From NCBI GenBank assembly GCA_000818095.1, contig CP009416.1, forward strand, positions 2,464,501 to 2,528,500: a stretch of 64,000 bases of DNA, read 5' to 3'. Under the pieces are notes generated by a model that was given only the letters and a program-made list of their open reading frames with translations, made no database searches and had not been told where the DNA came from. The translations under genes and the position numbers were made by a program. Shown here piece after piece: positions 1 to 64,000 of the stretch (its first letter is position 1; each line of letters starts with the position of its first letter). The DNA is from Jeotgalibacillus malaysiensis. GTDB taxonomy: Bacteria; Bacillota; Bacilli; Bacillales; Jeotgalibacillaceae.

Positions 1-1148
1 CCCATTCCGCCGCCGATACACATCGTCACTACGCCGAATTGCTGCTGTCTGCGCTTCAGCTCGTGAAGCAGTGACAGCGTCAGCTTAGTTCCTGTACAGC
101 CTAGCGGGTGGCCAAGTGCAATTGCACCGCCGTTAACGTTAACGATCTCCTCGTTCAGGCCAAGCTGTCTGATGACCTGGATTGACTGTGAAGCAAAAGC
201 TTCATTTAACTCAAACAGATCAATATCAGATAAAGAAAGTCCAGCAAGTTTTAACGCTTTTGGAATCGCCTCAACCGGTCCGACACCCATAATTTCAGGA
301 GGCACGCCGCCTACTGCAAATGAACGGAACTTAGCGATTGGCTTCAGACCGAGTGATTCTGCTTTTTCACGTTCCATCACCATGACAGCTGCAGCACCGT
401 CACTTGTCTGTGAAGCGTTACCCGCTGTTACAGAACCCGTCATTGAGAAAGCGGGACGAAGTTTACCCAGAGATTCTACTGAAGAATCAGGACGTACGCC
501 TTCATCTCTTGAGAATGTGAAAGTCTCCTCTTTCAGCTTATGATCTTTTCCAACTGTACGGCGCGTTACTTCCACCGGTACAATCTCTTCGTCAAATACA
601 CCGCCATGAACAGCTTTAGCTGCTTTTTGATGACTTCTGACTGCGAATGCATCCTGGTCTTCACGTGAGATGCCAAATTTCTTCGCCACTTCCTCAGCTG
701 TGTGACCCATGCTCATATAGTATTCAGGCATTTCTTCTGCGATTTTTGAATTCGGTCGAACCGTGTGACCCATCATCGGGACAAGGCTCATTGATTCTGC
801 TCCGCCAGCGATAATGGTATCTGCCTGACCGATCATAATACGCTCTGCGCCGTATGCAATTGACTGAAGACCAGATGAGCAATAGCGGTTAATTGTGATT
901 GCAGGTACTGTGTAATTCAGCCCTGCAAGTGCACCGATATTACGTGCCATGTTCATGCCCTGTTCTGCTTCCGGCATTGCACAGCCGAAGATTAAGTCAT
1001 CAATTTCTCCGTCATAGTTTCCTGCACGCTTTAGTGTTTCTCTGACAGCCAGTGCGCCCAAATCATCCGGACGTACATGCGCCAGTGATCCTTTTTTTGC
1101 TTTACCGACCGGAGTTCTCGCTCCGGCAACGATTACTGCTTCACGCAT
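1..1148 (-). CDS. fadA: Acetyl-CoA acyltransferase (3-ketoacyl-CoA thiolase), 3' end cut by window edge
   Basis: Thiolase that cleaves 3-ketoacyl-CoA with CoA in the last step of fatty acid beta-oxidation. About 382 residues are visible, starting MREAVIVAGARTPVG; the window ends in the C-terminal CIGGGMG motif, so only the last few residues are missing. The nucleophilic cysteine lies in NRYCSSGLQS, the NEAF motif in ELNEAFASQ, and the histidine in GGAIALGHPLG. It lies downstream of fadN on the same strand, as in the B. subtilis fadNAE operon, with fadE expected beyond the left edge. The gap to fadN is occupied by a palindromic repeat, so the two genes may be separated by an RNA hairpin. Identification is firm. 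Confidence 0.95.
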   Translation of the reverse strand, partial: MREAVIVAGARTPVGKAKKGSLAHVRPDDLGALAVRETLKRAGNYDGEIDDLIFGCAMPEAEQGMNMARNIGALAGLNYTVPAITINRYCSSGLQSIAYGAERIMIGQADTIIAGGAESMSLVPMMGHTVRPNSKIAEEMPEYYMSMGHTAEEVAKKFGISREDQDAFAVRSHQKAAKAVHGGVFDEEIVPVEVTRRTVGKDHKLKEETFTFSRDEGVRPDSSVESLGKLRPAFSMTGSVTAGNASQTSDGAAAVMVMEREKAESLGLKPIAKFRSFAVGGVPPEIMGVGPVEAIPKALKLAGLSLSDIDLFELNEAFASQSIQVIRQLGLNEEIVNVNGGAIALGHPLGCTGTKLTLSLLHELKRRQQQFGVVTMCIGGGM

Positions 1149-1187
1149 AGTGCTCCCCCTTAAATGCTCGATTTATCTGATTAGACC

Positions 1188-1310
1188 GTCGAACTGCGCT
1201 CCGGGTGGATGCTTTCCGCGGGGACGGCGGTGAGCCTCCTCAGCTTCGCTTGCGGGGTCTCACCTATCCGTCTAATCCCGTCGGAGTCACCGCCCTGCGC
1301 TCCGTTCGAC
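1188..1310 (+). repeat. Dispersed palindromic repeat, copy 1 (between fadN and fadA)
   Basis: Outer arms (GTCGAACTGCGCTCC and its near-complement ending GTTCGAC) enclose a conserved core with GCTTTCCGCG, GTGAGCCTCCTC and TGCGGGGTCTCACC. Seven related copies occur in this window. This one sits inside the fad operon. Confidence 0.85.
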
Positions 1311-1368
1311 TAGATGGGTATTTATATTTTAAAGTTGCTTGTGTAAAACCAGATCTTCAAGTGGCAAA

Positions 1369-3747
1369 TCAGTTACGCAGCGGCTTGCCTTTTACAAGCA
1401 TGTGCTGCATGCGCTGTTGTGATTTTGGTTTTTCGATCAGGCTTAGGAATGCTTCTCTTTCAAGCTGAAGCAGATACTCTTCGTCTACTTCTGTTCCATA
1501 CGGTACTTTTCCGCCAGCGATGACGTAAGCCAGTTTCTTTGCAATTTTCAGATCGTGCTCTGAGATAAATCCTGACTGATACATAGACTGTGCGCCAAGA
1601 AGCAGTGTCGCGTATCCAGGTTCTCCGACAACAGGTACTTTTCGTTTCACAGGCACTGTATAGTTTTCAGCTAAATGAAGGACTGCCTGTTTTGCGTCAT
1701 AGATCAGGTGATCACCGTTCACGCTGATGCCGTCAGACTGACTCAGGAAGTTGTAGTCTCTAGCTTCTGCAGCTGATGTTGATACTTTCGCCATTGCGAT
1801 CATTTCAAACACTCTGTTTGCTACTTTCTGAAGATCGAAGTCTACACCTTTTGGCAGGCTGTTATAGTAATTCAGATAAAGCTCCTTGTTACCGCCTCCG
1901 CCTGGAATTAATCCTACGCCGACTTCTACAAGGCCCATATACGTTTCAGCTGAAGCCTGGATATGATCAGCAGGGAGACAAACTTCTGTTCCGCCGCCAA
2001 GTGTCATACCAAATGGTGCTGCTACTACAGGGAATGAGCTGTATTTCAGCTTCATCATCGCCTGCTGGAAGTGCTTAACGACCATATCGATTTCGAAAAT
2101 GTTATCATCCTGCGCTTCCATCAGGATCATCGCAAGGTTTGCACCGACACAGAAGTTTTTACCCTGGTTACCGATGACAAGCCCTTTATAGTTTTTCGAT
2201 ACTTCATCTACCGCATAATTAATCATCTGTGTGATATCCATACCGATTGCATTATTTGGTGAAGTAAATTCCAGCAGCGCAACTCCGTCACCAAGATCGA
2301 TCAGGCTTGCACCTGAATTCTTTTTAATCACGCCATTCTTTTTCTTCAGACGCTTCAGGTTAATTACTTTTTCGTTTTCTTCTACCGGGTGATATGAACC
2401 GTTATGATAGAAGTAAAGATCTGCGTTTTCTTCTTTATAGAATGAGTCATGGCCTTCAGCTAGCATGTTCTCTACCCATTCAGGTACGTTCATACCCTCA
2501 GCCTTCATGCGCTCAACTGATTTTGCGACGCCAATTGCATCCCATGTTTCAAATGGCCCTTTATCCCAGCCGAAGCCCCATTTCATCGCCTGGTCAATAC
2601 CAGTGATATCATCCGCAATTTCACCATTCAGTTCAGCTGAATAAACGAGAACCGGTGCAAGGATTGACCAGAGCAGTTCTGACGCACGGTCTTTACCGTA
2701 TACAAGCGTTTTCATCTTGCCTGAAAAGCCTTTTTCCTGCTTAGCCATCTCAACTGAAGCTGCTTTTAACTTTCCGCGTGCTTCATATTCAAGTGTCTCA
2801 GGGTTTAATTGAAGGATCTCTTTTCCTTCTTTTTTGAAGAAGCCCTGACCCGACTTGCTTCCAAGCCAGCCGTTGTCACGCATTTTCAGCATGAAGTCCG
2901 GCACATCAAAAACTTCTTTTTCCTGACCTTCAACCTGGTCATAGACGTTTTTCGCTACGTGGATAAATGTATCAAGTCCAACAACATCAAGCGTTCTGAA
3001 TGTTGCACTCTTTGGACGGCCGATTAATGGACCCGTTACTGAATCAACTTCACCGACGCTGTATCCGCCATTTAGCATTTCTTTTACCGTTACGAGCAAG
3101 CCGTATGTGCCAATCCGGTTGGCGATAAAGTTAGGCGTATCTTTTGCAAATACAACCCCTTTACCAAGCGTATCTTCACCGAATGTCTTCATAAACTGAA
3201 CAACTTCCGGATCAGTTGACTGAGCTGGAATCACTTCAAGAAGCTTTAAATAACGCGGCGGGTTGAAAAAGTGTGTGCCAAGGAAATGCTTACTGAAATC
3301 CTCAGATCTGCCTTCAACCATTGCTTCTATTGAAATACCTGATGTATTCGAACTTACAATACTGCCAGGCTTTCTATACTGATCTACTTTTTCAAATACT
3401 TTCTTTTTCACATCAAGGTTTTCAACAACGACTTCAATAATCCAGTCGGCTTCACCAAGTTGCTCCATGTGGTCTTCAAGGTTACCTGCTGTAATTAATG
3501 CTGCATTGGATTTTGAAGCAAGTGGTGCAGGCTTTTGCTTAAATAGTTTTTGTACAGCTCCCTGACTCAGGCGGTTTCTGACCTGTGGACTTTCAAGCGT
3601 CAGCCCTTTTGCCTGTTCTGCTTCTGTTAACTCTTTTGGCACGATGTCGAGCAGAAGCGAAGGAATACCGATATTTGCAAGGTGGGCAGCAATGCCTGAC
3701 CCCATGACACCCGAGCCGATTACTACTGCTTTTTGAATGTGTCTCAT
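1369..3747 (-). CDS. fadN: 3-hydroxyacyl-CoA dehydrogenase / enoyl-CoA hydratase
   Basis: A 792-residue bifunctional beta-oxidation enzyme performing hydration of enoyl-CoA and NAD-dependent oxidation of 3-hydroxyacyl-CoA. The N-terminal Rossmann motif is VIGSGVMGSGIAAHLA (about residues 9-24). The dehydrogenase catalytic segment is GTHFFNPPRYLKLLEV, and a crotonase domain follows after about residue 480, with an oxyanion-hole region around GMTLGGGTEVCLPADHI. The domain order (dehydrogenase then hydratase) is that of Bacillus FadN, opposite to proteobacterial FadB. A FadR-type operator and a cre-like site lie upstream at 3786-3803 and 3881-3894, so induction by long-chain acyl-CoA and catabolite repression are likely (inference). 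The start ATG follows a GGGGGAT ribosome site. Confidence 0.96.
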   Translation of the reverse strand: MRHIQKAVVIGSGVMGSGIAAHLANIGIPSLLLDIVPKELTEAEQAKGLTLESPQVRNRLSQGAVQKLFKQKPAPLASKSNAALITAGNLEDHMEQLGEADWIIEVVVENLDVKKKVFEKVDQYRKPGSIVSSNTSGISIEAMVEGRSEDFSKHFLGTHFFNPPRYLKLLEVIPAQSTDPEVVQFMKTFGEDTLGKGVVFAKDTPNFIANRIGTYGLLVTVKEMLNGGYSVGEVDSVTGPLIGRPKSATFRTLDVVGLDTFIHVAKNVYDQVEGQEKEVFDVPDFMLKMRDNGWLGSKSGQGFFKKEGKEILQLNPETLEYEARGKLKAASVEMAKQEKGFSGKMKTLVYGKDRASELLWSILAPVLVYSAELNGEIADDITGIDQAMKWGFGWDKGPFETWDAIGVAKSVERMKAEGMNVPEWVENMLAEGHDSFYKEENADLYFYHNGSYHPVEENEKVINLKRLKKKNGVIKKNSGASLIDLGDGVALLEFTSPNNAIGMDITQMINYAVDEVSKNYKGLVIGNQGKNFCVGANLAMILMEAQDDNIFEIDMVVKHFQQAMMKLKYSSFPVVAAPFGMTLGGGTEVCLPADHIQASAETYMGLVEVGVGLIPGGGGNKELYLNYYNSLPKGVDFDLQKVANRVFEMIAMAKVSTSAAEARDYNFLSQSDGISVNGDHLIYDAKQAVLHLAENYTVPVKRKVPVVGEPGYATLLLGAQSMYQSGFISEHDLKIAKKLAYVIAGGKVPYGTEVDEEYLLQLEREAFLSLIEKPKSQQRMQHMLVKGKPLRN

Positions 3748-3785
3748 CTGTTAAAGATCCCCCTTTGAACTGAATCCGTAATTTT

Positions 3786-3803
3786 TGAATGAATACTCAT
3801 TCA
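3786..3803. promoter_or_regulatory. FadR operator upstream of fadN
   Basis: TGAATGAATACTCATTCA is an almost perfect palindrome matching the known Bacillus FadR (YsiA) box, which FadR leaves when it binds long-chain acyl-CoA. It lies about 40 bases upstream of the fadN start, where it would block transcription. Confidence 0.85.
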
Positions 3804-3880
3804 TTTTACGGCAAAAAAATATAAGAAAATTCTCTACATTTCTATCTTAATAAAGTTTTCAGAATAAAGCAACAGAAAAT

Positions 3881-3894
3881 TAGAAGCGCTTTCA
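3881..3894 (-). promoter_or_regulatory. cre-like site (CcpA) upstream of fadN
   Basis: On the minus strand TGAAAGCGCTTCTA fits the cre consensus TGNAANCGNWNNCW except for one of its last positions. It lies about 140 bases upstream of fadN, so it may be upstream of or at the promoter. Catabolite repression is inferred. Confidence 0.5.
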
Positions 3895-3917
3895 TTATAT
3901 GGAGAAAAATTTTGGGG

Positions 3918-4238
3918 CGGTTTCTTAAATGCATGCAGGGCGGCTCTGTTTGTCGCTGTTTCCGGTCGGTTTGTAGCAATCTCTACTGCATTTGTCTCGA
4001 TACACCCGGGTAGTTGTCGCTTTCCGCACCGAGATTGTACTGTTCACCTTTCAATTTGTTTCATGCACCCCAATAGACTGCTCTCCCCCACACCCGCTTT
4101 GTAAATTTTTAAGAAACAAGTGCCTGTTTCTTAAATGCATGCAGGGCGGCTCCGTTTGTCGCTGTATCCGTCCGTTTTGTAGCAATCTTTACTGCATTTG
4201 TCTCGATACACCCGGGTAGTTGTAGCTTTCCGCCGTCA
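3918..4238. repeat. Pair of long direct repeats
   Basis: Two copies, about 115 bases each, start with TTTCTTAAATGCATGCAGGG at roughly 3923 and 4130. Both contain the CTACTGCATTTGTCTCGATACACCCGGGTAGTTG-like segment (3989-4015 and 4195-4221) and differ at scattered positions. The 14-base piece CGATACACCCGGGT recurs at 46297-46310. No open reading frame with a ribosome site is seen here; the stretch between fadN and the proline dehydrogenase is otherwise empty. Confidence 0.75.
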
Positions 4239-4269
4239 AATTGCACCGCCCCCTTATAAATCTGCACGC

Positions 4270-4300
4270 AAAAAAAGACTGCCCATTGCCGGACAGTCTT
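4270..4300 (-). terminator. Terminator of the proline dehydrogenase gene
   Basis: On the minus strand AAGACTGTCCGGCAATGGGCAGTCTT forms a hairpin with one bulge, followed by a run of seven T, right after the stop codon at 4305. Confidence 0.85.
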
Positions 4301-4304
4301 ACGT

Positions 4305-5222
4305 TTATTTGCTGATAATTCCTTTTGCCACGAATGCCACATTTTGCGGGCGTTCTGCCAGACGGCGCATAAAGTAGCCGTACCAGTCCGTACCAAATGG
4401 CGTATATACACGCATTTTATAGCCCTGCTTGTGAAGCTCTCTCTGACGCTCTTCACGGATACCGTAGAGCATCTGGAATTCAAATTGATCCTTTGAAATC
4501 CCATGCTTTTCAACAAGCTCTAATGTATAGTCAATGATTGCATCGTCATGGGTTGCTACTGCTGTGTAATTACCATTTAATAGATGCATTTCAATGATCT
4601 TTTTGAAATTCTCGTCTACATCCCGCTTTTCAGGAAATGCGACTTCCGGTGATTCCTTGTAAGCCCCTTTTACAAGACGGAGGTTTGGAGAATACTCGTT
4701 AAGCATCTTCATATCTTCTTCTGTCCGGTAAAGGTAAGCCTGAATGACTGTACCAATATTATCGTATTCGGATTTAAGCTGTGTGAATACGTTAAGTGTT
4801 TTGCCGCATCGCTCATAGTCTTCCATATCAATTGTGACAAATACACCCTGTTCCGTTGCCGCATCAAGGATTCTTCTCATATTTTCAAGGACAATCTCTT
4901 CTGACAGATCAAGTCCTAAAGATGTCAATTTTAATGAAAGCTCTGAGTCCAGATTGTTTGTACCGATTGCGCGCACGGCTTCAATACAAAGCTCTGTGAT
5001 TTCTTCAGCCTCCTGCTCGTTGTCTACAAATTCTCCAAGACAATCGAGGGTTACACAAAGACCTTCTTCGTTCAGTTCTTTAATCGTTGTTACTGCCTGC
5101 TCTACCGTTTCCCCTGCAACGAACCGGTTCGCACCAAACTTTAAACCATACTGTTTGGCAGCCTTCGTCATCGGCTTGTTAGAAGATAAGAATAAAAAGA
5201 AATCACGCATCACTTTTTCCAT
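4305..5222 (-). CDS. Proline dehydrogenase
   Basis: A 305-residue monofunctional PRODH, an FAD enzyme oxidising proline to pyrroline-5-carboxylate. It has the TIM-barrel signature motifs LRLVKGAYKE near residue 195 and the C-terminal YGIREERQRELHKQG and YTPFGTDWYGYFMRRLAERP, which bind substrate and flavin. Its place next to fadN matches B. subtilis yusM (fadM), annotated as a probable proline dehydrogenase, rather than the put operon; no P5C dehydrogenase is adjacent. The start at 5222 is preceded by GGGGG nine bases upstream; an internal ATG five codons later has a weaker site. Confidence 0.93.
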   Translation of the reverse strand: MEKVMRDFFLFLSSNKPMTKAAKQYGLKFGANRFVAGETVEQAVTTIKELNEEGLCVTLDCLGEFVDNEQEAEEITELCIEAVRAIGTNNLDSELSLKLTSLGLDLSEEIVLENMRRILDAATEQGVFVTIDMEDYERCGKTLNVFTQLKSEYDNIGTVIQAYLYRTEEDMKMLNEYSPNLRLVKGAYKESPEVAFPEKRDVDENFKKIIEMHLLNGNYTAVATHDDAIIDYTLELVEKHGISKDQFEFQMLYGIREERQRELHKQGYKMRVYTPFGTDWYGYFMRRLAERPQNVAFVAKGIISK

Positions 5223-5398
5223 GATGACAAACCCCCTGAATCATAAATTTTGCAACCGCTTTCTATTTTTTAAAAATAATAAATCCTTTAGCGGACTAGC
5301 ATAATCTTATCATGCCTTTTAACATTTGAATACAAAAATCGACGCATATATTTCCATTCCCTGCACATCATAATGACGATGAAAAGGAGGCGAAAAAT

Positions 5399-5605
5399 AT
5401 GACGCAGCAACAACTGTCAACAAAAGACCTTTTATACTTAAAAGATGTACTCGAATGGAACCTACTCGCTGCAAAGAAAGCACATTACGCAGCCAACCAG
5501 TGTACTACGCCGCAGCTGAAGACGATGCTTGAAGCGTGCTGCACAATGCACAAGAACCATTACGAAAAAACATCAGCTTTTCTATCAGGTCAGCCGCTTC
5601 AATAA
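5399..5605 (+). CDS. Small coat F-like spore protein (YusN-like)
   Basis: A 68-residue protein with TKDLLYLKDVLEWNLLAAKKAHYAA, a ferritin-like helical segment typical of short Bacillus coat F relatives; two cysteines sit at CCTMHKNH. It follows a strong AAGGAGG site. In B. subtilis yusN occupies the same neighbourhood beside yusM, which supports the assignment. A frameshifted coat F gene follows 24 bases downstream, and both probably form one sporulation-controlled operon ending at the hairpin at 5931 (inference). Confidence 0.75.
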   Translation: MTQQQLSTKDLLYLKDVLEWNLLAAKKAHYAANQCTTPQLKTMLEACCTMHKNHYEKTSAFLSGQPLQ

Positions 5606-5629
5606 ACGATCTAACAAGGAGGAATTTCA

Positions 5630-5922
5630 ATGCAGGACATTCAGCAGACTGCGACCATGTCTGAAAAAGACTGGGCTACTGATCTTCTTATTTTAGAAAA
5701 ACATCTTGCTGTCAGCTATAGCGTCGCTTCTAATGAAGTAAGTACAAATCAGCTTTTCAGCACCTTCAGTCCATCCTGAACGAAACGTCGAGACAGCAGC
5801 ACACGCTTTACACTTATATGGAGCAGCAGAACTGGTATAATCCTGCGCAGGAAACACCGGTTAACATCCAGCAGGCTGCCAGTCAGGCTCAATCTGATAA
5901 AAGTCAGCTCCCTGTCCATTAA
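5630..5922 (+). pseudogene. Coat F domain spore coat protein, frameshifted
   Basis: The reading frame opens after AAGGAGG as MQDIQQTATMSEKDWATDLL and reaches a TGA at 5777. A second frame continues seamlessly as QHLQSILNETSRQQ, then the QQNWYNPAQ ending typical of coat F proteins, with its stop at 5920. Restoring one T in the TTTT run at about 5753-5757 (CTTTTCAG to CTTTTTCAG) joins both halves into a normal 97-residue coat F protein. So either one base has been lost from a homopolymer, or the sequence contains an error. The intact downstream frame suggests a very recent change. Confidence 0.85.
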
Positions 5923-5930
5923 AAGTCTGA

Positions 5931-5964
5931 AAAGCCGGAAAGTGTGTAATCACTTTCCGGCTTT
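5931..5964. terminator. Bidirectional terminator between coat gene and yusU
   Basis: Perfect 14-bp stem AAAGCCGGAAAGTG / CACTTTCCGGCTTT with a 6-base loop. It ends the coat operon on the plus strand and yusU on the minus strand. Confidence 0.9.
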
Positions 5965-5976
5965 ATGTATAAAGTT

Positions 5977-6222
5977 TTAATCTTCCTGACTTTCAGCTTT
6001 TATAGCTTTATTTTTCTGCTGAATGTCTCTGACAATTCGCTTCATTTCTTCTTTGCCCTCAGGATAAAGGCTGTTCCAGTGTCTTGCGAGTGCAGGCATG
6101 GTCTTTGCGATATGGTTGTAGAGTACATACATTTTAATTTCTTCTATTGACTCTTCCGATGTATCACCGGTTAACAGCTCTGCGTACTTTTCAACCATTG
6201 CATCCATTTTTTCTTTCATCAT
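5977..6222 (-). CDS. yusU: DUF2573 family protein (YusU)
   Basis: An 81-residue, charged, helical protein (MKEKMDAMVEKYAELLTGDTS near the start) with no signal or membrane segment. Length, sequence style and position beside the yusV-like ATPase match B. subtilis YusU of unknown function (DUF2573). Preceded by GGAAGGG; two adjacent ATG codons could serve as start. Function is unknown. Confidence 0.8.
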   Translation of the reverse strand: MMKEKMDAMVEKYAELLTGDTSEESIEEIKMYVLYNHIAKTMPALARHWNSLYPEGKEEMKRIVRDIQQKNKAIKAESQED

Positions 6223-6306
6223 TGTACTTACATCCCTTCCCTGTTTGAATTGGTTTAATCATTATTTGGTAAATTGATGTTTAATAAACGATCTTTTAAA
6301 AGCTGG

Positions 6307-6437
6307 CATGTGATTTCCGCTTCAGGCGGACGTTTTCCACGCGGCCGGCGGTGAGCCTCCTCAACGCTTCGTGCCTGCGGGGTCTCACCTGTCCGGCTTC
6401 TCACGTTGGAGTCGCCGCCTTACGCTCCAATCACATG
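6307..6437 (+). repeat. Dispersed palindromic repeat, copy 2
   Basis: Arms CATGTGATT / AATCACATG enclose CGCTTCAGGCGGACG, GTGAGCCTCCTC and CTGCGGGGTCTCACC. It lies between yusV and yusU. Confidence 0.85.
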
Positions 6438-6478
6438 CTGTGAAAAGATGAAGAAAGTGGATTGAAAATAATAAAACA

Positions 6479-6503
6479 AAAACCGTCCATAGTAGACGGT
6501 TTT
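6479..6503 (-). terminator. Terminator of yusV
   Basis: Perfect stem AAAACCGTC / GACGGTTTT; on the minus strand it is followed by TTTGTTTTATT just after the yusV stop. Confidence 0.88.
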
Positions 6504-6507
6504 CAGG

Positions 6508-7329
6508 TTATGATACTGCATCTGCAGTTGTTTTTGTTTCCTGGACGATACACCGGCCTCTGCCGTGTGGAATGCAAAGTGGAGTACCGAAGAGCGGGTC
6601 TGTTGTGACCTGGCAGTTCATGTCAAATACGTGTCTGACAAGGTCGCAGCTGATCACTTCTTCAGGCTTGCCCTGGTTGTAGACTTTACGGTCCTTTACC
6701 GCGATCAGGTTATGTGCGTACCTGCAGGCAAGATTTAGATCGTGAAGCACCATCACAATGGTACGGTTTTCACGCTCATTTAATTCAAATAATAAATCCA
6801 GAATTTCAATCTGGTGTGTCATATCTAAGTAAGTTGTCGGTTCATCAAGTAAAATCAGATCTGTGTCCTGTGCAAGTGTCATGGCAATCCATGCACGCTG
6901 GCGCTGACCACCTGATAATTCATCTACAAAGCGGTCCTGAAGCTCTGTCATACCCGTTGCTTCAAGCGCACTGTTCACAGCCTCTTCATCTTTTTTTGAC
7001 CATTGCTGTAAAAACCCCTGGTAAGGATATCTCCCCTGCTTCACTAACTGCAGAACAGTCAGCCCTTCAGGCGCTACAGGTGATTGAGGTAAGATCGCCA
7101 TTTCCTGAGCTACTTTACGGGACGAATAGCGATTGATTTCTTTTCCATTCAGCAGCACTTCACCATCCCTAGGCTTCAGCAGGCGAGCCATTGAACGCAG
7201 CAGCGTTGACTTCCCGCAGCCATTTCCACCGATCAGAACAGAAATTTCTCCTTTTGGAATGGTTAAATCAAGCTCTTCTATTATAATGGAATCTCCGTAT
7301 CCTAATGTTAATGACTGTGTCTTTAGCAT
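6508..7329 (-). CDS. yusV: Iron-siderophore ABC transporter ATP-binding protein (YusV-like)
   Basis: A 273-residue ABC ATPase of the FecE/FhuC type. Walker A is [11 protein letters not shown], the signature is [13 protein letters not shown], Walker B is [12 protein letters not shown], and the H-loop is MVLHDLN. In B. subtilis YusV energises several siderophore permeases (bacillibactin, schizokinen) encoded elsewhere, which fits the lack of a permease here. A Fur box lies 90 bases upstream (7419-7433), so iron repression is expected. Confidence 0.9.
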
Positions 7330-7418
7330 CTCATCCGAACTCCTTTAGTTTCCTTCGCAGGCTTCAGCAACTTCTCTCCTAATAGTCTAGCCTCTTTTAA
7401 AGATTCAGTCAATGAATT

Positions 7419-7433
7419 TGAGAATCATTATCA
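7419..7433. promoter_or_regulatory. Fur box upstream of yusV
   Basis: TGAGAATCATTATCA matches the Bacillus 7-1-7 Fur consensus TGATAATNATTATCA at 14 of 15 positions. Placed upstream of an iron-siderophore ATPase gene. Confidence 0.85.
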
Positions 7434-7567
7434 TTAAATTCACATTTTATTCTCAATAAATTATCTGAAGTTTACCACAGCCGATGTTCTAACCTTGAGA
7501 TCACTCTGAAACGAAGGTTATCAATATTCTTATAAGTGATATTGTCAACCAATATTGTTTTTGCACA

Positions 7568-7698
7568 GCTGTTGATTGCAGCGGAAGGGGACGACTCCGG
7601 CAGGGGAAGCCGGACAGGTGAGACCCCGCAAGGCGAAGCCTGAGGAGGCTCACCGCCGGCCCTGCGGAAAGCGTCCCCCTGGAGCTGCAATCAACAGC
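7568..7698 (-). repeat. Dispersed palindromic repeat, copy 3 (inverted)
   Basis: Perfect outer arms GCTGTTGATTGCAGC / GCTGCAATCAACAGC enclose the family core in reverse orientation (GGTGAGACCCCGC, GAGGAGGCTCACC, CGGAAAGCGTCCCCC). It lies between the divergent yusV and the thioredoxin-like gene. Confidence 0.87.
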
Positions 7699-7785
7699 CA
7701 CCTTCCATGCGCCATTTATATAAAACATATATTTTTTGCCTTTTCAGCAAAAAACTCTTATGATTCCTTTATGGAGGGATGAATC

Positions 7786-8103
7786 ATGCAAGGAATTAAG
7801 AATAATGATCAATTTAGAGAAACTGTAAGTAAGGATGAGCCGGTTATTGTAAAGTTTACGGCTGACTGGTGTCCTGACTGCCGCAGAATGGATATGTTCA
7901 TTGATGATATTATGGACACTTATAATGAGTACGGCTGGTATGAATTGAACCGTGATGAACTGCCGGAGATTGCAGATGAGCAGGAAGTCATGGGTATTCC
8001 AAGCCTGCTGATTTTTAAAAACGGTGAAAAGAAAGCACACCTTCATTCAGCTAATGCGAAAAGTCCTGAACAGGTAAAGGAATTTCTGGACGCGCAAAAG
8101 TAA
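7786..8103 (+). CDS. Thioredoxin-like protein (WCPDC active site)
   Basis: A 105-residue cytosolic thioredoxin fold with the active-site motif FTADWCPDCRRMD and the cis-proline region VMGIPSLLIFKNGEKK. The CPDC dipeptide differs from the CGPC of general thioredoxin, as in Bacillus YusE/YtpP-type paralogues. Starts after GGAGGG. Eighteen bases separate it from the HAD phosphatase gene, suggesting an operon. Substrate unknown. Confidence 0.85.
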   Translation: MQGIKNNDQFRETVSKDEPVIVKFTADWCPDCRRMDMFIDDIMDTYNEYGWYELNRDELPEIADEQEVMGIPSLLIFKNGEKKAHLHSANAKSPEQVKEFLDAQK

Positions 8104-8121
8104 TCAGAGGAGAGATCAGCT

Positions 8122-8874
8122 ATGACATCCAGAACGATTCAGGTCGGTAATACCCCTGTTTCAGCTTCTGTCGTCGCTTTCGACAAGGATGGCACGCTGT
8201 TCCAGGCAGAACCTTTTTGGAAGGCTTTAAATAAAGAACGGAAAAAGCGCTTTGTCTCTATGACCGGGCTCCACCACGGTGAAGAATGGGACCGGATCAT
8301 GGGTGTACATGAAACCGGCGTTGATCATAGCGGTCTTTTAGCAGTGGCGAGCGAGGCTGAAGAAAAAACAGTCATCGCCGCCCTGCTGTATCAATATACC
8401 GGCAAGCCCTGGATTGAATCTCTGGCGCTCGCTGATAAGCTGCTTGATGAAAGTAATCAGTCTTTAAATATTGAAGAGGCCTTTATTCCGGTAGTTGGTG
8501 CTGCTGAACTTCTTCATGAGCTCAAGCATGCCGGCTATGTAGTTGGAATTGCTACTTCTGATAATAAAGAACGGGCTGCTGCCTGTATGAAATTGCTCGG
8601 CTTTCATGATGCTGATTTTATCGTGACACCTGAAAACGTGTCACATGGTAAACCCGCTCCTGATATGCTCGAGAAGATCTGTCGTGACTTTACCGTACCG
8701 GCAGATGAAGTGCTGATGGTTGGTGACAGTATCGTTGACTGCATGATGGCAAAAGCAGCCGGATGTAAATCTATCGCTGTAAATGAAAATCCTGAACTGC
8801 TTGAAGATTTGTCTCATACTGCTGACTTCTGCCTGCCGAGTGTTGCGGATATTTTAATTAAATGGGAATCATAA
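8122..8874 (+). CDS. HAD family hydrolase (phosphoglycolate phosphatase-like)
   Basis: A 250-residue haloacid dehalogenase superfamily phosphatase. Motif I is AFDKDGTLF near residue 20 (both catalytic aspartates), motif II is GIATSDN, motif III is the lysine in SHGKPAPDML, and motif IV is MVGDSIVDCMMA. The helical cap between motifs I and II is of the C1 type. Substrate cannot be told. Ribosome site AGAGGAGAG; ends at the hairpin at 8889. Confidence 0.88.
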   Translation: MTSRTIQVGNTPVSASVVAFDKDGTLFQAEPFWKALNKERKKRFVSMTGLHHGEEWDRIMGVHETGVDHSGLLAVASEAEEKTVIAALLYQYTGKPWIESLALADKLLDESNQSLNIEEAFIPVVGAAELLHELKHAGYVVGIATSDNKERAAACMKLLGFHDADFIVTPENVSHGKPAPDMLEKICRDFTVPADEVLMVGDSIVDCMMAKAAGCKSIAVNENPELLEDLSHTADFCLPSVADILIKWES

Positions 8875-8888
8875 TTATCTTTTAAGGG

Positions 8889-8918
8889 GAGCATATTCTA
8901 ATGAATGTGCTCTTTTTT
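8889..8918 (+). terminator. Terminator after the HAD gene
   Basis: Stem GAGCATATTC / GAATGTGCTC, loop TAAT, followed by TTTTTT. Confidence 0.9.
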
Positions 8919-8942
8919 GGTTGCAGCGAGTTGCGGGATGTT

Positions 8943-9039
8943 TCACTACCGTCAACTGTGCAGGTTACTACCGTCGCGGGAGTGTACATTACCACCAAAC
9001 CCGCACTTCACTACCGTCACCACGACTTTCACTACCGTC
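8943..9039 (+). repeat. Degenerate tandem array of CACTACCGTC units
   Basis: Four matches to (C/T)ACTACCGTC at 8944, 8966, 9009 and 9030 plus a diverged TACCACC near 8990, spaced about 20-22 bases (one gap is double). No coding frame with a ribosome site covers it. Function unknown. Confidence 0.6.
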
Positions 9040-9148
9040 GAGCAATAACCTCCTCTCCTGCATCACCAACATTCATACGATCACACGCCTTCTGCTTCCA
9101 TAAAAAGTAACCCCCATATCATTTAGCATATCACGGCACCTTCATTCT

Positions 9149-9163
9149 TGACACAACTGTCGG
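9149..9163. promoter_or_regulatory. Putative operator TGACACAACTGTCGG upstream of the RND exporter
   Basis: The dyad GACA-CAAC-TGTC lies 47 bases before the exporter start. An almost identical 15-mer (TGACACAAATGTCGG) precedes an ABC exporter at 47066-47080. This looks like a site for one repressor controlling both (inference). The first bases also form a TTGACA hexamer that could be a -35 element. Confidence 0.5.
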
Positions 9164-9210
9164 TTTTGTGAAAAAGTTAGCTTATCGATAGAACAAATGG
9201 AGGTGCAACC

Positions 9211-12200
9211 ATGTTTGAATGGGTGCTGAGAAGGTCAAAAATATTCATGATTTTATTTGTATTATTCCTGATTGTCGGTGTGCTGACGTTCCTTCAGCTC
9301 CCGCAGCGGGAAATTCCGGAGACGTCGATCAACATTTCGACGATCTCAACACCGTATCCTGGTGCAACGCCGGAAACGGTTGAGCGGACAGTAACCAATC
9401 CGATTGAAAGAAACCTTGACGGATTAGATGGGATTGACAGTATTTCCTCATCATCTGCTGCAGGCTTCTCTCAAATTATTGTAACGCTCACAGATGGGGC
9501 TGATCAGAAGGAAACTTTATCTGCGATCAGACAGGAAGTGTCAGATGCAGGCGCCTCTTTCCCGGAAGAAGTGCTTGAGCCGACTGTCAGTGAAGCGGCT
9601 GCTAATTTCCCTGTTACATCCTATATGCTGACTGCTGACAGCCGTGAAGATTTTGAAGGTCTCCGCAGCGTAATGGATACGTGGGAAGAGGAATTATCAG
9701 CTGTTCCCGGTATTTCAGACGTCACGGTAAAAGGCGTGCAGGAAGAAGAAATAATACTTACCTTAAGCAGTGAAGACCTCGGTGAAAATGGACTTGCATT
9801 CCCGCAGGTGCTCACTGCAATAGAAGAAGAATTCAATCCGGTGCCGCTTGGCAAGCAGGAAGCTGATGGAACCATTTATCAGCTTGCGATTGAATCTTTC
9901 AGTTCAGTAGAAGAGATGGAACAGGTGGTAATCGGTCAGAATCCGCAGGGTGAATCTGTGCTGCTGTCTGATGTGGGAACAGTGGAGATTCAGCCGAAAG
10001 AGACTGAAGATCTGATTACACTGGACGGACAGCCTGCTGTCTCTGTTACAACATACTTAGAATCAGGTGAAGATATTCCTTCAGTCAGTGAAGCAGTAGA
10101 TGAACAGGTGACTGAGCTTCAGTCTCTGTTACCTGAAAACATTACATTTGAATCGTATTATTCACAGGCTAACCTGGTCAATGAAATCTTCCAGGGGCTG
10201 TTCTTCTCACTTGCAATCGCGGTACTTGCGGTTATTGTGACAAGCTCACTTGGTCTGACAGCAGGCGGTGCGATTGTGGTCGCTATTGCTGTACCGATGT
10301 CTGTATTAATGGGAATCATCCCGCTCCCTGGGGCTGGCGTTGACTTGAATCAGATCTCAGTTATTGGCGTTATTATCGCGCTAGGTATTCTGGTCGATGA
10401 CTCTATTGTTGTAAATGATAATATCCAGAGAAGATTTAAGCTTGGTGATAAAGCGCTCCCTGGTGTTGTTACTGGTGTGAAGGAAGTATGGGTATCCATT
10501 GTGACTTCTTCACTTGCGATTGTATTCACCTTCCTCCCTCTTGTCTTTTTATCAGGCGGGAACGGAGACTTTATCAGAGCATTGCCGACCGTTTTAATCA
10601 CAACAATTATTGCATCCACGATTGTCGCGCTGCTGCTCGTGCCTATGCTCAGATACAGCTTTTACCGAAACACATCTAAAAAAGTATCAGATTCCCCTGG
10701 TCTGCTCGGCAAACCGTTAAATTATATTGCTGATTTTTATGCAGATAAAATTTTAAAAAGAACGGCTAAAAAGCCATTATTAACTGGCGCAATCGGTCTG
10801 ATTATTACCACCCTTTTATTCGGACTTGTTGTTTTAACACCATTTGAATTTTTCCCGGCTGCTGACCGTGAAGAAGTGACGGTTGATGTCACGCTTCCAA
10901 TCGGAACGCCGATCGAGGAAACTGAGACGACATTACTTGAAATGGCAGAAGTGCTGGAGCAGGATGAAGGCGTGTATGAAACGTCAGTCTTTGCAGGTAC
11001 CGGCCTTCCGAACCTGTTCAACAGCTCACTTGATACAACCGGTAAATATACCGGTCAGATTGTTGCGAGAGTTGACCGTAAGAACCAGACAGCACAGGGA
11101 CTGATCGAGGACTGGACAGATGAATTAAGAAGCCTGTATCCTGATGCGATTGTTTTTATGAATACAATTGAACAGGGACCGCCATCAGGTGCACCGGTTA
11201 CAGTTACAGTAAAAGGACCAGAGCTTGATGAACTCGTCTCTATTCGTGATGATGTGATGACACAGATTGAAGACCTTGGTGTCGACCTTGTACTTGATAA
11301 CATTGGTGAAGAAGAGCCGGTGATTTCTTACGTACCGGATCGCACTGCACTTGAAGAAAATGATATAAGTATTCAGGCGATCAGCCAGCAGATCCGCCTT
11401 GTGACTGAAGGCATTCCAATGGCTGCCTTTGACGATGGTGTCACACAGCGTGATATGAAGCTTGTTGTAGACCCGGTTGAAGAAGGTCAGGAAATTCCGC
11501 TGGATGAAATTGAAGTGCCTGCAGCCTCAGCTCAGCAGGGACCACCTGAATTGATTGCACTTTCTGAACTCGTGACAGCTGAAGAAACGTCCCAGCTGCA
11601 GCGTATCCAGCACGAAGACGGTGAACGCGCAATTACGATCCGCGCATTCCCTGGTGAAGTTGAGGACCTTGAAGCACAAACGACTGACATTGTAGAAGAT
11701 GTACGTTCGTCGTTAGGTGAAGATTATTCACTGACAATCGGCGGGGAAAACGAATCACAGGATGACTTCTTCTCAGAAATCATCTTACTGTTTACAATCG
11801 TGATCTTCCTTGTGTATCTGCTGATTGCATTCCAGTTCAACTCACTGTCACTTCCATTCCTTGTACTGACAGCTGTGTACCTGGCGATTGCAGGTGCGAT
11901 ACTTGGACTGTTTGTCACACAGACGCCAATCAGCTTCCTTGCAGTGATGGGTATGGTATCACTAACCGGTATTGTCGTCCGGAACTCTGTTGTATTAATT
12001 GACTTTATTGAACAGGGTGTCACAAACGGTATGAAGGTAATGGATGCAGTAATCGAATCAGGACGCGTGAGAATCCGTCCAATCGTACTGACAGCCGTGA
12101 CTTCAATCGTTGCGCTGATTCCGGTTGCAGTAAGCGGTGATGCATTATTTACACCACTGGCAGTTACGATAATTGCCGGAATTGCATTCTCAACGTTACT

Positions 12201-12288
12201 GACACTAATCATTGTACCGATGCTTTATCTTGTATTCCTGCGTTTCAGACGTAAAGGAAAAGAGCTTAAGAAGAGCGGTCAGTATTAA
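9211..12288 (+). CDS. swrC: RND family multidrug/lipopeptide exporter (SwrC-like)
   Basis: A 1025-residue RND (AcrB/MMPL-type) proton-driven exporter. It has an N-terminal membrane helix, a first large extracytoplasmic loop (about 35-320), a helix cluster with the proton-relay motif ALGILVDDSIVVNDN, a second loop (about 560-830), and a last helix cluster from FTIVIFLVYLLIAFQ to the basic tail. Gram-positive RND proteins of this size are typified by B. subtilis SwrC (YerP), which exports surfactin; no outer-membrane partner is needed. No adaptor gene is adjacent. Starts after GGAGG. A putative operator shared with the ABC exporter at 47 kb lies upstream. Confidence 0.88.
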   Translation: MFEWVLRRSKIFMILFVLFLIVGVLTFLQLPQREIPETSINISTISTPYPGATPETVERTVTNPIERNLDGLDGIDSISSSSAAGFSQIIVTLTDGADQKETLSAIRQEVSDAGASFPEEVLEPTVSEAAANFPVTSYMLTADSREDFEGLRSVMDTWEEELSAVPGISDVTVKGVQEEEIILTLSSEDLGENGLAFPQVLTAIEEEFNPVPLGKQEADGTIYQLAIESFSSVEEMEQVVIGQNPQGESVLLSDVGTVEIQPKETEDLITLDGQPAVSVTTYLESGEDIPSVSEAVDEQVTELQSLLPENITFESYYSQANLVNEIFQGLFFSLAIAVLAVIVTSSLGLTAGGAIVVAIAVPMSVLMGIIPLPGAGVDLNQISVIGVIIALGILVDDSIVVNDNIQRRFKLGDKALPGVVTGVKEVWVSIVTSSLAIVFTFLPLVFLSGGNGDFIRALPTVLITTIIASTIVALLLVPMLRYSFYRNTSKKVSDSPGLLGKPLNYIADFYADKILKRTAKKPLLTGAIGLIITTLLFGLVVLTPFEFFPAADREEVTVDVTLPIGTPIEETETTLLEMAEVLEQDEGVYETSVFAGTGLPNLFNSSLDTTGKYTGQIVARVDRKNQTAQGLIEDWTDELRSLYPDAIVFMNTIEQGPPSGAPVTVTVKGPELDELVSIRDDVMTQIEDLGVDLVLDNIGEEEPVISYVPDRTALEENDISIQAISQQIRLVTEGIPMAAFDDGVTQRDMKLVVDPVEEGQEIPLDEIEVPAASAQQGPPELIALSELVTAEETSQLQRIQHEDGERAITIRAFPGEVEDLEAQTTDIVEDVRSSLGEDYSLTIGGENESQDDFFSEIILLFTIVIFLVYLLIAFQFNSLSLPFLVLTAVYLAIAGAILGLFVTQTPISFLAVMGMVSLTGIVVRNSVVLIDFIEQGVTNGMKVMDAVIESGRVRIRPIVLTAVTSIVALIPVAVSGDALFTPLAVTIIAGIAFSTLLTLIIVPMLYLVFLRFRRKGKELKKSGQY

Positions 12289-12296
12289 TCAATCAC

Positions 12297-12327
12297 AGAG
12301 TCGTTCTTAAATGGGCGGCTCTTTTTT
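12297..12327 (+). terminator. Terminator of the RND exporter gene
   Basis: Stem AGAGTCGT / GCGGCTCT (two G-T pairs) followed by TTTTTT. Confidence 0.8.
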
Positions 12328-12371
12328 CATACGTGTGATTTGGCTCAGATTTCAACTCCCCTCCACACTTT

Positions 12372-12380
12372 TGATATAAT
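12372..12380 (+). promoter_or_regulatory. Extended -10 promoter element for the SDR gene
   Basis: TGATATAAT, an extended -10 (TGnTATAAT), lies 33 bases before the start codon. No clear -35 hexamer is seen. Confidence 0.55.
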
Positions 12381-12412
12381 AAGGATCTAATGCTTTTTCA
12401 AAGGAGATCACC

Positions 12413-13453
12413 ATGAATATTATGATAACCGGTGCGACAGGTTTTGTTGGTTCAAAGCTTGTACGTTCACTTTTAGATAAAGGTCATACGCTTTACCCTG
12501 TCGTACGCAGCGAGCAGAAAATCAATCAGCTGATTGAACAATTGCCTGCTGAACAGGCTGAACGCATTCATCCTGTGACAGGTGATATTACACAAACTGA
12601 TTTCGGAATCAGAGACACGGCTTTATTGGCAGGCAACATTGAGATCCTCTATCATACCGCTGCTTTTTTATCGTTTGACCCTGCTGACCGTGAGAAGACG
12701 TTTTCAGCAAATGTGGATGGCACTGCCCATGCGCTAGAGCTTGCGGAAAAACTTCAGATTCCAACCTTTTATCATGTGAGTACTGCTTATACAGCAGGAA
12801 TTGAAAATCATGCTGAAGAGGAAATTCATTCTAAGGATAGAGTGTTTGTAAATGATTATGAGGAAAGTAAAAATCACGCAGAACACCTCGTGTGGAATAA
12901 GCGCGAGGAGCTGAACGTCAGTATTTTCAGACCTGCGATTATTATCGGCGACACCAACACTGGCGAAGCTGACACGACCTTTGCGCTTTATGGACTGCTG
13001 AAGGCTGTTGCGTTACTGAAAAAGCTGATCAGACGGGGCCGAGTAGATCAGGGTAGAATCATTAAACTTTTATGTGATCCGGAAGCTTCCAATAATGTTG
13101 TTCCAGTCAATTATGTCGTGGACGTCCTGACAGCTGCTGCCACTCACGCCAAAGCTAATCACATTTATCACATTTCAAATAATGCGGCTCCGGACAATGC
13201 TGATGTGATGAGATGGATTAAGGAGCAGAGCGGTGTGGATAATCTGGCTGTCACAGCAGATGCAATGGATTTATCTGAAGAGGATGCCGTGATTAATGCA
13301 CCGATGAGTGTGTTTCACTCTTATCTTTCTCGTAGCGTTACTTTTAAAGATGAAAACACGAAGTCTTTATTACAGGATGCCGGGTATCCTGCATTTGAAC
13401 TGACAGACGATCGATACCAATTTTTAATTAAAACGTATTTTACACATGCATAA
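12413..13453 (+). CDS. SDR family NAD(P)-binding oxidoreductase
   Basis: A 346-residue extended short-chain dehydrogenase. The cofactor motif is GATGFVGSKLV at residues 7-17, the central segment YHTAAFLSFDP-(10)-NVDGTAHALELA resembles the NAD-binding-4 / thioester-reductase branch, and the serine and tyrosine positions fall in FYHVSTAYTAG. A glycine-rich NAD-binding start and an active-site Y-x3-K appear in YEESKNHAE. Substrate not predictable. Ribosome site AAAGGAG. Confidence 0.85.
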   Translation: MNIMITGATGFVGSKLVRSLLDKGHTLYPVVRSEQKINQLIEQLPAEQAERIHPVTGDITQTDFGIRDTALLAGNIEILYHTAAFLSFDPADREKTFSANVDGTAHALELAEKLQIPTFYHVSTAYTAGIENHAEEEIHSKDRVFVNDYEESKNHAEHLVWNKREELNVSIFRPAIIIGDTNTGEADTTFALYGLLKAVALLKKLIRRGRVDQGRIIKLLCDPEASNNVVPVNYVVDVLTAAATHAKANHIYHISNNAAPDNADVMRWIKEQSGVDNLAVTADAMDLSEEDAVINAPMSVFHSYLSRSVTFKDENTKSLLQDAGYPAFELTDDRYQFLIKTYFTHA

Positions 13454-13481
13454 AAAAGCACGCCGCGATGGCGTGCTTTTT
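13453..13481. terminator. Bidirectional terminator
   Basis: Perfect 12-bp stem AAAAAGCACGCC / GGCGTGCTTTTT with a 5-base loop, between the convergent SDR and DsbA-like genes. Confidence 0.93.
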
Positions 13482-13483
13482 GA

Positions 13484-14185
13484 TTAGATATCACATGAAT
13501 CATCTGTGCAGGCATTTCCCTGCCCGCCGACATTTACTAGCGGTGACTGATTCGTTTCTTCCCACACTTTTTCAAGCGCCTGCGTGAATACTTCATCAGG
13601 CTGTGCGCCTGAAATCGCGTATTTATTTTCAAGGACGAAGAACGGTACGCCTGATACACCGATTTGTGCAGCCTTTTGAATGTCTGCAGTCATTTCTTCT
13701 GTATATTGATCAGATGTGAGGACTTCACGTGCCTTTTCTGTATCAAGACCCACCTCTTCAGCGATGGCAACAAGCTGATCATGATCCCCGATATGCTTAG
13801 ACTCAAGGAAATAAGCACTTAACAGCTTTTCAGTAATCTGCTGATCTTTTCCGTGCTCAGCAGCAAAATGAGTCAGTCTGTGTGCATCCTGCGTATTGGT
13901 GCGCTTCATTTTTGAAAAGTCGTAATCAAGGCCGACTTCTTTTGCCTGTGCTACAACGTTGTCTGTCATTTCAACAGCCTGATCGTAAGACATACCATAT
14001 TTTTTCGCAAGTGCTGAGATCGTATCTTCAGTTGCATTTTTCGGTGCGTCGGGATCAAGCTGGAAGCTGCGGTAGACGATTTCTACCTGATCTTTGTGTT
14101 CAAATTTGTTCAGTGCATTTTCAAGCTTTCTTTTACCGATATAGCAAAACGGGCATACGTAATCTGACCATATTTCAATTTTCAT
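13484..14185 (-). CDS. DsbA family oxidoreductase (FrnE-like)
   Basis: A 233-residue thioredoxin-fold protein of the 2-hydroxychromene-2-carboxylate isomerase/FrnE branch. It begins MKIEIWSDYVCPFCYIGKRKLE, with the CPFC redox motif, has an inserted helical domain (about 50-170), and the cis-proline segment GVSGVPFFVLENKYAISGAQ. No signal peptide, so cytosolic. The C-terminal CTDDSCDI adds a second cysteine pair that could bind metal or take part in redox chemistry. Confidence 0.88.
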   Translation of the reverse strand: MKIEIWSDYVCPFCYIGKRKLENALNKFEHKDQVEIVYRSFQLDPDAPKNATEDTISALAKKYGMSYDQAVEMTDNVVAQAKEVGLDYDFSKMKRTNTQDAHRLTHFAAEHGKDQQITEKLLSAYFLESKHIGDHDQLVAIAEEVGLDTEKAREVLTSDQYTEEMTADIQKAAQIGVSGVPFFVLENKYAISGAQPDEVFTQALEKVWEETNQSPLVNVGGQGNACTDDSCDI

Positions 14186-14286
14186 TGGTGAATCCCTCCT
14201 GGAATGTTCATAGTCTTATCTTACAATGTTTAATTTTGTTTATCGAAAGATCTGCTTGCGGGTGGTTGGTTATTGTCCAGGCGTGG

Positions 14287-14410
14287 TGGTGGGTTCGTAG
14301 AAAAGTGCGGGTGGTTCTTAGAACAGAGGCGGATGTTCTTAGAATAGATAATGTTGTTCATAGAAAAAACCGGGTGGTTCGCAGAAAAAACGACGACCTT
14401 CTTAGAAAAG
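14287..14410 (+). repeat. Degenerate 20-22 base tandem array
   Basis: Six imperfect units around GTGGTTCTTAGAA (14291, 14311, 14333, 14354, 14376, 14397 approximately) with variable spacers rich in A then CGG. The units are too unequal, and the spacers too short, for a CRISPR array. It lies upstream of the DsbA-like gene and downstream of ilvD. Confidence 0.65.
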
Positions 14411-14455
14411 TACCAAAAGACCTACTCCCCTCCTCCTTCCTTACAAGCCAGAAAA

Positions 14456-14482
14456 AACCGCCCGGAATATATCCGGACGGTT
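14456..14482 (-). terminator. Terminator of ilvD
   Basis: Stem AACCGTCCGG / CCGGGCGGTT on the minus strand (one G-T pair) followed by TTTTC just after the ilvD stop. Confidence 0.88.
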
Positions 14483-14487
14483 TAGTA

Positions 14488-16185
14488 TTACTCTTCAAAT
14501 AAATCCGTTACAGCACCTTTTGATGAAGAAGATACCGTATTTGCGTATTTTGCAAGGATACCGCGCTTGAATTTTGGTTCAGGCTTCTTCCACTCGCGGG
14601 CACGCTTTTCGAATTCTTCCTGTGAGATCTGCAGGTTAATTTCCTGTGTATCGCTGTCGATTGCGACGATGTCTCCGTTTTGCAGCAGGCCGATTGGTCC
14701 GCCGACTGCTGCTTCCGGTGCGATGTGACCGATGACGAATCCGTGTGAGCCTCCAGAGAAGCGTCCGTCTGTGAGGAGGGCTACTTTACCGTTCAGTCCC
14801 CGTCCGACAATCATGGCTGTGATAGAAAGCATCTCAGGCATACCTGGTCCGCCTTTAGGCCCGACGTTCCGGATTACGACAACGTCACCTTCTTTAATCT
14901 GGTTATCTTCAATTGCTACGGTACATTCAGCTTCACTGTCATACACTTTTACCGGACCTTCAAAGCGGCTGATTTTCTGTCCGCTCATTTTCGCAACTGC
15001 GCCTTCAGGAGCCAGGTTTCCTTTTAATACAACAAGAGGACCTGTTTTCTTAAGCGGCTCGCTGATCGGTGTAATGACCTGCTGGCCTTCTTTTAATGAA
15101 GGAACTTCTGCAAGGTTTTCAGCGATTGTTTTACCAGTGACTGTGATACAGTCGCCGTGAAGCAGTCCTTCTTCTAAAAGAAGCTTCATGACTGCCGGTA
15201 CGCCGCCTGCTTCATATAGATCCTGCATCACGTATTTACCGCTCGGCTTCAGGTCTGCAATGTGCGGAACGTTCTGACGTACGCGCTCAAAGTCATCCAT
15301 TGTCAGATCCACTTCGGCTGCGTGGGCCATTGCCAGCAGGTGAAGGAATGCGTTTGTTGAACCGCCAAGTGCCATTACGACTGTGATTGCATTTTCAAAC
15401 GCTTCTTTTGTCATGATGTCACGCGGATAGATATCCTGCTCAAGCAGCTTTACAACAAGCTCGCCGGCCTGTTCACATTCCTGTTCTTTATAGTCATTGA
15501 TTGCAGGTGTTGAAGATGATCCTGGAATGCTCATACCAAGTGCTTCAACTGCTGATGCCATTGTGTTCGCTGTGTACATACCGCCGCATGCACCAGCGCC
15601 CGGACAGGCACTGCATTCCACTTTATACAGCTGCTCTTCATCAATCAGTCCTTCCTGGTACTGACCGACTGCTTCAAATGAAGATACGATATCGATATCT
15701 TTTCCGTCCAGTTTACCCGGCTGAATCGTACCGCCGTAGATATAGACAGAAGGAATATTCATACGTGCGATCGCCATGACACAGGCTGGCGTTGTTTTAT
15801 CACAGCCTCCGATTGCCACAACGCCGTCAAGACGCTCAGCGTTTGTTACTGTTTCAATTGAATCCGCGATGACTTCACGGCTTGGCAGTGAATAGAACAT
15901 CCCTTCATGTCCCATTGCAATACCGTCAGATACAGTAATCGTGTTGAAAATCATTGGTGCACCGCCGCCAGCCTTCGCACCGCTTTTCGCGCGCTCAGCC
16001 AGCTTGTCAATATGTACGTTACACGGCGTAACCTCACTCCAGGTACTTGCTACACCAATCATCGGTTTTTTAAAGTCTTCATCTGTAAATCCGACAGCGC
16101 GGAGCATAGAGCGGTTTGGCACTCTGTTGACCCCTTCACTGATGACTTTACTTCTGATTCTAAGATCTTTTTTTGTCGTATCCAT
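14488..16185 (-). CDS. ilvD: Dihydroxy-acid dehydratase
   Basis: A 565-residue iron-sulfur dehydratase, third step of valine, leucine and isoleucine synthesis. Cluster-ligand cysteines lie in [12 protein letters not shown] (near residue 120) and [20 protein letters not shown] (near 195). The C-terminal domain has [19 protein letters not shown]. Length fits the family. It is monocistronic here, with its own terminator and a GGAGGG ribosome site; no T-box or other leader structure was recognised upstream. Confidence 0.97.
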
Positions 16186-16310
16186 TGTGTAACCCTCCTG
16201 ATGATTTTCCGCTTTACATCACTGCAGCGAAACCTTTATATAAAGACCATCATACATAGAGATGTGAGGTTCCGCAATAAGAATTCTGAATTTATCAATA
16301 TTTCTATAAA

Positions 16311-16325
16311 TTAAAACGCTTTCAT
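16311..16325 (-). promoter_or_regulatory. cre-like sequence upstream of ilvD
   Basis: Minus strand ATGAAAGCGTTTTAA fits the cre consensus except for the penultimate C. It forms one arm of an 8-bp inverted repeat AACGCTTT / AAAGCGTT (16316-16340). It lies in the divergent ilvD / yjbQ-like intergenic region. CcpA control of branched-chain synthesis is known in Bacillus; here it is inference. Confidence 0.35.
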
Positions 16326-16416
16326 TTTTAATAAAGCGTTCTTTTGTCAAATATTGTGTCAGTGAATAGAAAACTCCGGCTTCGTGCGTTACACTATCAC
16401 TGAAGGAGATGATCGT

Positions 16417-16818
16417 ATGTTCAACACATTTACAGTCAAAACGCACAGCCGTGATGAAATGATTGAGATTACAGCTGAAGTCCAGCAGTGGATCAGCAGT
16501 CAGTCGTTTAATAGTGGAATTGCAGTCGTTTCTTCAAAGCACACAACTGCAGGAATTACCGTAAATGAAAATGCAGATCCGGATGTAAAAACTGACTTTT
16601 TACGACGTCTGGATGAAGTATTTCCGTGGGATCATCCGAAAGACCGACATATGGAAGGCAATACTGCTTCACATATGAAAGTGAGCACAGTAGGTCATGC
16701 ACAAACCGTCCCAGTTCAACATGGCAAGCTGGTCCTTGGCACATGGCAGGGTATTTACTTCTGTGAATTCGACGGTCCGCGAACGCGTCAGTACACTGTC
16801 ACATTGATTTCAAGTTAA
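16417..16818 (+). CDS. YjbQ family protein (UPF0047)
   Basis: A 133-residue protein of the YjbQ/UPF0047 family with [18 protein letters not shown], the conserved HMKVSTVG(H) segment and the closing [17 protein letters not shown]. The conserved histidines and glutamate form a predicted metal site; members show weak thiamin-phosphate synthase activity, but the true role is unknown. Start chosen at MFNTFTVK because AAGGAG lies ten bases upstream; an in-frame ATG eleven codons earlier has no ribosome site. Followed 12 bases later by the EamA gene. Confidence 0.88.
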
Positions 16819-16830
16819 AAGGAGAACATC

Positions 16831-17727
16831 ATGAGAGCATATGCAGCACTCGGAGGTCTCAGCCTGATCTGGGGCCTTTCGTTTGTATTTATTAAAATCC
16901 TTGCAGAATCGGCAGGTGTCTGGGGCACGGTATTTATCAGATGTGCTGCCGGTGCGCTGATTCTTTTGCCAATACTGATCGCACAGTGGCATAAAATTGA
17001 GCGTCCGATTCCGTGGAAACACCTGATCGTAATCGGAGTGATGAATGCCGCACTTCCATGGGCACTCATTGCACTGAGCGAAACAAGAATTGCGTCAAAT
17101 ACAGCATCCGTGCTGAATGCCACTACTCCTGTTTTTGCAGGGCTAATCGGCTTTTTCTTATTTAAACAACGCTTAAAACTGCAGCAGTGGATCGGCATAC
17201 TGATTGGTTTTACCGGGGTGCTTGTCCTGATTGACTTTCAAATCGGTGGCATTTTTGGTTCAGCATTTATCGGAGTTGGTACGATGATGCTTGGGGCAAT
17301 GTGTTACGGATTCGGATCGCATTATGTCAGACGCTTTACGCCGGCAACTGGTGTCGTGCTTCTGTCTGCTACCTCACTGATTACTGGAGCAATTGTCGGA
17401 CTTGTGATGATGACTATAAACGGCTACAGTGTGATGAGCTTTACATACGATACGTCATTCTGGCTCTCAGCAATCGGGCTTGGCTGCTTTGGTTCAGGAA
17501 TTGCCTACCTTCTGTTCTATTATATGATCAGACAGAAATCACCTGAGTTTGCGACGACTGTTACTTACCTTGCACCGGTTTCTGCGATGATCTGGGGCAG
17601 CGTGTTGCTTGATGAAACAATTACACCTTCACTGGTCGGGGGCATGATCATAATCTTTGCAGGGATTTATTATGCGAACCGCAGGCCCTGGAAAAATGCG
17701 CGTGGATTGAATAAAACTTCTGCATGA
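16831..17727 (+). CDS. EamA/DMT family transporter
   Basis: A 298-residue inner-membrane protein with ten predicted hydrophobic helices arranged as two EamA repeats (roughly 5-135 and 150-285). Typical family features are SLIWGLSFVFIKI at the N-terminus, LNATTPVF before helix 4 and YLAPVSAMIWG in the second half. Probable metabolite or drug exporter; substrate unknown. AAAAGGAG ribosome site. Confidence 0.9.
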   Translation: MRAYAALGGLSLIWGLSFVFIKILAESAGVWGTVFIRCAAGALILLPILIAQWHKIERPIPWKHLIVIGVMNAALPWALIALSETRIASNTASVLNATTPVFAGLIGFFLFKQRLKLQQWIGILIGFTGVLVLIDFQIGGIFGSAFIGVGTMMLGAMCYGFGSHYVRRFTPATGVVLLSATSLITGAIVGLVMMTINGYSVMSFTYDTSFWLSAIGLGCFGSGIAYLLFYYMIRQKSPEFATTVTYLAPVSAMIWGSVLLDETITPSLVGGMIIIFAGIYYANRRPWKNARGLNKTSA

Positions 17728-17732
17728 ATAGA

Positions 17733-17760
17733 AAAAGAGCGGCTGATGCGCCGCTCTTTT
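17733..17760. terminator. Bidirectional terminator
   Basis: Perfect 11-bp stem AAAAGAGCGGC / GCCGCTCTTTT, loop TGATGC, between the convergent EamA and PilZ genes; it overlaps the PilZ stop codon. Confidence 0.93.
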
Positions 17761-18124
17761 ACACTCTTTTTACGTATTGCTTCAGCTGCTTCACGATATC
17801 CTCTTTTACATCATCTGAGGCATAAAAGTGAACGCCATAATGAAATTCATCACCACTGGCTCTTTTCCATACTAATTCTGCTTTCATTTCATACACTACT
17901 TCATTCAGCATAAACTGCAGATGAATTTTCACCGGCTCATCCAGATTGCTCACCGGCAGATTCAGCTGTGAACTCATCTTTGTCCCGCTCGGACTCAAAT
18001 CATGCATCAGCGCCTTCCCCGGATGGGAATTCACCTCACGTCCATTCAATTCATAAATTTTAAATGCTGCCTCTAATGGCTTTTTAAATGCGAACCTGAA
18101 GCTTTCCTTCCGATTGTACCGCAA
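17759..18124 (-). CDS. PilZ domain protein (putative c-di-GMP receptor)
   Basis: A 121-residue single-domain protein. The arginine box is in RYNRKESFRF at the N-terminus and the second ligand motif is DLSPSGTK (D-x-S-x-x-G), the c-di-GMP binding pair of PilZ domains. Start chosen at a TTG (18124) six bases after GAGGTG; no ATG fits, and an earlier TTG at 18151 lacks a ribosome site. Probably a cytosolic effector of c-di-GMP signalling. Confidence 0.8.
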   Translation of the reverse strand: MRYNRKESFRFAFKKPLEAAFKIYELNGREVNSHPGKALMHDLSPSGTKMSSQLNLPVSNLDEPVKIHLQFMLNEVVYEMKAELVWKRASGDEFHYGVHFYASDDVKEDIVKQLKQYVKRV

Positions 18125-18284
18125 AGTCCTCACCTCACTAAGAGAAGTCAACGATAAAACTTTCGTACTACTTATATCGGTTATTTTTTACTGTTATATA
18201 GAGTAGAATTTATTTTGCATATTAATAATTTTGTTTATATGATTTTCACGTTTCACTTTTAATAGAAAGGCTTTGTTAAAGTGG

Positions 18285-18418
18285 GCTGTTGATTTCCGCT
18301 TCAGGGGGACGCTTTCCGCAGGGCGTGCGGTGAGCCTCCTCGACGCTGCGCGTCTGCGGGGTCTCACCTGTCACGCTTCTCCTGCTGGGAGTCGCCCCCT
18401 TCCACTCCAATCACCAGC
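18285..18418 (+). repeat. Dispersed palindromic repeat, copy 4
   Basis: Arms GCTGTTGATT / AATCACCAGC enclose CGCTTCAGGGGGACGC, GTGAGCCTCCTC and CTGCGGGGTCTCACC. Confidence 0.85.
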
Positions 18419-18454
18419 TGTGCAAAAACAACATTGGCCTTTAACATAGCTAAT

Positions 18455-18479
18455 AGAAAAAGCCGCCAAAGCTGACGGC
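18455..18479 (-). terminator. Terminator of the CoA-disulfide reductase gene
   Basis: Minus-strand stem GCCGTC / GGCGGC with a 6-base loop, followed by TTTTTC, just after the stop codon. Confidence 0.65.
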
Positions 18480-18490
18480 CTGATGGTTGT

Positions 18491-20149
18491 TTATTCGTTA
18501 TTCACGACATGCTGATAGTTTTTATTTCCACCTGATAGATTATATACAACTTTAAATCCGTGATTGATCAGGATATTCTGTGCAGCATTCCCTGTCACAC
18601 CTTTATTGCAGTATACAACGGTTTTAAGGTCAGGGTTCAGTTCTGAAGCTCTCGTTCTTAAATCGCCAAGTGGAATATGAACCGCCCCTTTAACATGCGC
18701 TTTTTCAAACTGAGCATTCGATCTGGTATCGATAATCTGGAACGCTTCACCGTTTTCTATCTCTCTGACCAGCTGCTGAGGGGTGATCAGCGGAGCCTTT
18801 TTGCTAATAGAATTATGCAGCGCCATGCCTGTATACATAACAGGATCTTTCGTTGTCGCAAACGGCGGTGCATAGGCCAAATCAAGATGGAACAGATCCT
18901 CAGCCTTTGCACCAAATGAGATTGCTGTGACAAACACATCAATCCGCTTATCAACGCCCTGTGGTCCGACAATCTGTGCACCAAGCAGCTTGCCTGTATT
19001 GCGATCTGCAATGGCCTTAATCACCATTTCTTTACCGCCAAGATATTCAGGACGGTCAGGTTTAATATTGTGCAGCACTTCAATTTCGTAGCCTTCCTCA
19101 ACAGCTTCTCTTTCTGTCAAACCTGTCTGGGCGACTGTCAGGTCAAACACTTTAAAGATCCCGCTACCTAAAATACCGCGATGTTCAGCCTCTTCTCCAG
19201 TGATCACCTGCCCGGCAATTCTTCCAGTTTTATTCGCTGTTGATCCGAGTGGTCTGTAGATCGGCTTTCCTGTAATCAGTGAAAAGCTTTCTGCAACATC
19301 ACCCACTGCATATACATCTGGTACGTTCGTTTGCATTTTCTTATTCACTTTGATTGCGCCTGTGCTACCAATTTCAACACCAATACCTTTAGCAAGCTTA
19401 GTATTTGGACGGATGCCGACAGAAAGGATAACGAGATCCGTTTCAATCGTCTGCCCGCTCTCAAGCTGAACAGTACTTACACGTTCTCCATCATATAAGG
19501 ATTGAACCGTTTGCCCTGTCAGCAGTTTTACACCCTTTTCCTGCAAGTGCCGGGCTACCCGCTCAGCCATATCAAGATCAAGCGGCGGCATGACCTGTGG
19601 AAGACGTTCAATAAGTGTCACTTCAAGTCCTTTATACTTCAGCTGTTCCGCCATCTCAAGCCCGATAAATCCTCCACCTACGATCGTGACATGCTTTGGC
19701 TGATGCTGATCGATATACGTCCGGATCTCGCCTGCATTTCTGATATTACGGACACTGAACACATTATCCGCTTCTACACCAGGAATTGGCGGCACAAAGC
19801 TTGTCGCACCGGTTGCAAGGACAAGCGTATCATAAGAATCCGTAAACGTTTCATTGGTCATGAGATTAAGGATTTCAGCCGTTTTTGCTTCGTGATTGAT
19901 GCTTAATACTTCATGCTGGGTATGAATATCAATGTTATATCGCTTTTTAAACCAGACTGCATTCCGCGGTGTCAGCTCGTCTATGTCAGCGACCTCTCCT
20001 CCTACATAATAAGGAATGCCACAGCCTGAATAAGAGATATCTGTGTCTTTATCGTAAATCGTAATTTGAAGATCCTCACTGTTTCTTCTCGCTTTGGCAC
20101 CTACAGATGTGCCAGCCGCAACCGATCCAATAATCAATAGCTTCGTCAT
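18491..20149 (-). CDS. cdr: CoA-disulfide reductase with C-terminal rhodanese domain
   Basis: A 552-residue flavoprotein of the CoADR-RHD type, which reduces CoA disulfide or CoA persulfide with NAD(P)H. The FAD motif is IIGSVAAGTSVGAKARR, the active-site cysteine is Cys43 in SYSGCGIPYY, and the NAD motif is VTIVGGGFIGLEMAEQL. The second FAD motif is VYAVGDVAE. The rhodanese domain (about 460-552) has catalytic cysteine VYCNKGVTG. Start at 20149 after GGAGGG; the longer frame would run through a terminator hairpin. It lies downstream of the ars genes but behind that terminator, so it may have its own promoter or be read by leakage. Confidence 0.9.
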   Translation of the reverse strand: MTKLLIIGSVAAGTSVGAKARRNSEDLQITIYDKDTDISYSGCGIPYYVGGEVADIDELTPRNAVWFKKRYNIDIHTQHEVLSINHEAKTAEILNLMTNETFTDSYDTLVLATGATSFVPPIPGVEADNVFSVRNIRNAGEIRTYIDQHQPKHVTIVGGGFIGLEMAEQLKYKGLEVTLIERLPQVMPPLDLDMAERVARHLQEKGVKLLTGQTVQSLYDGERVSTVQLESGQTIETDLVILSVGIRPNTKLAKGIGVEIGSTGAIKVNKKMQTNVPDVYAVGDVAESFSLITGKPIYRPLGSTANKTGRIAGQVITGEEAEHRGILGSGIFKVFDLTVAQTGLTEREAVEEGYEIEVLHNIKPDRPEYLGGKEMVIKAIADRNTGKLLGAQIVGPQGVDKRIDVFVTAISFGAKAEDLFHLDLAYAPPFATTKDPVMYTGMALHNSISKKAPLITPQQLVREIENGEAFQIIDTRSNAQFEKAHVKGAVHIPLGDLRTRASELNPDLKTVVYCNKGVTGNAAQNILINHGFKVVYNLSGGNKNYQHVVNNE

Positions 20150-20183
20150 GTTTAGTTCCCTCCACAATCTCATTTCGCACATA

Positions 20184-20224
20184 GAAAAAGTGCAGGAAGA
20201 CAAAGTATTTTTATCTTCCTGCAC
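20184..20224 (-). terminator. Strong terminator between the HesB-like gene and cdr
   Basis: Perfect 11-bp stem GTGCAGGAAGA / TCTTCCTGCAC followed on the minus strand by TTTTTC. It would end the ars transcript before cdr. Confidence 0.92.
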
Positions 20225-20238
20225 AGACTTCCTCTTGA

Positions 20239-20517
20239 TCAGCAGGCATTTCCGCCAAGCATGACAATCTGAGGTCCTTCCGGTGTTTCCTCTACATCAA
20301 GCGTAATTGCATCAACTGAATCTTTCAGTTCAGCATCCACGGCAAGCTGTAACCCATCTAACTGATGAATCTGATCGCTTTCCTGTGATGGATCCAACCC
20401 AAGACCAAAGCTCGGTCCGCAGCAGCCCTCTCCCGCTTTAAAGAAACGGATTCCCTCTGCTCCTTTTTCCTCTACAACACTTTTTAAAAATTCTACAGCA
20501 TCTGATGTCACATTCAT
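20239..20517 (-). CDS. HesB/IscA-like protein of the arsenic cluster
   Basis: A 92-residue A-type carrier fold with cysteines in GEGCCGPSFGLGLD and at the C-terminus (GGNAC), a ligand arrangement slightly different from the C-x-C of classical IscA. Such genes often follow arsA in Bacillales ars operons. The start at 20517 uses the AAAGG inside the arsA stop region, implying translational coupling. It may carry a cluster or bind arsenite; this is inference. Confidence 0.8.
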   Translation of the reverse strand: MNVTSDAVEFLKSVVEEKGAEGIRFFKAGEGCCGPSFGLGLDPSQESDQIHQLDGLQLAVDAELKDSVDAITLDVEETPEGPQIVMLGGNAC

Positions 20518-20522
20518 TCTTC

Positions 20523-22277
20523 TCATCCTTTCACTGCTTCCAGTAATGTTTGATAACCTGATAATTGTTTTTCTATCCATGGGATATATACAGTCTGATC
20601 GTCACTCAGCCTCTGTACTTCGTGAATCCACTTCAACTCGTTCTCTGCTTTTCTACCAAGGATTGCATCCTGTGTACCGGTGATCGCAAGAGACTGATTC
20701 ACTACCCAGCCCTGCGGAACAATCCCGGCACGTTTTAAATCATCCTGAAGACGTGACGCTTCAAAGACCGGTGTTGCTTCCGCGAGTGTCGTAATAAATA
20801 CATGTGTAAATGATGGGTCACGCAGTTTCGGTAACAGTAAACGTACTGCCTCCGGAACTTCACCCGTTGAGCGCTCCATTTCACGGTGATAGGCTTCTGT
20901 TGCATCCAGTAGCAACAGTGTGTGGCCTGTTGGTGCAGTATCAATCACGACATACGCCTCACCCGCTTTTGCAACCGTATCTGCAAATGCCCTGAAAACA
21001 GCAATCTCCTCAGTGCATGGCGAATTGAGATCCTCATCCAGCAACGCTCTTTCTTCAGATGAAATCTCACCGGCTCTTTTAATCACAGTCTCCCTGTATC
21101 GCTCCGTTTCTTTTTTTGGATCGATGCGTTCGATTGATAGTAAAGGCTGATTTGACTTGCCAACTACCTGCTCAACATGGGCTGCGGGATCGGTCGTCGT
21201 TAAAATAACATGGTGCCCCCGGTCCGCAAGACCCGTTGCGATCATAGAAGCGATCGTCGTCTTTCCAACTCCGCCTTTTCCCATCGTCATCACAATACCA
21301 GGACCTGCTTCTTCAAGATCCTTTACCAGCTTCTCAAGTTTTTCTCCCTGAAAAGTCTTACGCTGAACCGGATCATGACTTTCCACTGCTGATAACCAGT
21401 TTCTGATGTCATCAACACTTGCCAGACTCGAAGACACATATGGCAGATGATAATGCTGAAGCGCCTTCAACGCTTCAGGCATATGATCGAGTGCAAGCTG
21501 CTGTCTTTTGACAAATGCCTGCCGGTACGAATCTCCCTGATCATCTGAATGTAGTAAGCCGTTAATCACAAACAATGTGTGATTCATGCCGGTCCCCTGC
21601 AGTTCTCTATATGCCCGTGCAGCTTCGTTCAATGTTGATTCCTCCGGACGCGCAACCAGCATCAGTGTCGTTACCGTTTCGTCACGAAGCATTTCAGTCG
21701 CATATTCATACTGCGTTTTCTTTTCTGAAAGACCAGCCAGTGGCCCAATACAGGAGGTCCCGCTCGTATTTTCATCCAGATACACATTCCAGGCATTTGG
21801 CAGACTTAATAACCTGAGCGTATGCCCTGTCGGCGCTGTATCAAATAAAATATGATCATACTCACCTCTCACTTCTCTTGAGGAAAGTAATCCTGTAAAT
21901 TGATCAAAAGCGGCGATTTCAACTGTACATGCCCCTGAAAGCTGTTCTTCCATTGATTGAACAACCGGATCAGGTAAAATACCCCGATACGGTCCAACCA
22001 CCTTTTCCTTATATTCATCTGCAGCCTGTTCAGGATCGAAATTCGCTACATGCAAATTCAGCACATCCGGTATTTCCTTTGGAATTTCCGACAGTTCAAT
22101 ATTAAAAACATCCTGAAGATTACTGGCAGGGTCTGTAGAAACAAGCAAAACTTTTTTCCCCTGATCAGCAAGCGTAATCGCCAGTAAAGAAGCGGTTGAT
22201 GTTTTTCCTACTCCCCCTTTACCAGTCAAAAACACAAAAGGGGTTAAAGGAAGATCATCAATCAAAAAATCATGCAT
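20523..22277 (-). CDS. arsA: Arsenite-transporting ATPase
   Basis: A 584-residue tandem ATPase with two P-loops, GKGGVGKTSTAS (near 17) and GKGGVGKTTIAS (near 335). Each half has the signal-transduction DTAPTGHTLRLL/DTAPTGHTLLLL motif. Metalloid-site cysteines occur in SGACTVEIAAFDQF and NSPCTEEIAVFRAF, as in E. coli ArsA Cys113 and Cys422. Normally it drives ArsB; no arsB or acr3 is visible downstream. Start ATG 22277 follows AGGAG seven bases upstream; the earlier GTG is within that site. Confidence 0.95.
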   Translation of the reverse strand: MHDFLIDDLPLTPFVFLTGKGGVGKTSTASLLAITLADQGKKVLLVSTDPASNLQDVFNIELSEIPKEIPDVLNLHVANFDPEQAADEYKEKVVGPYRGILPDPVVQSMEEQLSGACTVEIAAFDQFTGLLSSREVRGEYDHILFDTAPTGHTLRLLSLPNAWNVYLDENTSGTSCIGPLAGLSEKKTQYEYATEMLRDETVTTLMLVARPEESTLNEAARAYRELQGTGMNHTLFVINGLLHSDDQGDSYRQAFVKRQQLALDHMPEALKALQHYHLPYVSSSLASVDDIRNWLSAVESHDPVQRKTFQGEKLEKLVKDLEEAGPGIVMTMGKGGVGKTTIASMIATGLADRGHHVILTTTDPAAHVEQVVGKSNQPLLSIERIDPKKETERYRETVIKRAGEISSEERALLDEDLNSPCTEEIAVFRAFADTVAKAGEAYVVIDTAPTGHTLLLLDATEAYHREMERSTGEVPEAVRLLLPKLRDPSFTHVFITTLAEATPVFEASRLQDDLKRAGIVPQGWVVNQSLAITGTQDAILGRKAENELKWIHEVQRLSDDQTVYIPWIEKQLSGYQTLLEAVKG

Positions 22278-22288
22278 CGTCTCACTCC

Positions 22289-22651
22289 TCACTGGATTGT
22301 TAATCGGATTTTCGGCTTTTCTGATTGATCTGCTTTGGGAAATTGTTCTGCTGCAATCCCTGTCACTTCAGCAAACATCTGATTCGATAAATAAGTACCC
22401 TGCTGTACGATGACACCATCTACCAGTGTAAATGGCAGTCCCTCAGGGTTTTTTGCCAAGGCTTCCTGAACCGTTTTATTTTCCACAAAACGCTGAGGCT
22501 CACTTGTCAGGTTAAAGCGCTCGATGGGATAATTCTTCTGTTTAAGAAAACTGACAACAGAAGCAACTCTCGGCAGCTCAGGATCAAAGCTCGTTCCACA
22601 CACGCCTGTTGAACAGCACATTGCAGGATCAAAAATCTGAATCTTTTTCAT
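22289..22651 (-). CDS. arsD: Arsenic metallochaperone ArsD
   Basis: A 120-residue thioredoxin-fold protein beginning MKKIQIFDPAMCCSTGVCG, with the three essential arsenite-binding cysteines Cys12, Cys13 and Cys18. It delivers arsenite to ArsA, whose start is 12 bases beyond the arsD stop. Preceded by AAGGGTG and by an ArsR-type operator at 22679-22702. Confidence 0.95.
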   Translation of the reverse strand: MKKIQIFDPAMCCSTGVCGTSFDPELPRVASVVSFLKQKNYPIERFNLTSEPQRFVENKTVQEALAKNPEGLPFTLVDGVIVQQGTYLSNQMFAEVTGIAAEQFPKADQSEKPKIRLTIQ

Positions 22652-22678
22652 TTATAACACCCTTTCAGTAAGATATAG

Positions 22679-22702
22679 GTATATAACAATACTGTTATAT
22701 AC
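22679..22702. promoter_or_regulatory. ArsR-type operator upstream of arsD
   Basis: Inverted repeat GTATATAACA-N4-TGTTATATAC. The core ATATAAC-N6-GTTATAT recurs upstream of arsR at 23101-23120 with the same spacing. Confidence 0.85.
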
Positions 22703-22733
22703 AGAGCACAGAAGGATTGCTCCTTCCAGTCGT

Positions 22734-23063
22734 TCAGCACTTTATTCTTAACAGGTTATGCTCCTGAACCGGAAGCTCACCCAGTTCTTTAATTGCTTCT
22801 ACTAAAAGCGGGTAAAACGGGTCCTGTTCATTTAGCCGGAAATAATTCCACTGGCGGTCCTTCCGTTCAAGCACAATTCCCGCCTGCTTCATTACACGAA
22901 GATGTCGGCTGATCGCCGGCTGCGAAATCTGGAACATCTCAACAAATTCACATACACAATGCTCGCTCGTATACATCCTTCTCAGCATCTCTAGCCTGGT
23001 CGGATCCCCAAGCACTTTAAAAAATGCACTCATCTTCTCCACTCCCGGTGCAGTTGAAATCAT
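22734..23063 (-). CDS. arsR: ArsR/SmtB family arsenic-responsive repressor
   Basis: A 109-residue winged-helix repressor with FFKVLGDPTRLEML, the metalloid-binding EHCVCEF (C-V-C) in helix alpha-3, and the recognition helix QPAISRHLRVMKQAG. The start at 23063 is placed 7-8 bases after AAGGTGG; a GTG four codons earlier is within that site. Two identical-geometry operators, before arsR and before arsD, suggest autorepression and separate control of arsDA. Confidence 0.92.
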   Translation of the reverse strand: MISTAPGVEKMSAFFKVLGDPTRLEMLRRMYTSEHCVCEFVEMFQISQPAISRHLRVMKQAGIVLERKDRQWNYFRLNEQDPFYPLLVEAIKELGELPVQEHNLLRIKC

Positions 23064-23099
23064 CACCTCACCCACCTTCTAAAAAGTTTCTTTATTCAC

Positions 23100-23121
23100 T
23101 ATATAACAAATAGGTTATATA
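23100..23121. promoter_or_regulatory. ArsR-type operator upstream of arsR
   Basis: TATATAAC-N6-GTTATATA, 7-6-7 geometry identical to the site before arsD. Confidence 0.85.
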
Positions 23122-23307
23122 CGCTACCTGTTTATTAAAATGTTCATACATTTTTTTGCGTCAGTGGATTACCTATACCAACATCCATGATATTAAAAAC
23201 TAAATGATGTCGAATTAAAAACCTGATTCAAACGAGGATTCGTCAATTTTCTTATCTAATCTTTGGCACAATTTAATTAATCGTTTATGAAGGAGCTGAC
23301 AGTCACC

Positions 23308-23478
23308 ATGTATATTTTGCACAGGAAAAACAATGGTACTCATGAAGTATTAAAAGATTCACTTAACCGCGCATTCAGATTTTTTGTGAATCAGCAGGAG
23401 GCCAGCCAACTTTCAAGAAAGCTTAACCGGTATACGCAGAAGGAGAAGCAGTGGAGAGTGAAGAAGATCAATTTATAG
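23308..23478 (+). CDS. Small basic protein of unknown function
   Basis: A 56-residue lysine/arginine-rich frame (MYILHRKNNGTHEV at the start, QKEKQWRVKKINL at the end). AAGGAG lies 12 bases upstream, a long but usable spacing; an in-frame ATG seven codons earlier overlaps that site. No family recognised. It stands alone between arsR and the CNNM genes. Confidence 0.45.
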   Translation: MYILHRKNNGTHEVLKDSLNRAFRFFVNQQEASQLSRKLNRYTQKEKQWRVKKINL

Positions 23479-23488
23479 ATAAAAAATA

Positions 23489-23529
23489 AGGTGTATCCAA
23501 GGTGAAGTTTCCGTCCCTTTGATACACCT
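23489..23529 (-). terminator. Terminator of the CNNM gene pair
   Basis: Minus-strand stem AGGTGTATCAAAGG / CCTTGGATACACCT (one mismatch, 13-base loop) followed by TATTTTTTA. Confidence 0.75.
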
Positions 23530-23551
23530 CTATTTTCAGTAAACTAATAAT

Positions 23552-24568
23552 CTACTGCTCATTCATCCTTGGTAACACATGATTAAAAATATCATTCATC
23601 GTGATAATACCTAAAAACTCCGATCCATCCATCACAACAGCTAACTGCTCACTTGATTGCCGCATATTTGTAAGTGCTTCATGCAGAAGTGTGTCCGGCT
23701 GTATGACAAATGACGGCCGTGCCATGTTCCATGCAGGGCGGTCTTCCGGCTCCAGCAGCGTATCCCTAACATGAATGACGCGCGGAGGATTGCCGTCTTC
23801 TGCCATGACGAGAATCCGTTTGTGACCTGAACGCTGTGTTGCCTCTTGAACATCATATACAGTCGCATCGGATTCAACGGTTGTCAGAGGTGCTTTATCT
23901 GACAACACTTCACCAACTTTTAACGTTTCAAGATCCAGTGCACCTGAGATTGGTTTTCGGATCGAAGCGTCCAGTGCACCCACATTTGCCGAGTACTCAA
24001 CCAGCTGCCTGATCGTATCAGCATCCTGTCCCCCAACTGCTGCAGTTTCAACAGGCTCAACACCTGAAGCCTTTACCAATCGATTAGCTATACGATTCAC
24101 CCATACCAGCAGCGGTCTGAAAACGCCGATAAAAATACGGGCTGGCATGCCAACCATAATCGCAGAAGCTTCAGGATGTGCAATTGCCCATGATTTCGGA
24201 GCCATTTCCCCAATAACCAGATGCAGGAACGTAACAATCATCAGTGATAAGAAGAAAGCAGTTCCATCGGCCAGCCAATAAGGAAGTCCCGTCGCAGCAA
24301 ACAAGGGTGAAAACCAGTCATCTACAGCTGGTTTCGTAATCGCTCCGAGCGCAAATGTACACACTGTAATACCAAGCTGCGCACCTGCGAGCATCACTGT
24401 AAGTTCATTCACGGATTTTAAAGCAGCCCTCGCACCACGGCTAGAACGTGCTGCTTCTTCAAGTCGATGGCGTCTTGCACCGAGTAGAGCAAATTCAATG
24501 ATGACGAAAAATGCACTCAGTGCGATGATGGCAATTGTTACGACTATAATAACGAAGGGATTACCCAT
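23552..24568 (-). CDS. CNNM/CorC-type divalent cation transporter, second of pair
   Basis: A 338-residue protein with an N-terminal CNNM (DUF21) membrane domain of three to four helices (about 5-130), including the GAQLGITVCTFALGAITKP signature, then paired CBS domains (about 195-335). It lacks the C-terminal CorC-HlyC domain found in its neighbour. Start at 24568, eight bases inside the neighbour's end and 6-7 bases after GGAGGG, so translation is coupled. Homologues such as B. subtilis MpfA export magnesium. The two paralogues may work as a heteromer (inference). Confidence 0.9.
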   Translation of the reverse strand: MGNPFVIIVVTIAIIALSAFFVIIEFALLGARRHRLEEAARSSRGARAALKSVNELTVMLAGAQLGITVCTFALGAITKPAVDDWFSPLFAATGLPYWLADGTAFFLSLMIVTFLHLVIGEMAPKSWAIAHPEASAIMVGMPARIFIGVFRPLLVWVNRIANRLVKASGVEPVETAAVGGQDADTIRQLVEYSANVGALDASIRKPISGALDLETLKVGEVLSDKAPLTTVESDATVYDVQEATQRSGHKRILVMAEDGNPPRVIHVRDTLLEPEDRPAWNMARPSFVIQPDTLLHEALTNMRQSSEQLAVVMDGSEFLGIITMNDIFNHVLPRMNEQ

Positions 24569-25955
24569 GATCATCCCTCCTTACCTGTTCAGATTCATCT
24601 TCATTCTCCCGTTGTTCAATTGTAAGAGAAACCATGGTTGGTACCCATTTCTCAACTTCAATGATCTGTGCAATCAGATAACGTCTGACAGGTTCATCAT
24701 CCACCAGATCAGCCGGGTCTTCAGGAAGTTGAACTGTTACTTGTTCATTGACGGCAGGAAGTTTCCCGCTATGTGCAATGAGTAACCCTGCGATTGTTTT
24801 AAAATCACCACGCGGCAGTTGATAACCGATTTCCCGCTCAGCCTCATCGATATGAACATCCCCGGTCATCTGCCAGGAATCCTCCCCTTCAGATTCAACT
24901 ACTTCAACCTCTTCATTATCGTGCTCATCTGAAACCTCACCAACGACTTCCTCAGCCAGGTCTTCAATGGTCAGGATCCCAGTAAAGCCACCATATTCAT
25001 CAATGACACAGGCAAGATCATTTTTAGACTCACTCATCTGCTCCTGTGCTTCCGGCAAAGCCATTAGTGTCGGAACAACCAAGGGCGGTCTCATAATTGT
25101 CGTAACCGGATCATCTTCATTTAAAGATGAGGACAGGACATCGACAAGGTGAACAACACCAATCGGCTCATCATCTGAATTAACAACCGGATAACGCGTA
25201 TGCTCCTTTGCCATTAAGGTCCGGACTTCACCAATCGTTATGTCAGGTTCTACAATATCTGCCCGTGATCTGGGCGTCATTGCGTGTTCAACGTCACGTT
25301 GCGGAAAGTCGAGAATCCGATCAAGAAAAATTGACAGCTCCTTAGGCAAATCACCGCTGTCACGGGAGTCAGCTACGATATATTCCAAATCCCGTGCATT
25401 GGCACTGCTGTCAAGATCATGCACCGGCTCAATTCTGAGCATTTTTAAAAACTTATTGGCAGACTGATCGAAAAACTTAATCAGCCACCCGAAGATCATC
25501 AAATAAAAATTGGTTGATCTTGCAAGCCCTCGTGCCAATGGCTCAGGGTTTGCAATTGCAAGATTTTTAGGATAAAGCTCACCAAAAATCATCTGTACAA
25601 TCGTAGAAACAGCTAAAGCAAGCACTGTCCCTACAGAAATACTAACCGCTGCAGGAACTCCCGCCCCATCAAGCAACACACTTAAGCTCTCCCCAACAAG
25701 AGGTTCAGCTACATAACCAATTAAAAGGCCTGTCACAGTGATCCCGAGCTGTGCACCTGAAAGCATAAATGACGTCTGCTCCGTTACACTCAACGCACGC
25801 TTAGCTGATGCATCCCCCTGTTCAGCCATCGCGCGGAGCCGTGAGCGGTCAACAGACATATATGCAAATTCCTGGGCAACGAAATAGCCGTTTGCTGCGA
25901 TAATCGCTAGAATGACAATGATGCCGAGCAGTAAAGTCAATGTTGCAATTACCAT
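24561..25955 (-). CDS. CNNM/CorC-type divalent cation transporter, first of pair
   Basis: A 464-residue membrane protein: CNNM domain with GAQLGITVTGLLIGYVAEP (about 1-190), CBS pair with HAMTPRSRADIVEPD and DEYGGFTGILTIEDL (about 210-340), and C-terminal CorC-HlyC domain (about 355-440). Related to MpfA/YhdP magnesium exporters. The start ATG lies inside the last codons of an upstream 41-codon ORF, and its own ribosome site is poor (GGGTGGTGG region), so it probably depends on translation of that ORF. Confidence 0.92.
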   Translation of the reverse strand: MVIATLTLLLGIIVILAIIAANGYFVAQEFAYMSVDRSRLRAMAEQGDASAKRALSVTEQTSFMLSGAQLGITVTGLLIGYVAEPLVGESLSVLLDGAGVPAAVSISVGTVLALAVSTIVQMIFGELYPKNLAIANPEPLARGLARSTNFYLMIFGWLIKFFDQSANKFLKMLRIEPVHDLDSSANARDLEYIVADSRDSGDLPKELSIFLDRILDFPQRDVEHAMTPRSRADIVEPDITIGEVRTLMAKEHTRYPVVNSDDEPIGVVHLVDVLSSSLNEDDPVTTIMRPPLVVPTLMALPEAQEQMSESKNDLACVIDEYGGFTGILTIEDLAEEVVGEVSDEHDNEEVEVVESEGEDSWQMTGDVHIDEAEREIGYQLPRGDFKTIAGLLIAHSGKLPAVNEQVTVQLPEDPADLVDDEPVRRYLIAQIIEVEKWVPTMVSLTIEQRENEDESEQVRRDDHG

Positions 25956-26074
25956 ATGTGGTCCACCACCCTACTTAGCAGATCATGCTCATTAGCTTGG
26001 ACATCTGACCTGGCACTGCCCGAGTCAGGCTCATCAGGTTCGTAATTACTTGATGCGATTCGTTTTATATTCAT
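25949..26074 (-). CDS. Putative 41-residue leader peptide of the CNNM operon (contains EPDEPD)
   Basis: An ORF too short for usual calling: MNIKRIASSNYEPDEPDSGS at its start, ending DHIW with TAA two bases beyond the ATG of the CNNM gene. GGGGGA lies ten bases upstream of its ATG. The alternating acidic/proline segment E12-P-D-E-P-D17 resembles the segment of enterobacterial MgtL that destabilises ribosomes when magnesium is low. Overlap with the transporter start implies translational coupling. That it senses magnesium is inference; that the frame is open and coupled is directly visible. Confidence 0.5.
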   Translation of the reverse strand: MNIKRIASSNYEPDEPDSGSARSDVQANEHDLLSRVVDHIW

Positions 26075-26099
26075 CTCTTCAATTCCCCCAGCATAGTTA

Positions 26100-26442
26100 T
26101 TAATTTTAAGTCTAAGAAAAGTTCAGATTAAATGTAATCCGAGAGCTTACTAAATGTACTGAGAACCTTTACCCTGAATCCGTTTATACTAATCAATTTA
26201 GTAAAATCAGACATTCGTAATAGATGAATCATATGAAAGTTTCGTTTAAAGAGGGCTATGGAAATGGGTAATGCAACTTTCTATAATCGATTGGAGAGTG
26301 GTATGAAGTAATAAGGAAAAGTCATTGTGTATTTGAAGGGGAATTTTAACAAAATATAGCAATCTTAATTTAAAGTAGAGTGGTGGTCATTAAAACACCT
26401 AACTTTTAATAGACTGTCTTTTCTAAAATGAATTGAAGCATA
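26100..26442. other. Intergenic stretch with no recognisable gene
   Basis: AT-rich sequence between the CNNM leader and the distal island border. Short frames occur but none has both a ribosome site and a recognisable product. A promoter for the leader/CNNM operon must lie near 26090-26160 on the minus strand, but no confident hexamers were identified. Confidence 0.5.
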
Positions 26443-26489
26443 AAAAAACCACCAAATAATAATTTGGTGGAGACAGTGGGAGTTGAACC
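26443..26489 (-). repeat. Distal attachment repeat: duplicated tmRNA tail with terminator
   Basis: Contains the hairpin CCACCAAAT..ATTTGGTGG with its T-run (minus strand), then the tmRNA acceptor/T-arm region with AGACAGTGGGAGTTGAACCC. It differs from 41684-41730 by a few substitutions. It lacks the rest of tmRNA, as expected for the far att site of an element integrated in ssrA. Confidence 0.88.
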
Positions 26490-26624
26490 CCGCGACCGAT
26501 GGTTTAATATTTTTCATAGGCACACTAAAAATATAAGAAGTATTCAATTCATTTCTATTAATAAATGCAATTAAAAAGTAACTCCTATAAATAATTCACA
26601 TTTCACTACTCAAGCTATAAGTAA

Positions 26625-27725
26625 TTAATTGTTCTCAATCATGTCCTTAATGGCAGACAAAGCAAACGTATCTTCAATTAAACTCTTTATTTCTCTTACA
26701 CTTTGACATTCGTTAAAACTAATCGTTAATTTTTCATAAGTTTTAGAACTTAATTCGTTATCGTATATATCATTCAAATCATCATAAATCTTTGTACCAA
26801 TTGTTTGTTTAGCTTCATCAGTTAAATCATTAAATTGGACTATATTATCAAACCTACTATAAATAGCACTTCCTAGATGATCTTGTACTTCATTTAAGTT
26901 CTTATAGTTAGACGTACAAATGATAACGGACTTTTTCAAATTAAGATGATAATTTTGATCCTCATAAATACCTTCATCAAATAATTGATAAAATGCACTA
27001 TGAAATGATGTATGGGCTTTGTCAAATTCGTCTAACAAAATTATATTTGATTCTCTATCTAACAGATCTTTAGCAAAACTTTTTTCATAGTGAGCGCCTC
27101 CAAATAAATAGGTAGAAAATTGACTGTTTTAGAACATAGAAAATTGTTTTCTAAATAAAGTTTCTCCTACAACCTCCGCAAGATATTTAGCAGTTTCAGT
27201 TTTGCCAATACCTGAGCTGCCATACAATAGGATGATCACAGGTTTTTCTCTTGAAGGTAATGTTAATGGATAAAGTGATTGTAACAATTCGTATTTCACA
27301 TGTTCTTGACCAATTATTTCAGAATCGTAATTGTAATTAATTTCTTTTAAATCTTCTAAGGTTAAAGAAGCATAATTTTGACTTATAGTTTCAACATCTA
27401 TATTTAACTTTTGAATTTGCTCACTAATTTGTAGAGGCGGATTATGTAAATACACATTATTCGAGTTGAACTTATTAAGAAAATTACTAAAGTTTACTAT
27501 TACGTGTTCTCTTACTCCGGCATACTCTCCAGATTCAGCTATAAAATTTTCAACAAATATACGTTCCTTGTTTTCATTATCCTCTTTCTGATCATTTAGA
27601 TTTATCACAATTCCCTTGTTATCTTGATCAATTTTGTAAACTAATTCTGTTAAGGTACTATATTTATCGGGTAGAATTTTATTAAATTCTCTTTTTGATC
27701 CATAAAAAATTGTAATTTTATTCAC
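26625..27725 (-). pseudogene. AAA+ ATPase (ClpA/ClpB-like module) with in-frame stop
   Basis: One reading frame of 366 codons interrupted only by a TAA at 27129-27131 (QFSMF-stop-NSQFS). Upstream half: about 150 unfamiliar residues, then the AAA module with IIGQEHVKYELLQSL and Walker A YGSSGIGKTETAKYLAE. Downstream half: the Clp-type LFGGAHYE segment, Walker B ILLDEFDKAH and sensor-1 IICTSNY. The GTG start overlaps the end of the gene before it by 8 bases. A C-to-T change in a CAA codon would explain the stop. Unless read through, the product lacks Walker B. Confidence 0.85.
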
Positions 27726-28482
27726 CCATTACACCTGCCAATACAATGTCATAGACGTTTAATACGTTTCGCACCGGAGCAGCATTATCTCCCATAACAA
27801 TCTCAGAAGCTTTGGGTTTTTTAATACTCTCTTCCATCTCGAATTCTTTTTCCATAGATAGTTGTTCTTCAGAACAAGTGCCTACTTGAACTCCAAAATA
27901 AGATAGATTCATTTTGGCCAAGTCAGCTAAACTGTAATTGTTTTTAAACGCACTGATGTTGAACCTCAACACAGACTTTGTATTTTTTTCATTTACTATC
28001 ATTTGATAGTAACCTCTTTCTCCTAATACAGCTTGATTTAATTGCTCTAGGTCTATAGGAATCTCTTCTTTAGGGACTATGTTTAAATAAGAACTATACA
28101 TCTTATAGATGGTAACTGAATTTTTCGGAGCATATACACTCGCATCATGAAATTGACGAATATTTTTATCCTTATTTGCAGCCTTTATATAATCAGTAAG
28201 TAATGTATTAGGTAGAGTACTTTCAAAGAGATTAGAGGTTTTAGAATCAAAACTTGTATTAACGTTACCAGATATAGACGCTTTGATGACAGAAAGCCAG
28301 TTAACTCCACTCTTTGCTTGAGCGTCTGCTTCAGCTAATAATTTTACAAGTTTCTCTTTATTTTCTTTAGTATTTCAGTCTATTTGTCCACCGTTTTGAA
28401 TAGTTATATAATCCGAAGCAGACGTTTCATCAAAATAAATAATTTTTATCATCTTTTTTTCCGGAGACTTCTTATTAGGCAT
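27718..28482 (-). pseudogene. DUF6414-like protein gene with in-frame TGA
   Basis: Begins MPNKKSPEKKMIKIIYFDE about 12 bases after GGAG (or ten codons later), then meets TGA at 28375-28377 (GGQID-stop-NTKEN). Beyond it the same frame stays open for 218 codons to 27718. A TGG-to-TGA change (Trp) is the simplest cause. The style (IIYFDETSASDYI start, beta-rich body) recalls DUF6414 proteins linked to defence islands, but family assignment is tentative. It overlaps the AAA gene start, so the two formed an operon. Confidence 0.7.
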
Positions 28483-28555
28483 TTCTTTTGCTCACTCCAG
28501 TTATTCAATATTATCTATCATAAAACTACCAATATAGCGCATAAAAACTAATGGA

Positions 28556-29447
28556 TTACTCTTTCTCAATTTCACCAAACTTTCTTCCATCCGCATCTTT
28601 CCATTCCGTCAATCCATTGGCATGACCACCTACAACAAATGCTGCTGCATAAGATGGACTTTTGAAAAGAACGTTTTCCTGCAGGATACCGCTCTGATCG
28701 ATCTGTGCCTGTTCTCTTTTCTGCTTTACGCCACTTGGTATACTATCTGAATCAATCGTTTCGATCATACTTTCTTATAATACAACAAACCCCTCATTTG
28801 TTTGCTCACAGGTAGCTTCAATCGTTTTTCTACTTTTACGGCTTTTTCTACTCAAATAAAATACGGTATTTGAGTTTTCATCTAACTTATCTGCTCTTCA
28901 CTTGGTGAGCTAGTCTGACTCAATTTCTCAAAAACTTTTGACCAAGTGCGCCCATAACGATCTGAGCGTATTCAATTAACTCTTCCAGCTCACTTTGTTT
29001 CTCTTCAGTAATATTGCCTATCATTGGCTCATTGCCATTCTTTACTTCATATCGCTCAGCTACTTTTGCCATATGACAGAATCGACTTTCAAGATAGCTA
29101 ATTTCAGTTGGTCCAAATGAATTATTAGAAGTCGTAAACACAATTGCTTCAGTCCAATAATCTTTCTCGGGGCTGCGTTTATGCTCAGTCAGACGATTAA
29201 GCACACCCTCTCCATTCTTCCTTACTCCAGCTTGACCTACATATACAATATCCTCACCATTATCTTCCGATGTTCCGAATAAAAAATAGACGCCAGTCTG
29301 TGAAAGATCTTCCCTGTCACGACACTTTTCAATTTCAGTACGTGGGATTCTATACGACAAACCTGTTCAGTTAGCTAATGTACATTTAATTCTACCGTTT
29401 ACCTTGCCATCAATTAAAAATAGATTAATGCTTTTCCCTCTGGTCAT
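28556..29447 (-). pseudogene. GIY-YIG nuclease with DUF4357 domain, degraded
   Basis: Starts MTRGKSINLFLIDGKVNGRI, hits TGA at 29367-29369 where relatives have Trp (LAN-W-TGLSYRIPR), then reads through the nuclease domain TGVYFLFGTS..DIVYVGQAG to 28920. Two frame changes around 28925 and 28870 and another stop near 28770 separate it from the C-terminal DUF4357 piece (YAAAFVVGGHANGLTEWKDADG). So the nuclease-like protein is broken at four places. A second copy of its first 180 bases lies at 31984-32156. Confidence 0.85.
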
Positions 29448-29730
29448 GTGTTACACCCCACTAATAGTAAAACAGCAGAAATAGATAACTTATAAAATCT
29501 AATTCTGCTGTCTCTTCTAATTACTCTATAAAATTTTTCATTCAAATAATTGTTTCCGATTAAAACGAAAGATATTACTTGTATGCAGCACAATCTTGCA
29601 CATATTTACGACAATTTAATTTCACTTATAAAAATCAACAAGCGAGTGCCAGCTTAACGTCATTACTCTCTATTCTTAACTTTATATCCATTTGTCGTGA
29701 ATAATACGAACCATTTTCAGGAAGATGTTC
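29448..29730. other. Intergenic stretch with a hairpin, no gene
   Basis: Contains an imperfect hairpin with arms ACAGCAGAA (29472) and TTCTGCTGT (29503-29511), followed on the minus strand by TTTTACTATTAG, a likely terminator for the 303-residue gene upstream. The remainder shows no ribosome site with an open frame. Confidence 0.55.
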
Positions 29731-30642
29731 TCAATAATATCCACACCAAGATGGTTGATACTTGTGTGTAGCTTTTTCAACTTCAGAAATCCACACAGCA
29801 ATTTCATTAAGCTTCTTTTCCAATACTTCTTTACTCATTTCTGTAGAATCTGCTTCTTCCCATAGCGTTTCTAGTGCATATCTAACACCATCTTTAGGAT
29901 ATTGCACTGAATCATGCCTTAATATTTCATAAAAGCCTGTATCTGTATCTAAGCTTTCACCGTTCACTTTACATTTAACATTTTGAAATGTAAGAAAGCT
30001 AATAATCCACCCTTCAATCGTTCTTTGAACAGTATAATAATCATGACGCCCCCAACGATTTGTGTAAATTTTCATTTTCATCTTTTTATTCAAATTAATA
30101 TCGCCCTGTACACTCTTCCAATGCACTTTTTTTACATCATTAGTAATTTCTCTGTATAAGTCTTCAATGGTATGAAAATGAAAGTAGTATTCTTCTAAAT
30201 TTTCTTCTGGCAACATCCCCGCATTTGACATATAGACCTCTTTGAATATCGGCAAAGAAATCCAATGAATTTTTTCAGCTAGAAGCGCCCCATCGTGTAA
30301 TAATAATTGTAAATCTTCATTTTTATTTATATTTGCATAATAATCAACAAGTTTCTTATATATTGATTTAAAATCTTCTACCTGTGATTCATTTATTTCC
30401 CCTTTATATCGCTGATGTAATGCTAGATATTCATCTAAGGTACTTTTAATATTATCTTTTAACCTACTATTATTTAAAAACTCATTAGAATAGTTTAAAA
30501 CATCAGATTGTTTAAAATAAAATTTAGTTTTTAAATCCTCATTTGTTATTTCCTCATCAATATTAAATGATGGATTTTCTATAACATATTTTAAAATATG
30601 AAATGTTAAATTCCTCATTCGTTCTTTTCTCAAACTCTCCAT
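29731..30642 (-). CDS. Unknown 303-residue protein, partner of the FRG-domain gene
   Basis: No family recognised. Mostly helical and acidic, no signal peptide or membrane segment. Aromatic and histidine-rich stretches EEYYFHFHTIEDLY (near 150) and NRWGRHDYYTVQRTIEGW (near 195-212) and a C-terminal YQPSWCGYY stand out. It begins 15 bases after the FRG gene with AGAAGGGGG as ribosome site, so the two are one operon. A joint role with the FRG protein, probably in phage defence, is inference from context. Confidence 0.75.
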   Translation of the reverse strand: MESLRKERMRNLTFHILKYVIENPSFNIDEEITNEDLKTKFYFKQSDVLNYSNEFLNNSRLKDNIKSTLDEYLALHQRYKGEINESQVEDFKSIYKKLVDYYANINKNEDLQLLLHDGALLAEKIHWISLPIFKEVYMSNAGMLPEENLEEYYFHFHTIEDLYREITNDVKKVHWKSVQGDINLNKKMKMKIYTNRWGRHDYYTVQRTIEGWIISFLTFQNVKCKVNGESLDTDTGFYEILRHDSVQYPKDGVRYALETLWEEADSTEMSKEVLEKKLNEIAVWISEVEKATHKYQPSWCGYY

Positions 30643-30657
30643 ATTCTGTTCCCCCTT

Positions 30658-31923
30658 CTAATTAATATATTTTTCTTTAAGGTACCGAGATAAGCCCTCT
30701 ATATCCGGATAGATAGTTGAACTATTAATTCCCATATCATCTAATTGTTCGATTAACTTTTTCTTTGCTGCTTTTGGAATTAAAACTCTAATATGGTTGT
30801 CTTTACTCAATATTTTATTCATATCGTGTGGACGATTAACTTTTGTATTCAATTTCTCGAGAACTTTTTTTATTTCCACTTCTAAAGTATGCTTCACATT
30901 TTCATTGTAAGGAAATTCCTGAAGAATTTCCGAAACTTTAGAATTAATAACCGCTTGATTGGATAGTGGAAATCTCAACAATTTTATTTTATCAATAAGA
31001 CTCTTTACATAATTCATATTCAACTGCTCTTTATTACAAAAATTCTCAAAATCATCTAAAGTTTGATTTTTAAATTGACTAACCTCAGCTTCAGTCTGCT
31101 CAAAATAAATTGAAAAGTATCCTTTTTGACTTCTAATTCTATCATTATAGTATTTGGTTTTAAAAAAGTAATGATGCTCATTACTTCTATTAATTGAATC
31201 AAGAAATGTTAATACATCATTCTTACGCATATCTGAATTAAGGTATTTATACTCTAAAAAATTCGCAATATTTTTTTCTTCCTCAGTCCCTAATTCAACT
31301 ATCGAGTCTACATTTACAATATATACAGCTCCATCTTTATTTTCATTTTCCTTACTTACACAAGCAAAATATAAAGCATGTAGCGAATTACTTGTCCAAT
31401 CTAATAACCTAGTAGGAATACCGTAATGTTGCATATTAACAGCTATTTCTATAAAGTCATCTTTTGTAAAATCTTTATGGTTTAATTGCTTTAGTTCTGA
31501 AAATATATCTCTTTCTGGAGGGGGCGTAGAACGAAAAACACTAGGTAATAATCCCCACGAAGAATCCGCTTGTCCTCTATATAATTTATTTGAATCTATA
31601 GCTAAAGTTAAAGCTATATAATCAAATAAATCTTCAACATTACAAGTCAAACTACTTTCATATGGCTCAAAATCATTTACTGCATTAGATATTTTCAAAA
31701 CTTCTTCTGTCCCAATAAGCGTATCAGGTTCTGACAAAATTTTAATATTAATATGGTCATCTGATTTTGTTGCAATTCCATATGCAGATACATCATCATT
31801 ATTTAATATATGTATTAACTCTCTATTATTTAACTTCTCTAGCTCTTCAGCGGAAAATTCACACCTAATGTTCTTAAATTCCCTTAATTCTTTGTTTTCT
31901 AAATAAATTCCATACCTTAGCAA
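30658..31923 (-). CDS. FRG domain protein
   Basis: A 421-residue protein whose FRG domain (about 105-290) shows the namesake motif LYRGQADSSWGLLPSVFR, then IAVNMQHYGIPTRLLDWTSN and ALYFACVS, all conserved in FRG proteins, which are common in mobile defence loci and of unknown biochemistry. N-terminal 100 and C-terminal 130 residues are not recognised. Start is a TTG (31923) seven bases after GGAGG; no ATG fits as well. Followed directly by the 303-residue gene. Confidence 0.82.
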   Translation of the reverse strand: MLRYGIYLENKELREFKNIRCEFSAEELEKLNNRELIHILNNDDVSAYGIATKSDDHINIKILSEPDTLIGTEEVLKISNAVNDFEPYESSLTCNVEDLFDYIALTLAIDSNKLYRGQADSSWGLLPSVFRSTPPPERDIFSELKQLNHKDFTKDDFIEIAVNMQHYGIPTRLLDWTSNSLHALYFACVSKENENKDGAVYIVNVDSIVELGTEEEKNIANFLEYKYLNSDMRKNDVLTFLDSINRSNEHHYFFKTKYYNDRIRSQKGYFSIYFEQTEAEVSQFKNQTLDDFENFCNKEQLNMNYVKSLIDKIKLLRFPLSNQAVINSKVSEILQEFPYNENVKHTLEVEIKKVLEKLNTKVNRPHDMNKILSKDNHIRVLIPKAAKKKLIEQLDDMGINSSTIYPDIEGLSRYLKEKYIN

Positions 31924-31983
31924 ATTAAATCCTCCTTAATAAAACATTTATATTGTATGCATCCCTGTCCTGCGCACACTTAC

Positions 31984-32156
31984 GTTCCGAATAAAAAATG
32001 GACACAAGTCTGTGAAAGATCCTCTCTGTAAGACACTTTTCAATTTCAGTACGTAGAATTCTATATGCCAAACCTGTCCAGTTTGCTAACGTACATTTGA
32101 TTCTTCCGTTTGCTTTGCCGCCAATTAAAAATATTAATGCTTTTGCCTCTAGTCAT
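31984..32156 (-). pseudogene. Fragment: duplicate 5' end of the GIY-YIG gene
   Basis: About 175 bases closely similar to 29272-29447: ATG ACT AGA GGC AAA..., with the Trp codon (LAN-W-TGLAYRI) still intact but a one-base loss soon after the start and a further frame change. Similarity ends after the codons matching HFLFGT. Upstream of both copies lies a GCAGAA-type hairpin. It and the other copy flank the FRG operon in the same orientation. Confidence 0.78.
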
Positions 32157-32183
32157 TTGTTAAACCTCGCTTATAATAAAAAT

Positions 32184-32220
32184 GCAGAAAATAGAAGTTC
32201 TATTAAACTCTATTTTCTGC
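32184..32220 (-). terminator. Hairpin, probable terminator of the 218-residue gene
   Basis: Arms GCAGAAAATAGA / TCTATTTTCTGC, followed on the minus strand by ATTTTTATTATAAG. It lies 85 bases beyond the stop at 32305. Confidence 0.65.
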
Positions 32221-32304
32221 TACTTAATAAAAGTTATTTTTCAACACATACACATAGGATACAGCTGAAAATATGTTTTCTTCAGTGGGTACGAGCATAG
32301 TTGA

Positions 32305-32961
32305 TCACATAAGTATACTTTTTAAAATAGTAATACCATGGATTGTATCTTTTATTTCTTCAGGACACGTTTTATTAAAATAATCCAAGCACTCTTTATC
32401 ATATAGAACAATATGACAAAGCTTTAGATCAAATTCGATCGAATGTGGGGCTCTCCATTCCCTTTCATGAGTCCGGTCTACATGTGTTTGAGATCCATTA
32501 ATAAAATCTATATTAAACCTTACAATTCTCCAATACTGATTCGATGGAAGAAAACTCTTTGCACTGACGGTATCCTCGTATATAACTGGCCTACCACCCT
32601 TAGCATATATATATGGTTTGCCGAATGTAAGTCCAATACCACTGTACCGTAATTTAGAACTTTCTCTAACTTCTCTCATTTCTTTCTCAAACTCAACATT
32701 TTGTATTATTCCATATAATGGTGCATCTTGAAAGCACACAGCAGGTATATCTCCTGTAATAAAACCACGACTAGTTGTACTTCCATTTATTTTTTGATCT
32801 TTCAATATATTTATGAGGTTATCAATGGATAGTTTATTAATTTCTGAATCGCTTAACCCTTTAAGATCGTTATGAACAGGTTTAGTTAAATGAGTTAACA
32901 TTCCTGTTATATCAGACCTTTTTGAGATTCTTTTTGTCCATGCGGAATATGTTAACCCCAT
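32305..32961 (-). CDS. Unknown 218-residue protein in the defence island
   Basis: No family assigned with confidence. Conserved-looking blocks: THLTKPVH near 25, TTSRGFITGDIPAVCFQDAPL (about 62-82), YAKGGRPVIYED (near 120), and HEREWRAPHSIEF (near 163-175). The order resembles uncharacterised small enzymes of phage-resistance loci that begin by recognising a histidine and end with an E-x-E-W type motif. An ADP-ribosyltransferase-like fold is possible but not shown. GAGGG ribosome site; separate transcription unit. Confidence 0.65.
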   Translation of the reverse strand: MGLTYSAWTKRISKRSDITGMLTHLTKPVHNDLKGLSDSEINKLSIDNLINILKDQKINGSTTSRGFITGDIPAVCFQDAPLYGIIQNVEFEKEMREVRESSKLRYSGIGLTFGKPYIYAKGGRPVIYEDTVSAKSFLPSNQYWRIVRFNIDFINGSQTHVDRTHEREWRAPHSIEFDLKLCHIVLYDKECLDYFNKTCPEEIKDTIHGITILKSILM

Positions 32962-33087
32962 TTATCAAACCCTCTTTTATAGGTTATTTTAATGTATATG
33001 ACAATTTTTAGCTTGTGATATTGAGTACCTATGCCTGCTACATTTTATTGGAGTATATTTTCAGTCACTTAATAAAATTTCAAGATT

Positions 33088-33843
33088 TTATTGACTATCG
33101 TAAATAGTCTTAATTAAAGCCGCAATAGAATTAATTGAAATTATACACATTGTTGCTTCTTTTTTAGTCGCTCCCCGATCATGAGTTAATTGATTCCCAA
33201 GGTCTACTGAAGCTCGCGCAAACTTCCTAGCCTTTTCTGCTGTATCTTTTAATTCAAAATTTAAAAATGCCTCTAACATACGTTTAGCATCCGTTTTACT
33301 CGCGGTAGTACCGTCAATAGTTGGATGTTTCTCTGCATCAAAAACTTGCTGAGCTATTGTAATTAATGTTTCCCTTCCAATCATACCTATTGCTTGAAAT
33401 TGTTCTTCAGTAACTGCAACTTCAAGCCTGTTCTTCATCTCAATAATTGATCGATCAACCCGTTCCCATCCAGTAGGTTGATGATCATCCACATATAAAC
33501 TGCTTGTAGCAAACTCACTGTATCTTTTAAATAGTATACTCTTCAGCTTTACTACATTTTCGTTATCATTGAAATCCGATAATTCACAGAGTTCTTTTAT
33601 AATTGTAAACTGTTGTATCCCATTGAACACAACTAAATTCTTATATAATGCTGTTCGTTTATTCGGAACAATACTGCCAAATTTTCCGAAATCAGAACTA
33701 GTTATTGGTATGTTGACATTAAAGTCTACTGCATAAGAATTACAATATTTCACTATTTGAGACCCGCTCAGTCCTTGATTGGTATCTCCTAATACATCGG
33801 CTGCATATGATATAAATGAATCGTCAATTTTCTTTGAATTCAT
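33088..33843 (-). CDS. AbiJ N-terminal-like / HEPN-like abortive infection candidate
   Basis: A 251-residue protein. Residues 15-95 (GLSGSQIVKYCNSYAVDFNV, then PNKRTALYKNLVVF and QQFTIIKELCEL) fit the AbiJ N-terminal domain type. The C-terminal half (about 120-250) is a helical domain seen in many restriction-linked proteins (GRETLITIAQQVFD, then NQLTHDRGATKKEAT). Start ATG at 33843 after GGGGGAAG. It lies 28 bases downstream of hsdS on the same strand, so is probably read with the R-M operon. Family call moderately sure; function inferred. Confidence 0.65.
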   Translation of the reverse strand: MNSKKIDDSFISYAADVLGDTNQGLSGSQIVKYCNSYAVDFNVNIPITSSDFGKFGSIVPNKRTALYKNLVVFNGIQQFTIIKELCELSDFNDNENVVKLKSILFKRYSEFATSSLYVDDHQPTGWERVDRSIIEMKNRLEVAVTEEQFQAIGMIGRETLITIAQQVFDAEKHPTIDGTTASKTDAKRMLEAFLNFELKDTAEKARKFARASVDLGNQLTHDRGATKKEATMCIISINSIAALIKTIYDSQ

Positions 33844-33871
33844 CAACTTCCCCCTTTACGAGTGACTAAAA

Positions 33872-35329
33872 TTATGATTTCAACTGTTGAGCGTATAGTA
33901 GAATTTCTTCAATCTTTCTAACTATTCTTTTTTGTTCGTTTAATGGAGGCAGCGGAAAGATAAACCTTTTCAACTTTTCTGCATTTATGTTAGATTGTCC
34001 AATTGCATCTGACCTTACAGTTTGACAGTATCTCCAATAATAATCCGATTGCATAACATAATTTAAGTAGTCGCTGTTTACTAAAATTGGAGTAAACTTA
34101 ACTAGGTAGCCAGCGAAAATTGCAGGTTGTTCTTTTTTATAAATAGCTGTTTTTCCAACCAACTCTTGGCTATTTGTACGATTAAATAATAAATCGTTTT
34201 CCTCTAGTTTATACTTTTCAACTTCTTTTTTATCAGAAGTATAAACCAAGTTGTTATAATCAATTTTACCGTTTTGAAGATTTCCCATTCTTAATACAGG
34301 AACCTCTCCACTTTTAGAGGACTTTTTTGATGTTCCATACATAACATTCGCACATGTTTGCCCTATAGAAACCCACTTCCAACTCTCCGGCACATTAAAC
34401 GGTATCTCATCTTCGCTTATCTCCGGCAGGGCCTTTGTCTTTTTAATCTTCCCTTCCTCAATCAGCCTTTTCTTCTCTTCTTGAATCTCTTGATAAAGTT
34501 CCTCAGCAGCCCCCTCTTCTTCCCGCTGCTCAACTAACTTACCTTGAATCGCATATTGCAAAATTGATTTTTGCATATCCTCCGGGAACTTTTTATTAAG
34601 TTTTTCTACTTCAAGATAAGCTTTATTATATTGTTCGATATATGGTAGTAATTCTTCTATTTTAGCTACAATTCGTTTTTGCTCTCTGATTGGCGGAAGA
34701 GGAAATAATAAACTATCTAAATCATCTTTGTTGAAACCAGCTTGTGCTGAACGAGAATTTTGTCTTACTAAACTTTGATACAAAGGCGCTAAGTAATAGT
34801 AATACATATATTTTGAGTCAATAAGCTCGCTACTAGTAAACAATCGATGAGATTTAGCCATAGCTACATTATATGCGCCTTCTTCAGCTATAAATACTTT
34901 TCCAACAGAAGCTCCATACCTTGCAAGTAATACGTCACCCTTGTTGGTGAATTTAGATACTTTATCTTTAGGTACATAAACTGGCACAGGTTTACTTCCG
35001 TAATCTCTTATTTGATACAACCTAATGTAACCATCTTTTTTTACATCACTAAAAAAAGCTTTAGGAGGTTGACTCCCTCCAATTATTTCAAGCAAATTAT
35101 TATGTCTTACCCACTCCCAATTCACAGGAATATCAAAAGGTATTTCTTTTGTTGTAATATCTAATAACTTCTTGTGCTTTTTTATTTTTTTCTCTTTTAT
35201 CATATTTAATTTTTCTTCGTTAATTTGATCAAGAAGTTCTTTTGCTGTACCCTCTTCTTCTCGTTGCTCAACCAGTTTTCCCTGAATAGCTAATTGAAGT
35301 ATGCTATTTTTCAATTCCTGTGCATTCAT
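33872..35329 (-). CDS. hsdS: Type I restriction-modification specificity subunit
   Basis: A 485-residue HsdS with two target-recognition domains (about 50-200 and 300-445), each followed by the conserved helix motif PLPPIREQKRIVAKIEELLP and PLPPLNEQKRIVRKIEEILL. Both halves also begin with near-identical repeats around IQGKLVEQREEEG, the circular symmetry typical of HsdS. Start at 35329 uses GGAGGGAAG at the end of hsdM. The recognised DNA sequence cannot be predicted. Confidence 0.95.
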   Translation of the reverse strand: MNAQELKNSILQLAIQGKLVEQREEEGTAKELLDQINEEKLNMIKEKKIKKHKKLLDITTKEIPFDIPVNWEWVRHNNLLEIIGGSQPPKAFFSDVKKDGYIRLYQIRDYGSKPVPVYVPKDKVSKFTNKGDVLLARYGASVGKVFIAEEGAYNVAMAKSHRLFTSSELIDSKYMYYYYLAPLYQSLVRQNSRSAQAGFNKDDLDSLLFPLPPIREQKRIVAKIEELLPYIEQYNKAYLEVEKLNKKFPEDMQKSILQYAIQGKLVEQREEEGAAEELYQEIQEEKKRLIEEGKIKKTKALPEISEDEIPFNVPESWKWVSIGQTCANVMYGTSKKSSKSGEVPVLRMGNLQNGKIDYNNLVYTSDKKEVEKYKLEENDLLFNRTNSQELVGKTAIYKKEQPAIFAGYLVKFTPILVNSDYLNYVMQSDYYWRYCQTVRSDAIGQSNINAEKLKRFIFPLPPLNEQKRIVRKIEEILLYAQQLKS

Positions 35330-35330
35330 C

Positions 35331-36803
35331 TTACTTCCCTCCAAGCATAGAAGTAATCTGATCTAACACATGGTCGATTTCAGCATTGATAGACGCTCTC
35401 TTCTCCTGATATTCATGAATCAGGTCCATTGGTTCGAGAATGACCTCTTCTTCGTGTGGGAAGCCGCATACGTCAATGTTATAGCTGTAGTTTTCGATTT
35501 CTTCAATTGTATACTTTTTCGCTTTTGGATGACCGTCAACTTCTACTTCTTCACGGTTATCCCACCATGCTATGGCTTCGTTGAAATGTTCCAGTTTCAT
35601 CGGTCTGGTCTTCGAGAAATTCTTATAACCTTCTGGCATATCTAAGCGATAGAACCAAGTTTCTTTTGTTGGTTCAGTGTTATCGAAGAAGATGATATTC
35701 GTTCTGATAGATGTGTAAGGTGCAAAAACGCTATGTGGCATTCTGACAACTGTATGAACGTTGAATTCACTGAATAGTTTTTTCTTGATGTTGTATTTCG
35801 CATTATCCGTACCAAACAGGAAGCCGTCCGGAATGATAACCGCTGCACGTCCGTTTTTCTTCAAGCGGTACATAATCACGTTCATAAATAGATCCGCTGT
35901 CTCGGAGCTTCTAAGCTCCATTGGGAAGTTAACTTTTACACTTTCTTTTTCACTACCGCCATAAGGAGGATTCATTAAGACCACATCAAATGGATCCATT
36001 TTACGGAGTTCCTTGTAGTCTATTTCAAGTGCATTGTCATGAAGAATTGTCGGATCATCAATGTCATGAATGAGCATATTCGTGACACACAGCATATGTG
36101 GCAATGCTTTCTTTTCAATACCATAGACAGTATTGTTATAGACTTCTTTATTTTCAAGAGAATTGCCGATCTGTTTTTCTAATGAAGCTAATGCAGATGT
36201 CAAAAAGCCACCCGTACCACATGCAAAGTCAGCAATTTTTTCACCAAGTACTGGCTTTACTACTTCTACCATGAAATCAGTAACAGCTCTTGGCGTATAA
36301 AACTCACCAGCATTCCCTGCACTTTGCAGGTCTTTTAGGAACGATTCATAGATCGTACCGAATTCATGACGTTCTTTATATTCAGTAAAATCAATCTCAT
36401 CAATAATATTGATTACCTGACGTAGCAATACGCCATCCTTCTGATAGTTATTCGCATCCTCAAAGGCAGACTTCACGATGATCTGACTCATTGGTGTTTC
36501 TTCATCAATTTCAATATTTTTCAGTGCCGGGAAAAGCTCATTATTAACAAAGTCCAGCAGTGCATCACCTGTCAGTGCTTCTCCGTCTTTCAAGTCAACG
36601 GCCCAGTCTCTCCACTTTAAGCCTTCTGGAATAATAGACTGATAGTTGTCATCATAAAGTTCCCACGCTTCTTCTTTTGCATCATAGATTTTCAGGAATA
36701 GGATCCACACGATCTGCTCAATTCTCTGAGCGTCTCCATTTACACCTGAATCGTTTCTCATAACTGATTGAATTCTCTTTACAAAATTGCTAATTGCCAT
36801 CAT
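35331..36803 (-). CDS. hsdM: Type I restriction-modification methyltransferase subunit
   Basis: A 490-residue N6-adenine methyltransferase: helical N-terminal HsdM domain (about 8-140), SAM-binding motif ADFACGTGGFLTSAL, and catalytic NPPYGG. Complete length. It lies 30 bases after hsdR and directly before hsdS, giving the order R-M-S. Two adjacent ATG codons could start it. Confidence 0.96.
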   Translation of the reverse strand: MMAISNFVKRIQSVMRNDSGVNGDAQRIEQIVWILFLKIYDAKEEAWELYDDNYQSIIPEGLKWRDWAVDLKDGEALTGDALLDFVNNELFPALKNIEIDEETPMSQIIVKSAFEDANNYQKDGVLLRQVINIIDEIDFTEYKERHEFGTIYESFLKDLQSAGNAGEFYTPRAVTDFMVEVVKPVLGEKIADFACGTGGFLTSALASLEKQIGNSLENKEVYNNTVYGIEKKALPHMLCVTNMLIHDIDDPTILHDNALEIDYKELRKMDPFDVVLMNPPYGGSEKESVKVNFPMELRSSETADLFMNVIMYRLKKNGRAAVIIPDGFLFGTDNAKYNIKKKLFSEFNVHTVVRMPHSVFAPYTSIRTNIIFFDNTEPTKETWFYRLDMPEGYKNFSKTRPMKLEHFNEAIAWWDNREEVEVDGHPKAKKYTIEEIENYSYNIDVCGFPHEEEVILEPMDLIHEYQEKRASINAEIDHVLDQITSMLGGK

Positions 36804-36833
36804 ACATACCTGCCTTGTCTACTTTTGTTTTAC

Positions 36834-39200
36834 TTACGCGTAATAAATTTCATTTTCTAATTCTCTGACTGCCTGTACATAAGCAGCCTTACCACCGAAT
36901 GCCTTTACAATTTTCATCGGACTGCCGATTTGAGCGAACTCTTTTAATTGAAGCACTTTCGTATCTTCAATCTCTCTGATTCCGTCATTCGCATACTTAT
37001 CAAGCAATGCTTCAATAACCTGCTGGGCAACATCAGAATACTTGTGTAAGTAATGACGTTTCTTTACATTCTCTGCCCGCTCCTTCTTAGTGAGCGGTGG
37101 CTTATCGTAAGCCAAATGACAAATCAGATCAAAATCATCAAGTTCTGTTTTTCCTAACTCTTCTCTAACCGCATCTAATAGTACACCACTGTCCTGCAGT
37201 TCATCAATGATCGCCTGTTTCTTTTCTGCAGCTGTCCATGTTTTTAGAAATTCATCTAGAGCTGCATATTGATCCAGAATGTTTTTCTTTGTGTAATCAA
37301 TTAGACTTTCAGTGATCAACTTCCCGTCTTTATCAACGTACTGTACTCTTTCAGAAAGCACTTTAACGGTCACATCACCTATATAATACTTTCTAGGTTT
37401 ATCATCTTCATCATCACCAAAGTCATCATTACCTCCCGAAACATAGTCGCTTCCGGGTTCTTTCACACCATCGCTTCCATCCCCATGACCTTCGTCTCCA
37501 CCACCTGCATCCGGCTCGTCCACTGGATCATCGCCGTCAATATCAATAACGACTTCCGGCTTCCCATCAAACGCAGGATCGGCAAACAGACGACTGGAGC
37601 TTCTGAAATCCATGATTGTAAAATAGGTCTTCCCGTATTCTTCGAGCAGCCTTGTTCCTCTTCCGATGATCTGTTTAAACTCAGTCATGCTGTTAATGTT
37701 ATTTTCCAGCACAATGAGCTTACACATTTTCGCATCTACACCAGTGGTCATCAGCTTACTTGTAACTGCGATTACAGGGTAAGGACTCTCTTCATCAATA
37801 AAGTGCTCCAGCTGGGCTTTGCCTTCGTCATTATCACCTGTAATACGCATGATGTACTTATTGTTTTCAGCATACAAATCTCTGTTCTCATTGATTAAGG
37901 CCTGTCTCATTCGCTCTGCGTGTTCAATATCCACACAGAATACGATCGTCTTGCTGAAGCGGTCCGTTTTCTTTAAGAACTCCGTAATTTTTGATGCAAC
38001 AACACGGGTACGGTCATCTATGACAATGGAGCGGTCAAAGTCTTTCACATTGTATTCCCTGTCCTCAATCTGATGACCAAACTTATCGACCTTGCCAGCT
38101 TCAGGACGATACCCTTCCAAGTCTTTATCGAGACCGATTCGAACAACTTTATAAGGTGCTAAGAAACCATCATTGATCCCTTGCTTTAATGAATATTCAT
38201 AGATGGGCTCACCAAAGTACGTAAAGCTAGAAGCCTCTTTCGTTTCAACAGGCGTTGCCGTACAGCCAATGTGCGTTGCAGATGAAAAGTAGTCGAGTAC
38301 TTTTCTCCACGCTGACTCTTCCTTCGCACTTCCTCTGTGACACTCATCGATCACGATCAGATCAAAAAAGTTAGGTTGGAACTGACGGAACGTTTCCTCT
38401 CCATCTTCACCGGTCAGCTGCTGGTAAAGTGCCAGATAGATCTCATAGGAACTATCCAGATTTTTATTCTTCACTTTTGTCATCCTTCCGCTAAATGGCT
38501 TGAAATCTCCCGAGATCGTCTGGTCAACAAGCACGTTTCTGTCAGCCAAGAATAAAATCCGCTTTTTCAAACCTGATTTCCACAACCGATAAATCATTTG
38601 GAATGTCATATAAGTCTTACCTGTTCCTGTTGCACTCACTAAAAGTACCCGATCCTGTCCCTTCGCAACAGCATCTACTGTACGGTTAACAGCTACCATC
38701 TGATAGTATCTCGGTGTCTTATAGTTAGGCACATAATAGTAGGGCTCTAACATCACTTTCTCTTCATCTCTATTAATATTCTTATCTGTTAAATACCGCT
38801 GATACAGTTCTTCAGGTGATGGAAACTCATCAAGCATCAATTCCCTTACCTCACCTGTAATCAGATTCTGCTCTACAAATGCATCACCGTTAGAAGCATA
38901 CACGTAAGATACATCGAGCGATTCTGCATACTCAATCGCCTGCTGCAGACCCGCTCCAACTGAATGGTTATTATCTTTTGCTTCTATAATAGCTAACGGA
39001 AAGTTAGATTTATAAAACAGGACATAATCCGCCCGCTTCTTTTTCCCTCTGGCAGTCGCATTTCCGCGAAGGATAATTCTTCCCGCAGTAAACGCATATT
39101 CAAAACGCACCTGTTTTTTAATGTCCCAGCCTGCATTTGTAACCGCAGGAGTGATATACCTCGCCTTAATATCTTCTTCAGACAAATGACTTTTCCCCAT
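36834..39200 (-). CDS. hsdR: Type I restriction enzyme R subunit (EcoEI-type)
   Basis: A 788-residue subunit: nuclease domain with D-x(n)-E-x-K (ADYVLFYKS then LAIIEAKDNN, about 58-77), SF2 helicase with Walker A SATGTGKTYMTF, Walker B/motif II VIDECHRGS, motif III GCTATP and motif VI QIIGRGTRL. An acidic Gly/Asp linker (near 545-595) precedes the C-terminal domain. Complete. Preceded by an XRE regulator, which may control expression. Confidence 0.96.
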   Translation of the reverse strand: MGKSHLSEEDIKARYITPAVTNAGWDIKKQVRFEYAFTAGRIILRGNATARGKKKRADYVLFYKSNFPLAIIEAKDNNHSVGAGLQQAIEYAESLDVSYVYASNGDAFVEQNLITGEVRELMLDEFPSPEELYQRYLTDKNINRDEEKVMLEPYYYVPNYKTPRYYQMVAVNRTVDAVAKGQDRVLLVSATGTGKTYMTFQMIYRLWKSGLKKRILFLADRNVLVDQTISGDFKPFSGRMTKVKNKNLDSSYEIYLALYQQLTGEDGEETFRQFQPNFFDLIVIDECHRGSAKEESAWRKVLDYFSSATHIGCTATPVETKEASSFTYFGEPIYEYSLKQGINDGFLAPYKVVRIGLDKDLEGYRPEAGKVDKFGHQIEDREYNVKDFDRSIVIDDRTRVVASKITEFLKKTDRFSKTIVFCVDIEHAERMRQALINENRDLYAENNKYIMRITGDNDEGKAQLEHFIDEESPYPVIAVTSKLMTTGVDAKMCKLIVLENNINSMTEFKQIIGRGTRLLEEYGKTYFTIMDFRSSSRLFADPAFDGKPEVVIDIDGDDPVDEPDAGGGDEGHGDGSDGVKEPGSDYVSGGNDDFGDDEDDKPRKYYIGDVTVKVLSERVQYVDKDGKLITESLIDYTKKNILDQYAALDEFLKTWTAAEKKQAIIDELQDSGVLLDAVREELGKTELDDFDLICHLAYDKPPLTKKERAENVKKRHYLHKYSDVAQQVIEALLDKYANDGIREIEDTKVLQLKEFAQIGSPMKIVKAFGGKAAYVQAVRELENEIYYA

Positions 39201-39223
39201 AAGCTCAGCCCCTCCACCCTGTT

Positions 39224-39439
39224 TTATGACACTGCTTCATCTATTTCAAACTCCATAATATCCCCGATATCACATTCAAGACATCTGCAAATTTTATATA
39301 AGCTTTCTAAATTAACAGGTTGGCACTTCCCAAGCCGGGCGATGATATTGTATGTAATGCCAGCCTGCTCTTTTAAATCCGTTTTATTCATTTTCTTATC
39401 AATCAATAACTTCCACAACTTATCATAGCTGATCGTCAC
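39224..39439 (-). CDS. XRE-family HTH regulator
   Basis: A 71-residue single-domain Cro/CI-type protein: LWKLLIDKKMNKTDLKEQAGIT, a recognition helix around YNIIARLGK, and NLESLYKICRCLECDIGDIMEF. It lies 23 bases before hsdR on the same strand; small XRE proteins often time restriction expression after entry into a new host. Ribosome site AAGGAGG. Confidence 0.88.
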   Translation of the reverse strand: MTISYDKLWKLLIDKKMNKTDLKEQAGITYNIIARLGKCQPVNLESLYKICRCLECDIGDIMEFEIDEAVS

Positions 39440-39608
39440 AGTAAGTCCTCCTTAGTAAAAAAGACACTTTAATTGTAGCATATTGGCAAATGATAGTTGG
39501 AGATTTCCTTACAATATTGTAAGGTGGTTGATAAATTATTTGAACCTGATTTACCTCAGCCAACTTCTATTAAATCTTCTTATTATGATTCTTACATACG
39601 CAAAGAAA

Positions 39609-39642
39609 AAGCAGCAGGTTGCTATTAGACAACCGGCCGCTT
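39609..39642 (-). terminator. Terminator of the zinc-ribbon gene
   Basis: Imperfect 13-bp stem (two mismatches) around GGTTG / CAACC, followed on the minus strand by TTTTTCTTTG. Confidence 0.65.
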
Positions 39643-39691
39643 TTCAGAAGAGTTTCTATACAGTCATAATGTTACTTTATTAAATTACTTC

Positions 39692-39910
39692 TCATTCATA
39701 TTCATAGGCACTTAAGCCAAAATCAATATAGTCTTCTATCTTATAATCCCCGTTATATGTAATCTTAGCTAGATCTGCTCTTTGATAGCTAGTTCCTCCA
39801 TCAATAAAAATGAGTCCGCATTTACATCTTTTAAAATCGTGCTCATGAAATGATTCAATTATGTCATTGCAACTTCTACATTTGACTCTATTGATGCGCA
39901 CTTTACCCAT
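39692..39910 (-). CDS. Small zinc-ribbon protein (DUF7695-like)
   Basis: A 72-residue protein with VKCRSCNDIIESFHEHDFKRCKC arranged as C-x2-C and C-x-C, then GLIFIDGGTSYQRA, a pattern of small phage and island zinc-ribbon proteins. Start at 39910 after AGAAGG. Function unknown. Confidence 0.72.
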   Translation of the reverse strand: MGKVRINRVKCRSCNDIIESFHEHDFKRCKCGLIFIDGGTSYQRADLAKITYNGDYKIEDYIDFGLSAYEYE

Positions 39911-39980
39911 TATTAACCTTCTCACTACTTAGAGTTTCTCTTTATAAAACATGACTATCATAAAAAAACATACCTATACT

Positions 39981-41270
39981 TCACTGTCTATCATTCGACT
40001 GCTCATCATCTTCAACTATTTGTTCAATTTCATCTTGTATATCAATCATTTTTTTATTCATTTGTACCGAAAGAATTTCTAAAATTTCTTCTTCACTTAA
40101 GTTTTCATAGTTAATTTCGTTTCTTAAAAATTCTGCACAAACATCGATAAAAGCATTAGCAATTTTTTCTGTAATTTTTCTATTAAAAGTACCAAATATA
40201 AAACCTACTATTGGAGAAATTATAGTACTTCCACCCTTAAATACATTTTTACCAAATAATTTAATGACGATATCAGTCAATTTCTTACCTATTTCGCCTC
40301 CACCTTCTTTGGCAAAGGTTTTACCAAGCCCTTTGCCCCCCTCCGCAACTACAAAAGGAATGATAATAGATTGAAGTAAGGGCTTGCCATACTTAGCGAA
40401 CTTATAATAATTCTTGGCAACTGGTATACCCATAACTTTCATAATGTCATGTGCAATATACAAATAGATTGCAGCTTTACCTGCTATATCTACTCCAATC
40501 GGTAAACCCTCAAGTAAATGTGCGAGATTTTTATACTTACCCATTCTGTCTTGAAGTAAGTTTTTTGCTGACTCTATTTTCTCTTCAACCTTTATTTTTT
40601 GAGCTGCCGTAAATGCTCTTTTAGTGGCGTCTGGAAGTAGCTTCACTGTCTCCGAAACTAATTTATCAAGACCATGTGCTGGTATCTTTAAATCTCCAAT
40701 TAATTGACGTTCTTCAGATAAAACTCTACAAATCTGTATTTCAGGTAATTCCTTTTCTATTTCTTTCTGAAAGGTTTCACTATTTTCAATCGTTTGTGTT
40801 AATACAATAATAACGTGCATGTATTCCGAAAATTCTTTCACCCATTCGATCTCTACATCTTCAATGCGTTTACTTTCATTTGAAATACAGTACCACATGA
40901 CATGCATGTGATCTTTTACATCTGATGAAGATGCCCGCTCTTTTATTTTGTTAACGATGCTTTCACGCGATACCTTTCTTTCAACTGGATCTAGTTCTAT
41001 ACCTTTAGTATCAAATAAATTTACACTTACCTCTGGAATACTGTATTCAATTAATGCTTGAGAAACAGGTTTACCTTCCCCTGCGTCCGCTAAAGGTCGA
41101 CCAAAAACCGCATTAATGAGCGTGCTTTTTCCCACCCCTGTTTTACCTGAAAGAACTATGTTCGGCTTTATAAATTTTTCATTGAAATCCTTATTTAATT
41201 GCTCTACCCCATCTTCTAATACTTTATAAGCTTCTTCAAAGATATCATTTTTCACTTTTTCTACAGCCAT
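39981..41270 (-). CDS. Era/TrmE-type GTPase with hydrophobic C-terminal domain
   Basis: A 429-residue protein. G1 is SGKTGVGKSTLINAVFG (near 41-57), G3 is FDTKGIE, and a probable G4 sits in VIIVLTQTIEN (TQ in place of NKxD). Residues 250-390 hold several hydrophobic helices rich in glycine (LPIGVDIAGKAAIYLYIAH, then IISPIVGFIFGTF), as in YcjF/DUF697-linked GTPases. Acidic C-terminus. It is the gene nearest ssrA in the island. Related GTPases occur in defence islands, but no role can be assigned. Confidence 0.8.
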   Translation of the reverse strand: MAVEKVKNDIFEEAYKVLEDGVEQLNKDFNEKFIKPNIVLSGKTGVGKSTLINAVFGRPLADAGEGKPVSQALIEYSIPEVSVNLFDTKGIELDPVERKVSRESIVNKIKERASSSDVKDHMHVMWYCISNESKRIEDVEIEWVKEFSEYMHVIIVLTQTIENSETFQKEIEKELPEIQICRVLSEERQLIGDLKIPAHGLDKLVSETVKLLPDATKRAFTAAQKIKVEEKIESAKNLLQDRMGKYKNLAHLLEGLPIGVDIAGKAAIYLYIAHDIMKVMGIPVAKNYYKFAKYGKPLLQSIIIPFVVAEGGKGLGKTFAKEGGGEIGKKLTDIVIKLFGKNVFKGGSTIISPIVGFIFGTFNRKITEKIANAFIDVCAEFLRNEINYENLSEEEILEILSVQMNKKMIDIQDEIEQIVEDDEQSNDRQ

Positions 41271-41539
41271 ATGTATTCCCCTATTTTGGAAAATTTATTT
41301 ATTACAACTATAGTACCATTATTGGCTTTAAAGACATATATTGTTTTATAGTCAGCTTATAAAATTTATTATCGAGTAGATTTTAGTTTTTACAAACAGC
41401 CATTTTAATATGAAATAACTCCACTGTTCTGAACACGATTCTGACTATTTGAGTCAATTTTATAAGAAAAAGTAAGAATGAAGTGTTTAAAATACTTTTT
41501 AAATTTAGAAATGACTTGTTGTTTATTAGGAGAAATATT
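41271..41539. other. Intergenic stretch with no recognisable gene
   Basis: Very AT-rich region upstream of the GTPase gene, which must hold its minus-strand promoter. No ORF with ribosome site. Confidence 0.45.
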
Positions 41540-41664
41540 ATGGATTTGTTGTTAGGACAGGGAATTTCTCAGGAGTTGAAATTATTGAGTAAAAAATGTA
41601 TTATCCTTTGATATTTGTTGCAGGAGTACTACTAGGGCTAATTGTTATCCCTATATTTTGTTAA
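41540..41664 (+). other. Two overlapping tiny ORFs, the second hydrophobic
   Basis: ORF a (41540-41611, 23 codons, MDLLLGQGISQELKLLSKK) follows a good AGGAG site. ORF b (41596-41664, 22 codons, MYYPLIFVAGVLLGLIVIPI) starts inside it in another frame and is a single membrane-helix peptide. A frame change would fuse them. Could be remnant of one small membrane protein or a coupled pair; weak evidence. Confidence 0.25.
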
Positions 41665-41683
41665 TATCTGAAAAAAGACAAAT

Positions 41684-41711
41684 AAAAAACCACCAAATAT
41701 ATATTTGGTGG
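41684..41711 (-). terminator. Terminator of ssrA, overlapping the tmRNA 3' end
   Basis: Stem CCACCAAATAT / ATATTTGGTGG followed on the minus strand by GTTTTTTATT. The CCA end of tmRNA is part of the stem. Confidence 0.88.
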
Positions 41712-42063
41712 AGACGGTGGGAGTCGAACCCACGTCCAGAAACTTCAATACTTAAGCTTCTACGAGCGTAGTCAGCCTATTCGCATTTCACCGTAACTTA
41801 TGCCAACTGACAGGCGTCCGAACGGCTATCCTGATTAGTCTCTTCAGGCTGCTTCAGGTGGCAGCAGACTGCGTATCCCACTATAAGTGAACCTCAGGCA
41901 GGTCTACATGGGCGATAGACAAGTGAGGCCTCAAGTGCTTATTAGGCAGCTAGAGCGTAATCTTGTTTGTTGTTAACTATTTTTGTTGACGTTGATGACG
42001 GAGACGATCCCTCCGACTCGCAACTCAAGCTCGAACCATTCCTGTCGAATCCGTAACGTCCCC
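41706..42063 (-). ncRNA. ssrA: Transfer-messenger RNA
   Basis: The minus strand starts GGGGACGTTACGGATTCGAC and ends with the T-arm/acceptor GGTTCGACTCCCACCGTCTCC-ACCA, the paired ends of a tRNA-Ala-like domain, 358 bases long. The tag frame reads NNKQDYALAA then TAA TAA (near 42000-41940), the usual YALAA degradation tag. It rescues stalled ribosomes with SmpB, encoded 125 bases upstream. Its 3' end is the insertion site of the neighbouring island. Confidence 0.97.
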
Positions 42064-42188
42064 ATGATAAGGATGAATCAGGCGTTAACCTGGTTCAGTA
42101 CGGGATCCGGAAATCAATCCGGTTGTCCTGCCGAATTAACGGCATAATCAATTATAACATAGTACCGTCTTTTTTCAACTGGAAAGCC

Positions 42189-42653
42189 TTACCGCTGGCG
42201 CTCTTTCAGTGCACGTGCCACTTCACGCTTGGCATCTTTCTTCTTAAGCGTCTCACGCTTATCGTATTTCTTCTTACCTTTACCAAGACCGATCAGCACT
42301 TTCGCATAGCCGTCTTTAATATACAGCTTCAGTGGAACGATTGAATAACCCTGCTGTTTCGTTAATCCTATTAACTTATTAATCTGCTGTTTATGCAAAA
42401 GCAGCTTTCTCTCACGCAGCGGATCATGATTATAACGATTTCCTTCTTCATAAGGGCTGATGTGTGCATTATTCAAAAACACTTCGCCGTTACTGATTCG
42501 TGCAAATGAATCCTTCAGATTGACACGACCTCTGCGGATCGATTTGATTTCAGTTCCCTGAAGCACAATGCCTGCTTCAAACGTTTCTTCAATAAAATAG
42601 TCGTGACGCGCTTTTTTATTCTGCGCGACTAACTTACCTTCTCCTTTTGGCAT
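42189..42653 (-). CDS. smpB: SsrA-binding protein
   Basis: A 154-residue SmpB starting [20 protein letters not shown], with the OB-fold motifs [18 protein letters not shown] and [16 protein letters not shown] and the basic C-terminal tail that folds in the ribosome A site. Start at 42653 after AGGAGGGG; the longer frame has no ribosome site. It works with tmRNA just downstream. Confidence 0.97.
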
Positions 42654-42682
42654 AGATGTTCCCCTCCTACTAGAAAGACGGA

Positions 42683-42780
42683 AGCGGGCGTTCAGACCCG
42701 ACAAGCATAAGACGCACTGAGAGAAACGGGTGGTCTCCCCGTTTTCTCAGTGTGACTTATGACTCGAGGGTCTGCCCGCT
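42683..42780. repeat. Long imperfect palindrome between rnr and smpB
   Basis: A 98-base inverted repeat with outer arms AGCGGGC / GCCCGCT, then CAGACCC / GGGTCTG, CATAAG / CTTATG, CACTGAGA / TCTCAGTG and AAACGGG / CCCGTTT. It differs from the two dispersed palindrome families here. As RNA on either strand it would form a long interrupted hairpin. Confidence 0.8.
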
Positions 42781-42826
42781 GAAGCTGGACAGCTAACAAA
42801 GATTTGTCAGCTGACCCTCCAGCACC

Positions 42827-45145
42827 TTACTTTCTCTTCTTCTTTTTATTCTTCTTATTTTTTGGAGCACCTTTATAAAATTTCTTCTTGTCTCCCTTAC
42901 CGCCGTCATCGCGTTTACGCTTTTTCTTTCTGTCGCGGTTACTATCTTTCCCGCGACCGCGGCTGTCAACGACACGAGCTGTCTCTCTGCGGACTCGCGG
43001 CGTACCCTTCATTCCGACAATCTCGAAATCAATCGCACGCTCATCTTTGTTGACATTAACAACACGGATCGCAATCTCATCACCGATTCTATACACATTA
43101 CCGGTACGTTCACCAATCATTGCCATATGGCGTTCATCAAAACGGTAATAGTCATCTGTCATATAGCTGACGTGAACAAGTCCTTCAATTGTGTTGGATA
43201 GCTCCACGAAAATACCGAAGTTTGTCACAGAAGAAATGACACCGTCAAACTCTTCGCCGATCTTGTCCATCATGTATTCAGCTTTTTTCAGCTCATCTGT
43301 TTCCCGCTCAGCATCCACTGCACGTCTCTCGCGTCCTGAAGTGTGAGCTGCAATTTCAGGAAGCTGTTCAGACCAGCGCTTCTGCGTCTTTTCATCCACT
43401 TTTCTATTGATCAGATACGTTCTGATTAAACGGTGGACGATTAAGTCAGGATAACGTCTGATTGGTGAAGTAAAATGCGTATAAAAATCAGTCGCAAGTC
43501 CAAAGTGACCAAGACTGTTTTCATCATATTTTGCCTGCTGCATAGAGCGAAGCATCATTGTGGAAATCACCATTTCTTCAGGCGTCCCCTGTATATCATC
43601 AATGATTTCCTGCAGCGCTCTTGGATGAATTTCATTTCCTGTCCCTTTTACCGTAATACCGAAGTTCGTAATGAACTCGAAAAAGCGCTCCAGCTTTTCA
43701 GCTTTTGGATCCTCGTGAATACGGTAAATAAACGGCAGGTTCATCCAGTGGAAATGCTCAGCAACCGTTTCGTTTGCTGCAAGCATAAATTCCTCGATCA
43801 GCTTTTCACCGACAGAGCGCTCACGAATTCCGATTTCAGTCGGATTTCCTTCTTCGTCCACGAGTACTTTTGCTTCTTTAAAGTCAAAGTCAATCGCACC
43901 GCGTCCAAAACGTTTCCCACGCAAAATGGCAGCTAACTTTTCCATCTCACGGAACATCGGTACAAGCGGCTCATACTTTTCAATCAGCGCTTCGTCTTCA
44001 TCAACTAGAATTTTATTTACATCAGAATAAGTCATTTTCTCATTGGTACGGATCACACTTTGGAAAATGTCGTGTTTAATGACGCCGCCGTTTTGATCAA
44101 TCTCCATTTCACATGAGAGTGTCAGGCGGTCCACTTTCGGGTTCAGTGAACAAATTCCATTTGACAGGCGGTGCGGAATCATTGGAATCACGCGGTCTAC
44201 AAGGTAGACACTTGTCCCGCGTTCATACGCTTCCTCATCGATCGGCGAGCCTTCTGTTACGTAATGGCTGACATCCGCAATATGAACGCCAAGCTTATAG
44301 TTGCCGTTATCAAGCTTCGTAAGTGAAATTGCATCATCCAAATCCTTTGCGTCTGCGCCATCAATTGTGACAGTCGTCTCGTCTCGCAGATCGCGGCGGT
44401 CTTTCAGGTCTGCCGGATCAATCTCATCAGGCACATCATTCGCCTGCTGGATCACTTCATCCGGAAATTCGATCGTAATTCCATGCTTATGAATGATTGA
44501 TAAAATATCCACACCCGGATCATTTTTATGACCAAGGATCTGGATCACTTCACCTTCAGCACTGTTGCGGCCGTCCGGATAAGCGGTAATTTCAACGATC
44601 ACCTTATGCCCTTCAACTGCACCCTTGCTCGCATTTTTCGGAACAAAAATATCGCTCGTCATTTTTTTATCATCAGGCATCACAAATCCGAAGTTTTTAC
44701 TTTCCGTATACGTTCCTACAACCTGCTTCGTCCCACGCTCAAGAATACGGACAACCGTACCTTCTTCACGGTCTCCTCTTGATTCACGCGACACACGTAC
44801 CATAACTTTGTCGCCATGCATGGCATGCGCAGATTCATTAGGCGGGATGAAAATATCATTTCTACCCTGCTCGTCAGGAATTAAAAACGCAAATCCTTTC
44901 GCATGTCCTGACAGGGTACCGCGTACAAGATTCATTTTCTCAGGAAGCCCGTAGCGGTTACTTCTCGTTCTGACGATTTCACCTTTTTCCTCTAAAATCA
45001 CAAGCGATTTTACAAGGTCCTTGAAATCTGCAGAATCATGAATCCCGAACGATTCTTCCAGCTCCTGCACAGTCAGCGGTTTGTAAGCTTCTTCCCGCAT
45101 GAACGTGAGCAGCCTTTCTTTCATTACCATCACCGATTCTTCCAT
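42827..45145 (-). CDS. rnr: Ribonuclease R
   Basis: A 772-residue RNase II-family 3'-5' exonuclease: N-terminal HTH and cold-shock domains (about 1-230), RNB domain with the catalytic aspartate cluster [19 protein letters not shown] (near 275), S1 domain (about 625-710), and a very lysine/arginine-rich tail. It degrades structured RNA and acts with tmRNA-SmpB on faulty messages. Starts six bases after GGAGGG. Confidence 0.97.
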
Positions 45146-45168
45146 CTCGGTCCCTCCATTTTCAGCTG

Positions 45169-45921
45169 TTATTTTTCAACTGACCAGTCAAGGGAATCAA
45201 GAAACTCCAGCACATCCTCATGCAGCTGTTCCTTCTCTTTATCAAGCGTAATCACGTGGCCTGACTCCTCATACCATTTCAGCTTCTTCTGATCAGTTTC
45301 AATGCCTTCAAAGATAATATTTGCTGAATCTGTATTAATCATGTGATCATGTCTTCCCTGCACAACAAAAGTTGGCGTATAGATCATATCAACAGAATTT
45401 CTCACATCACCAATCAGCTCCTGAAGTGCCTTCAGCGTCTGCATCGGTGTCTTTTCAAATTCCTTCATTTCAGCTTCAATCTGATCTTCATCTTTTTTCT
45501 CATATTTCTTAAATTCGCGGGCGTACTCTAAAACTCCTTTGTACATCACTTCTTCACTCTTAATGTACATCGGCGCACACATTGTCACGATACCCTTTAC
45601 AGGAGCAGTGTAACCTAACTTCAGTGAAAATACACCACCAAGCGAAAGTCCTGCTACGGCAATTTCCTCATAACCCTGATTTTTCAGATGCTCATAGCCT
45701 GCTTCAACATCCTTCCACCAGTCCTCAGGTCCCGTTTCCACAAGCTCCTCAGGTGGCACACCATGCCCTTTATAGTGAGGTGCGTGTGATGTATATCCGT
45801 TTTTCTCTAAAAAGCGGCCAAGCATTCTCACGTCAGAAGAATTACCTGTAAAACCGTGAAGTAATAAAACAGCACGCTTCCCGCCTTCAAATGTAAATGG
45901 TTTTGGTAAATTCAATTTCAT
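45169..45921 (-). CDS. est: Carboxylesterase (Est30-like)
   Basis: A 250-residue alpha/beta hydrolase with oxyanion HGFTGNS, nucleophile elbow [10 protein letters not shown] (Ser near 94), acid VQGRHDHMI and histidine ESGHVITLD, matching the small carboxylesterases Est30/YvaK. Its place between secG and rnr is the conserved Bacillus order. Cytosolic, no signal peptide. Confidence 0.94.
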
Positions 45922-46019
45922 TTTCAGTCACTCCAATTGCTATTTCGTCTTGTTCTATTTTAGTAGAAAACGCGGTGGAAAGCTATTTGTGCGCATTGTG
46001 GGTGTGGTTTACTAAAACC

Positions 46020-46141
46020 GTTTCGCTGCGCTTCAGGGGACGCTTTCCGGACGGTGGTCGCTGAGCCTCCTCAGCTTCGCTTGCGGGGTCTCAGCTATCC
46101 CACTAATCGTCCCGGAGTCGCCCCCTTCCGCTACGCTCAAC
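46020..46141 (+). repeat. Dispersed palindromic repeat, copy 5
   Basis: Contains CTTCAGGGGACGCTTTCCGG, CTGAGCCTCCTC, TTGCGGGGTCTCAG and the closing GGAGTCGCCCCCTTCCGC; arms CGCTGCGC / GCTACGCTC are imperfect. Confidence 0.82.
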
Positions 46142-46296
46142 TATGAAAGTGCTCTACTAACAAAATGGGCAAAATTCAAAATAGCATTAACGACACGACA
46201 TTCTATATAGTCAGTTAACTATGCTCAACAACCGTATTTAAAGTCTGAATATAACCAGTATGGTTATTGAATGACATATGATGTCTCCCGACGTAG

Positions 46297-46390
46297 CGAT
46301 ACACCCGGGTTGAGTGCTGTATAATCTCTGTTGACTGCAGTGACGCTGGTGTTGAAAGCACTATACATATCACTGACTGCAGTAACACCT
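46297..46390 (+). repeat. Degenerate repeat region with CGATACACCCGGGT
   Basis: Starts with the 14-mer also found at 3998 and 4204, followed by two imperfect units of about 45 bases sharing TGACTGCAGT (46331 and 46374). No gene. Confidence 0.5.
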
Positions 46391-46470
46391 TACTTTGACA
46401 TCCTCATTTAACAATTTACCGGCTGGATGGTCATTTTAATATGCTCTCTAATTATAAATAGTAATCTCAG

Positions 46471-46594
46471 TCGAGCGTAGCGGAAGGGGGGCGACTCCTG
46501 CGGGATTTGACGGACAGCTGAGATCCCGCAGTGCGAAGCACGAGGAGGCTCAGCGCCGTCCCCGCGGAAAGCGTCCCCCCTGCAGCGTAGCGAG
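46471..46594 (-). repeat. Dispersed palindromic repeat, copy 6 (inverted)
   Basis: Core in reverse orientation: GCTGAGATCCCGC, GAGGAGGCTCAGC, CGCGGAAAGCGTCCCCCC. Its centre has the same GCTGAG variant as copy 5, 330 bases away. Confidence 0.85.
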
Positions 46595-46659
46595 ACGTTT
46601 ATAAACGCCATTCTACTTAAAAGAGTCCTTCTCTAACAATTTTTTAAATAGAAAAAATA

Positions 46660-46685
46660 AAAACCCGACCATCCGATCGGGTTTT
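46660..46685 (-). terminator. Terminator of secG
   Basis: Stem AAAACCCGA / TCGGGTTTT, followed on the minus strand by TATTTTTTC. Confidence 0.88.
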
Positions 46686-46691
46686 AAACAT

Positions 46692-46925
46692 TTATTGTAG
46701 CACAAAGGCAACTGAAATCGTCAGAACGAAAAACAGTACCGAAAGAACAATTGTAATACGGTTTAAAACAAGGTCAATCCCACGTGCTTTCTGCTTGCCG
46801 AAAAGCTGTTCAGCACCACCAGAAATGGCGCCTGAAAGACCAGCACTTTTACCTGACTGCAGAAGAACCACGACGATCAACGAGATACATACGATGACTA
46901 ATAGGACAGTTAATAATGTTTCCAT
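46692..46925 (-). CDS. secG: Preprotein translocase subunit SecG
   Basis: A 77-residue protein with two membrane helices ([19 protein letters not shown] and [19 protein letters not shown]) joined by the conserved [20 protein letters not shown] loop. Start at 46925 eight bases after AGGAGG. Part of SecYEG. Its place upstream of est and rnr is conserved. Confidence 0.96.
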
Positions 46926-47065
46926 GTGTTCCACCTCCTGAACCGATCTTACACTCGTTTCATTTTATCATACGCCCATAAGGCATACAATCTTTGTTTT
47001 TGACATTATTTAAAAACACTCAAATTTGTCAGAAAACTCATTTAGGCATAGAATTAAACCAAAAC

Positions 47066-47080
47066 TGACACAAATGTCGG
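47066..47080. promoter_or_regulatory. Putative operator TGACACAAATGTCGG at the ABC exporter start
   Basis: Matches 14 of 15 bases of the site at 9149-9163 before the RND exporter. Here it abuts the ribosome site (GGGAGG), so a bound repressor would lie downstream of the promoter. Confidence 0.5.
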
Positions 47081-47091
47081 GAGGCTAAATA

Positions 47092-48045
47092 ATGAACGGA
47101 ATCATTCATGTTGAGCATATTGAAAAAACATTTAAAGGTGATGTAAAAGCTGTTAGAGATGTTTCATTTGATGTTGCAGAAGGTGAATTTTTTGCGTTTT
47201 TGGGGCCGAACGGAGCGGGTAAATCCACAACCGTTCAGCTGCTGACAACATTACTGAAGCCGACAGCCGGAAAGCTTGAAGTAGCCGGATATGACGTCAG
47301 TAAGGACCCGGAAAAGGTTAGATTATCGATTGGCGTTGCGCTTCAGGAAACGGGAATTGATCCTGATCTGAAAGGAAGAGAATTACTTGAGTTTCAGGCA
47401 AGACTTTTTGGCTTTTCAAAAAAAGAAGCGAAAAAGCGCGCAGAAGAACTGCTCGAACTCGTTGGGCTGACCGAAGATGCTGACCGTCTAAGCGGTAAAT
47501 ATTCTGGCGGGATGAGAAGAAGGCTCGACCTTGCGATGACTTTAGTGCATCAGCCGAAAATTCTATTCCTTGATGAACCGACAACCGGCCTTGATCCCGC
47601 GAACAGAAAAGCAATTTGGCGTGAGATAAAGCGCCTCAATAAAGAAGAAGGCACTACGATTTTTCTTACTACACAGTATTTAGAGGAAGCGGATCAGCTG
47701 GCTGACAGAATTTCAATCATTAATAAAGGTCAGATCGTTGCGACCGGAACCCCTGCTGAGCTGAAGCGTACGCTAGGGCTTGATGCGATTGTTCTTCAAT
47801 TTGAAGAGGAAGAAGAAGCGAAGAGCGCTTATGAAGCCGTTTCTTCAGATGAATACCAGACTGAACGTGTAAAAAATGATGTCACGATTCTAGCTGAAAA
47901 TGGAACTTCTATTTTAGCAGACGTGATCAGAAAACTGGATGAGCGGAACCTGCATCCTGCCCAGTTAAATGTGAAGCCGCCTTCTCTTGATGACGTATTT
48001 ATTCAGGTAACGAAAGATCAGAAAGAAGGTGGACTCAATGAATAA
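47092..48045 (+). CDS. ABC exporter ATP-binding protein (DrrA-like)
   Basis: A 317-residue ATPase with Walker A FLGPNGAGKSTTVQLL, signature KYSGGMRRRLDLAM, Walker B ILFLDEPTTGLDP and a C-terminal domain (about 230-317) typical of the daunorubicin-resistance DrrA branch. Forms an exporter with the permease whose start overlaps its end. Substrate unknown; probably drugs or lipids. GGGAGG ribosome site. Confidence 0.9.
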   Translation: MNGIIHVEHIEKTFKGDVKAVRDVSFDVAEGEFFAFLGPNGAGKSTTVQLLTTLLKPTAGKLEVAGYDVSKDPEKVRLSIGVALQETGIDPDLKGRELLEFQARLFGFSKKEAKKRAEELLELVGLTEDADRLSGKYSGGMRRRLDLAMTLVHQPKILFLDEPTTGLDPANRKAIWREIKRLNKEEGTTIFLTTQYLEEADQLADRISIINKGQIVATGTPAELKRTLGLDAIVLQFEEEEEAKSAYEAVSSDEYQTERVKNDVTILAENGTSILADVIRKLDERNLHPAQLNVKPPSLDDVFIQVTKDQKEGGLNE

Positions 48046-48829
48046 GCAGCAGGGTAATTTCTTTTCAGATACGCTTGTCATGACTAAAAGAAGTATTGTC
48101 ACAATCCTTAGGAACCCGCTGATTTTTATTCCGAACCTTGCAATCAGTATGTTCTTTCTTTTCGTATATGAAGCGGGGCTGAGCGGGATTGCGAATTTAC
48201 CTGCATTTGAAGGTGCTAATTATCTGGCATTTATCCTGCCTGTTTCGATCGTTTCTGCTGCGATTGGCGGTGCTGGTGGTGCTGGCCAGGCACTGGTAAA
48301 AGATCTCGATAACGGCTTTTTCTCAAGACTGCTTTTAACACCAAGCTCCCGGCTCGCGATTGTCCTCGGACCGATTATCGCAGGCATGCTCCAGCTCGTT
48401 ATTCAAGCCGGACTCATTATCTGTGTAGGATTTATCTTAGGACTTGAAGTTGCCGGCGGTGCACTTGGCGTTGTCGTTGTCCTGTTACTAACGCTCGGCT
48501 GGGGACTCGCATTTGCCGGCTACTCTGTAGGCGTTGCGCTCCGGGCCAAAAATGCACAGTCTGCACAGGCAGGAACATTTATCTTCTTCCCACTGATTTT
48601 TCTCAGTACAACATTTGTGCCATATGAGCTAATTGATGCTGCATGGTTAAAAGTTGCAGCGTCCATCAATCCGGTCACTTATCTATTTGAAGCAATGCGG
48701 ACAGTACTGATCGATGGATTCACTGATACATGGCCAATCGTTCTTGGATTTTTAGTGATTGCCGGACTTTGCGCGATTACTATCACATTCTCTGCTGTTT
48801 CAGCTAAAAAAGCGGTTAGTACGGATTAA
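48038..48829 (+). CDS. ABC-2 type permease (DrrB-like)
   Basis: A 263-residue membrane protein with six predicted helices, starting MNKQQGNFF and containing GGAGGAGQALVKDLDNGFFSRLL followed by the long hydrophobic centre and INPVTYLFEAMR, all typical of ABC2 DrrB permeases. Start at 48038 overlaps the ATPase stop (ATGAATAA), after AAGGTGG. Confidence 0.9.
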   Translation: MNKQQGNFFSDTLVMTKRSIVTILRNPLIFIPNLAISMFFLFVYEAGLSGIANLPAFEGANYLAFILPVSIVSAAIGGAGGAGQALVKDLDNGFFSRLLLTPSSRLAIVLGPIIAGMLQLVIQAGLIICVGFILGLEVAGGALGVVVVLLLTLGWGLAFAGYSVGVALRAKNAQSAQAGTFIFFPLIFLSTTFVPYELIDAAWLKVAASINPVTYLFEAMRTVLIDGFTDTWPIVLGFLVIAGLCAITITFSAVSAKKAVSTD

Positions 48830-48842
48830 ATCAAAACAAAGC

Positions 48843-48867
48843 GGCTGCTTCGCACGGCAGCCTTTTT
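48843..48867 (+). terminator. Terminator of the ABC exporter operon
   Basis: Stem GGCTGC / GCAGCC with an 8-base loop, followed by TTTTT. Confidence 0.8.
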
Positions 48868-48885
48868 AATATTCTTATTGTGAGT

Positions 48886-49323
48886 TTACCTATAGACACT
48901 CTCACAAGTATTGGCCTGTGGTTCATAAAAGCAGTGCTCCTTAAACTGTCCGGAAAATAGCTGATCATACCACGTCGGCGGGCACGGCGCATACGGATTA
49001 AAATACCAGAGAGCATATTTCGAAGGATGCTGCCTCCAGTTTTTTACGACCTGTCTCGCCAGATCTCTCTCCAGATCCCTTGCCAGACTATAAAATAAAT
49101 TACCTTTTTGCACTGCTTCAAAAGAATAATTATTACCCTGAATCTGAAAAATCACATCATTAATCGTCCTGACATCCCTAAAATCCAGACAATCAGCCAC
49201 AGCACGATTCACAACCACATTCCCCACCATCAGCATCCCAAGCTTCCCTTCCCCTTCAGTCTCAGCCCTGATCATCCTCGCAATTAAATCAATATCCTTG
49301 CTGGTGTGTTTTACTCTAGTCAC
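48886..49323 (-). CDS. cwlJ: Spore cortex-lytic hydrolase CwlJ
   Basis: A 145-residue hydrolase_2/SleB-domain protein: DIDLIARMIRAETEGEGKLGM with the catalytic glutamate, VGNVVVNRAVADC, and the closing SKYALWYFNPYAPCPPTW and FYEPQANTCESVY characteristic of CwlJ. Acts in germination on spore cortex and lacks a signal peptide, as CwlJ does. Start is a GTG at 49323, six bases after GAGGTG. Shows that the organism sporulates. Confidence 0.9.
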   Translation of the reverse strand: MTRVKHTSKDIDLIARMIRAETEGEGKLGMLMVGNVVVNRAVADCLDFRDVRTINDVIFQIQGNNYSFEAVQKGNLFYSLARDLERDLARQVVKNWRQHPSKYALWYFNPYAPCPPTWYDQLFSGQFKEHCFYEPQANTCESVYR

Positions 49324-49387
49324 GTTTTTCACCTCTTGAGTATTGTATGAGAGAGGTTTTGAAAGATGTCAGGGGACCGGTACATCC

Positions 49388-49504
49388 GGGACGGAGTTGT
49401 GTGTTCCACTTTTAGAATCATTATAAAAACGAATCACTCAACTCCGTCCCGGCATGCACCATTTTTAGAATCATTACAAAAACGAATCACTTAACTCCGT
49501 CCCC
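49388..49504. repeat. Second palindromic repeat family (GGGACGGAGTTG)
   Basis: Arms GGGACGGAGTTG and CAACTCCGTCCC (49388-49450), then a second tandem unit sharing TTTTAGAATCATTA-AAAACGAATCAC-TAACTCCGTCCCC. A related palindrome lies at 57492-57554. Confidence 0.78.
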
Positions 49505-49522
49505 GCTGTGCCGCCACAAAAA

Positions 49523-49552
49523 ATCCCCCCTGCCATTACAGACAGAGGGGAT
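49523..49552 (-). terminator. Terminator of eno
   Basis: Minus-strand stem ATCCCCTCTGTC / GGCAGGGGGGAT with minor mismatches, followed by TTTTTTG. Ends the glycolytic operon. Confidence 0.85.
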
Positions 49553-49558
49553 GATTAA

Positions 49559-50872
<1,314 letters not shown>

Positions 50873-50913
50873 TTAAATGATTTTCGGGATATATTACTTT
50901 TAATATTTTGACC

Positions 50914-51034
50914 GTTAATTGCCGCTTCAGGGGGGACGCTTTCCGTGGCCGGGCGGTGAGCCAGCAGGCTTCGCCATGCTTTGTCTCACCTGTCCCTTCC
51001 TGCCGCAGGAGTCGCCCTCTTACGCTTCAATCAA
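50914..51034 (+). repeat. Dispersed palindromic repeat, copy 7
   Basis: GCTTCAGGGGGGACGCTTTCCG, GGTGAGCC and TTGTCTCACC of the family core, but the CTCCTC and GCGGGG parts are altered; closes GGAGTCGCCCTCTTACGCTTC. Confidence 0.78.
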
Positions 51035-51177
51035 GTAGGTGCAAGTCATATGACAGCAAAATTCAATCTGCAGGCCGGAAGTACACTGCGTCATAGATTC
51101 ACTATCTAAAATAACATTGTGTGTGAAACAAAATCCGGAAGTTATTTTGTTTCTTTTATAAAGAAGTATCCAGCAGA

Positions 51178-51290
51178 CCGAAGCGTAAGGCGGCGACTTC
51201 GGGACGATTAGTGGGAAGCTGAGACCCCGCAGCGCAAAGCGCGAGGAGGCTCGGCAACCACCGTCCGGAAAGCGTCCGCCTGAAGCGGAG
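51178..51290 (-). repeat. Dispersed palindromic repeat, copy 8 (inverted)
   Basis: Arms CCGAAGCGTAAGGCGG / CCGCCTGAAGCGG with core GCTGAGACCCCGC, GAGGAGGCTCGGC, GGAAAGCGTCCGCC in reverse orientation. Copies 7 and 8 are inverted to each other in the gpmI-eno gap. Confidence 0.83.
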
Positions 51291-51309
51291 TTCTGCGTTT
51301 CCAGAAAAC

Positions 51310-53602
<2,293 letters not shown>

Positions 53603-53617
53603 TCATCCTTTCCCGGT

Positions 53618-54802
53618 TTACTTATCGTTTAGTGCGACAACGCCTGGAAGATCTTTACCTTCCATAAACTCAAGAGAGGCACCGCCACCTGTTGAGATAT
53701 GACTCATTTTATCAGCCATGCCGAACTTTTCGACTGCTGCAGCTGAGTCTCCTCCACCGATGACAGAATATGTATCCTGTGCATCAGCAAGGGCCTGTCC
53801 TACCGCTTTTGTACCATTTGCAAATGAATCAAGTTCAAATACTCCCATTGGTCCGTTCCAGATCACAAGCTTGGACTGAAGGATCACATCACGGTACAAT
53901 TCGCGTGTTTTCGGTCCGATATCAAGACCTTCCCAGTCAGATGGAATTTCATCGACAGGAACTTCTTTAATGTTTGCATCGTTTGAAAAATCATCCGCTA
54001 CAACGATATCGACCGGCATATAGAACTTCACGCCTTTGTCTTCTGCTTTTTTCATAAATTCTTTTGCAAGATCGATCTTATCTTCTTCTAAAAGAGATTT
54101 TCCGATTTCATGACCCTGTGCTTTTACAAATGTATAAGCAAGGCCGCCACCAATAATCAGGTTATCTACTTTATCAAGCAGATGATCGATGACACCGATC
54201 TTGTCTTTTACTTTTGCTCCGCCAATAATTGCTGTAAACGGACGCTCCGGATTAGATAAAGCTTTTCCTAATACATCAAGCTCTTTTTCCATGAGCAGAC
54301 CTGATACAGCCGGAATGTGTTCTGCAATACCTGCAGTAGAAGCGTGTGCACGGTGTGCCGCTCCGAACGCATCATTGACATACACGTCAGCAAGGCTTGC
54401 AAACTGCTTCGCAAGTTCAGCATCGTTCTTTTCCTCACCAGGGTAGAAGCGCACATTTTCAAGAACGAGAATGTCTCCTTCTTCAAGAGAAGCAACAGCT
54501 TCTTCAGCTTTCTCACCATATGCTTCCTCAACTGTTTTCACGTCTTTTCCAATCAGTGAAGACAAATGCGCTGCAACAGGTGCCAGACGAAGTTCCTCAA
54601 CAACTTCACCTTTTGGACGACCAAGGTGGCTCGCTAAAATCACCTTTGCTCCGGCTTCTGTTAAATACTTGATCGTTGGAAGAGCAGCACGCACGCGTGT
54701 ATCATCTGTCACTTCTCCGTCCTTCATCGGTACGTTAAAGTCTACGCGGCAAAATACCCGTTTCCCTTTAAGATCAACATCTTTCATGCTTTTCTTGTTC
54801 AT
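53618..54802 (-). CDS. pgk: Phosphoglycerate kinase
   Basis: A 394-residue two-domain kinase, substrate-level ATP synthesis in glycolysis. [11 protein letters not shown] at the N-terminus, [22 protein letters not shown] in the hinge region, and nucleotide loop [15 protein letters not shown]. It lies 21 bases before tpiA and after a terminator-like hairpin following gapA. Confidence 0.98.
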
Positions 54803-54840
54803 TGAATACAGGCCTCCTTCAATTTATTGGCAAGCGGATG

Positions 54841-54872
54841 AAAAAAGGGAGTGGGGATCATTCCCCGCTCCC
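54841..54872 (-). terminator. Hairpin between gapA and pgk (partial terminator or processing site)
   Basis: Minus-strand stem GGGAG-C-GGGG / CCCC-A-CTCCC followed by TTTTTT. It would reduce readthrough from gapA into pgk, matching the higher gapA message known in Bacillus. Confidence 0.7.
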
Positions 54873-54943
54873 CGTTTCACCCTCTTATTATAAGGGATGA
54901 CTGGCTGAAAGACCAATCATACTCTATTTAAAACCCGGACTTC

Positions 54944-55990
<1,047 letters not shown>

Positions 55991-56010
55991 TTAATATATT
56001 TTAAAAGGTC

Positions 56011-57036
56011 TTACCCTTTCAAAAGCTCTTTTGCTGCTCCTTCGTCTGTAATCAGCGTCGAAGAAGTCTGTGGTGCGCCTTTAAAATAAGCGCGGATTGC
56101 CTGTGCCTTCGAATGTCCTCCGGCTACTGCAAATACGTTAGGTACATTGCTCAGGTCCTTTAGCTGAAGTCCGATGGTTTTTACCTTGTGAACAATATTG
56201 CCTTCCACGTCAAAATAATAACCAAATGCCTCGCCGACAGCCTGTCCTTCAGCAATCGTTTTAAAGTGATCTTCTGAAGTGTTGCGGCGTTTTGCCATTG
56301 TATGAGCGTCACCGATTCCATGAAGAACGATATCTGCTGAAGTAATAAGAGACATCACTTCTTTAATCGCAGGCTCTTTTGTAATCGATTCATACACTTC
56401 ACGGCTGACCTGATCCGGCACATATAAAACTCTGTGCCTCGCACCTGACTTGAGTGCCATTGTCGAGCAAATTGTATTCGCCTGGTTCTGAACATCCTCA
56501 CCAATTCCGCCACGCGCAGGGACAAATAATGTTTCCGGAGTGGCAAAGTCAGGCGTCAGCATGCCCGCTACTGCAGACATCGTTGTACCACCGGTCACTG
56601 CAATGACTGTGTCAGTGCCGACATAAGGCTTCATACTCTGAATCGCTGCCCGGCCAAGTTCTTCCTTTACCCACGGCGAATCGTCACTGTCACCGGGTAC
56701 GATCATAACCTCTTTTACTTTCAGCATCTCTTTTAAAGACTGCTCCATTAAGGTTATACCCGATATCTCATTGATCATGCGTTCAAGTGGGATAAGGATT
56801 TCCATTCCACCTTTTGTCAGGCTCATACCTGAAGAATGGATATGGATCAGATCCTGAGCTTTCAACTGCTCAACCTCTTTCCTTAAAACCCGCTCTGTCA
56901 TACCAAGGGACTGTGCAAGACTTCTTCTGCCGACAGGCTGTAAAAACCTGACTGACCTCAAAACCTGGTACTTCAGTTGAATCTCTTCAAGCAGGTCAGG
57001 CACCAGACGCTTTTGGATGTCAATTACATTTGCCAT
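56011..57036 (-). CDS. cggR: Central glycolytic genes regulator CggR
   Basis: A 341-residue SorC/DeoR-type repressor. N-terminal helix-turn-helix (GRRSLAQSLGMTERVLRKEVEQL, about 37-59) and C-terminal sugar-phosphate-binding domain with VIAVTGGTTMSAVA and VLHGIGDAH. Fructose-1,6-bisphosphate relieves its repression of cggR-gapA. An operator of its known type lies upstream at 57106-57141. Confidence 0.96.
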   Translation of the reverse strand: MANVIDIQKRLVPDLLEEIQLKYQVLRSVRFLQPVGRRSLAQSLGMTERVLRKEVEQLKAQDLIHIHSSGMSLTKGGMEILIPLERMINEISGITLMEQSLKEMLKVKEVMIVPGDSDDSPWVKEELGRAAIQSMKPYVGTDTVIAVTGGTTMSAVAGMLTPDFATPETLFVPARGGIGEDVQNQANTICSTMALKSGARHRVLYVPDQVSREVYESITKEPAIKEVMSLITSADIVLHGIGDAHTMAKRRNTSEDHFKTIAEGQAVGEAFGYYFDVEGNIVHKVKTIGLQLKDLSNVPNVFAVAGGHSKAQAIRAYFKGAPQTSSTLITDEGAAKELLKG

Positions 57037-57105
57037 ATCAAAGCTCCTTTTCAGTGAAACATCACTTCAAGGCCCGGCAATTTTCCTGACATCGAAGTGT
57101 TCCTG

Positions 57106-57141
57106 GTCGTTTTTTGTCCCGCATAGACATATTATGTCCCA
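57106..57141 (-). promoter_or_regulatory. CggR operator
   Basis: The minus strand reads GGGAC-N6-TGTC-N4-CGGGAC-N6-CGAC, matching the tandem CggR site CGGGAC-N6-TGTC twice except that the last half-site is CGAC. It lies 70-105 bases upstream of cggR. Confidence 0.85.
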
Positions 57142-57213
57142 TTCAGTCCAAAAAAAGATCCCTGCTACAGCTCTAATAATAGCAAGGTTCTTAGAACGTT
57201 TCAAGAAATAAAG

Positions 57214-57453
57214 TCAAGACATTTTTTGAAAACGTTTACTTATTGTCACAAAATCAATATTGCCAGCCTGAATAATTTCACCCTCTACTTCGATTACTGG
57301 AATCATCAGGCCATACTTCTCCGTCCACTCATCAGACGTATCAATATCACGTTCTTCTATTTCAAAACCGAAATCTTCCTGGGCGAGCGTAAGCATTAAT
57401 TTTCCTTCATCACATAAGCCGCAGTTTTTGCGGGTGTAGTAGTGCACGATCAT
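57214..57453 (-). CDS. Glutaredoxin family protein
   Basis: A 79-residue protein with redox motif YYTRKNCGLCDEGKLML (C-G-L-C) and cis-proline region LMIPVIEVEGE, of the short NrdH/YtnI-like glutaredoxin type often found beside cggR in Bacillales. Start at 57453, six bases after GAGGTG; the longer frame runs through a palindromic repeat. Confidence 0.88.
   Translation of the reverse strand: MIVHYYTRKNCGLCDEGKLMLTLAQEDFGFEIEERDIDTSDEWTEKYGLMIPVIEVEGEIIQAGNIDFVTISKRFQKMS
57226..57240 (+). promoter_or_regulatory. cre consensus match upstream of cggR
   Basis: TTGAAAACGTTTACT fits WTGNAANCGNWNNCW at every position. It lies inside the 3' end of the glutaredoxin gene, about 190 bases before cggR. 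It could be a CcpA site or chance coding sequence. Confidence 0.45.
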
Positions 57454-57491
57454 GGAGGTCACCTCATTTACGGGATTTAGGCGGAGCGGGC

Positions 57492-57554
57492 GGGACGGAG
57501 TTGAGTAAGTCACTTTTATAATCATTCTGATAATGACTCACTCAACTCCGTCCC
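57492..57554. repeat. Second palindromic repeat family, copy near glutaredoxin
   Basis: Perfect outer arms GGGACGGAGTTGAGT / ACTCAACTCCGTCCC with centre CTTTTATAATCATTCTGATAA-like sequence; followed by CCCGCTGTGCCG as at 49501. It could fold into a strong hairpin upstream of the glutaredoxin start. Confidence 0.83.
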
Positions 57555-57568
57555 CGCTGTGCCGGTAC

Positions 57569-57599
57569 AAAAAAACCGATCACTTCACTCAGTGATCGG
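57569..57599 (-). terminator. Terminator on the minus strand without its gene
   Basis: Perfect stem CCGATCAC / GTGATCGG followed on the minus strand by TTTTTTT. No minus-strand gene precedes it in the window, suggesting the gene it served was lost or displaced next to the prophage border. Confidence 0.8.
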
Positions 57600-57758
57600 C
57601 AGTAACATACGCCCTCGAAGGGAATCGTCCAAAAGCCGATCATTACTATAATATAAGGTTTCTGCTCAAAAATGTGTAGCGCTATGTGTATCAAAAGTGA
57701 TTTATCTATGCTTTTCTATGACTTTCTTCTATATAAATTAATACTGGAGGTAATTGAA

Positions 57759-57932
57759 ATGAACCATGAAATTAAGGAAGAATATCTTGCTACTTTGAAT
57801 AATCTTGAGCTGAAAGAAGCTAGGAGGTTAATTCATTTCTTAGCAGGATACGCAATGGTTGTAGGTGGAGAAGAAAATGTAATGGAAATGATCCTTAAGG
57901 AGGTAAGTGAAATCAAGGAGAAAGGATATTGA
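57759..57932 (+). CDS. Small unknown protein beside the prophage border
   Basis: A 57-residue acidic helical protein (MNHEIKEEYLATLNNLELKE at the start) preceded by GGAGG eight bases upstream. No family recognised. It lies just left of the tmRNA-like att sequence, so may belong to the chromosome or to a mobile element remnant. Confidence 0.6.
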   Translation: MNHEIKEEYLATLNNLELKEARRLIHFLAGYAMVVGGEENVMEMILKEVSEIKEKGY

Positions 57933-57939
57933 TTCTAAT

Positions 57940-57961
57940 TTTGGTGGAGACGGTGGGAGTC
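57940..57961 (-). repeat. 22-base copy of the tmRNA 3' end at the prophage border
   Basis: TTTGGTGGAGACGGTGGGAG plus TC, identical to 41704-41725 of ssrA and in the same orientation. Likely att core of the prophage or a remnant of another ssrA-type element. Confidence 0.75.
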
Positions 57962-58094
57962 TGTACACATTTAAACTGATGTGATGATTTTTCATCATAA
58001 GTGCTGATATGACTGTATTCATAGTAAGTGCAAAACTGAGAATAAACATATCTGATGATTATTCTGTGACCACGTTGTGACCATTACACGAAAA

Positions 58095-58114
58095 TTCCCC
58101 TGCCAGTTAGCAGG
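58095..58114. terminator. Bidirectional hairpin after the YolD-like gene
   Basis: Stem CCCCTGC / GCAGGGG; AATTTTC on the minus side and TTTTCTT on the plus side. Confidence 0.8.
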
Positions 58115-58122
58115 GGGTTTTC

Positions 58123-58461
58123 TTATGCGTGATTCACACCAACCACTTCATCGAATTTTATTATACTTTCATGTTCCTTTTCTTCTATTACTATGTAACG
58201 CTGTTGATACTCGATCATTTTTACCTGACCAGTCACCGTTTCTTTCTTGTGACCTTTAAATACTTTCAATTCTACTTGTTGACCAAACTCCATTGATTCC
58301 TGAATTGTTAGGAAGATCAGTTCCATCATATTTTCATCCATGATCGGTTGCTTCTCCTGGTCATATTCATATTCAAAGAAATCACGCAGTTTCTCAACGT
58401 GTTCAGGCAACATCAAACTGGTCCATTTAATTGTGCCTCTGTCTTTGTTCTGATCGTCCAT
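58123..58461 (-). CDS. YolD-like family protein
   Basis: A 112-residue protein with the family opening DRGTIKWTSLMLPEHVEKLRDF and C-terminal beta region. YolD-like proteins usually accompany a Y-family polymerase (UvrX/YqjW) on phages and plasmids; no polymerase is adjacent here. Start at 58461, eight bases after AAAGGGG. Own transcription unit at the phage end, like a lysogeny-expressed accessory gene. Confidence 0.88.
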   Translation of the reverse strand: MDDQNKDRGTIKWTSLMLPEHVEKLRDFFEYEYDQEKQPIMDENMMELIFLTIQESMEFGQQVELKVFKGHKKETVTGQVKMIEYQQRYIVIEEKEHESIIKFDEVVGVNHA

Positions 58462-58521
58462 AACAATCGCCCCTTTTGATTTATTATAGGAACAAATGTT
58501 CTGTATGTAAATAAAAAAAGA

Positions 58522-58543
58522 CCGCAAGTCCAAAGACCTGCGG
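58522..58543 (-). terminator. Terminator of the lysis operon
   Basis: Minus-strand stem CCGCAGGTC / GACTTGCGG with one mismatch, followed by TCTTTTTTT. Confidence 0.82.
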
Positions 58544-58593
58544 CAAAGCGAGTTGTTAATAACAACACACTACAACAATAATATTATATCACT

Positions 58594-59646
58594 TTACCTC
58601 AACAATTGGTTAACCCTCGCACGCACTTTTTCATAAGTCGCGCTGTCTACACCTAACCACTTCTGCCGGGCAGCATGTCCGTTTGGCACTTTCGGGTTAT
58701 TAATAATGTCGTCTGCCATTTGGCTGATTGTCTTGCGTGGTGCTGCAGGCGCTCCTGAAGCTCGTCTGTTGACCTCTGCCCGGACTTTAGCGTATTCCGC
58801 TGCACTAATGCCTAATGAGCGTCTGCGGTTTTCATGGCCGTTGCCGTGCTTATTATCAATAATCTCCTGCGCCATCTGTTCAATAGACTTCACAGGCTTA
58901 ACAGCTGCACCAGTCTGCAATTTACGCAATAGCGCATTATTCTGTTCTGCTGTACCTTTATAACCCACAATGCCATATTGAGCTGCAAGTTTAGCGCGGT
59001 TGGCGAATGATGAATCCATATTGTTTCGATTCATGTATTCGACTATACCTGTATATTGCTCTGTGGACGGCACAGGCGTTTTTTCTTCCACACTAGACCC
59101 CTTACCTTCATCCGTTTCAATGCGCTGATTTACGACCGCTGAGATTAAATCACGGGCAATCACATCATAGTGCTTTTTAAAGTAGTCCATATTTTCTTTG
59201 TTGGTGATAAATCCAAGTTCAAGCAGTCTGTATGAGAGCCTGCGTTTTGCGAACGTATTGAGATTGTACAGATTATCCCGACCGTGAAACATCTTGCCGC
59301 CGCGCAATCCAAAATGATTAGCGATCATGTTCCCCAGGCGGTGATCCATAGCATCCGGTGAATATTTGTGGTAGATAATCACATGACCACCTTTAGCTGC
59401 AGCACTGGCGGCGTCTAAGTGCAATTCGATAATATCATCATAGCCTGTGACTGTATTAGCATCACGATTGGCAAACATATTCTGAGTATAAAAGTCAATG
59501 TCATGACCATCTGCGTATTTACGGAGAGAAGCGAGAAATACACCATTTAACCATTCATGCTCTGATGTTCCGTTCCCTGTTGCCCCAGGGTCAAAGTTTC
59601 CGTTTCGATCATAGCCATGTCCGAGTACGATTAGTTTTTTACCCAT
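58594..59646 (-). CDS. Phage endolysin: N-acetylmuramoyl-L-alanine amidase with two Cpl-7-like repeats
   Basis: A 350-residue lysin. Amidase_3 domain (about 1-170) with zinc ligands in VLGHGYDRNG, ELHLDAA, and catalytic glutamate in LLELGFITN. A middle segment (about 190-240) is followed by two similar 40-residue repeats, each QMA-x-(D/E)-I-I-x-N ending in A-x-Y-x-KVRA-x-VN (about 255-300 and 308-350), as in Cpl-7 wall-binding repeats. No signal peptide, so release depends on the holin just upstream. Confidence 0.92.
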   Translation of the reverse strand: MGKKLIVLGHGYDRNGNFDPGATGNGTSEHEWLNGVFLASLRKYADGHDIDFYTQNMFANRDANTVTGYDDIIELHLDAASAAAKGGHVIIYHKYSPDAMDHRLGNMIANHFGLRGGKMFHGRDNLYNLNTFAKRRLSYRLLELGFITNKENMDYFKKHYDVIARDLISAVVNQRIETDEGKGSSVEEKTPVPSTEQYTGIVEYMNRNNMDSSFANRAKLAAQYGIVGYKGTAEQNNALLRKLQTGAAVKPVKSIEQMAQEIIDNKHGNGHENRRRSLGISAAEYAKVRAEVNRRASGAPAAPRKTISQMADDIINNPKVPNGHAARQKWLGVDSATYEKVRARVNQLLR

Positions 59647-59648
59647 GA

Positions 59649-59864
59649 TTATTCACCTTCCTTAGCTTTGCCTTGTTTTGTCACTGGATTGTTGTACCAC
59701 CACGCAACCATTGAGCTAACGGCTGTAAAAACTGTGGATAAGAACAGTTCTACTTCCTGATCTGAAAACGGCAGCGGACTATATCCAGCAAGCACTAAAC
59801 CCTGATTGATTAATGCAAATAAGAGCACTCCTAATCGGATGTGACCGGCTGTTGATTTTTTCAT
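59649..59864 (-). CDS. Phage holin (phi LC3 type)
   Basis: A 71-residue protein with two hydrophobic segments (LGVLLFALINQGLVLAGYSP and VFTAVSSMVAWWYNNPVT) of the phi-LC3 holin family. It lies 2 bases before the endolysin gene. Confidence 0.92.
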   Translation of the reverse strand: MKKSTAGHIRLGVLLFALINQGLVLAGYSPLPFSDQEVELFLSTVFTAVSSMVAWWYNNPVTKQGKAKEGE

Positions 59865-59876
59865 ATAAAACGCCTC

Positions 59877-60296
59877 CTAAAATAATAGATTCACCGCGCC
59901 GGCAATCAGCGCGCCACTTCCTAAAAGTCCACTGACTACCGCGATAATTAGCTGATTCTTACCTTTCTCTTTCTCGACCTTCACGTTTTCATTACGCTTG
60001 AGTCGATCGATCTCAAGATTATGTTCATCTAGCCTGTTATCGTGTGTCTTTAAATCTGTGGACACATCCTTAAAGCTGTCCTTCATTTCGGATATGTTCT
60101 TATCAATCGACTGCAGTGTAGGAACGATCATAGCAACCGATTCCTTCAACCCATTCACAGATTCATTCGTTTTTTCAATCGCTTCCCGCCATTCAGCCTT
60201 ATCTTTTTCCCGATACTCATTGAATTCCTTCCACTTCACGTAGTCCTTTAATTGCGGTTCTGCTCTTGTTTGCGCTCCCTGACTTTCGCCTGCCAC
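59877..60296 (-). CDS. XhlA-like phage membrane protein
   Basis: A 139-residue protein: long coiled coil (about 25-110, heptads in VNGLKESVAMIVPTLQSIDK) and a C-terminal membrane helix LIIAVVSGLLGSGALIAGAV. This layout matches the haemolysin XhlA family that assists holin and lysin in Bacillus phages. Overlaps the next upstream gene by 49 bases. Confidence 0.8.
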   Translation of the reverse strand: MAGESQGAQTRAEPQLKDYVKWKEFNEYREKDKAEWREAIEKTNESVNGLKESVAMIVPTLQSIDKNISEMKDSFKDVSTDLKTHDNRLDEHNLEIDRLKRNENVKVEKEKGKNQLIIAVVSGLLGSGALIAGAVNLLF

Positions 60297-60676
60297 GACA
60301 ACACCCCCAGACTACACATCGCAATAAACCAGCCAGAGACATAGAGATAACGGTAACTGGTGATGGATGATTTCGTATTTTCAAAACCTGCAGCTGCGTA
60401 TATGATCATTAAGGCTGCAGCAAGCAAAGCGCCTCCACAGTAATAAAAGTATTGTGCGCCAGTCTCACTGACCATTCCGACAAATAACAGCACACCCGCA
60501 AAGCAAAAGGCGATTCCGTAAAATTCAAATGGCGCAAGTTCTGCCATTGACTGATATACTTCAGCCTCCATGCTGATCCGATCTGAGTTGATAATAAAAA
60601 ACAGTCCGGTCATGATAAGCAGACCCGACTGGTAAAGCGCTAATACATCCATATAATTTTCATAACGTGCCTTCAT
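60248..60676 (-). CDS. Phage four-helix membrane protein of unknown function
   Basis: A 142-residue protein with four predicted membrane helices (from LALYQSGLLIMTGLFFII to LYVSGWFIAMCSLGVLSW) and a basic tail. Start at 60676 after GGAGG. Its last 16 codons overlap the XhlA-like gene in another frame. No family recognised; position suggests a lysis or exclusion role (inference). Confidence 0.75.
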   Translation of the reverse strand: MKARYENYMDVLALYQSGLLIMTGLFFIINSDRISMEAEVYQSMAELAPFEFYGIAFCFAGVLLFVGMVSETGAQYFYYCGGALLAAALMIIYAAAGFENTKSSITSYRYLYVSGWFIAMCSLGVLSWQAKVRERKQEQNRN

Positions 60677-60742
60677 ACTCTTGCCTCCACTCTTTTTATA
60701 AAGCATAAAGACCCCCTGAGTTTTTTATTTAATATATATAAA

Positions 60743-60766
60743 AAGCACCCTCAGATGAGAGTGCTT
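60743..60766 (-). terminator. Hairpin between small phage gene and membrane-protein gene
   Basis: Minus-strand stem AAGCACTCTC / GAGGGTGCTT with one mismatch, followed by TTTATATAT. Confidence 0.8.
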
Positions 60767-60777
60767 ATGCATACCGT

Positions 60778-60921
60778 TTATGATTTTAGATTCTGTTTAA
60801 GTCTCTTATTGTTTTTACTCTGATTCTTAATCATTTTCTTGTATTTTTCCTCTTCAATTTCTATCTCAGAGTATAATGAACAGTCAATGTAAATAGGAAC
60901 TTTAATTTTTTTATCGGGCAT
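60778..60921 (-). CDS. Small phage protein, 47 residues
   Basis: Opens after GGAGG with MPDKKIKVPIYIDCSLYSEI and ends in a lysine-rich helix. Too short for usual calling, but it has an ideal ribosome site and is followed by a terminator. Function unknown. Confidence 0.7.
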   Translation of the reverse strand: MPDKKIKVPIYIDCSLYSEIEIEEEKYKKMIKNQSKNNKRLKQNLKS

Positions 60922-60962
60922 ATTAAAACCTCCATAAAATAAAAAGCCCTATTTAAAGGACT

Positions 60963-61757
60963 TTAAATGAATGATATTTGCTTGTATACATCTGGTCTTT
61001 TGATTACGGTTATTATATCTTTCATGATTTGCTCTGTGTTGTTCGGTGTCTCTAATTCTGTATCTTCGAAAAGTTGAAGTATATCTTCGCTCAACGGTAA
61101 TGCTTCAGAGTAATGTTGTTGAACATGCTTATAAAACATCGTCTCATCGAATTTTACAACAGGATTCAACGTCCGATAATCTAGAAATCTCTTAACCACT
61201 AACGTACTTAGCAATATAGCATCTTCATTTATAGGCTTTATTTTCATTTGAATCTGATCTGAAAGCTCTAAGTAAGATTTAAGGTTAAAACCGTAATTGT
61301 GCAGAATTTTGTTTATTAAAGGATCGTACACTAAATCATTAATAAATTTATGTGCGCGTGTATTTTGGTTGTTGGTTAGTAAATATTTGAAACCCCTATC
61401 CCAAAACACTAAGTGCTCTAACTCGTGCGCTATATGAATAGAATCTTCAATGGATATTTTCTTGTGTTTTGTCGCAATCATATATCCATCACTTTCGATA
61501 TTTCCGAATGAAGCTGCAGAATTTAACTGATCGCTTTGAAGATAAAATACAGGTTTTTTTACTAAACCCCTTCTTTGTTGGTAATAATTAAAAAATACCT
61601 GATCTTTTTCAAATAGGTCTTTTAAAATGTAGCTCTCGTCAAAATAGTTCATTCCTTGCGATTTAAAAAAATCCCAGACTCCAGTAATACCACAACATTT
61701 TTTGAATTTTTGACCACTCATGCAAGGACATGGAGCGTTTCTTCCAATAGTCATCAT
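60963..61757 (-). CDS. SEC-C motif protein with HExxH zincin-like motif
   Basis: A 264-residue protein. The N-terminus holds the SEC-C zinc motif GRNAPCPCMSGQKFKKCCG. Near residue 110 is IEDSIHIAHELEHLVFW with H-E-L-E-H, the zinc-protease signature, in a predicted helix. C-terminal 100 residues are helical and unrecognised. It lies within the phage late region between the tail protein and the lysis cassette, a typical place for an accessory gene. Protease activity is inferred from the motif only. Confidence 0.7.
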   Translation of the reverse strand: MMTIGRNAPCPCMSGQKFKKCCGITGVWDFFKSQGMNYFDESYILKDLFEKDQVFFNYYQQRRGLVKKPVFYLQSDQLNSAASFGNIESDGYMIATKHKKISIEDSIHIAHELEHLVFWDRGFKYLLTNNQNTRAHKFINDLVYDPLINKILHNYGFNLKSYLELSDQIQMKIKPINEDAILLSTLVVKRFLDYRTLNPVVKFDETMFYKHVQQHYSEALPLSEDILQLFEDTELETPNNTEQIMKDIITVIKRPDVYKQISFI

Positions 61758-61784
61758 AATCCCCCTATTACTAAACGATAAATG

Positions 61785-61859
61785 TGGTATAATAGGGAAT
61801 GAGAATTCCTATTATGCCAAGAGTTCACAGGGTAGCCGCCCGGATGTGAGCTCTTTTTT
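61785..61859 (+). ncRNA. Candidate small phage RNA with own promoter and terminator
   Basis: On the plus strand, against all neighbouring genes, an extended -10 TGGTATAAT (61785-61793, preceded by TG) is followed by a hairpin (AATAGGGAAT / ATTCCTATT), then a stem GAGTTCACA / TGTGAGCTC with inner GGG / CCC pairs and TTTTTT ending near 61859. The transcript would be about 60 bases. No -35 hexamer is evident. Confidence 0.45.
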
Positions 61860-61904
61860 ATTGTAAATGTTTTCTATAATTAATCAAATAAATGTTTAAT
61901 TATA

Positions 61905-61937
61905 AAAGAGCAATCGGAGTGAATCTGGCTGCTCTTT
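61905..61937. terminator. Terminator after the tail-hydrolase gene
   Basis: Stem AAAGAGCA / TGCTCTTT with a 17-base loop; T-runs on both sides. Confidence 0.65.
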
Positions 61938-61986
61938 TTTGTGCCCATTTAAATATTCAAGTTACCGACCTGTTTGATCCGATTGT

Positions 61987-63747
61987 TTAATAAGTAATCA
62001 TAAATTTAAAAGCAGCAGGTTCGTTCGTGTAGTCCGTTTCAGTAATTGCCGTACCGTCCGTTTTACGTAAGAAGAAGGTCACAGTATCTAAAGACCATCC
62101 AGCCAATTCAACTGTGTAAGCCAGTGCGGGAGGAGTTGTTGTAGTGAAATATTTTTGAGCGTTAAATCCATACACAAAACCACTGCGTACAATCCCCTTC
62201 ATTGTCATTACTGCATTAACTTTGAATTTTACGAGCACTTTATCTGTCCCACTTTTCGTGACAGACTCTATCCAACCCTCGCTAGACTGACTATCAATTA
62301 CATAATTTGATCCTGAATAACTTATTCTCGCCCATCCCTTTATTTGTTTAGGAAAATCGTATTTTGTTTTATCTCTAAAATATGCTTCATTCCCACTCAC
62401 TAAATCTTTTTGATAGTTCGCACCATTAAAAAATTCTTTTAGTATGGTTTTAGCAAGAATGTCATTCCCGATTATACTCATGTGAACACCGTCAATAAGT
62501 GAGTTTTCTACATTTATTAACAAATTTACCAAGTCGACAAAACCACATCCTTGTTCTTGCGCTACTTTTTTAATTGCATTTACATAAGGCATAGTTTGTT
62601 CGACTGAATAAGTGCTCCTTTTTGTTGTGCTTAATAGTATAATCTGTGAAGATGGTTTGTTGCTTTTTATCGCAGAGACGATGGACGAAACATTTTGATA
62701 AGTTTGCTCTGCGCTCAATCCATTCGTAATATCGTTAGCTCCGGTAGTGATGAAAACTACATCTGCATTATGATCTAGAATTCTCGTTTGCACATTATCT
62801 AGTAACCATTGTGAAGTCGTACCACCTTGACCAGTCATTTTAAATGTAGTGAACTTCGTACCGATTCCGTATAGATAAATATATTTCATGCCATCGGACG
62901 AAGGGGTTGGATGCGTCTGAGTGATATTAGAGATTTTAATATCGTGGTGCTGATTGTCGCCTAATAGGTCTATCTCTATTGCGAAAATATCGTAGCCTTG
63001 GTGATCTTTTCCGACTCCATAGGTATTAACGTTCTTCTGAAACACCCCGTCTACATGAATATCAAATGCGGATGCTACGTTGAGCACGTTATAACTAGAA
63101 TATATTATAGCTTTGTTGTTTGGGTTGTTGTGTCTAAAACGAAAACTGAATTCTTCATTCACGTTCTTGGTTTGCAACATCAACATAATCCCGTTGAAAG
63201 CTGCGTTCCTATAAGGGGCAGAAAGAGGGTAATAGAAAAAGTTCGCATCTAGGTTTTTACTCCTAATAGGAATTTCGGTTATATTCTTAAAATACTCATC
63301 CATACGATGGATAGCATCACGAACCATGAATGACCATGAAAGCATCCCTACTTGATACTCATATCCGTTATTACCTCCAATAGTACCTGCCTCAAATGGA
63401 TGTCTATTAAAACTTAAACTGTCACCAGTAGAAATTACTTTGCTACCGTTCTTCAGAACAATGGGTGTAAGGTCAGCTTTTGAAATTACAACGGATTCTG
63501 ACGCTATATCTGCCAACTGGTCGGTAAGTTGCTGCCTCTCCTGGAGCAATCTTTGCTGTGGAGATCCATAGTCTATGCCGCCTGCACCCACCTTTAATTG
63601 ATCAGAAATAGTAGGGTCAGCAGACATGACAATTGAATCTAATTCAGCACGTGTTTGGTTTGCTGACGTTTCAGCTTTATCAAAATTCTCATTCAGCTTT
63701 TGTAAATTCTCTAAATCCATATTAGGACCAATCTGATTAAATGCCAT
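61987..63747 (-). CDS. Phage tail/baseplate protein with SGNH hydrolase domain
   Basis: A 586-residue protein. N-terminal helical region (about 1-90, typical of proteins attached to the tail tip), then a GDSL/SGNH hydrolase: block I SKVISTGDSLSFN with catalytic serine, block III TTGANDIT with asparagine, block V LIDGVHMS with Asp-x-x-His (about 100-450). A C-terminal domain (about 470-586) is rich in beta sequence. It probably removes acyl groups from host surface polymers during adsorption (inference). Confidence 0.88.
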   Translation of the reverse strand: MAFNQIGPNMDLENLQKLNENFDKAETSANQTRAELDSIVMSADPTISDQLKVGAGGIDYGSPQQRLLQERQQLTDQLADIASESVVISKADLTPIVLKNGSKVISTGDSLSFNRHPFEAGTIGGNNGYEYQVGMLSWSFMVRDAIHRMDEYFKNITEIPIRSKNLDANFFYYPLSAPYRNAAFNGIMLMLQTKNVNEEFSFRFRHNNPNNKAIIYSSYNVLNVASAFDIHVDGVFQKNVNTYGVGKDHQGYDIFAIEIDLLGDNQHHDIKISNITQTHPTPSSDGMKYIYLYGIGTKFTTFKMTGQGGTTSQWLLDNVQTRILDHNADVVFITTGANDITNGLSAEQTYQNVSSIVSAIKSNKPSSQIILLSTTKRSTYSVEQTMPYVNAIKKVAQEQGCGFVDLVNLLINVENSLIDGVHMSIIGNDILAKTILKEFFNGANYQKDLVSGNEAYFRDKTKYDFPKQIKGWARISYSGSNYVIDSQSSEGWIESVTKSGTDKVLVKFKVNAVMTMKGIVRSGFVYGFNAQKYFTTTTPPALAYTVELAGWSLDTVTFFLRKTDGTAITETDYTNEPAAFKFMITY

Positions 63748-63947
63748 TATTCACCCTCCTTGATTAATTGCGGTTTCATATTTTCATCAATAAAAACTCT
63801 CGCTCTCCCTAAGCTATTCGCCTCTTCTTCAGGTAGGTAGAAATAGTAATCGTATGGTGACTGCGCGACAATACTAATACCTGTCATAATATTTTTTATA
63901 AAACCTTCATTATCTACATTAATAAATACCTGTACATAACCGTCCAT
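63747..63947 (-). CDS. Small phage tail-region protein
   Basis: A 66-residue protein (MDGYVQVFINVDNEGFIKNI at the start) ending with stop TAA that overlaps the ATG of the hydrolase gene by one base (TAATG), so both are co-translated. Acidic, beta-rich; similar small proteins precede tail-fibre genes in Bacillus phages. No named family. Confidence 0.75.
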   Translation of the reverse strand: MDGYVQVFINVDNEGFIKNIMTGISIVAQSPYDYYFYLPEEEANSLGRARVFIDENMKPQLIKEGE

Positions 63948-63951
63948 TTAA

Positions 63952-64000
63952 TCACCCCGACAATGTTCTTTTTAATACACGACCTGAAGCAGTGCCGCCC
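63952..64000 (-). CDS. C-terminal end of a phage gene, cut by the window edge
   Basis: The last 15 codons (GGTASGRVLKRTLSG) and a TGA four bases before the next ATG. Probably a tail or host-recognition protein; too short to identify. Confidence 0.6.
   Translation of the reverse strand, partial: GGTASGRVLKRTLSG

Follow-up and report, generated by a model that had tools for sequence, protein, structure and literature searches.

A short leader ORF overlapping the start of putative CNNM exporter genes in Bacillota, Actinomycetota and Pseudomonadota, and its possible role as a counterpart of MgtL

Introduction

Control of transport genes by leaders that destabilize the translating ribosome is known, in the literature searched, from enterobacterial importers. 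The short leader ORF mgtL, located ahead of the Mg2+ transport gene mgtA, encodes a destabilizing EPDP motif at which ribosomes drop off when Mg2+ is limiting, and as described in PMC11282234 it acts on Rho-dependent transcription termination of an importer gene, drop-off being the on-state. In Salmonella, mgtB is preceded by the small ORF mgtQ, in which Asp2 and Glu5 reduce its own translation, the Mg2+ transporter being controlled translationally; reduced MgtQ translation raises the transporter through alternative stem-loops formed between mgtC and mgtB (PMC8092293, section 10). With regard to CorC-domain genes, mgpA (yoaE) and corC of Salmonella are reported to be induced by high Mg2+ (PMC12421838). 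In E. coli and Salmonella, yoaE/mgpA is preceded by yoaL, encoding a 52-aa leader, the end of which overlaps the start of the CorC-domain gene by 13 nt. Conversion of the YoaL start codon into a stop reportedly lowers MgpA, and the tie of YoaL-YoaE(MgpA) to high Mg2+ is given as the authors' own hypothesis (PMC12421838). For CorC (YbeX), the same source proposes that early abortion of translation limits the protein at low Mg2+, the destabilizing N-terminal sequence being part of the protein itself, with no leader, and it states that the regulation of CorC-domain Mg2+ exporters is unclear even in Salmonella.

In this study, we analysed a window of 64,000 nt from Jeotgalibacillus malaysiensis (GenBank CP009416.1, positions 2,464,501 to 2,528,500), in which a 41-codon frame overlaps the start of a presumed CNNM-type exporter gene. 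A sequence-only reading had connected an E-P-D-E-P-D run early in this frame with the MgtL type of control and had stated that no leader of this kind was known for CNNM genes. The literature searched (covering few subscription papers) contains no leader ORF for a CNNM gene either, but a close precedent is YoaL, which precedes the CorC-domain gene yoaE/mgpA. Likened to MgtL by description, the locus has a short leader ORF with a motif of the destabilizing type ahead of a presumed Mg2+ transport gene, but since this gene presumably encodes an exporter, drop-off would be expected to act as an off-switch; the sign expected is likewise opposite to that of MgtQ. In contrast to the locus in the window, the membrane domain of YoaE is TerC and not CNNM, and YoaL (MDRHRRHFSIRPF...) is basic and carries no acidic/proline run.

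Exporter genes and leader ORF in the window

All features described here are located on the minus strand. The gene downstream of the leader (24561..25955) encodes a protein of 464 aa with a CNNM transmembrane domain, a CBS pair and a CorC_HlyC domain (Pfam PF01595, PF00571 and PF03471), which has relatives of solved structure in the PDB (7m1t, 7m1u, 4hg0 and others). CNNM and CBS (+CorC_HlyC) domains are also found in archaeal CorB and CorC, and MpfA of Staphylococcus aureus is a further protein of this type. The cargo is presumably a metal ion, probably Mg2+. A second CNNM/CBS gene of 340 aa (23552..24574), identified from the ORF list and Pfam, overlaps the first by 14 nt; its counterpart in J. 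terrae (G007:C13:10750-11754) showed one in-frame TAA in the match and is possibly decayed or split. On the Arthrobacter plasmid pLDW-10, the CNNM pair has a TerC-family gene (L245 1-845) upstream of it, and in Pseudomonas peli the CNNM match is followed by a terC RNA match (L062 4158-4210); with such neighbours, the exporter may handle an ion other than Mg2+. The CNNM subfamily is rare, being found in five of 12 Jeotgalibacillus genomes (E 1e-100) and, in a sample of 398 genomes drawn from the class, in the genome of the window alone (E 1e-120).

An ORF scan placed the leader ORF at 25949..26074, with 41 codons, an ATG start and a TAA within the first codons of the exporter; its translation reads MNIKRIASSNYEPDEPDSGSARSDVQANEHDLLSRVVDHIW. 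The Shine-Dalgarno (SD) sequence GGGGGA (26084..26089) lies 9 nt 5' of the leader ATG, at a site where most close relatives have GGAGGA, and this variant fails the strict SD pattern used below and passes the wider one. Start and stop overlap in ATGGTAA (25949..25955), the exporter ATG occupying 25955-25953 and the leader TAA 25951-25949, so that the TAA begins one base past the ATG and 7 nt are common to both genes. The ORF thus has a start codon with an SD, is short and ends with a stop that overlaps the start of the next gene, as is typical for a leader ORF. Up to this point, the sequence-only reading was accurate as to the frame, the GGGGGA ahead of it and the EPDEPD at residues 12-17 (codons at 26024..26041), which the translation bears out; it was also right about the overlap, but had put the stop two bases beyond the ATG. 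Its assumption that the exporter has a weak ribosome site of its own is not borne out, since the exporter SD AGGGTGGTG, located within the leader ORF (25964..25972), gave a duplex energy of -11.5 kcal/mol versus -8.4 kcal/mol for the leader SD, both calculated with an assumed 16S tail sequence. A Pfam search with the leader peptide resulted in no match.

Upstream of the leader region, we observed a short sequence (26478-26490) that repeats the 3' end of tmRNA and carries a terminator-like hairpin, while a full ssrA gene is located at 41706-42063, about 15 kb from the short copy. Based on these two sequences, ssrA seems to be the integration site of an island. The tmRNA tag assigned by ARAGORN at 41706-42063, VRTPVSWHKLR, seems unlike a usual Bacillota tag and may be misplaced. 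In the relatives L008 and L009, tmRNA sequence is found directly upstream of the leader. Furthermore, a block GGT(T)CTCAGTACAT...TAAGC at about 26143-26176 upstream of the leader is, by eye and with variation, common to the five Jeotgalibacillus loci and could be a promoter or a binding site.

Conservation of the leader in Bacillota

All 16 deduplicated Bacillota loci, which derive from Jeotgalibacillus, Halobacillus, Metabacillus, Marinococcus and Salinicoccus with its family, have a short ORF (24-53 codons) that terminates at the start of the exporter gene. The overlap was of the type ATGn-stop in 13 of them, ATGA in two (L048 and L049) and TGATG in one (L045). To be counted, an ORF had to carry an SD, to be 18-70 codons long and to overlap or adjoin the start of the exporter, and chance was estimated by resampling the upstream DNA with dinucleotide steps; 158 of the 159 deduplicated loci entered this count, L229 being left out for want of a start codon. 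With the wider SD pattern, 16 of 16 Bacillota loci were observed versus 1.3 expected by chance, and with the strict pattern 15 of 16, the leader of the window with its change from GGAGGA to GGGGGA being the exception. Among CNNM paralogs of the same order, which are about 26-32% identical to the window protein, such an ORF was detected in only one of 28, this control consisting of those listed paralogs for which loci were returned (L010 has no testable start codon). The leader is therefore typical of this subfamily and not of CNNM genes in general.

In the leaders of close relatives, all changes in length are in-frame; those of Salinicoccus and Marinococcus have dissimilar peptide sequences. 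A search with the leader peptide against 61 genomes recovered the leader itself and, in other genomes, two weak matches (E 0.8-0.9). As the leader can barely be found by protein search, synteny with the exporter is required to locate orthologous leaders.

At the codon level, pN/pS over codons 2-36 of the seven closest leaders was 0.63 (bootstrap 95% CI 0.46-0.87; 0.4% of replicates reach 1), compared to 0.95 and 1.06 in the other two frames and to 0.10 for codons 4-120 of the exporter in the same group. Eight lineage groups were covered by this test, which does not include the Salinicoccus/Marinococcus, alphaproteobacterial, Gordonia-type and Micrococcus-type leaders, and in seven of the eight the leader frame had the lowest pN/pS of the three. 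Values were 0.34-0.35 in the two mycobacterial-type groups, and margins were narrow in the Vibrio group (0.62 vs 0.72) and the Pseudomonas peli group (0.70 vs 0.74). The exception was the Pseudomonas mendocina-type group, with little divergence, in which the leader frame showed 0.92 and another frame 0.40. Since this constraint is real but weak, the leader peptide seems to matter somewhat, though much less than the exporter. Altogether, frame and overlap are kept in all 16 Bacillota orthologs, along with a frame-specific codon constraint that is weak in the group of the window. Frame-breaking indels or stops and a lack of codon-level conservation, which according to the sequence-only reading would have spoken against a leader, were not encountered in these orthologs.

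Leaders in other phyla

SD-bearing ORFs at the exporter start were also identified in 31 of 46 loci of Gammaproteobacteria (4.3 expected), 12 of 17 of Alphaproteobacteria (2.5 expected) and 39 of 79 of Actinomycetota (8.1 expected); by the same criteria they were absent from 15, five and 40 loci, respectively. When the SD requirement was dropped, ORFs were found in 44 gammaproteobacterial, 16 alphaproteobacterial and 59 actinobacterial loci. Because the ATGA overlap is partly fixed by the second codon of the exporter, the informative part of these ORFs is the open frame upstream. By the initial ORF criteria, 16 of the 159 deduplicated loci had no ORF, and four of these 16 possess a frame opened by CTG. 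In the Arthrobacter loci L050, L055, L063 and L172, which have no ATG, GTG or TTG start, a 39-codon frame with GSSDDPSHCC that ends in NTGA extends from -116 to +1 of the exporter start; it opens with CTG right after a stop, so that a CTG start is possible. In leaders of Alphaproteobacteria and Microbacteriaceae, we assigned a GTG start that lacks an SD at a suitable position and is possibly incorrect, these loci having GTGGAC in common, and in Pseudomonas and Marinobacter the start is either ATG or GTG. The Micrococcaceae loci L181-L184, L188-L190, L194 and L195 show a leader pattern unlike that of other Micrococcaceae. Two plasmid records that we inspected list no gene at the position of the leader in their incomplete feature tables.

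Applied to 30 leaders, a 9-residue gammaproteobacterial profile scored J. alimentarius (p 0.002), L054 (p 0.008), J. terrae (p 0.012) and L058 (p 0.015), whereas it did not match the leader of the window (p 0.58). As the window leader does not score, peptide homology across phyla is only suggestive, and one ancestral peptide motif was rejected.

The acidic/proline run

Glu12 is invariant among the seven close leaders, and an acidic residue is found at position 15 in six of them and at position 17 also in six, while Pro13 and Pro16 occur solely in the leader of the window and are replaced by Thr, Ser or Ala in the other six. The acidic positions 12, 15 and 17 of the run proposed by the sequence-only reading are thus mostly kept, but its prolines are window-specific, and EPDEPD as such is, by the sequences compared, private to this genome. 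In the window leader, residues 12-17 form an acidic/proline run that falls within the N-terminal 20-30 or so residues, as expected of an MgtL-type leader from section 9 of PMC11282234. In E. coli, acidic residues combined with proline near the beginning of the chain make ribosomes pause or drop off. According to that section, a designed NKDEPD after Met renders expression in E. coli EttA-dependent, also with 10 residues ahead of it and hardly with 20; 10 residues ahead put DEPD at residues 14-17, the exact place it has in the window leader. For Bacillus subtilis, stalling of ribosomes on (DP)5 linkers in cells without EF-P is reported (PMC11381351).

Acidic/proline N-termini were also found in distant leaders, namely DPEPGRLRR in Marinobacter, MDSFVDPDPATYS and MEPFVDPSPARPC in the Pseudomonas type, MDSDKPGPDTAPRT and MDSHRPRPDT in Mycobacteriaceae, GSSDDPGDSC in the Arthrobacter type, and EAPDSQPSND in Halobacillus. 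Of 43 leaders (hand-picked, with starts set by eye, one to several per lineage and hence not independent), 14 contain an acid/Pro cluster within residues 1-20 according to a cluster pattern devised after the leaders had been viewed, versus five of 272 ordinary long-ORF N-termini (0/45 long ORFs of the window and 5/227 of relatives). Residue shuffles of the same 43 leaders gave a mean of 4.3 clusters, and none of 2000 reached 14. Three of 15 Bacillota leaders showed the cluster. In five of seven Salinicoccus/Marinococcus leaders, the first 20 residues carry no net negative charge, the leaders of L045 and L161 each contain a single acidic residue in this part, and the leader on the V. campbellii plasmid lacks the otherwise common Asp2. 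In the set of 42 leaders used for charge and enrichment, picked in the same manner, proline was not enriched over nucleotide shuffles (p 0.2). As the acid enrichment that this set does show over such shuffles is partly typical of any coding frame and proline is not enriched, it is the cluster test that carries the acid/Pro argument. Overall, the idea of an acidic/proline leader is backed by distant leaders, but is limited by the genome-specific EPDEPD, the few clusters in Bacillota and the Salinicoccus/Marinococcus leaders without net negative charge. Near relatives weaken the reading of EPDEPD as magnesium-related and distant ones strengthen it; we consider it plausible. In addition, many leaders have a Cys after Asp-Pro (QDPDHC, DDPGDSC, DPNSSRLC, DDPSHCC); several loci have Arg or other residues instead, and the window leader has no Cys.

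RNA structure at the exporter start

Using RNAalifold and pair counts over eight loci, a small hairpin GTGG-TGGA-CCAC was predicted at 25958..25969, which holds part of the exporter SD right before the ATG; the consensus hairpin matching it had 90.6% of cells paired. For the RNAalifold structure of the eight Bacillota loci, 87.5% of cells were paired versus 82.2% in shuffles (0/500), the structure being derived from the same alignment, and its consensus energy was only -3.97 kcal/mol. Burial of the exporter SD in the group of the window was not above that of shuffles (mean z +0.37; window rank 0.95). Over 61 loci analysed in group subsets, the SD tended to be more buried than in shuffles in three groups, that of Vibrio and two of mycobacterial type (mean z about -1), and the remaining seven, including that of the window, showed little or no such effect.

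In Vibrio-type leaders, codons complementary to the exporter SD showed 85.2% of cells paired versus 44-62% when slid; shuffles of this group reached that complementarity in 158 of 500 cases, with no significant covariation, and RNAalifold predicted nothing. Complementarity to the exporter SD was also noticed by eye in mycobacterial-type leaders, and actinobacterial leaders contain a GC hairpin, GGGTCGTCCGACGACCC. In the three of these Micrococcaceae loci that were folded, L181, L184 and L188, a strong hairpin of about 10 bp is predicted upstream of the exporter (CGCAGTGCT...AGCACTGCG in L181). A single RNA stem across lineages was rejected based on the Vibrio pairing being matched by shuffles, the empty RNAalifold prediction and the uneven SD burial. 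A riboswitch at the leader site was likewise rejected, as Rfam searches of positions 23000-27000 (E up to 5) revealed three sub-threshold matches, none of them at the leader, and no family at the leader site of 18 relatives at the gathering threshold.

Discussion

We regard the 41-codon frame as a real leader ORF that is conserved across several phyla. A stop that overlaps the next start and an SD located within the leader make up the typical layout of translationally coupled genes, so that coupling is well supported, and it is quite likely that exporter translation is coupled to that of the leader; as the exporter SD is strong on its own and not specially buried, this coupling may be partial. 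Coupling by RNA unfolding or by reinitiation is described in PMC12548453, where spacings of -4 and -1 nt are common, compared to -7 in the window. What we infer is translation of the leader, coupling and reinitiation, while the magnesium signal is a conjecture.

With moderate confidence, we propose that the leader is translated and that exporter synthesis depends on its completion, with early drop-off, possibly at low Mg2+, as a plausible off-switch. Ribosomes would load at the leader's own SD, and those reaching the leader stop would traverse the small hairpin that holds part of the exporter SD and, at ATGGTAA, either reinitiate on the exporter start or open it, so that exporter output would be a function of the ribosomes completing the leader. 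The early chain, acidic and in many lineages proline-containing, may destabilize or pause ribosomes; under destabilizing conditions, for which low Mg2+ would be the best candidate, less exporter would be made, and with ample Mg2+ the exporter would be produced. The choice of Mg2+ as the signal, extrapolated from MgtL and MgtQ, is tentative.

The leader might also couple without sensing, i.e., simply deliver ribosomes with a nearly irrelevant peptide. Position, SD and overlap are far better kept than the peptide, which ranges from 24 to 53 codons and is dissimilar in Salinicoccus and Marinococcus, and a pN/pS of 0.63 is weak; against this, the leader frame has the lowest pN/pS in seven of eight groups, down to the mycobacterial-type values, and acid/Pro and D-P...C patterns recur, so that plain coupling is conceivable rather than probable. 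These recurring patterns could alternatively belong to a sensor that responds to another signal by arrest or pausing, e.g., EF-P/ABC-F status, another metal or a charged tRNA, with D-P...C as the sensor. Such a sensor would suit the Cys after Asp-Pro in many leaders and the Vibrio-type fold, whose exporter SD would be freed by ribosome pausing on the 5' arm, but the Cys is exchanged in several loci and missing from the window leader, to which the gammaproteobacterial profile does not extend either, and we consider it unlikely.

If, on the other hand, a riboswitch or protein site in the RNA were conserved and the ORF its by-product, the eight-locus structure above shuffles (though from the same alignment), the actinobacterial GC hairpin and the GTGGAC without a well-placed SD would find an explanation. 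Such an element is improbable in view of the frame-specific constraint, the SD ahead of Bacillota leaders, the lack of an Rfam family at the site, the low consensus energy and the missing prediction for Vibrio. A small protein acting on the exporter or elsewhere would be in keeping with the codon constraint and with a location directly ahead of the exporter in all 16 Bacillota loci; its variable length, poorly conserved sequence and lack of a Pfam match, together with the absence, by eye, of a membrane segment from the window leader (that of L045 begins hydrophobic), make it very improbable. Finally, the private nature of EPDEPD would be in line with a chance ORF, but as regards position this is refuted by 16 of 16 loci versus 1.3 expected and by one of 28 paralogs, leaving it virtually negligible.

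Returning to the translated leader with drop-off as the off-switch, its widest form would be a leader family in Bacillota, Actinomycetota and Pseudomonadota that, via start/stop coupling, stops CNNM-mediated Mg2+ export when ribosomes drop off at low Mg2+, as a mirror image of MgtL; in this full form we hold it to be rather doubtful. With a conserved leader placed directly on CNNM genes of Gram-positive, actinobacterial and proteobacterial genomes, the question becomes one that can be addressed with reporters. If true, ribosome stability would serve as a metal sensor in both directions.
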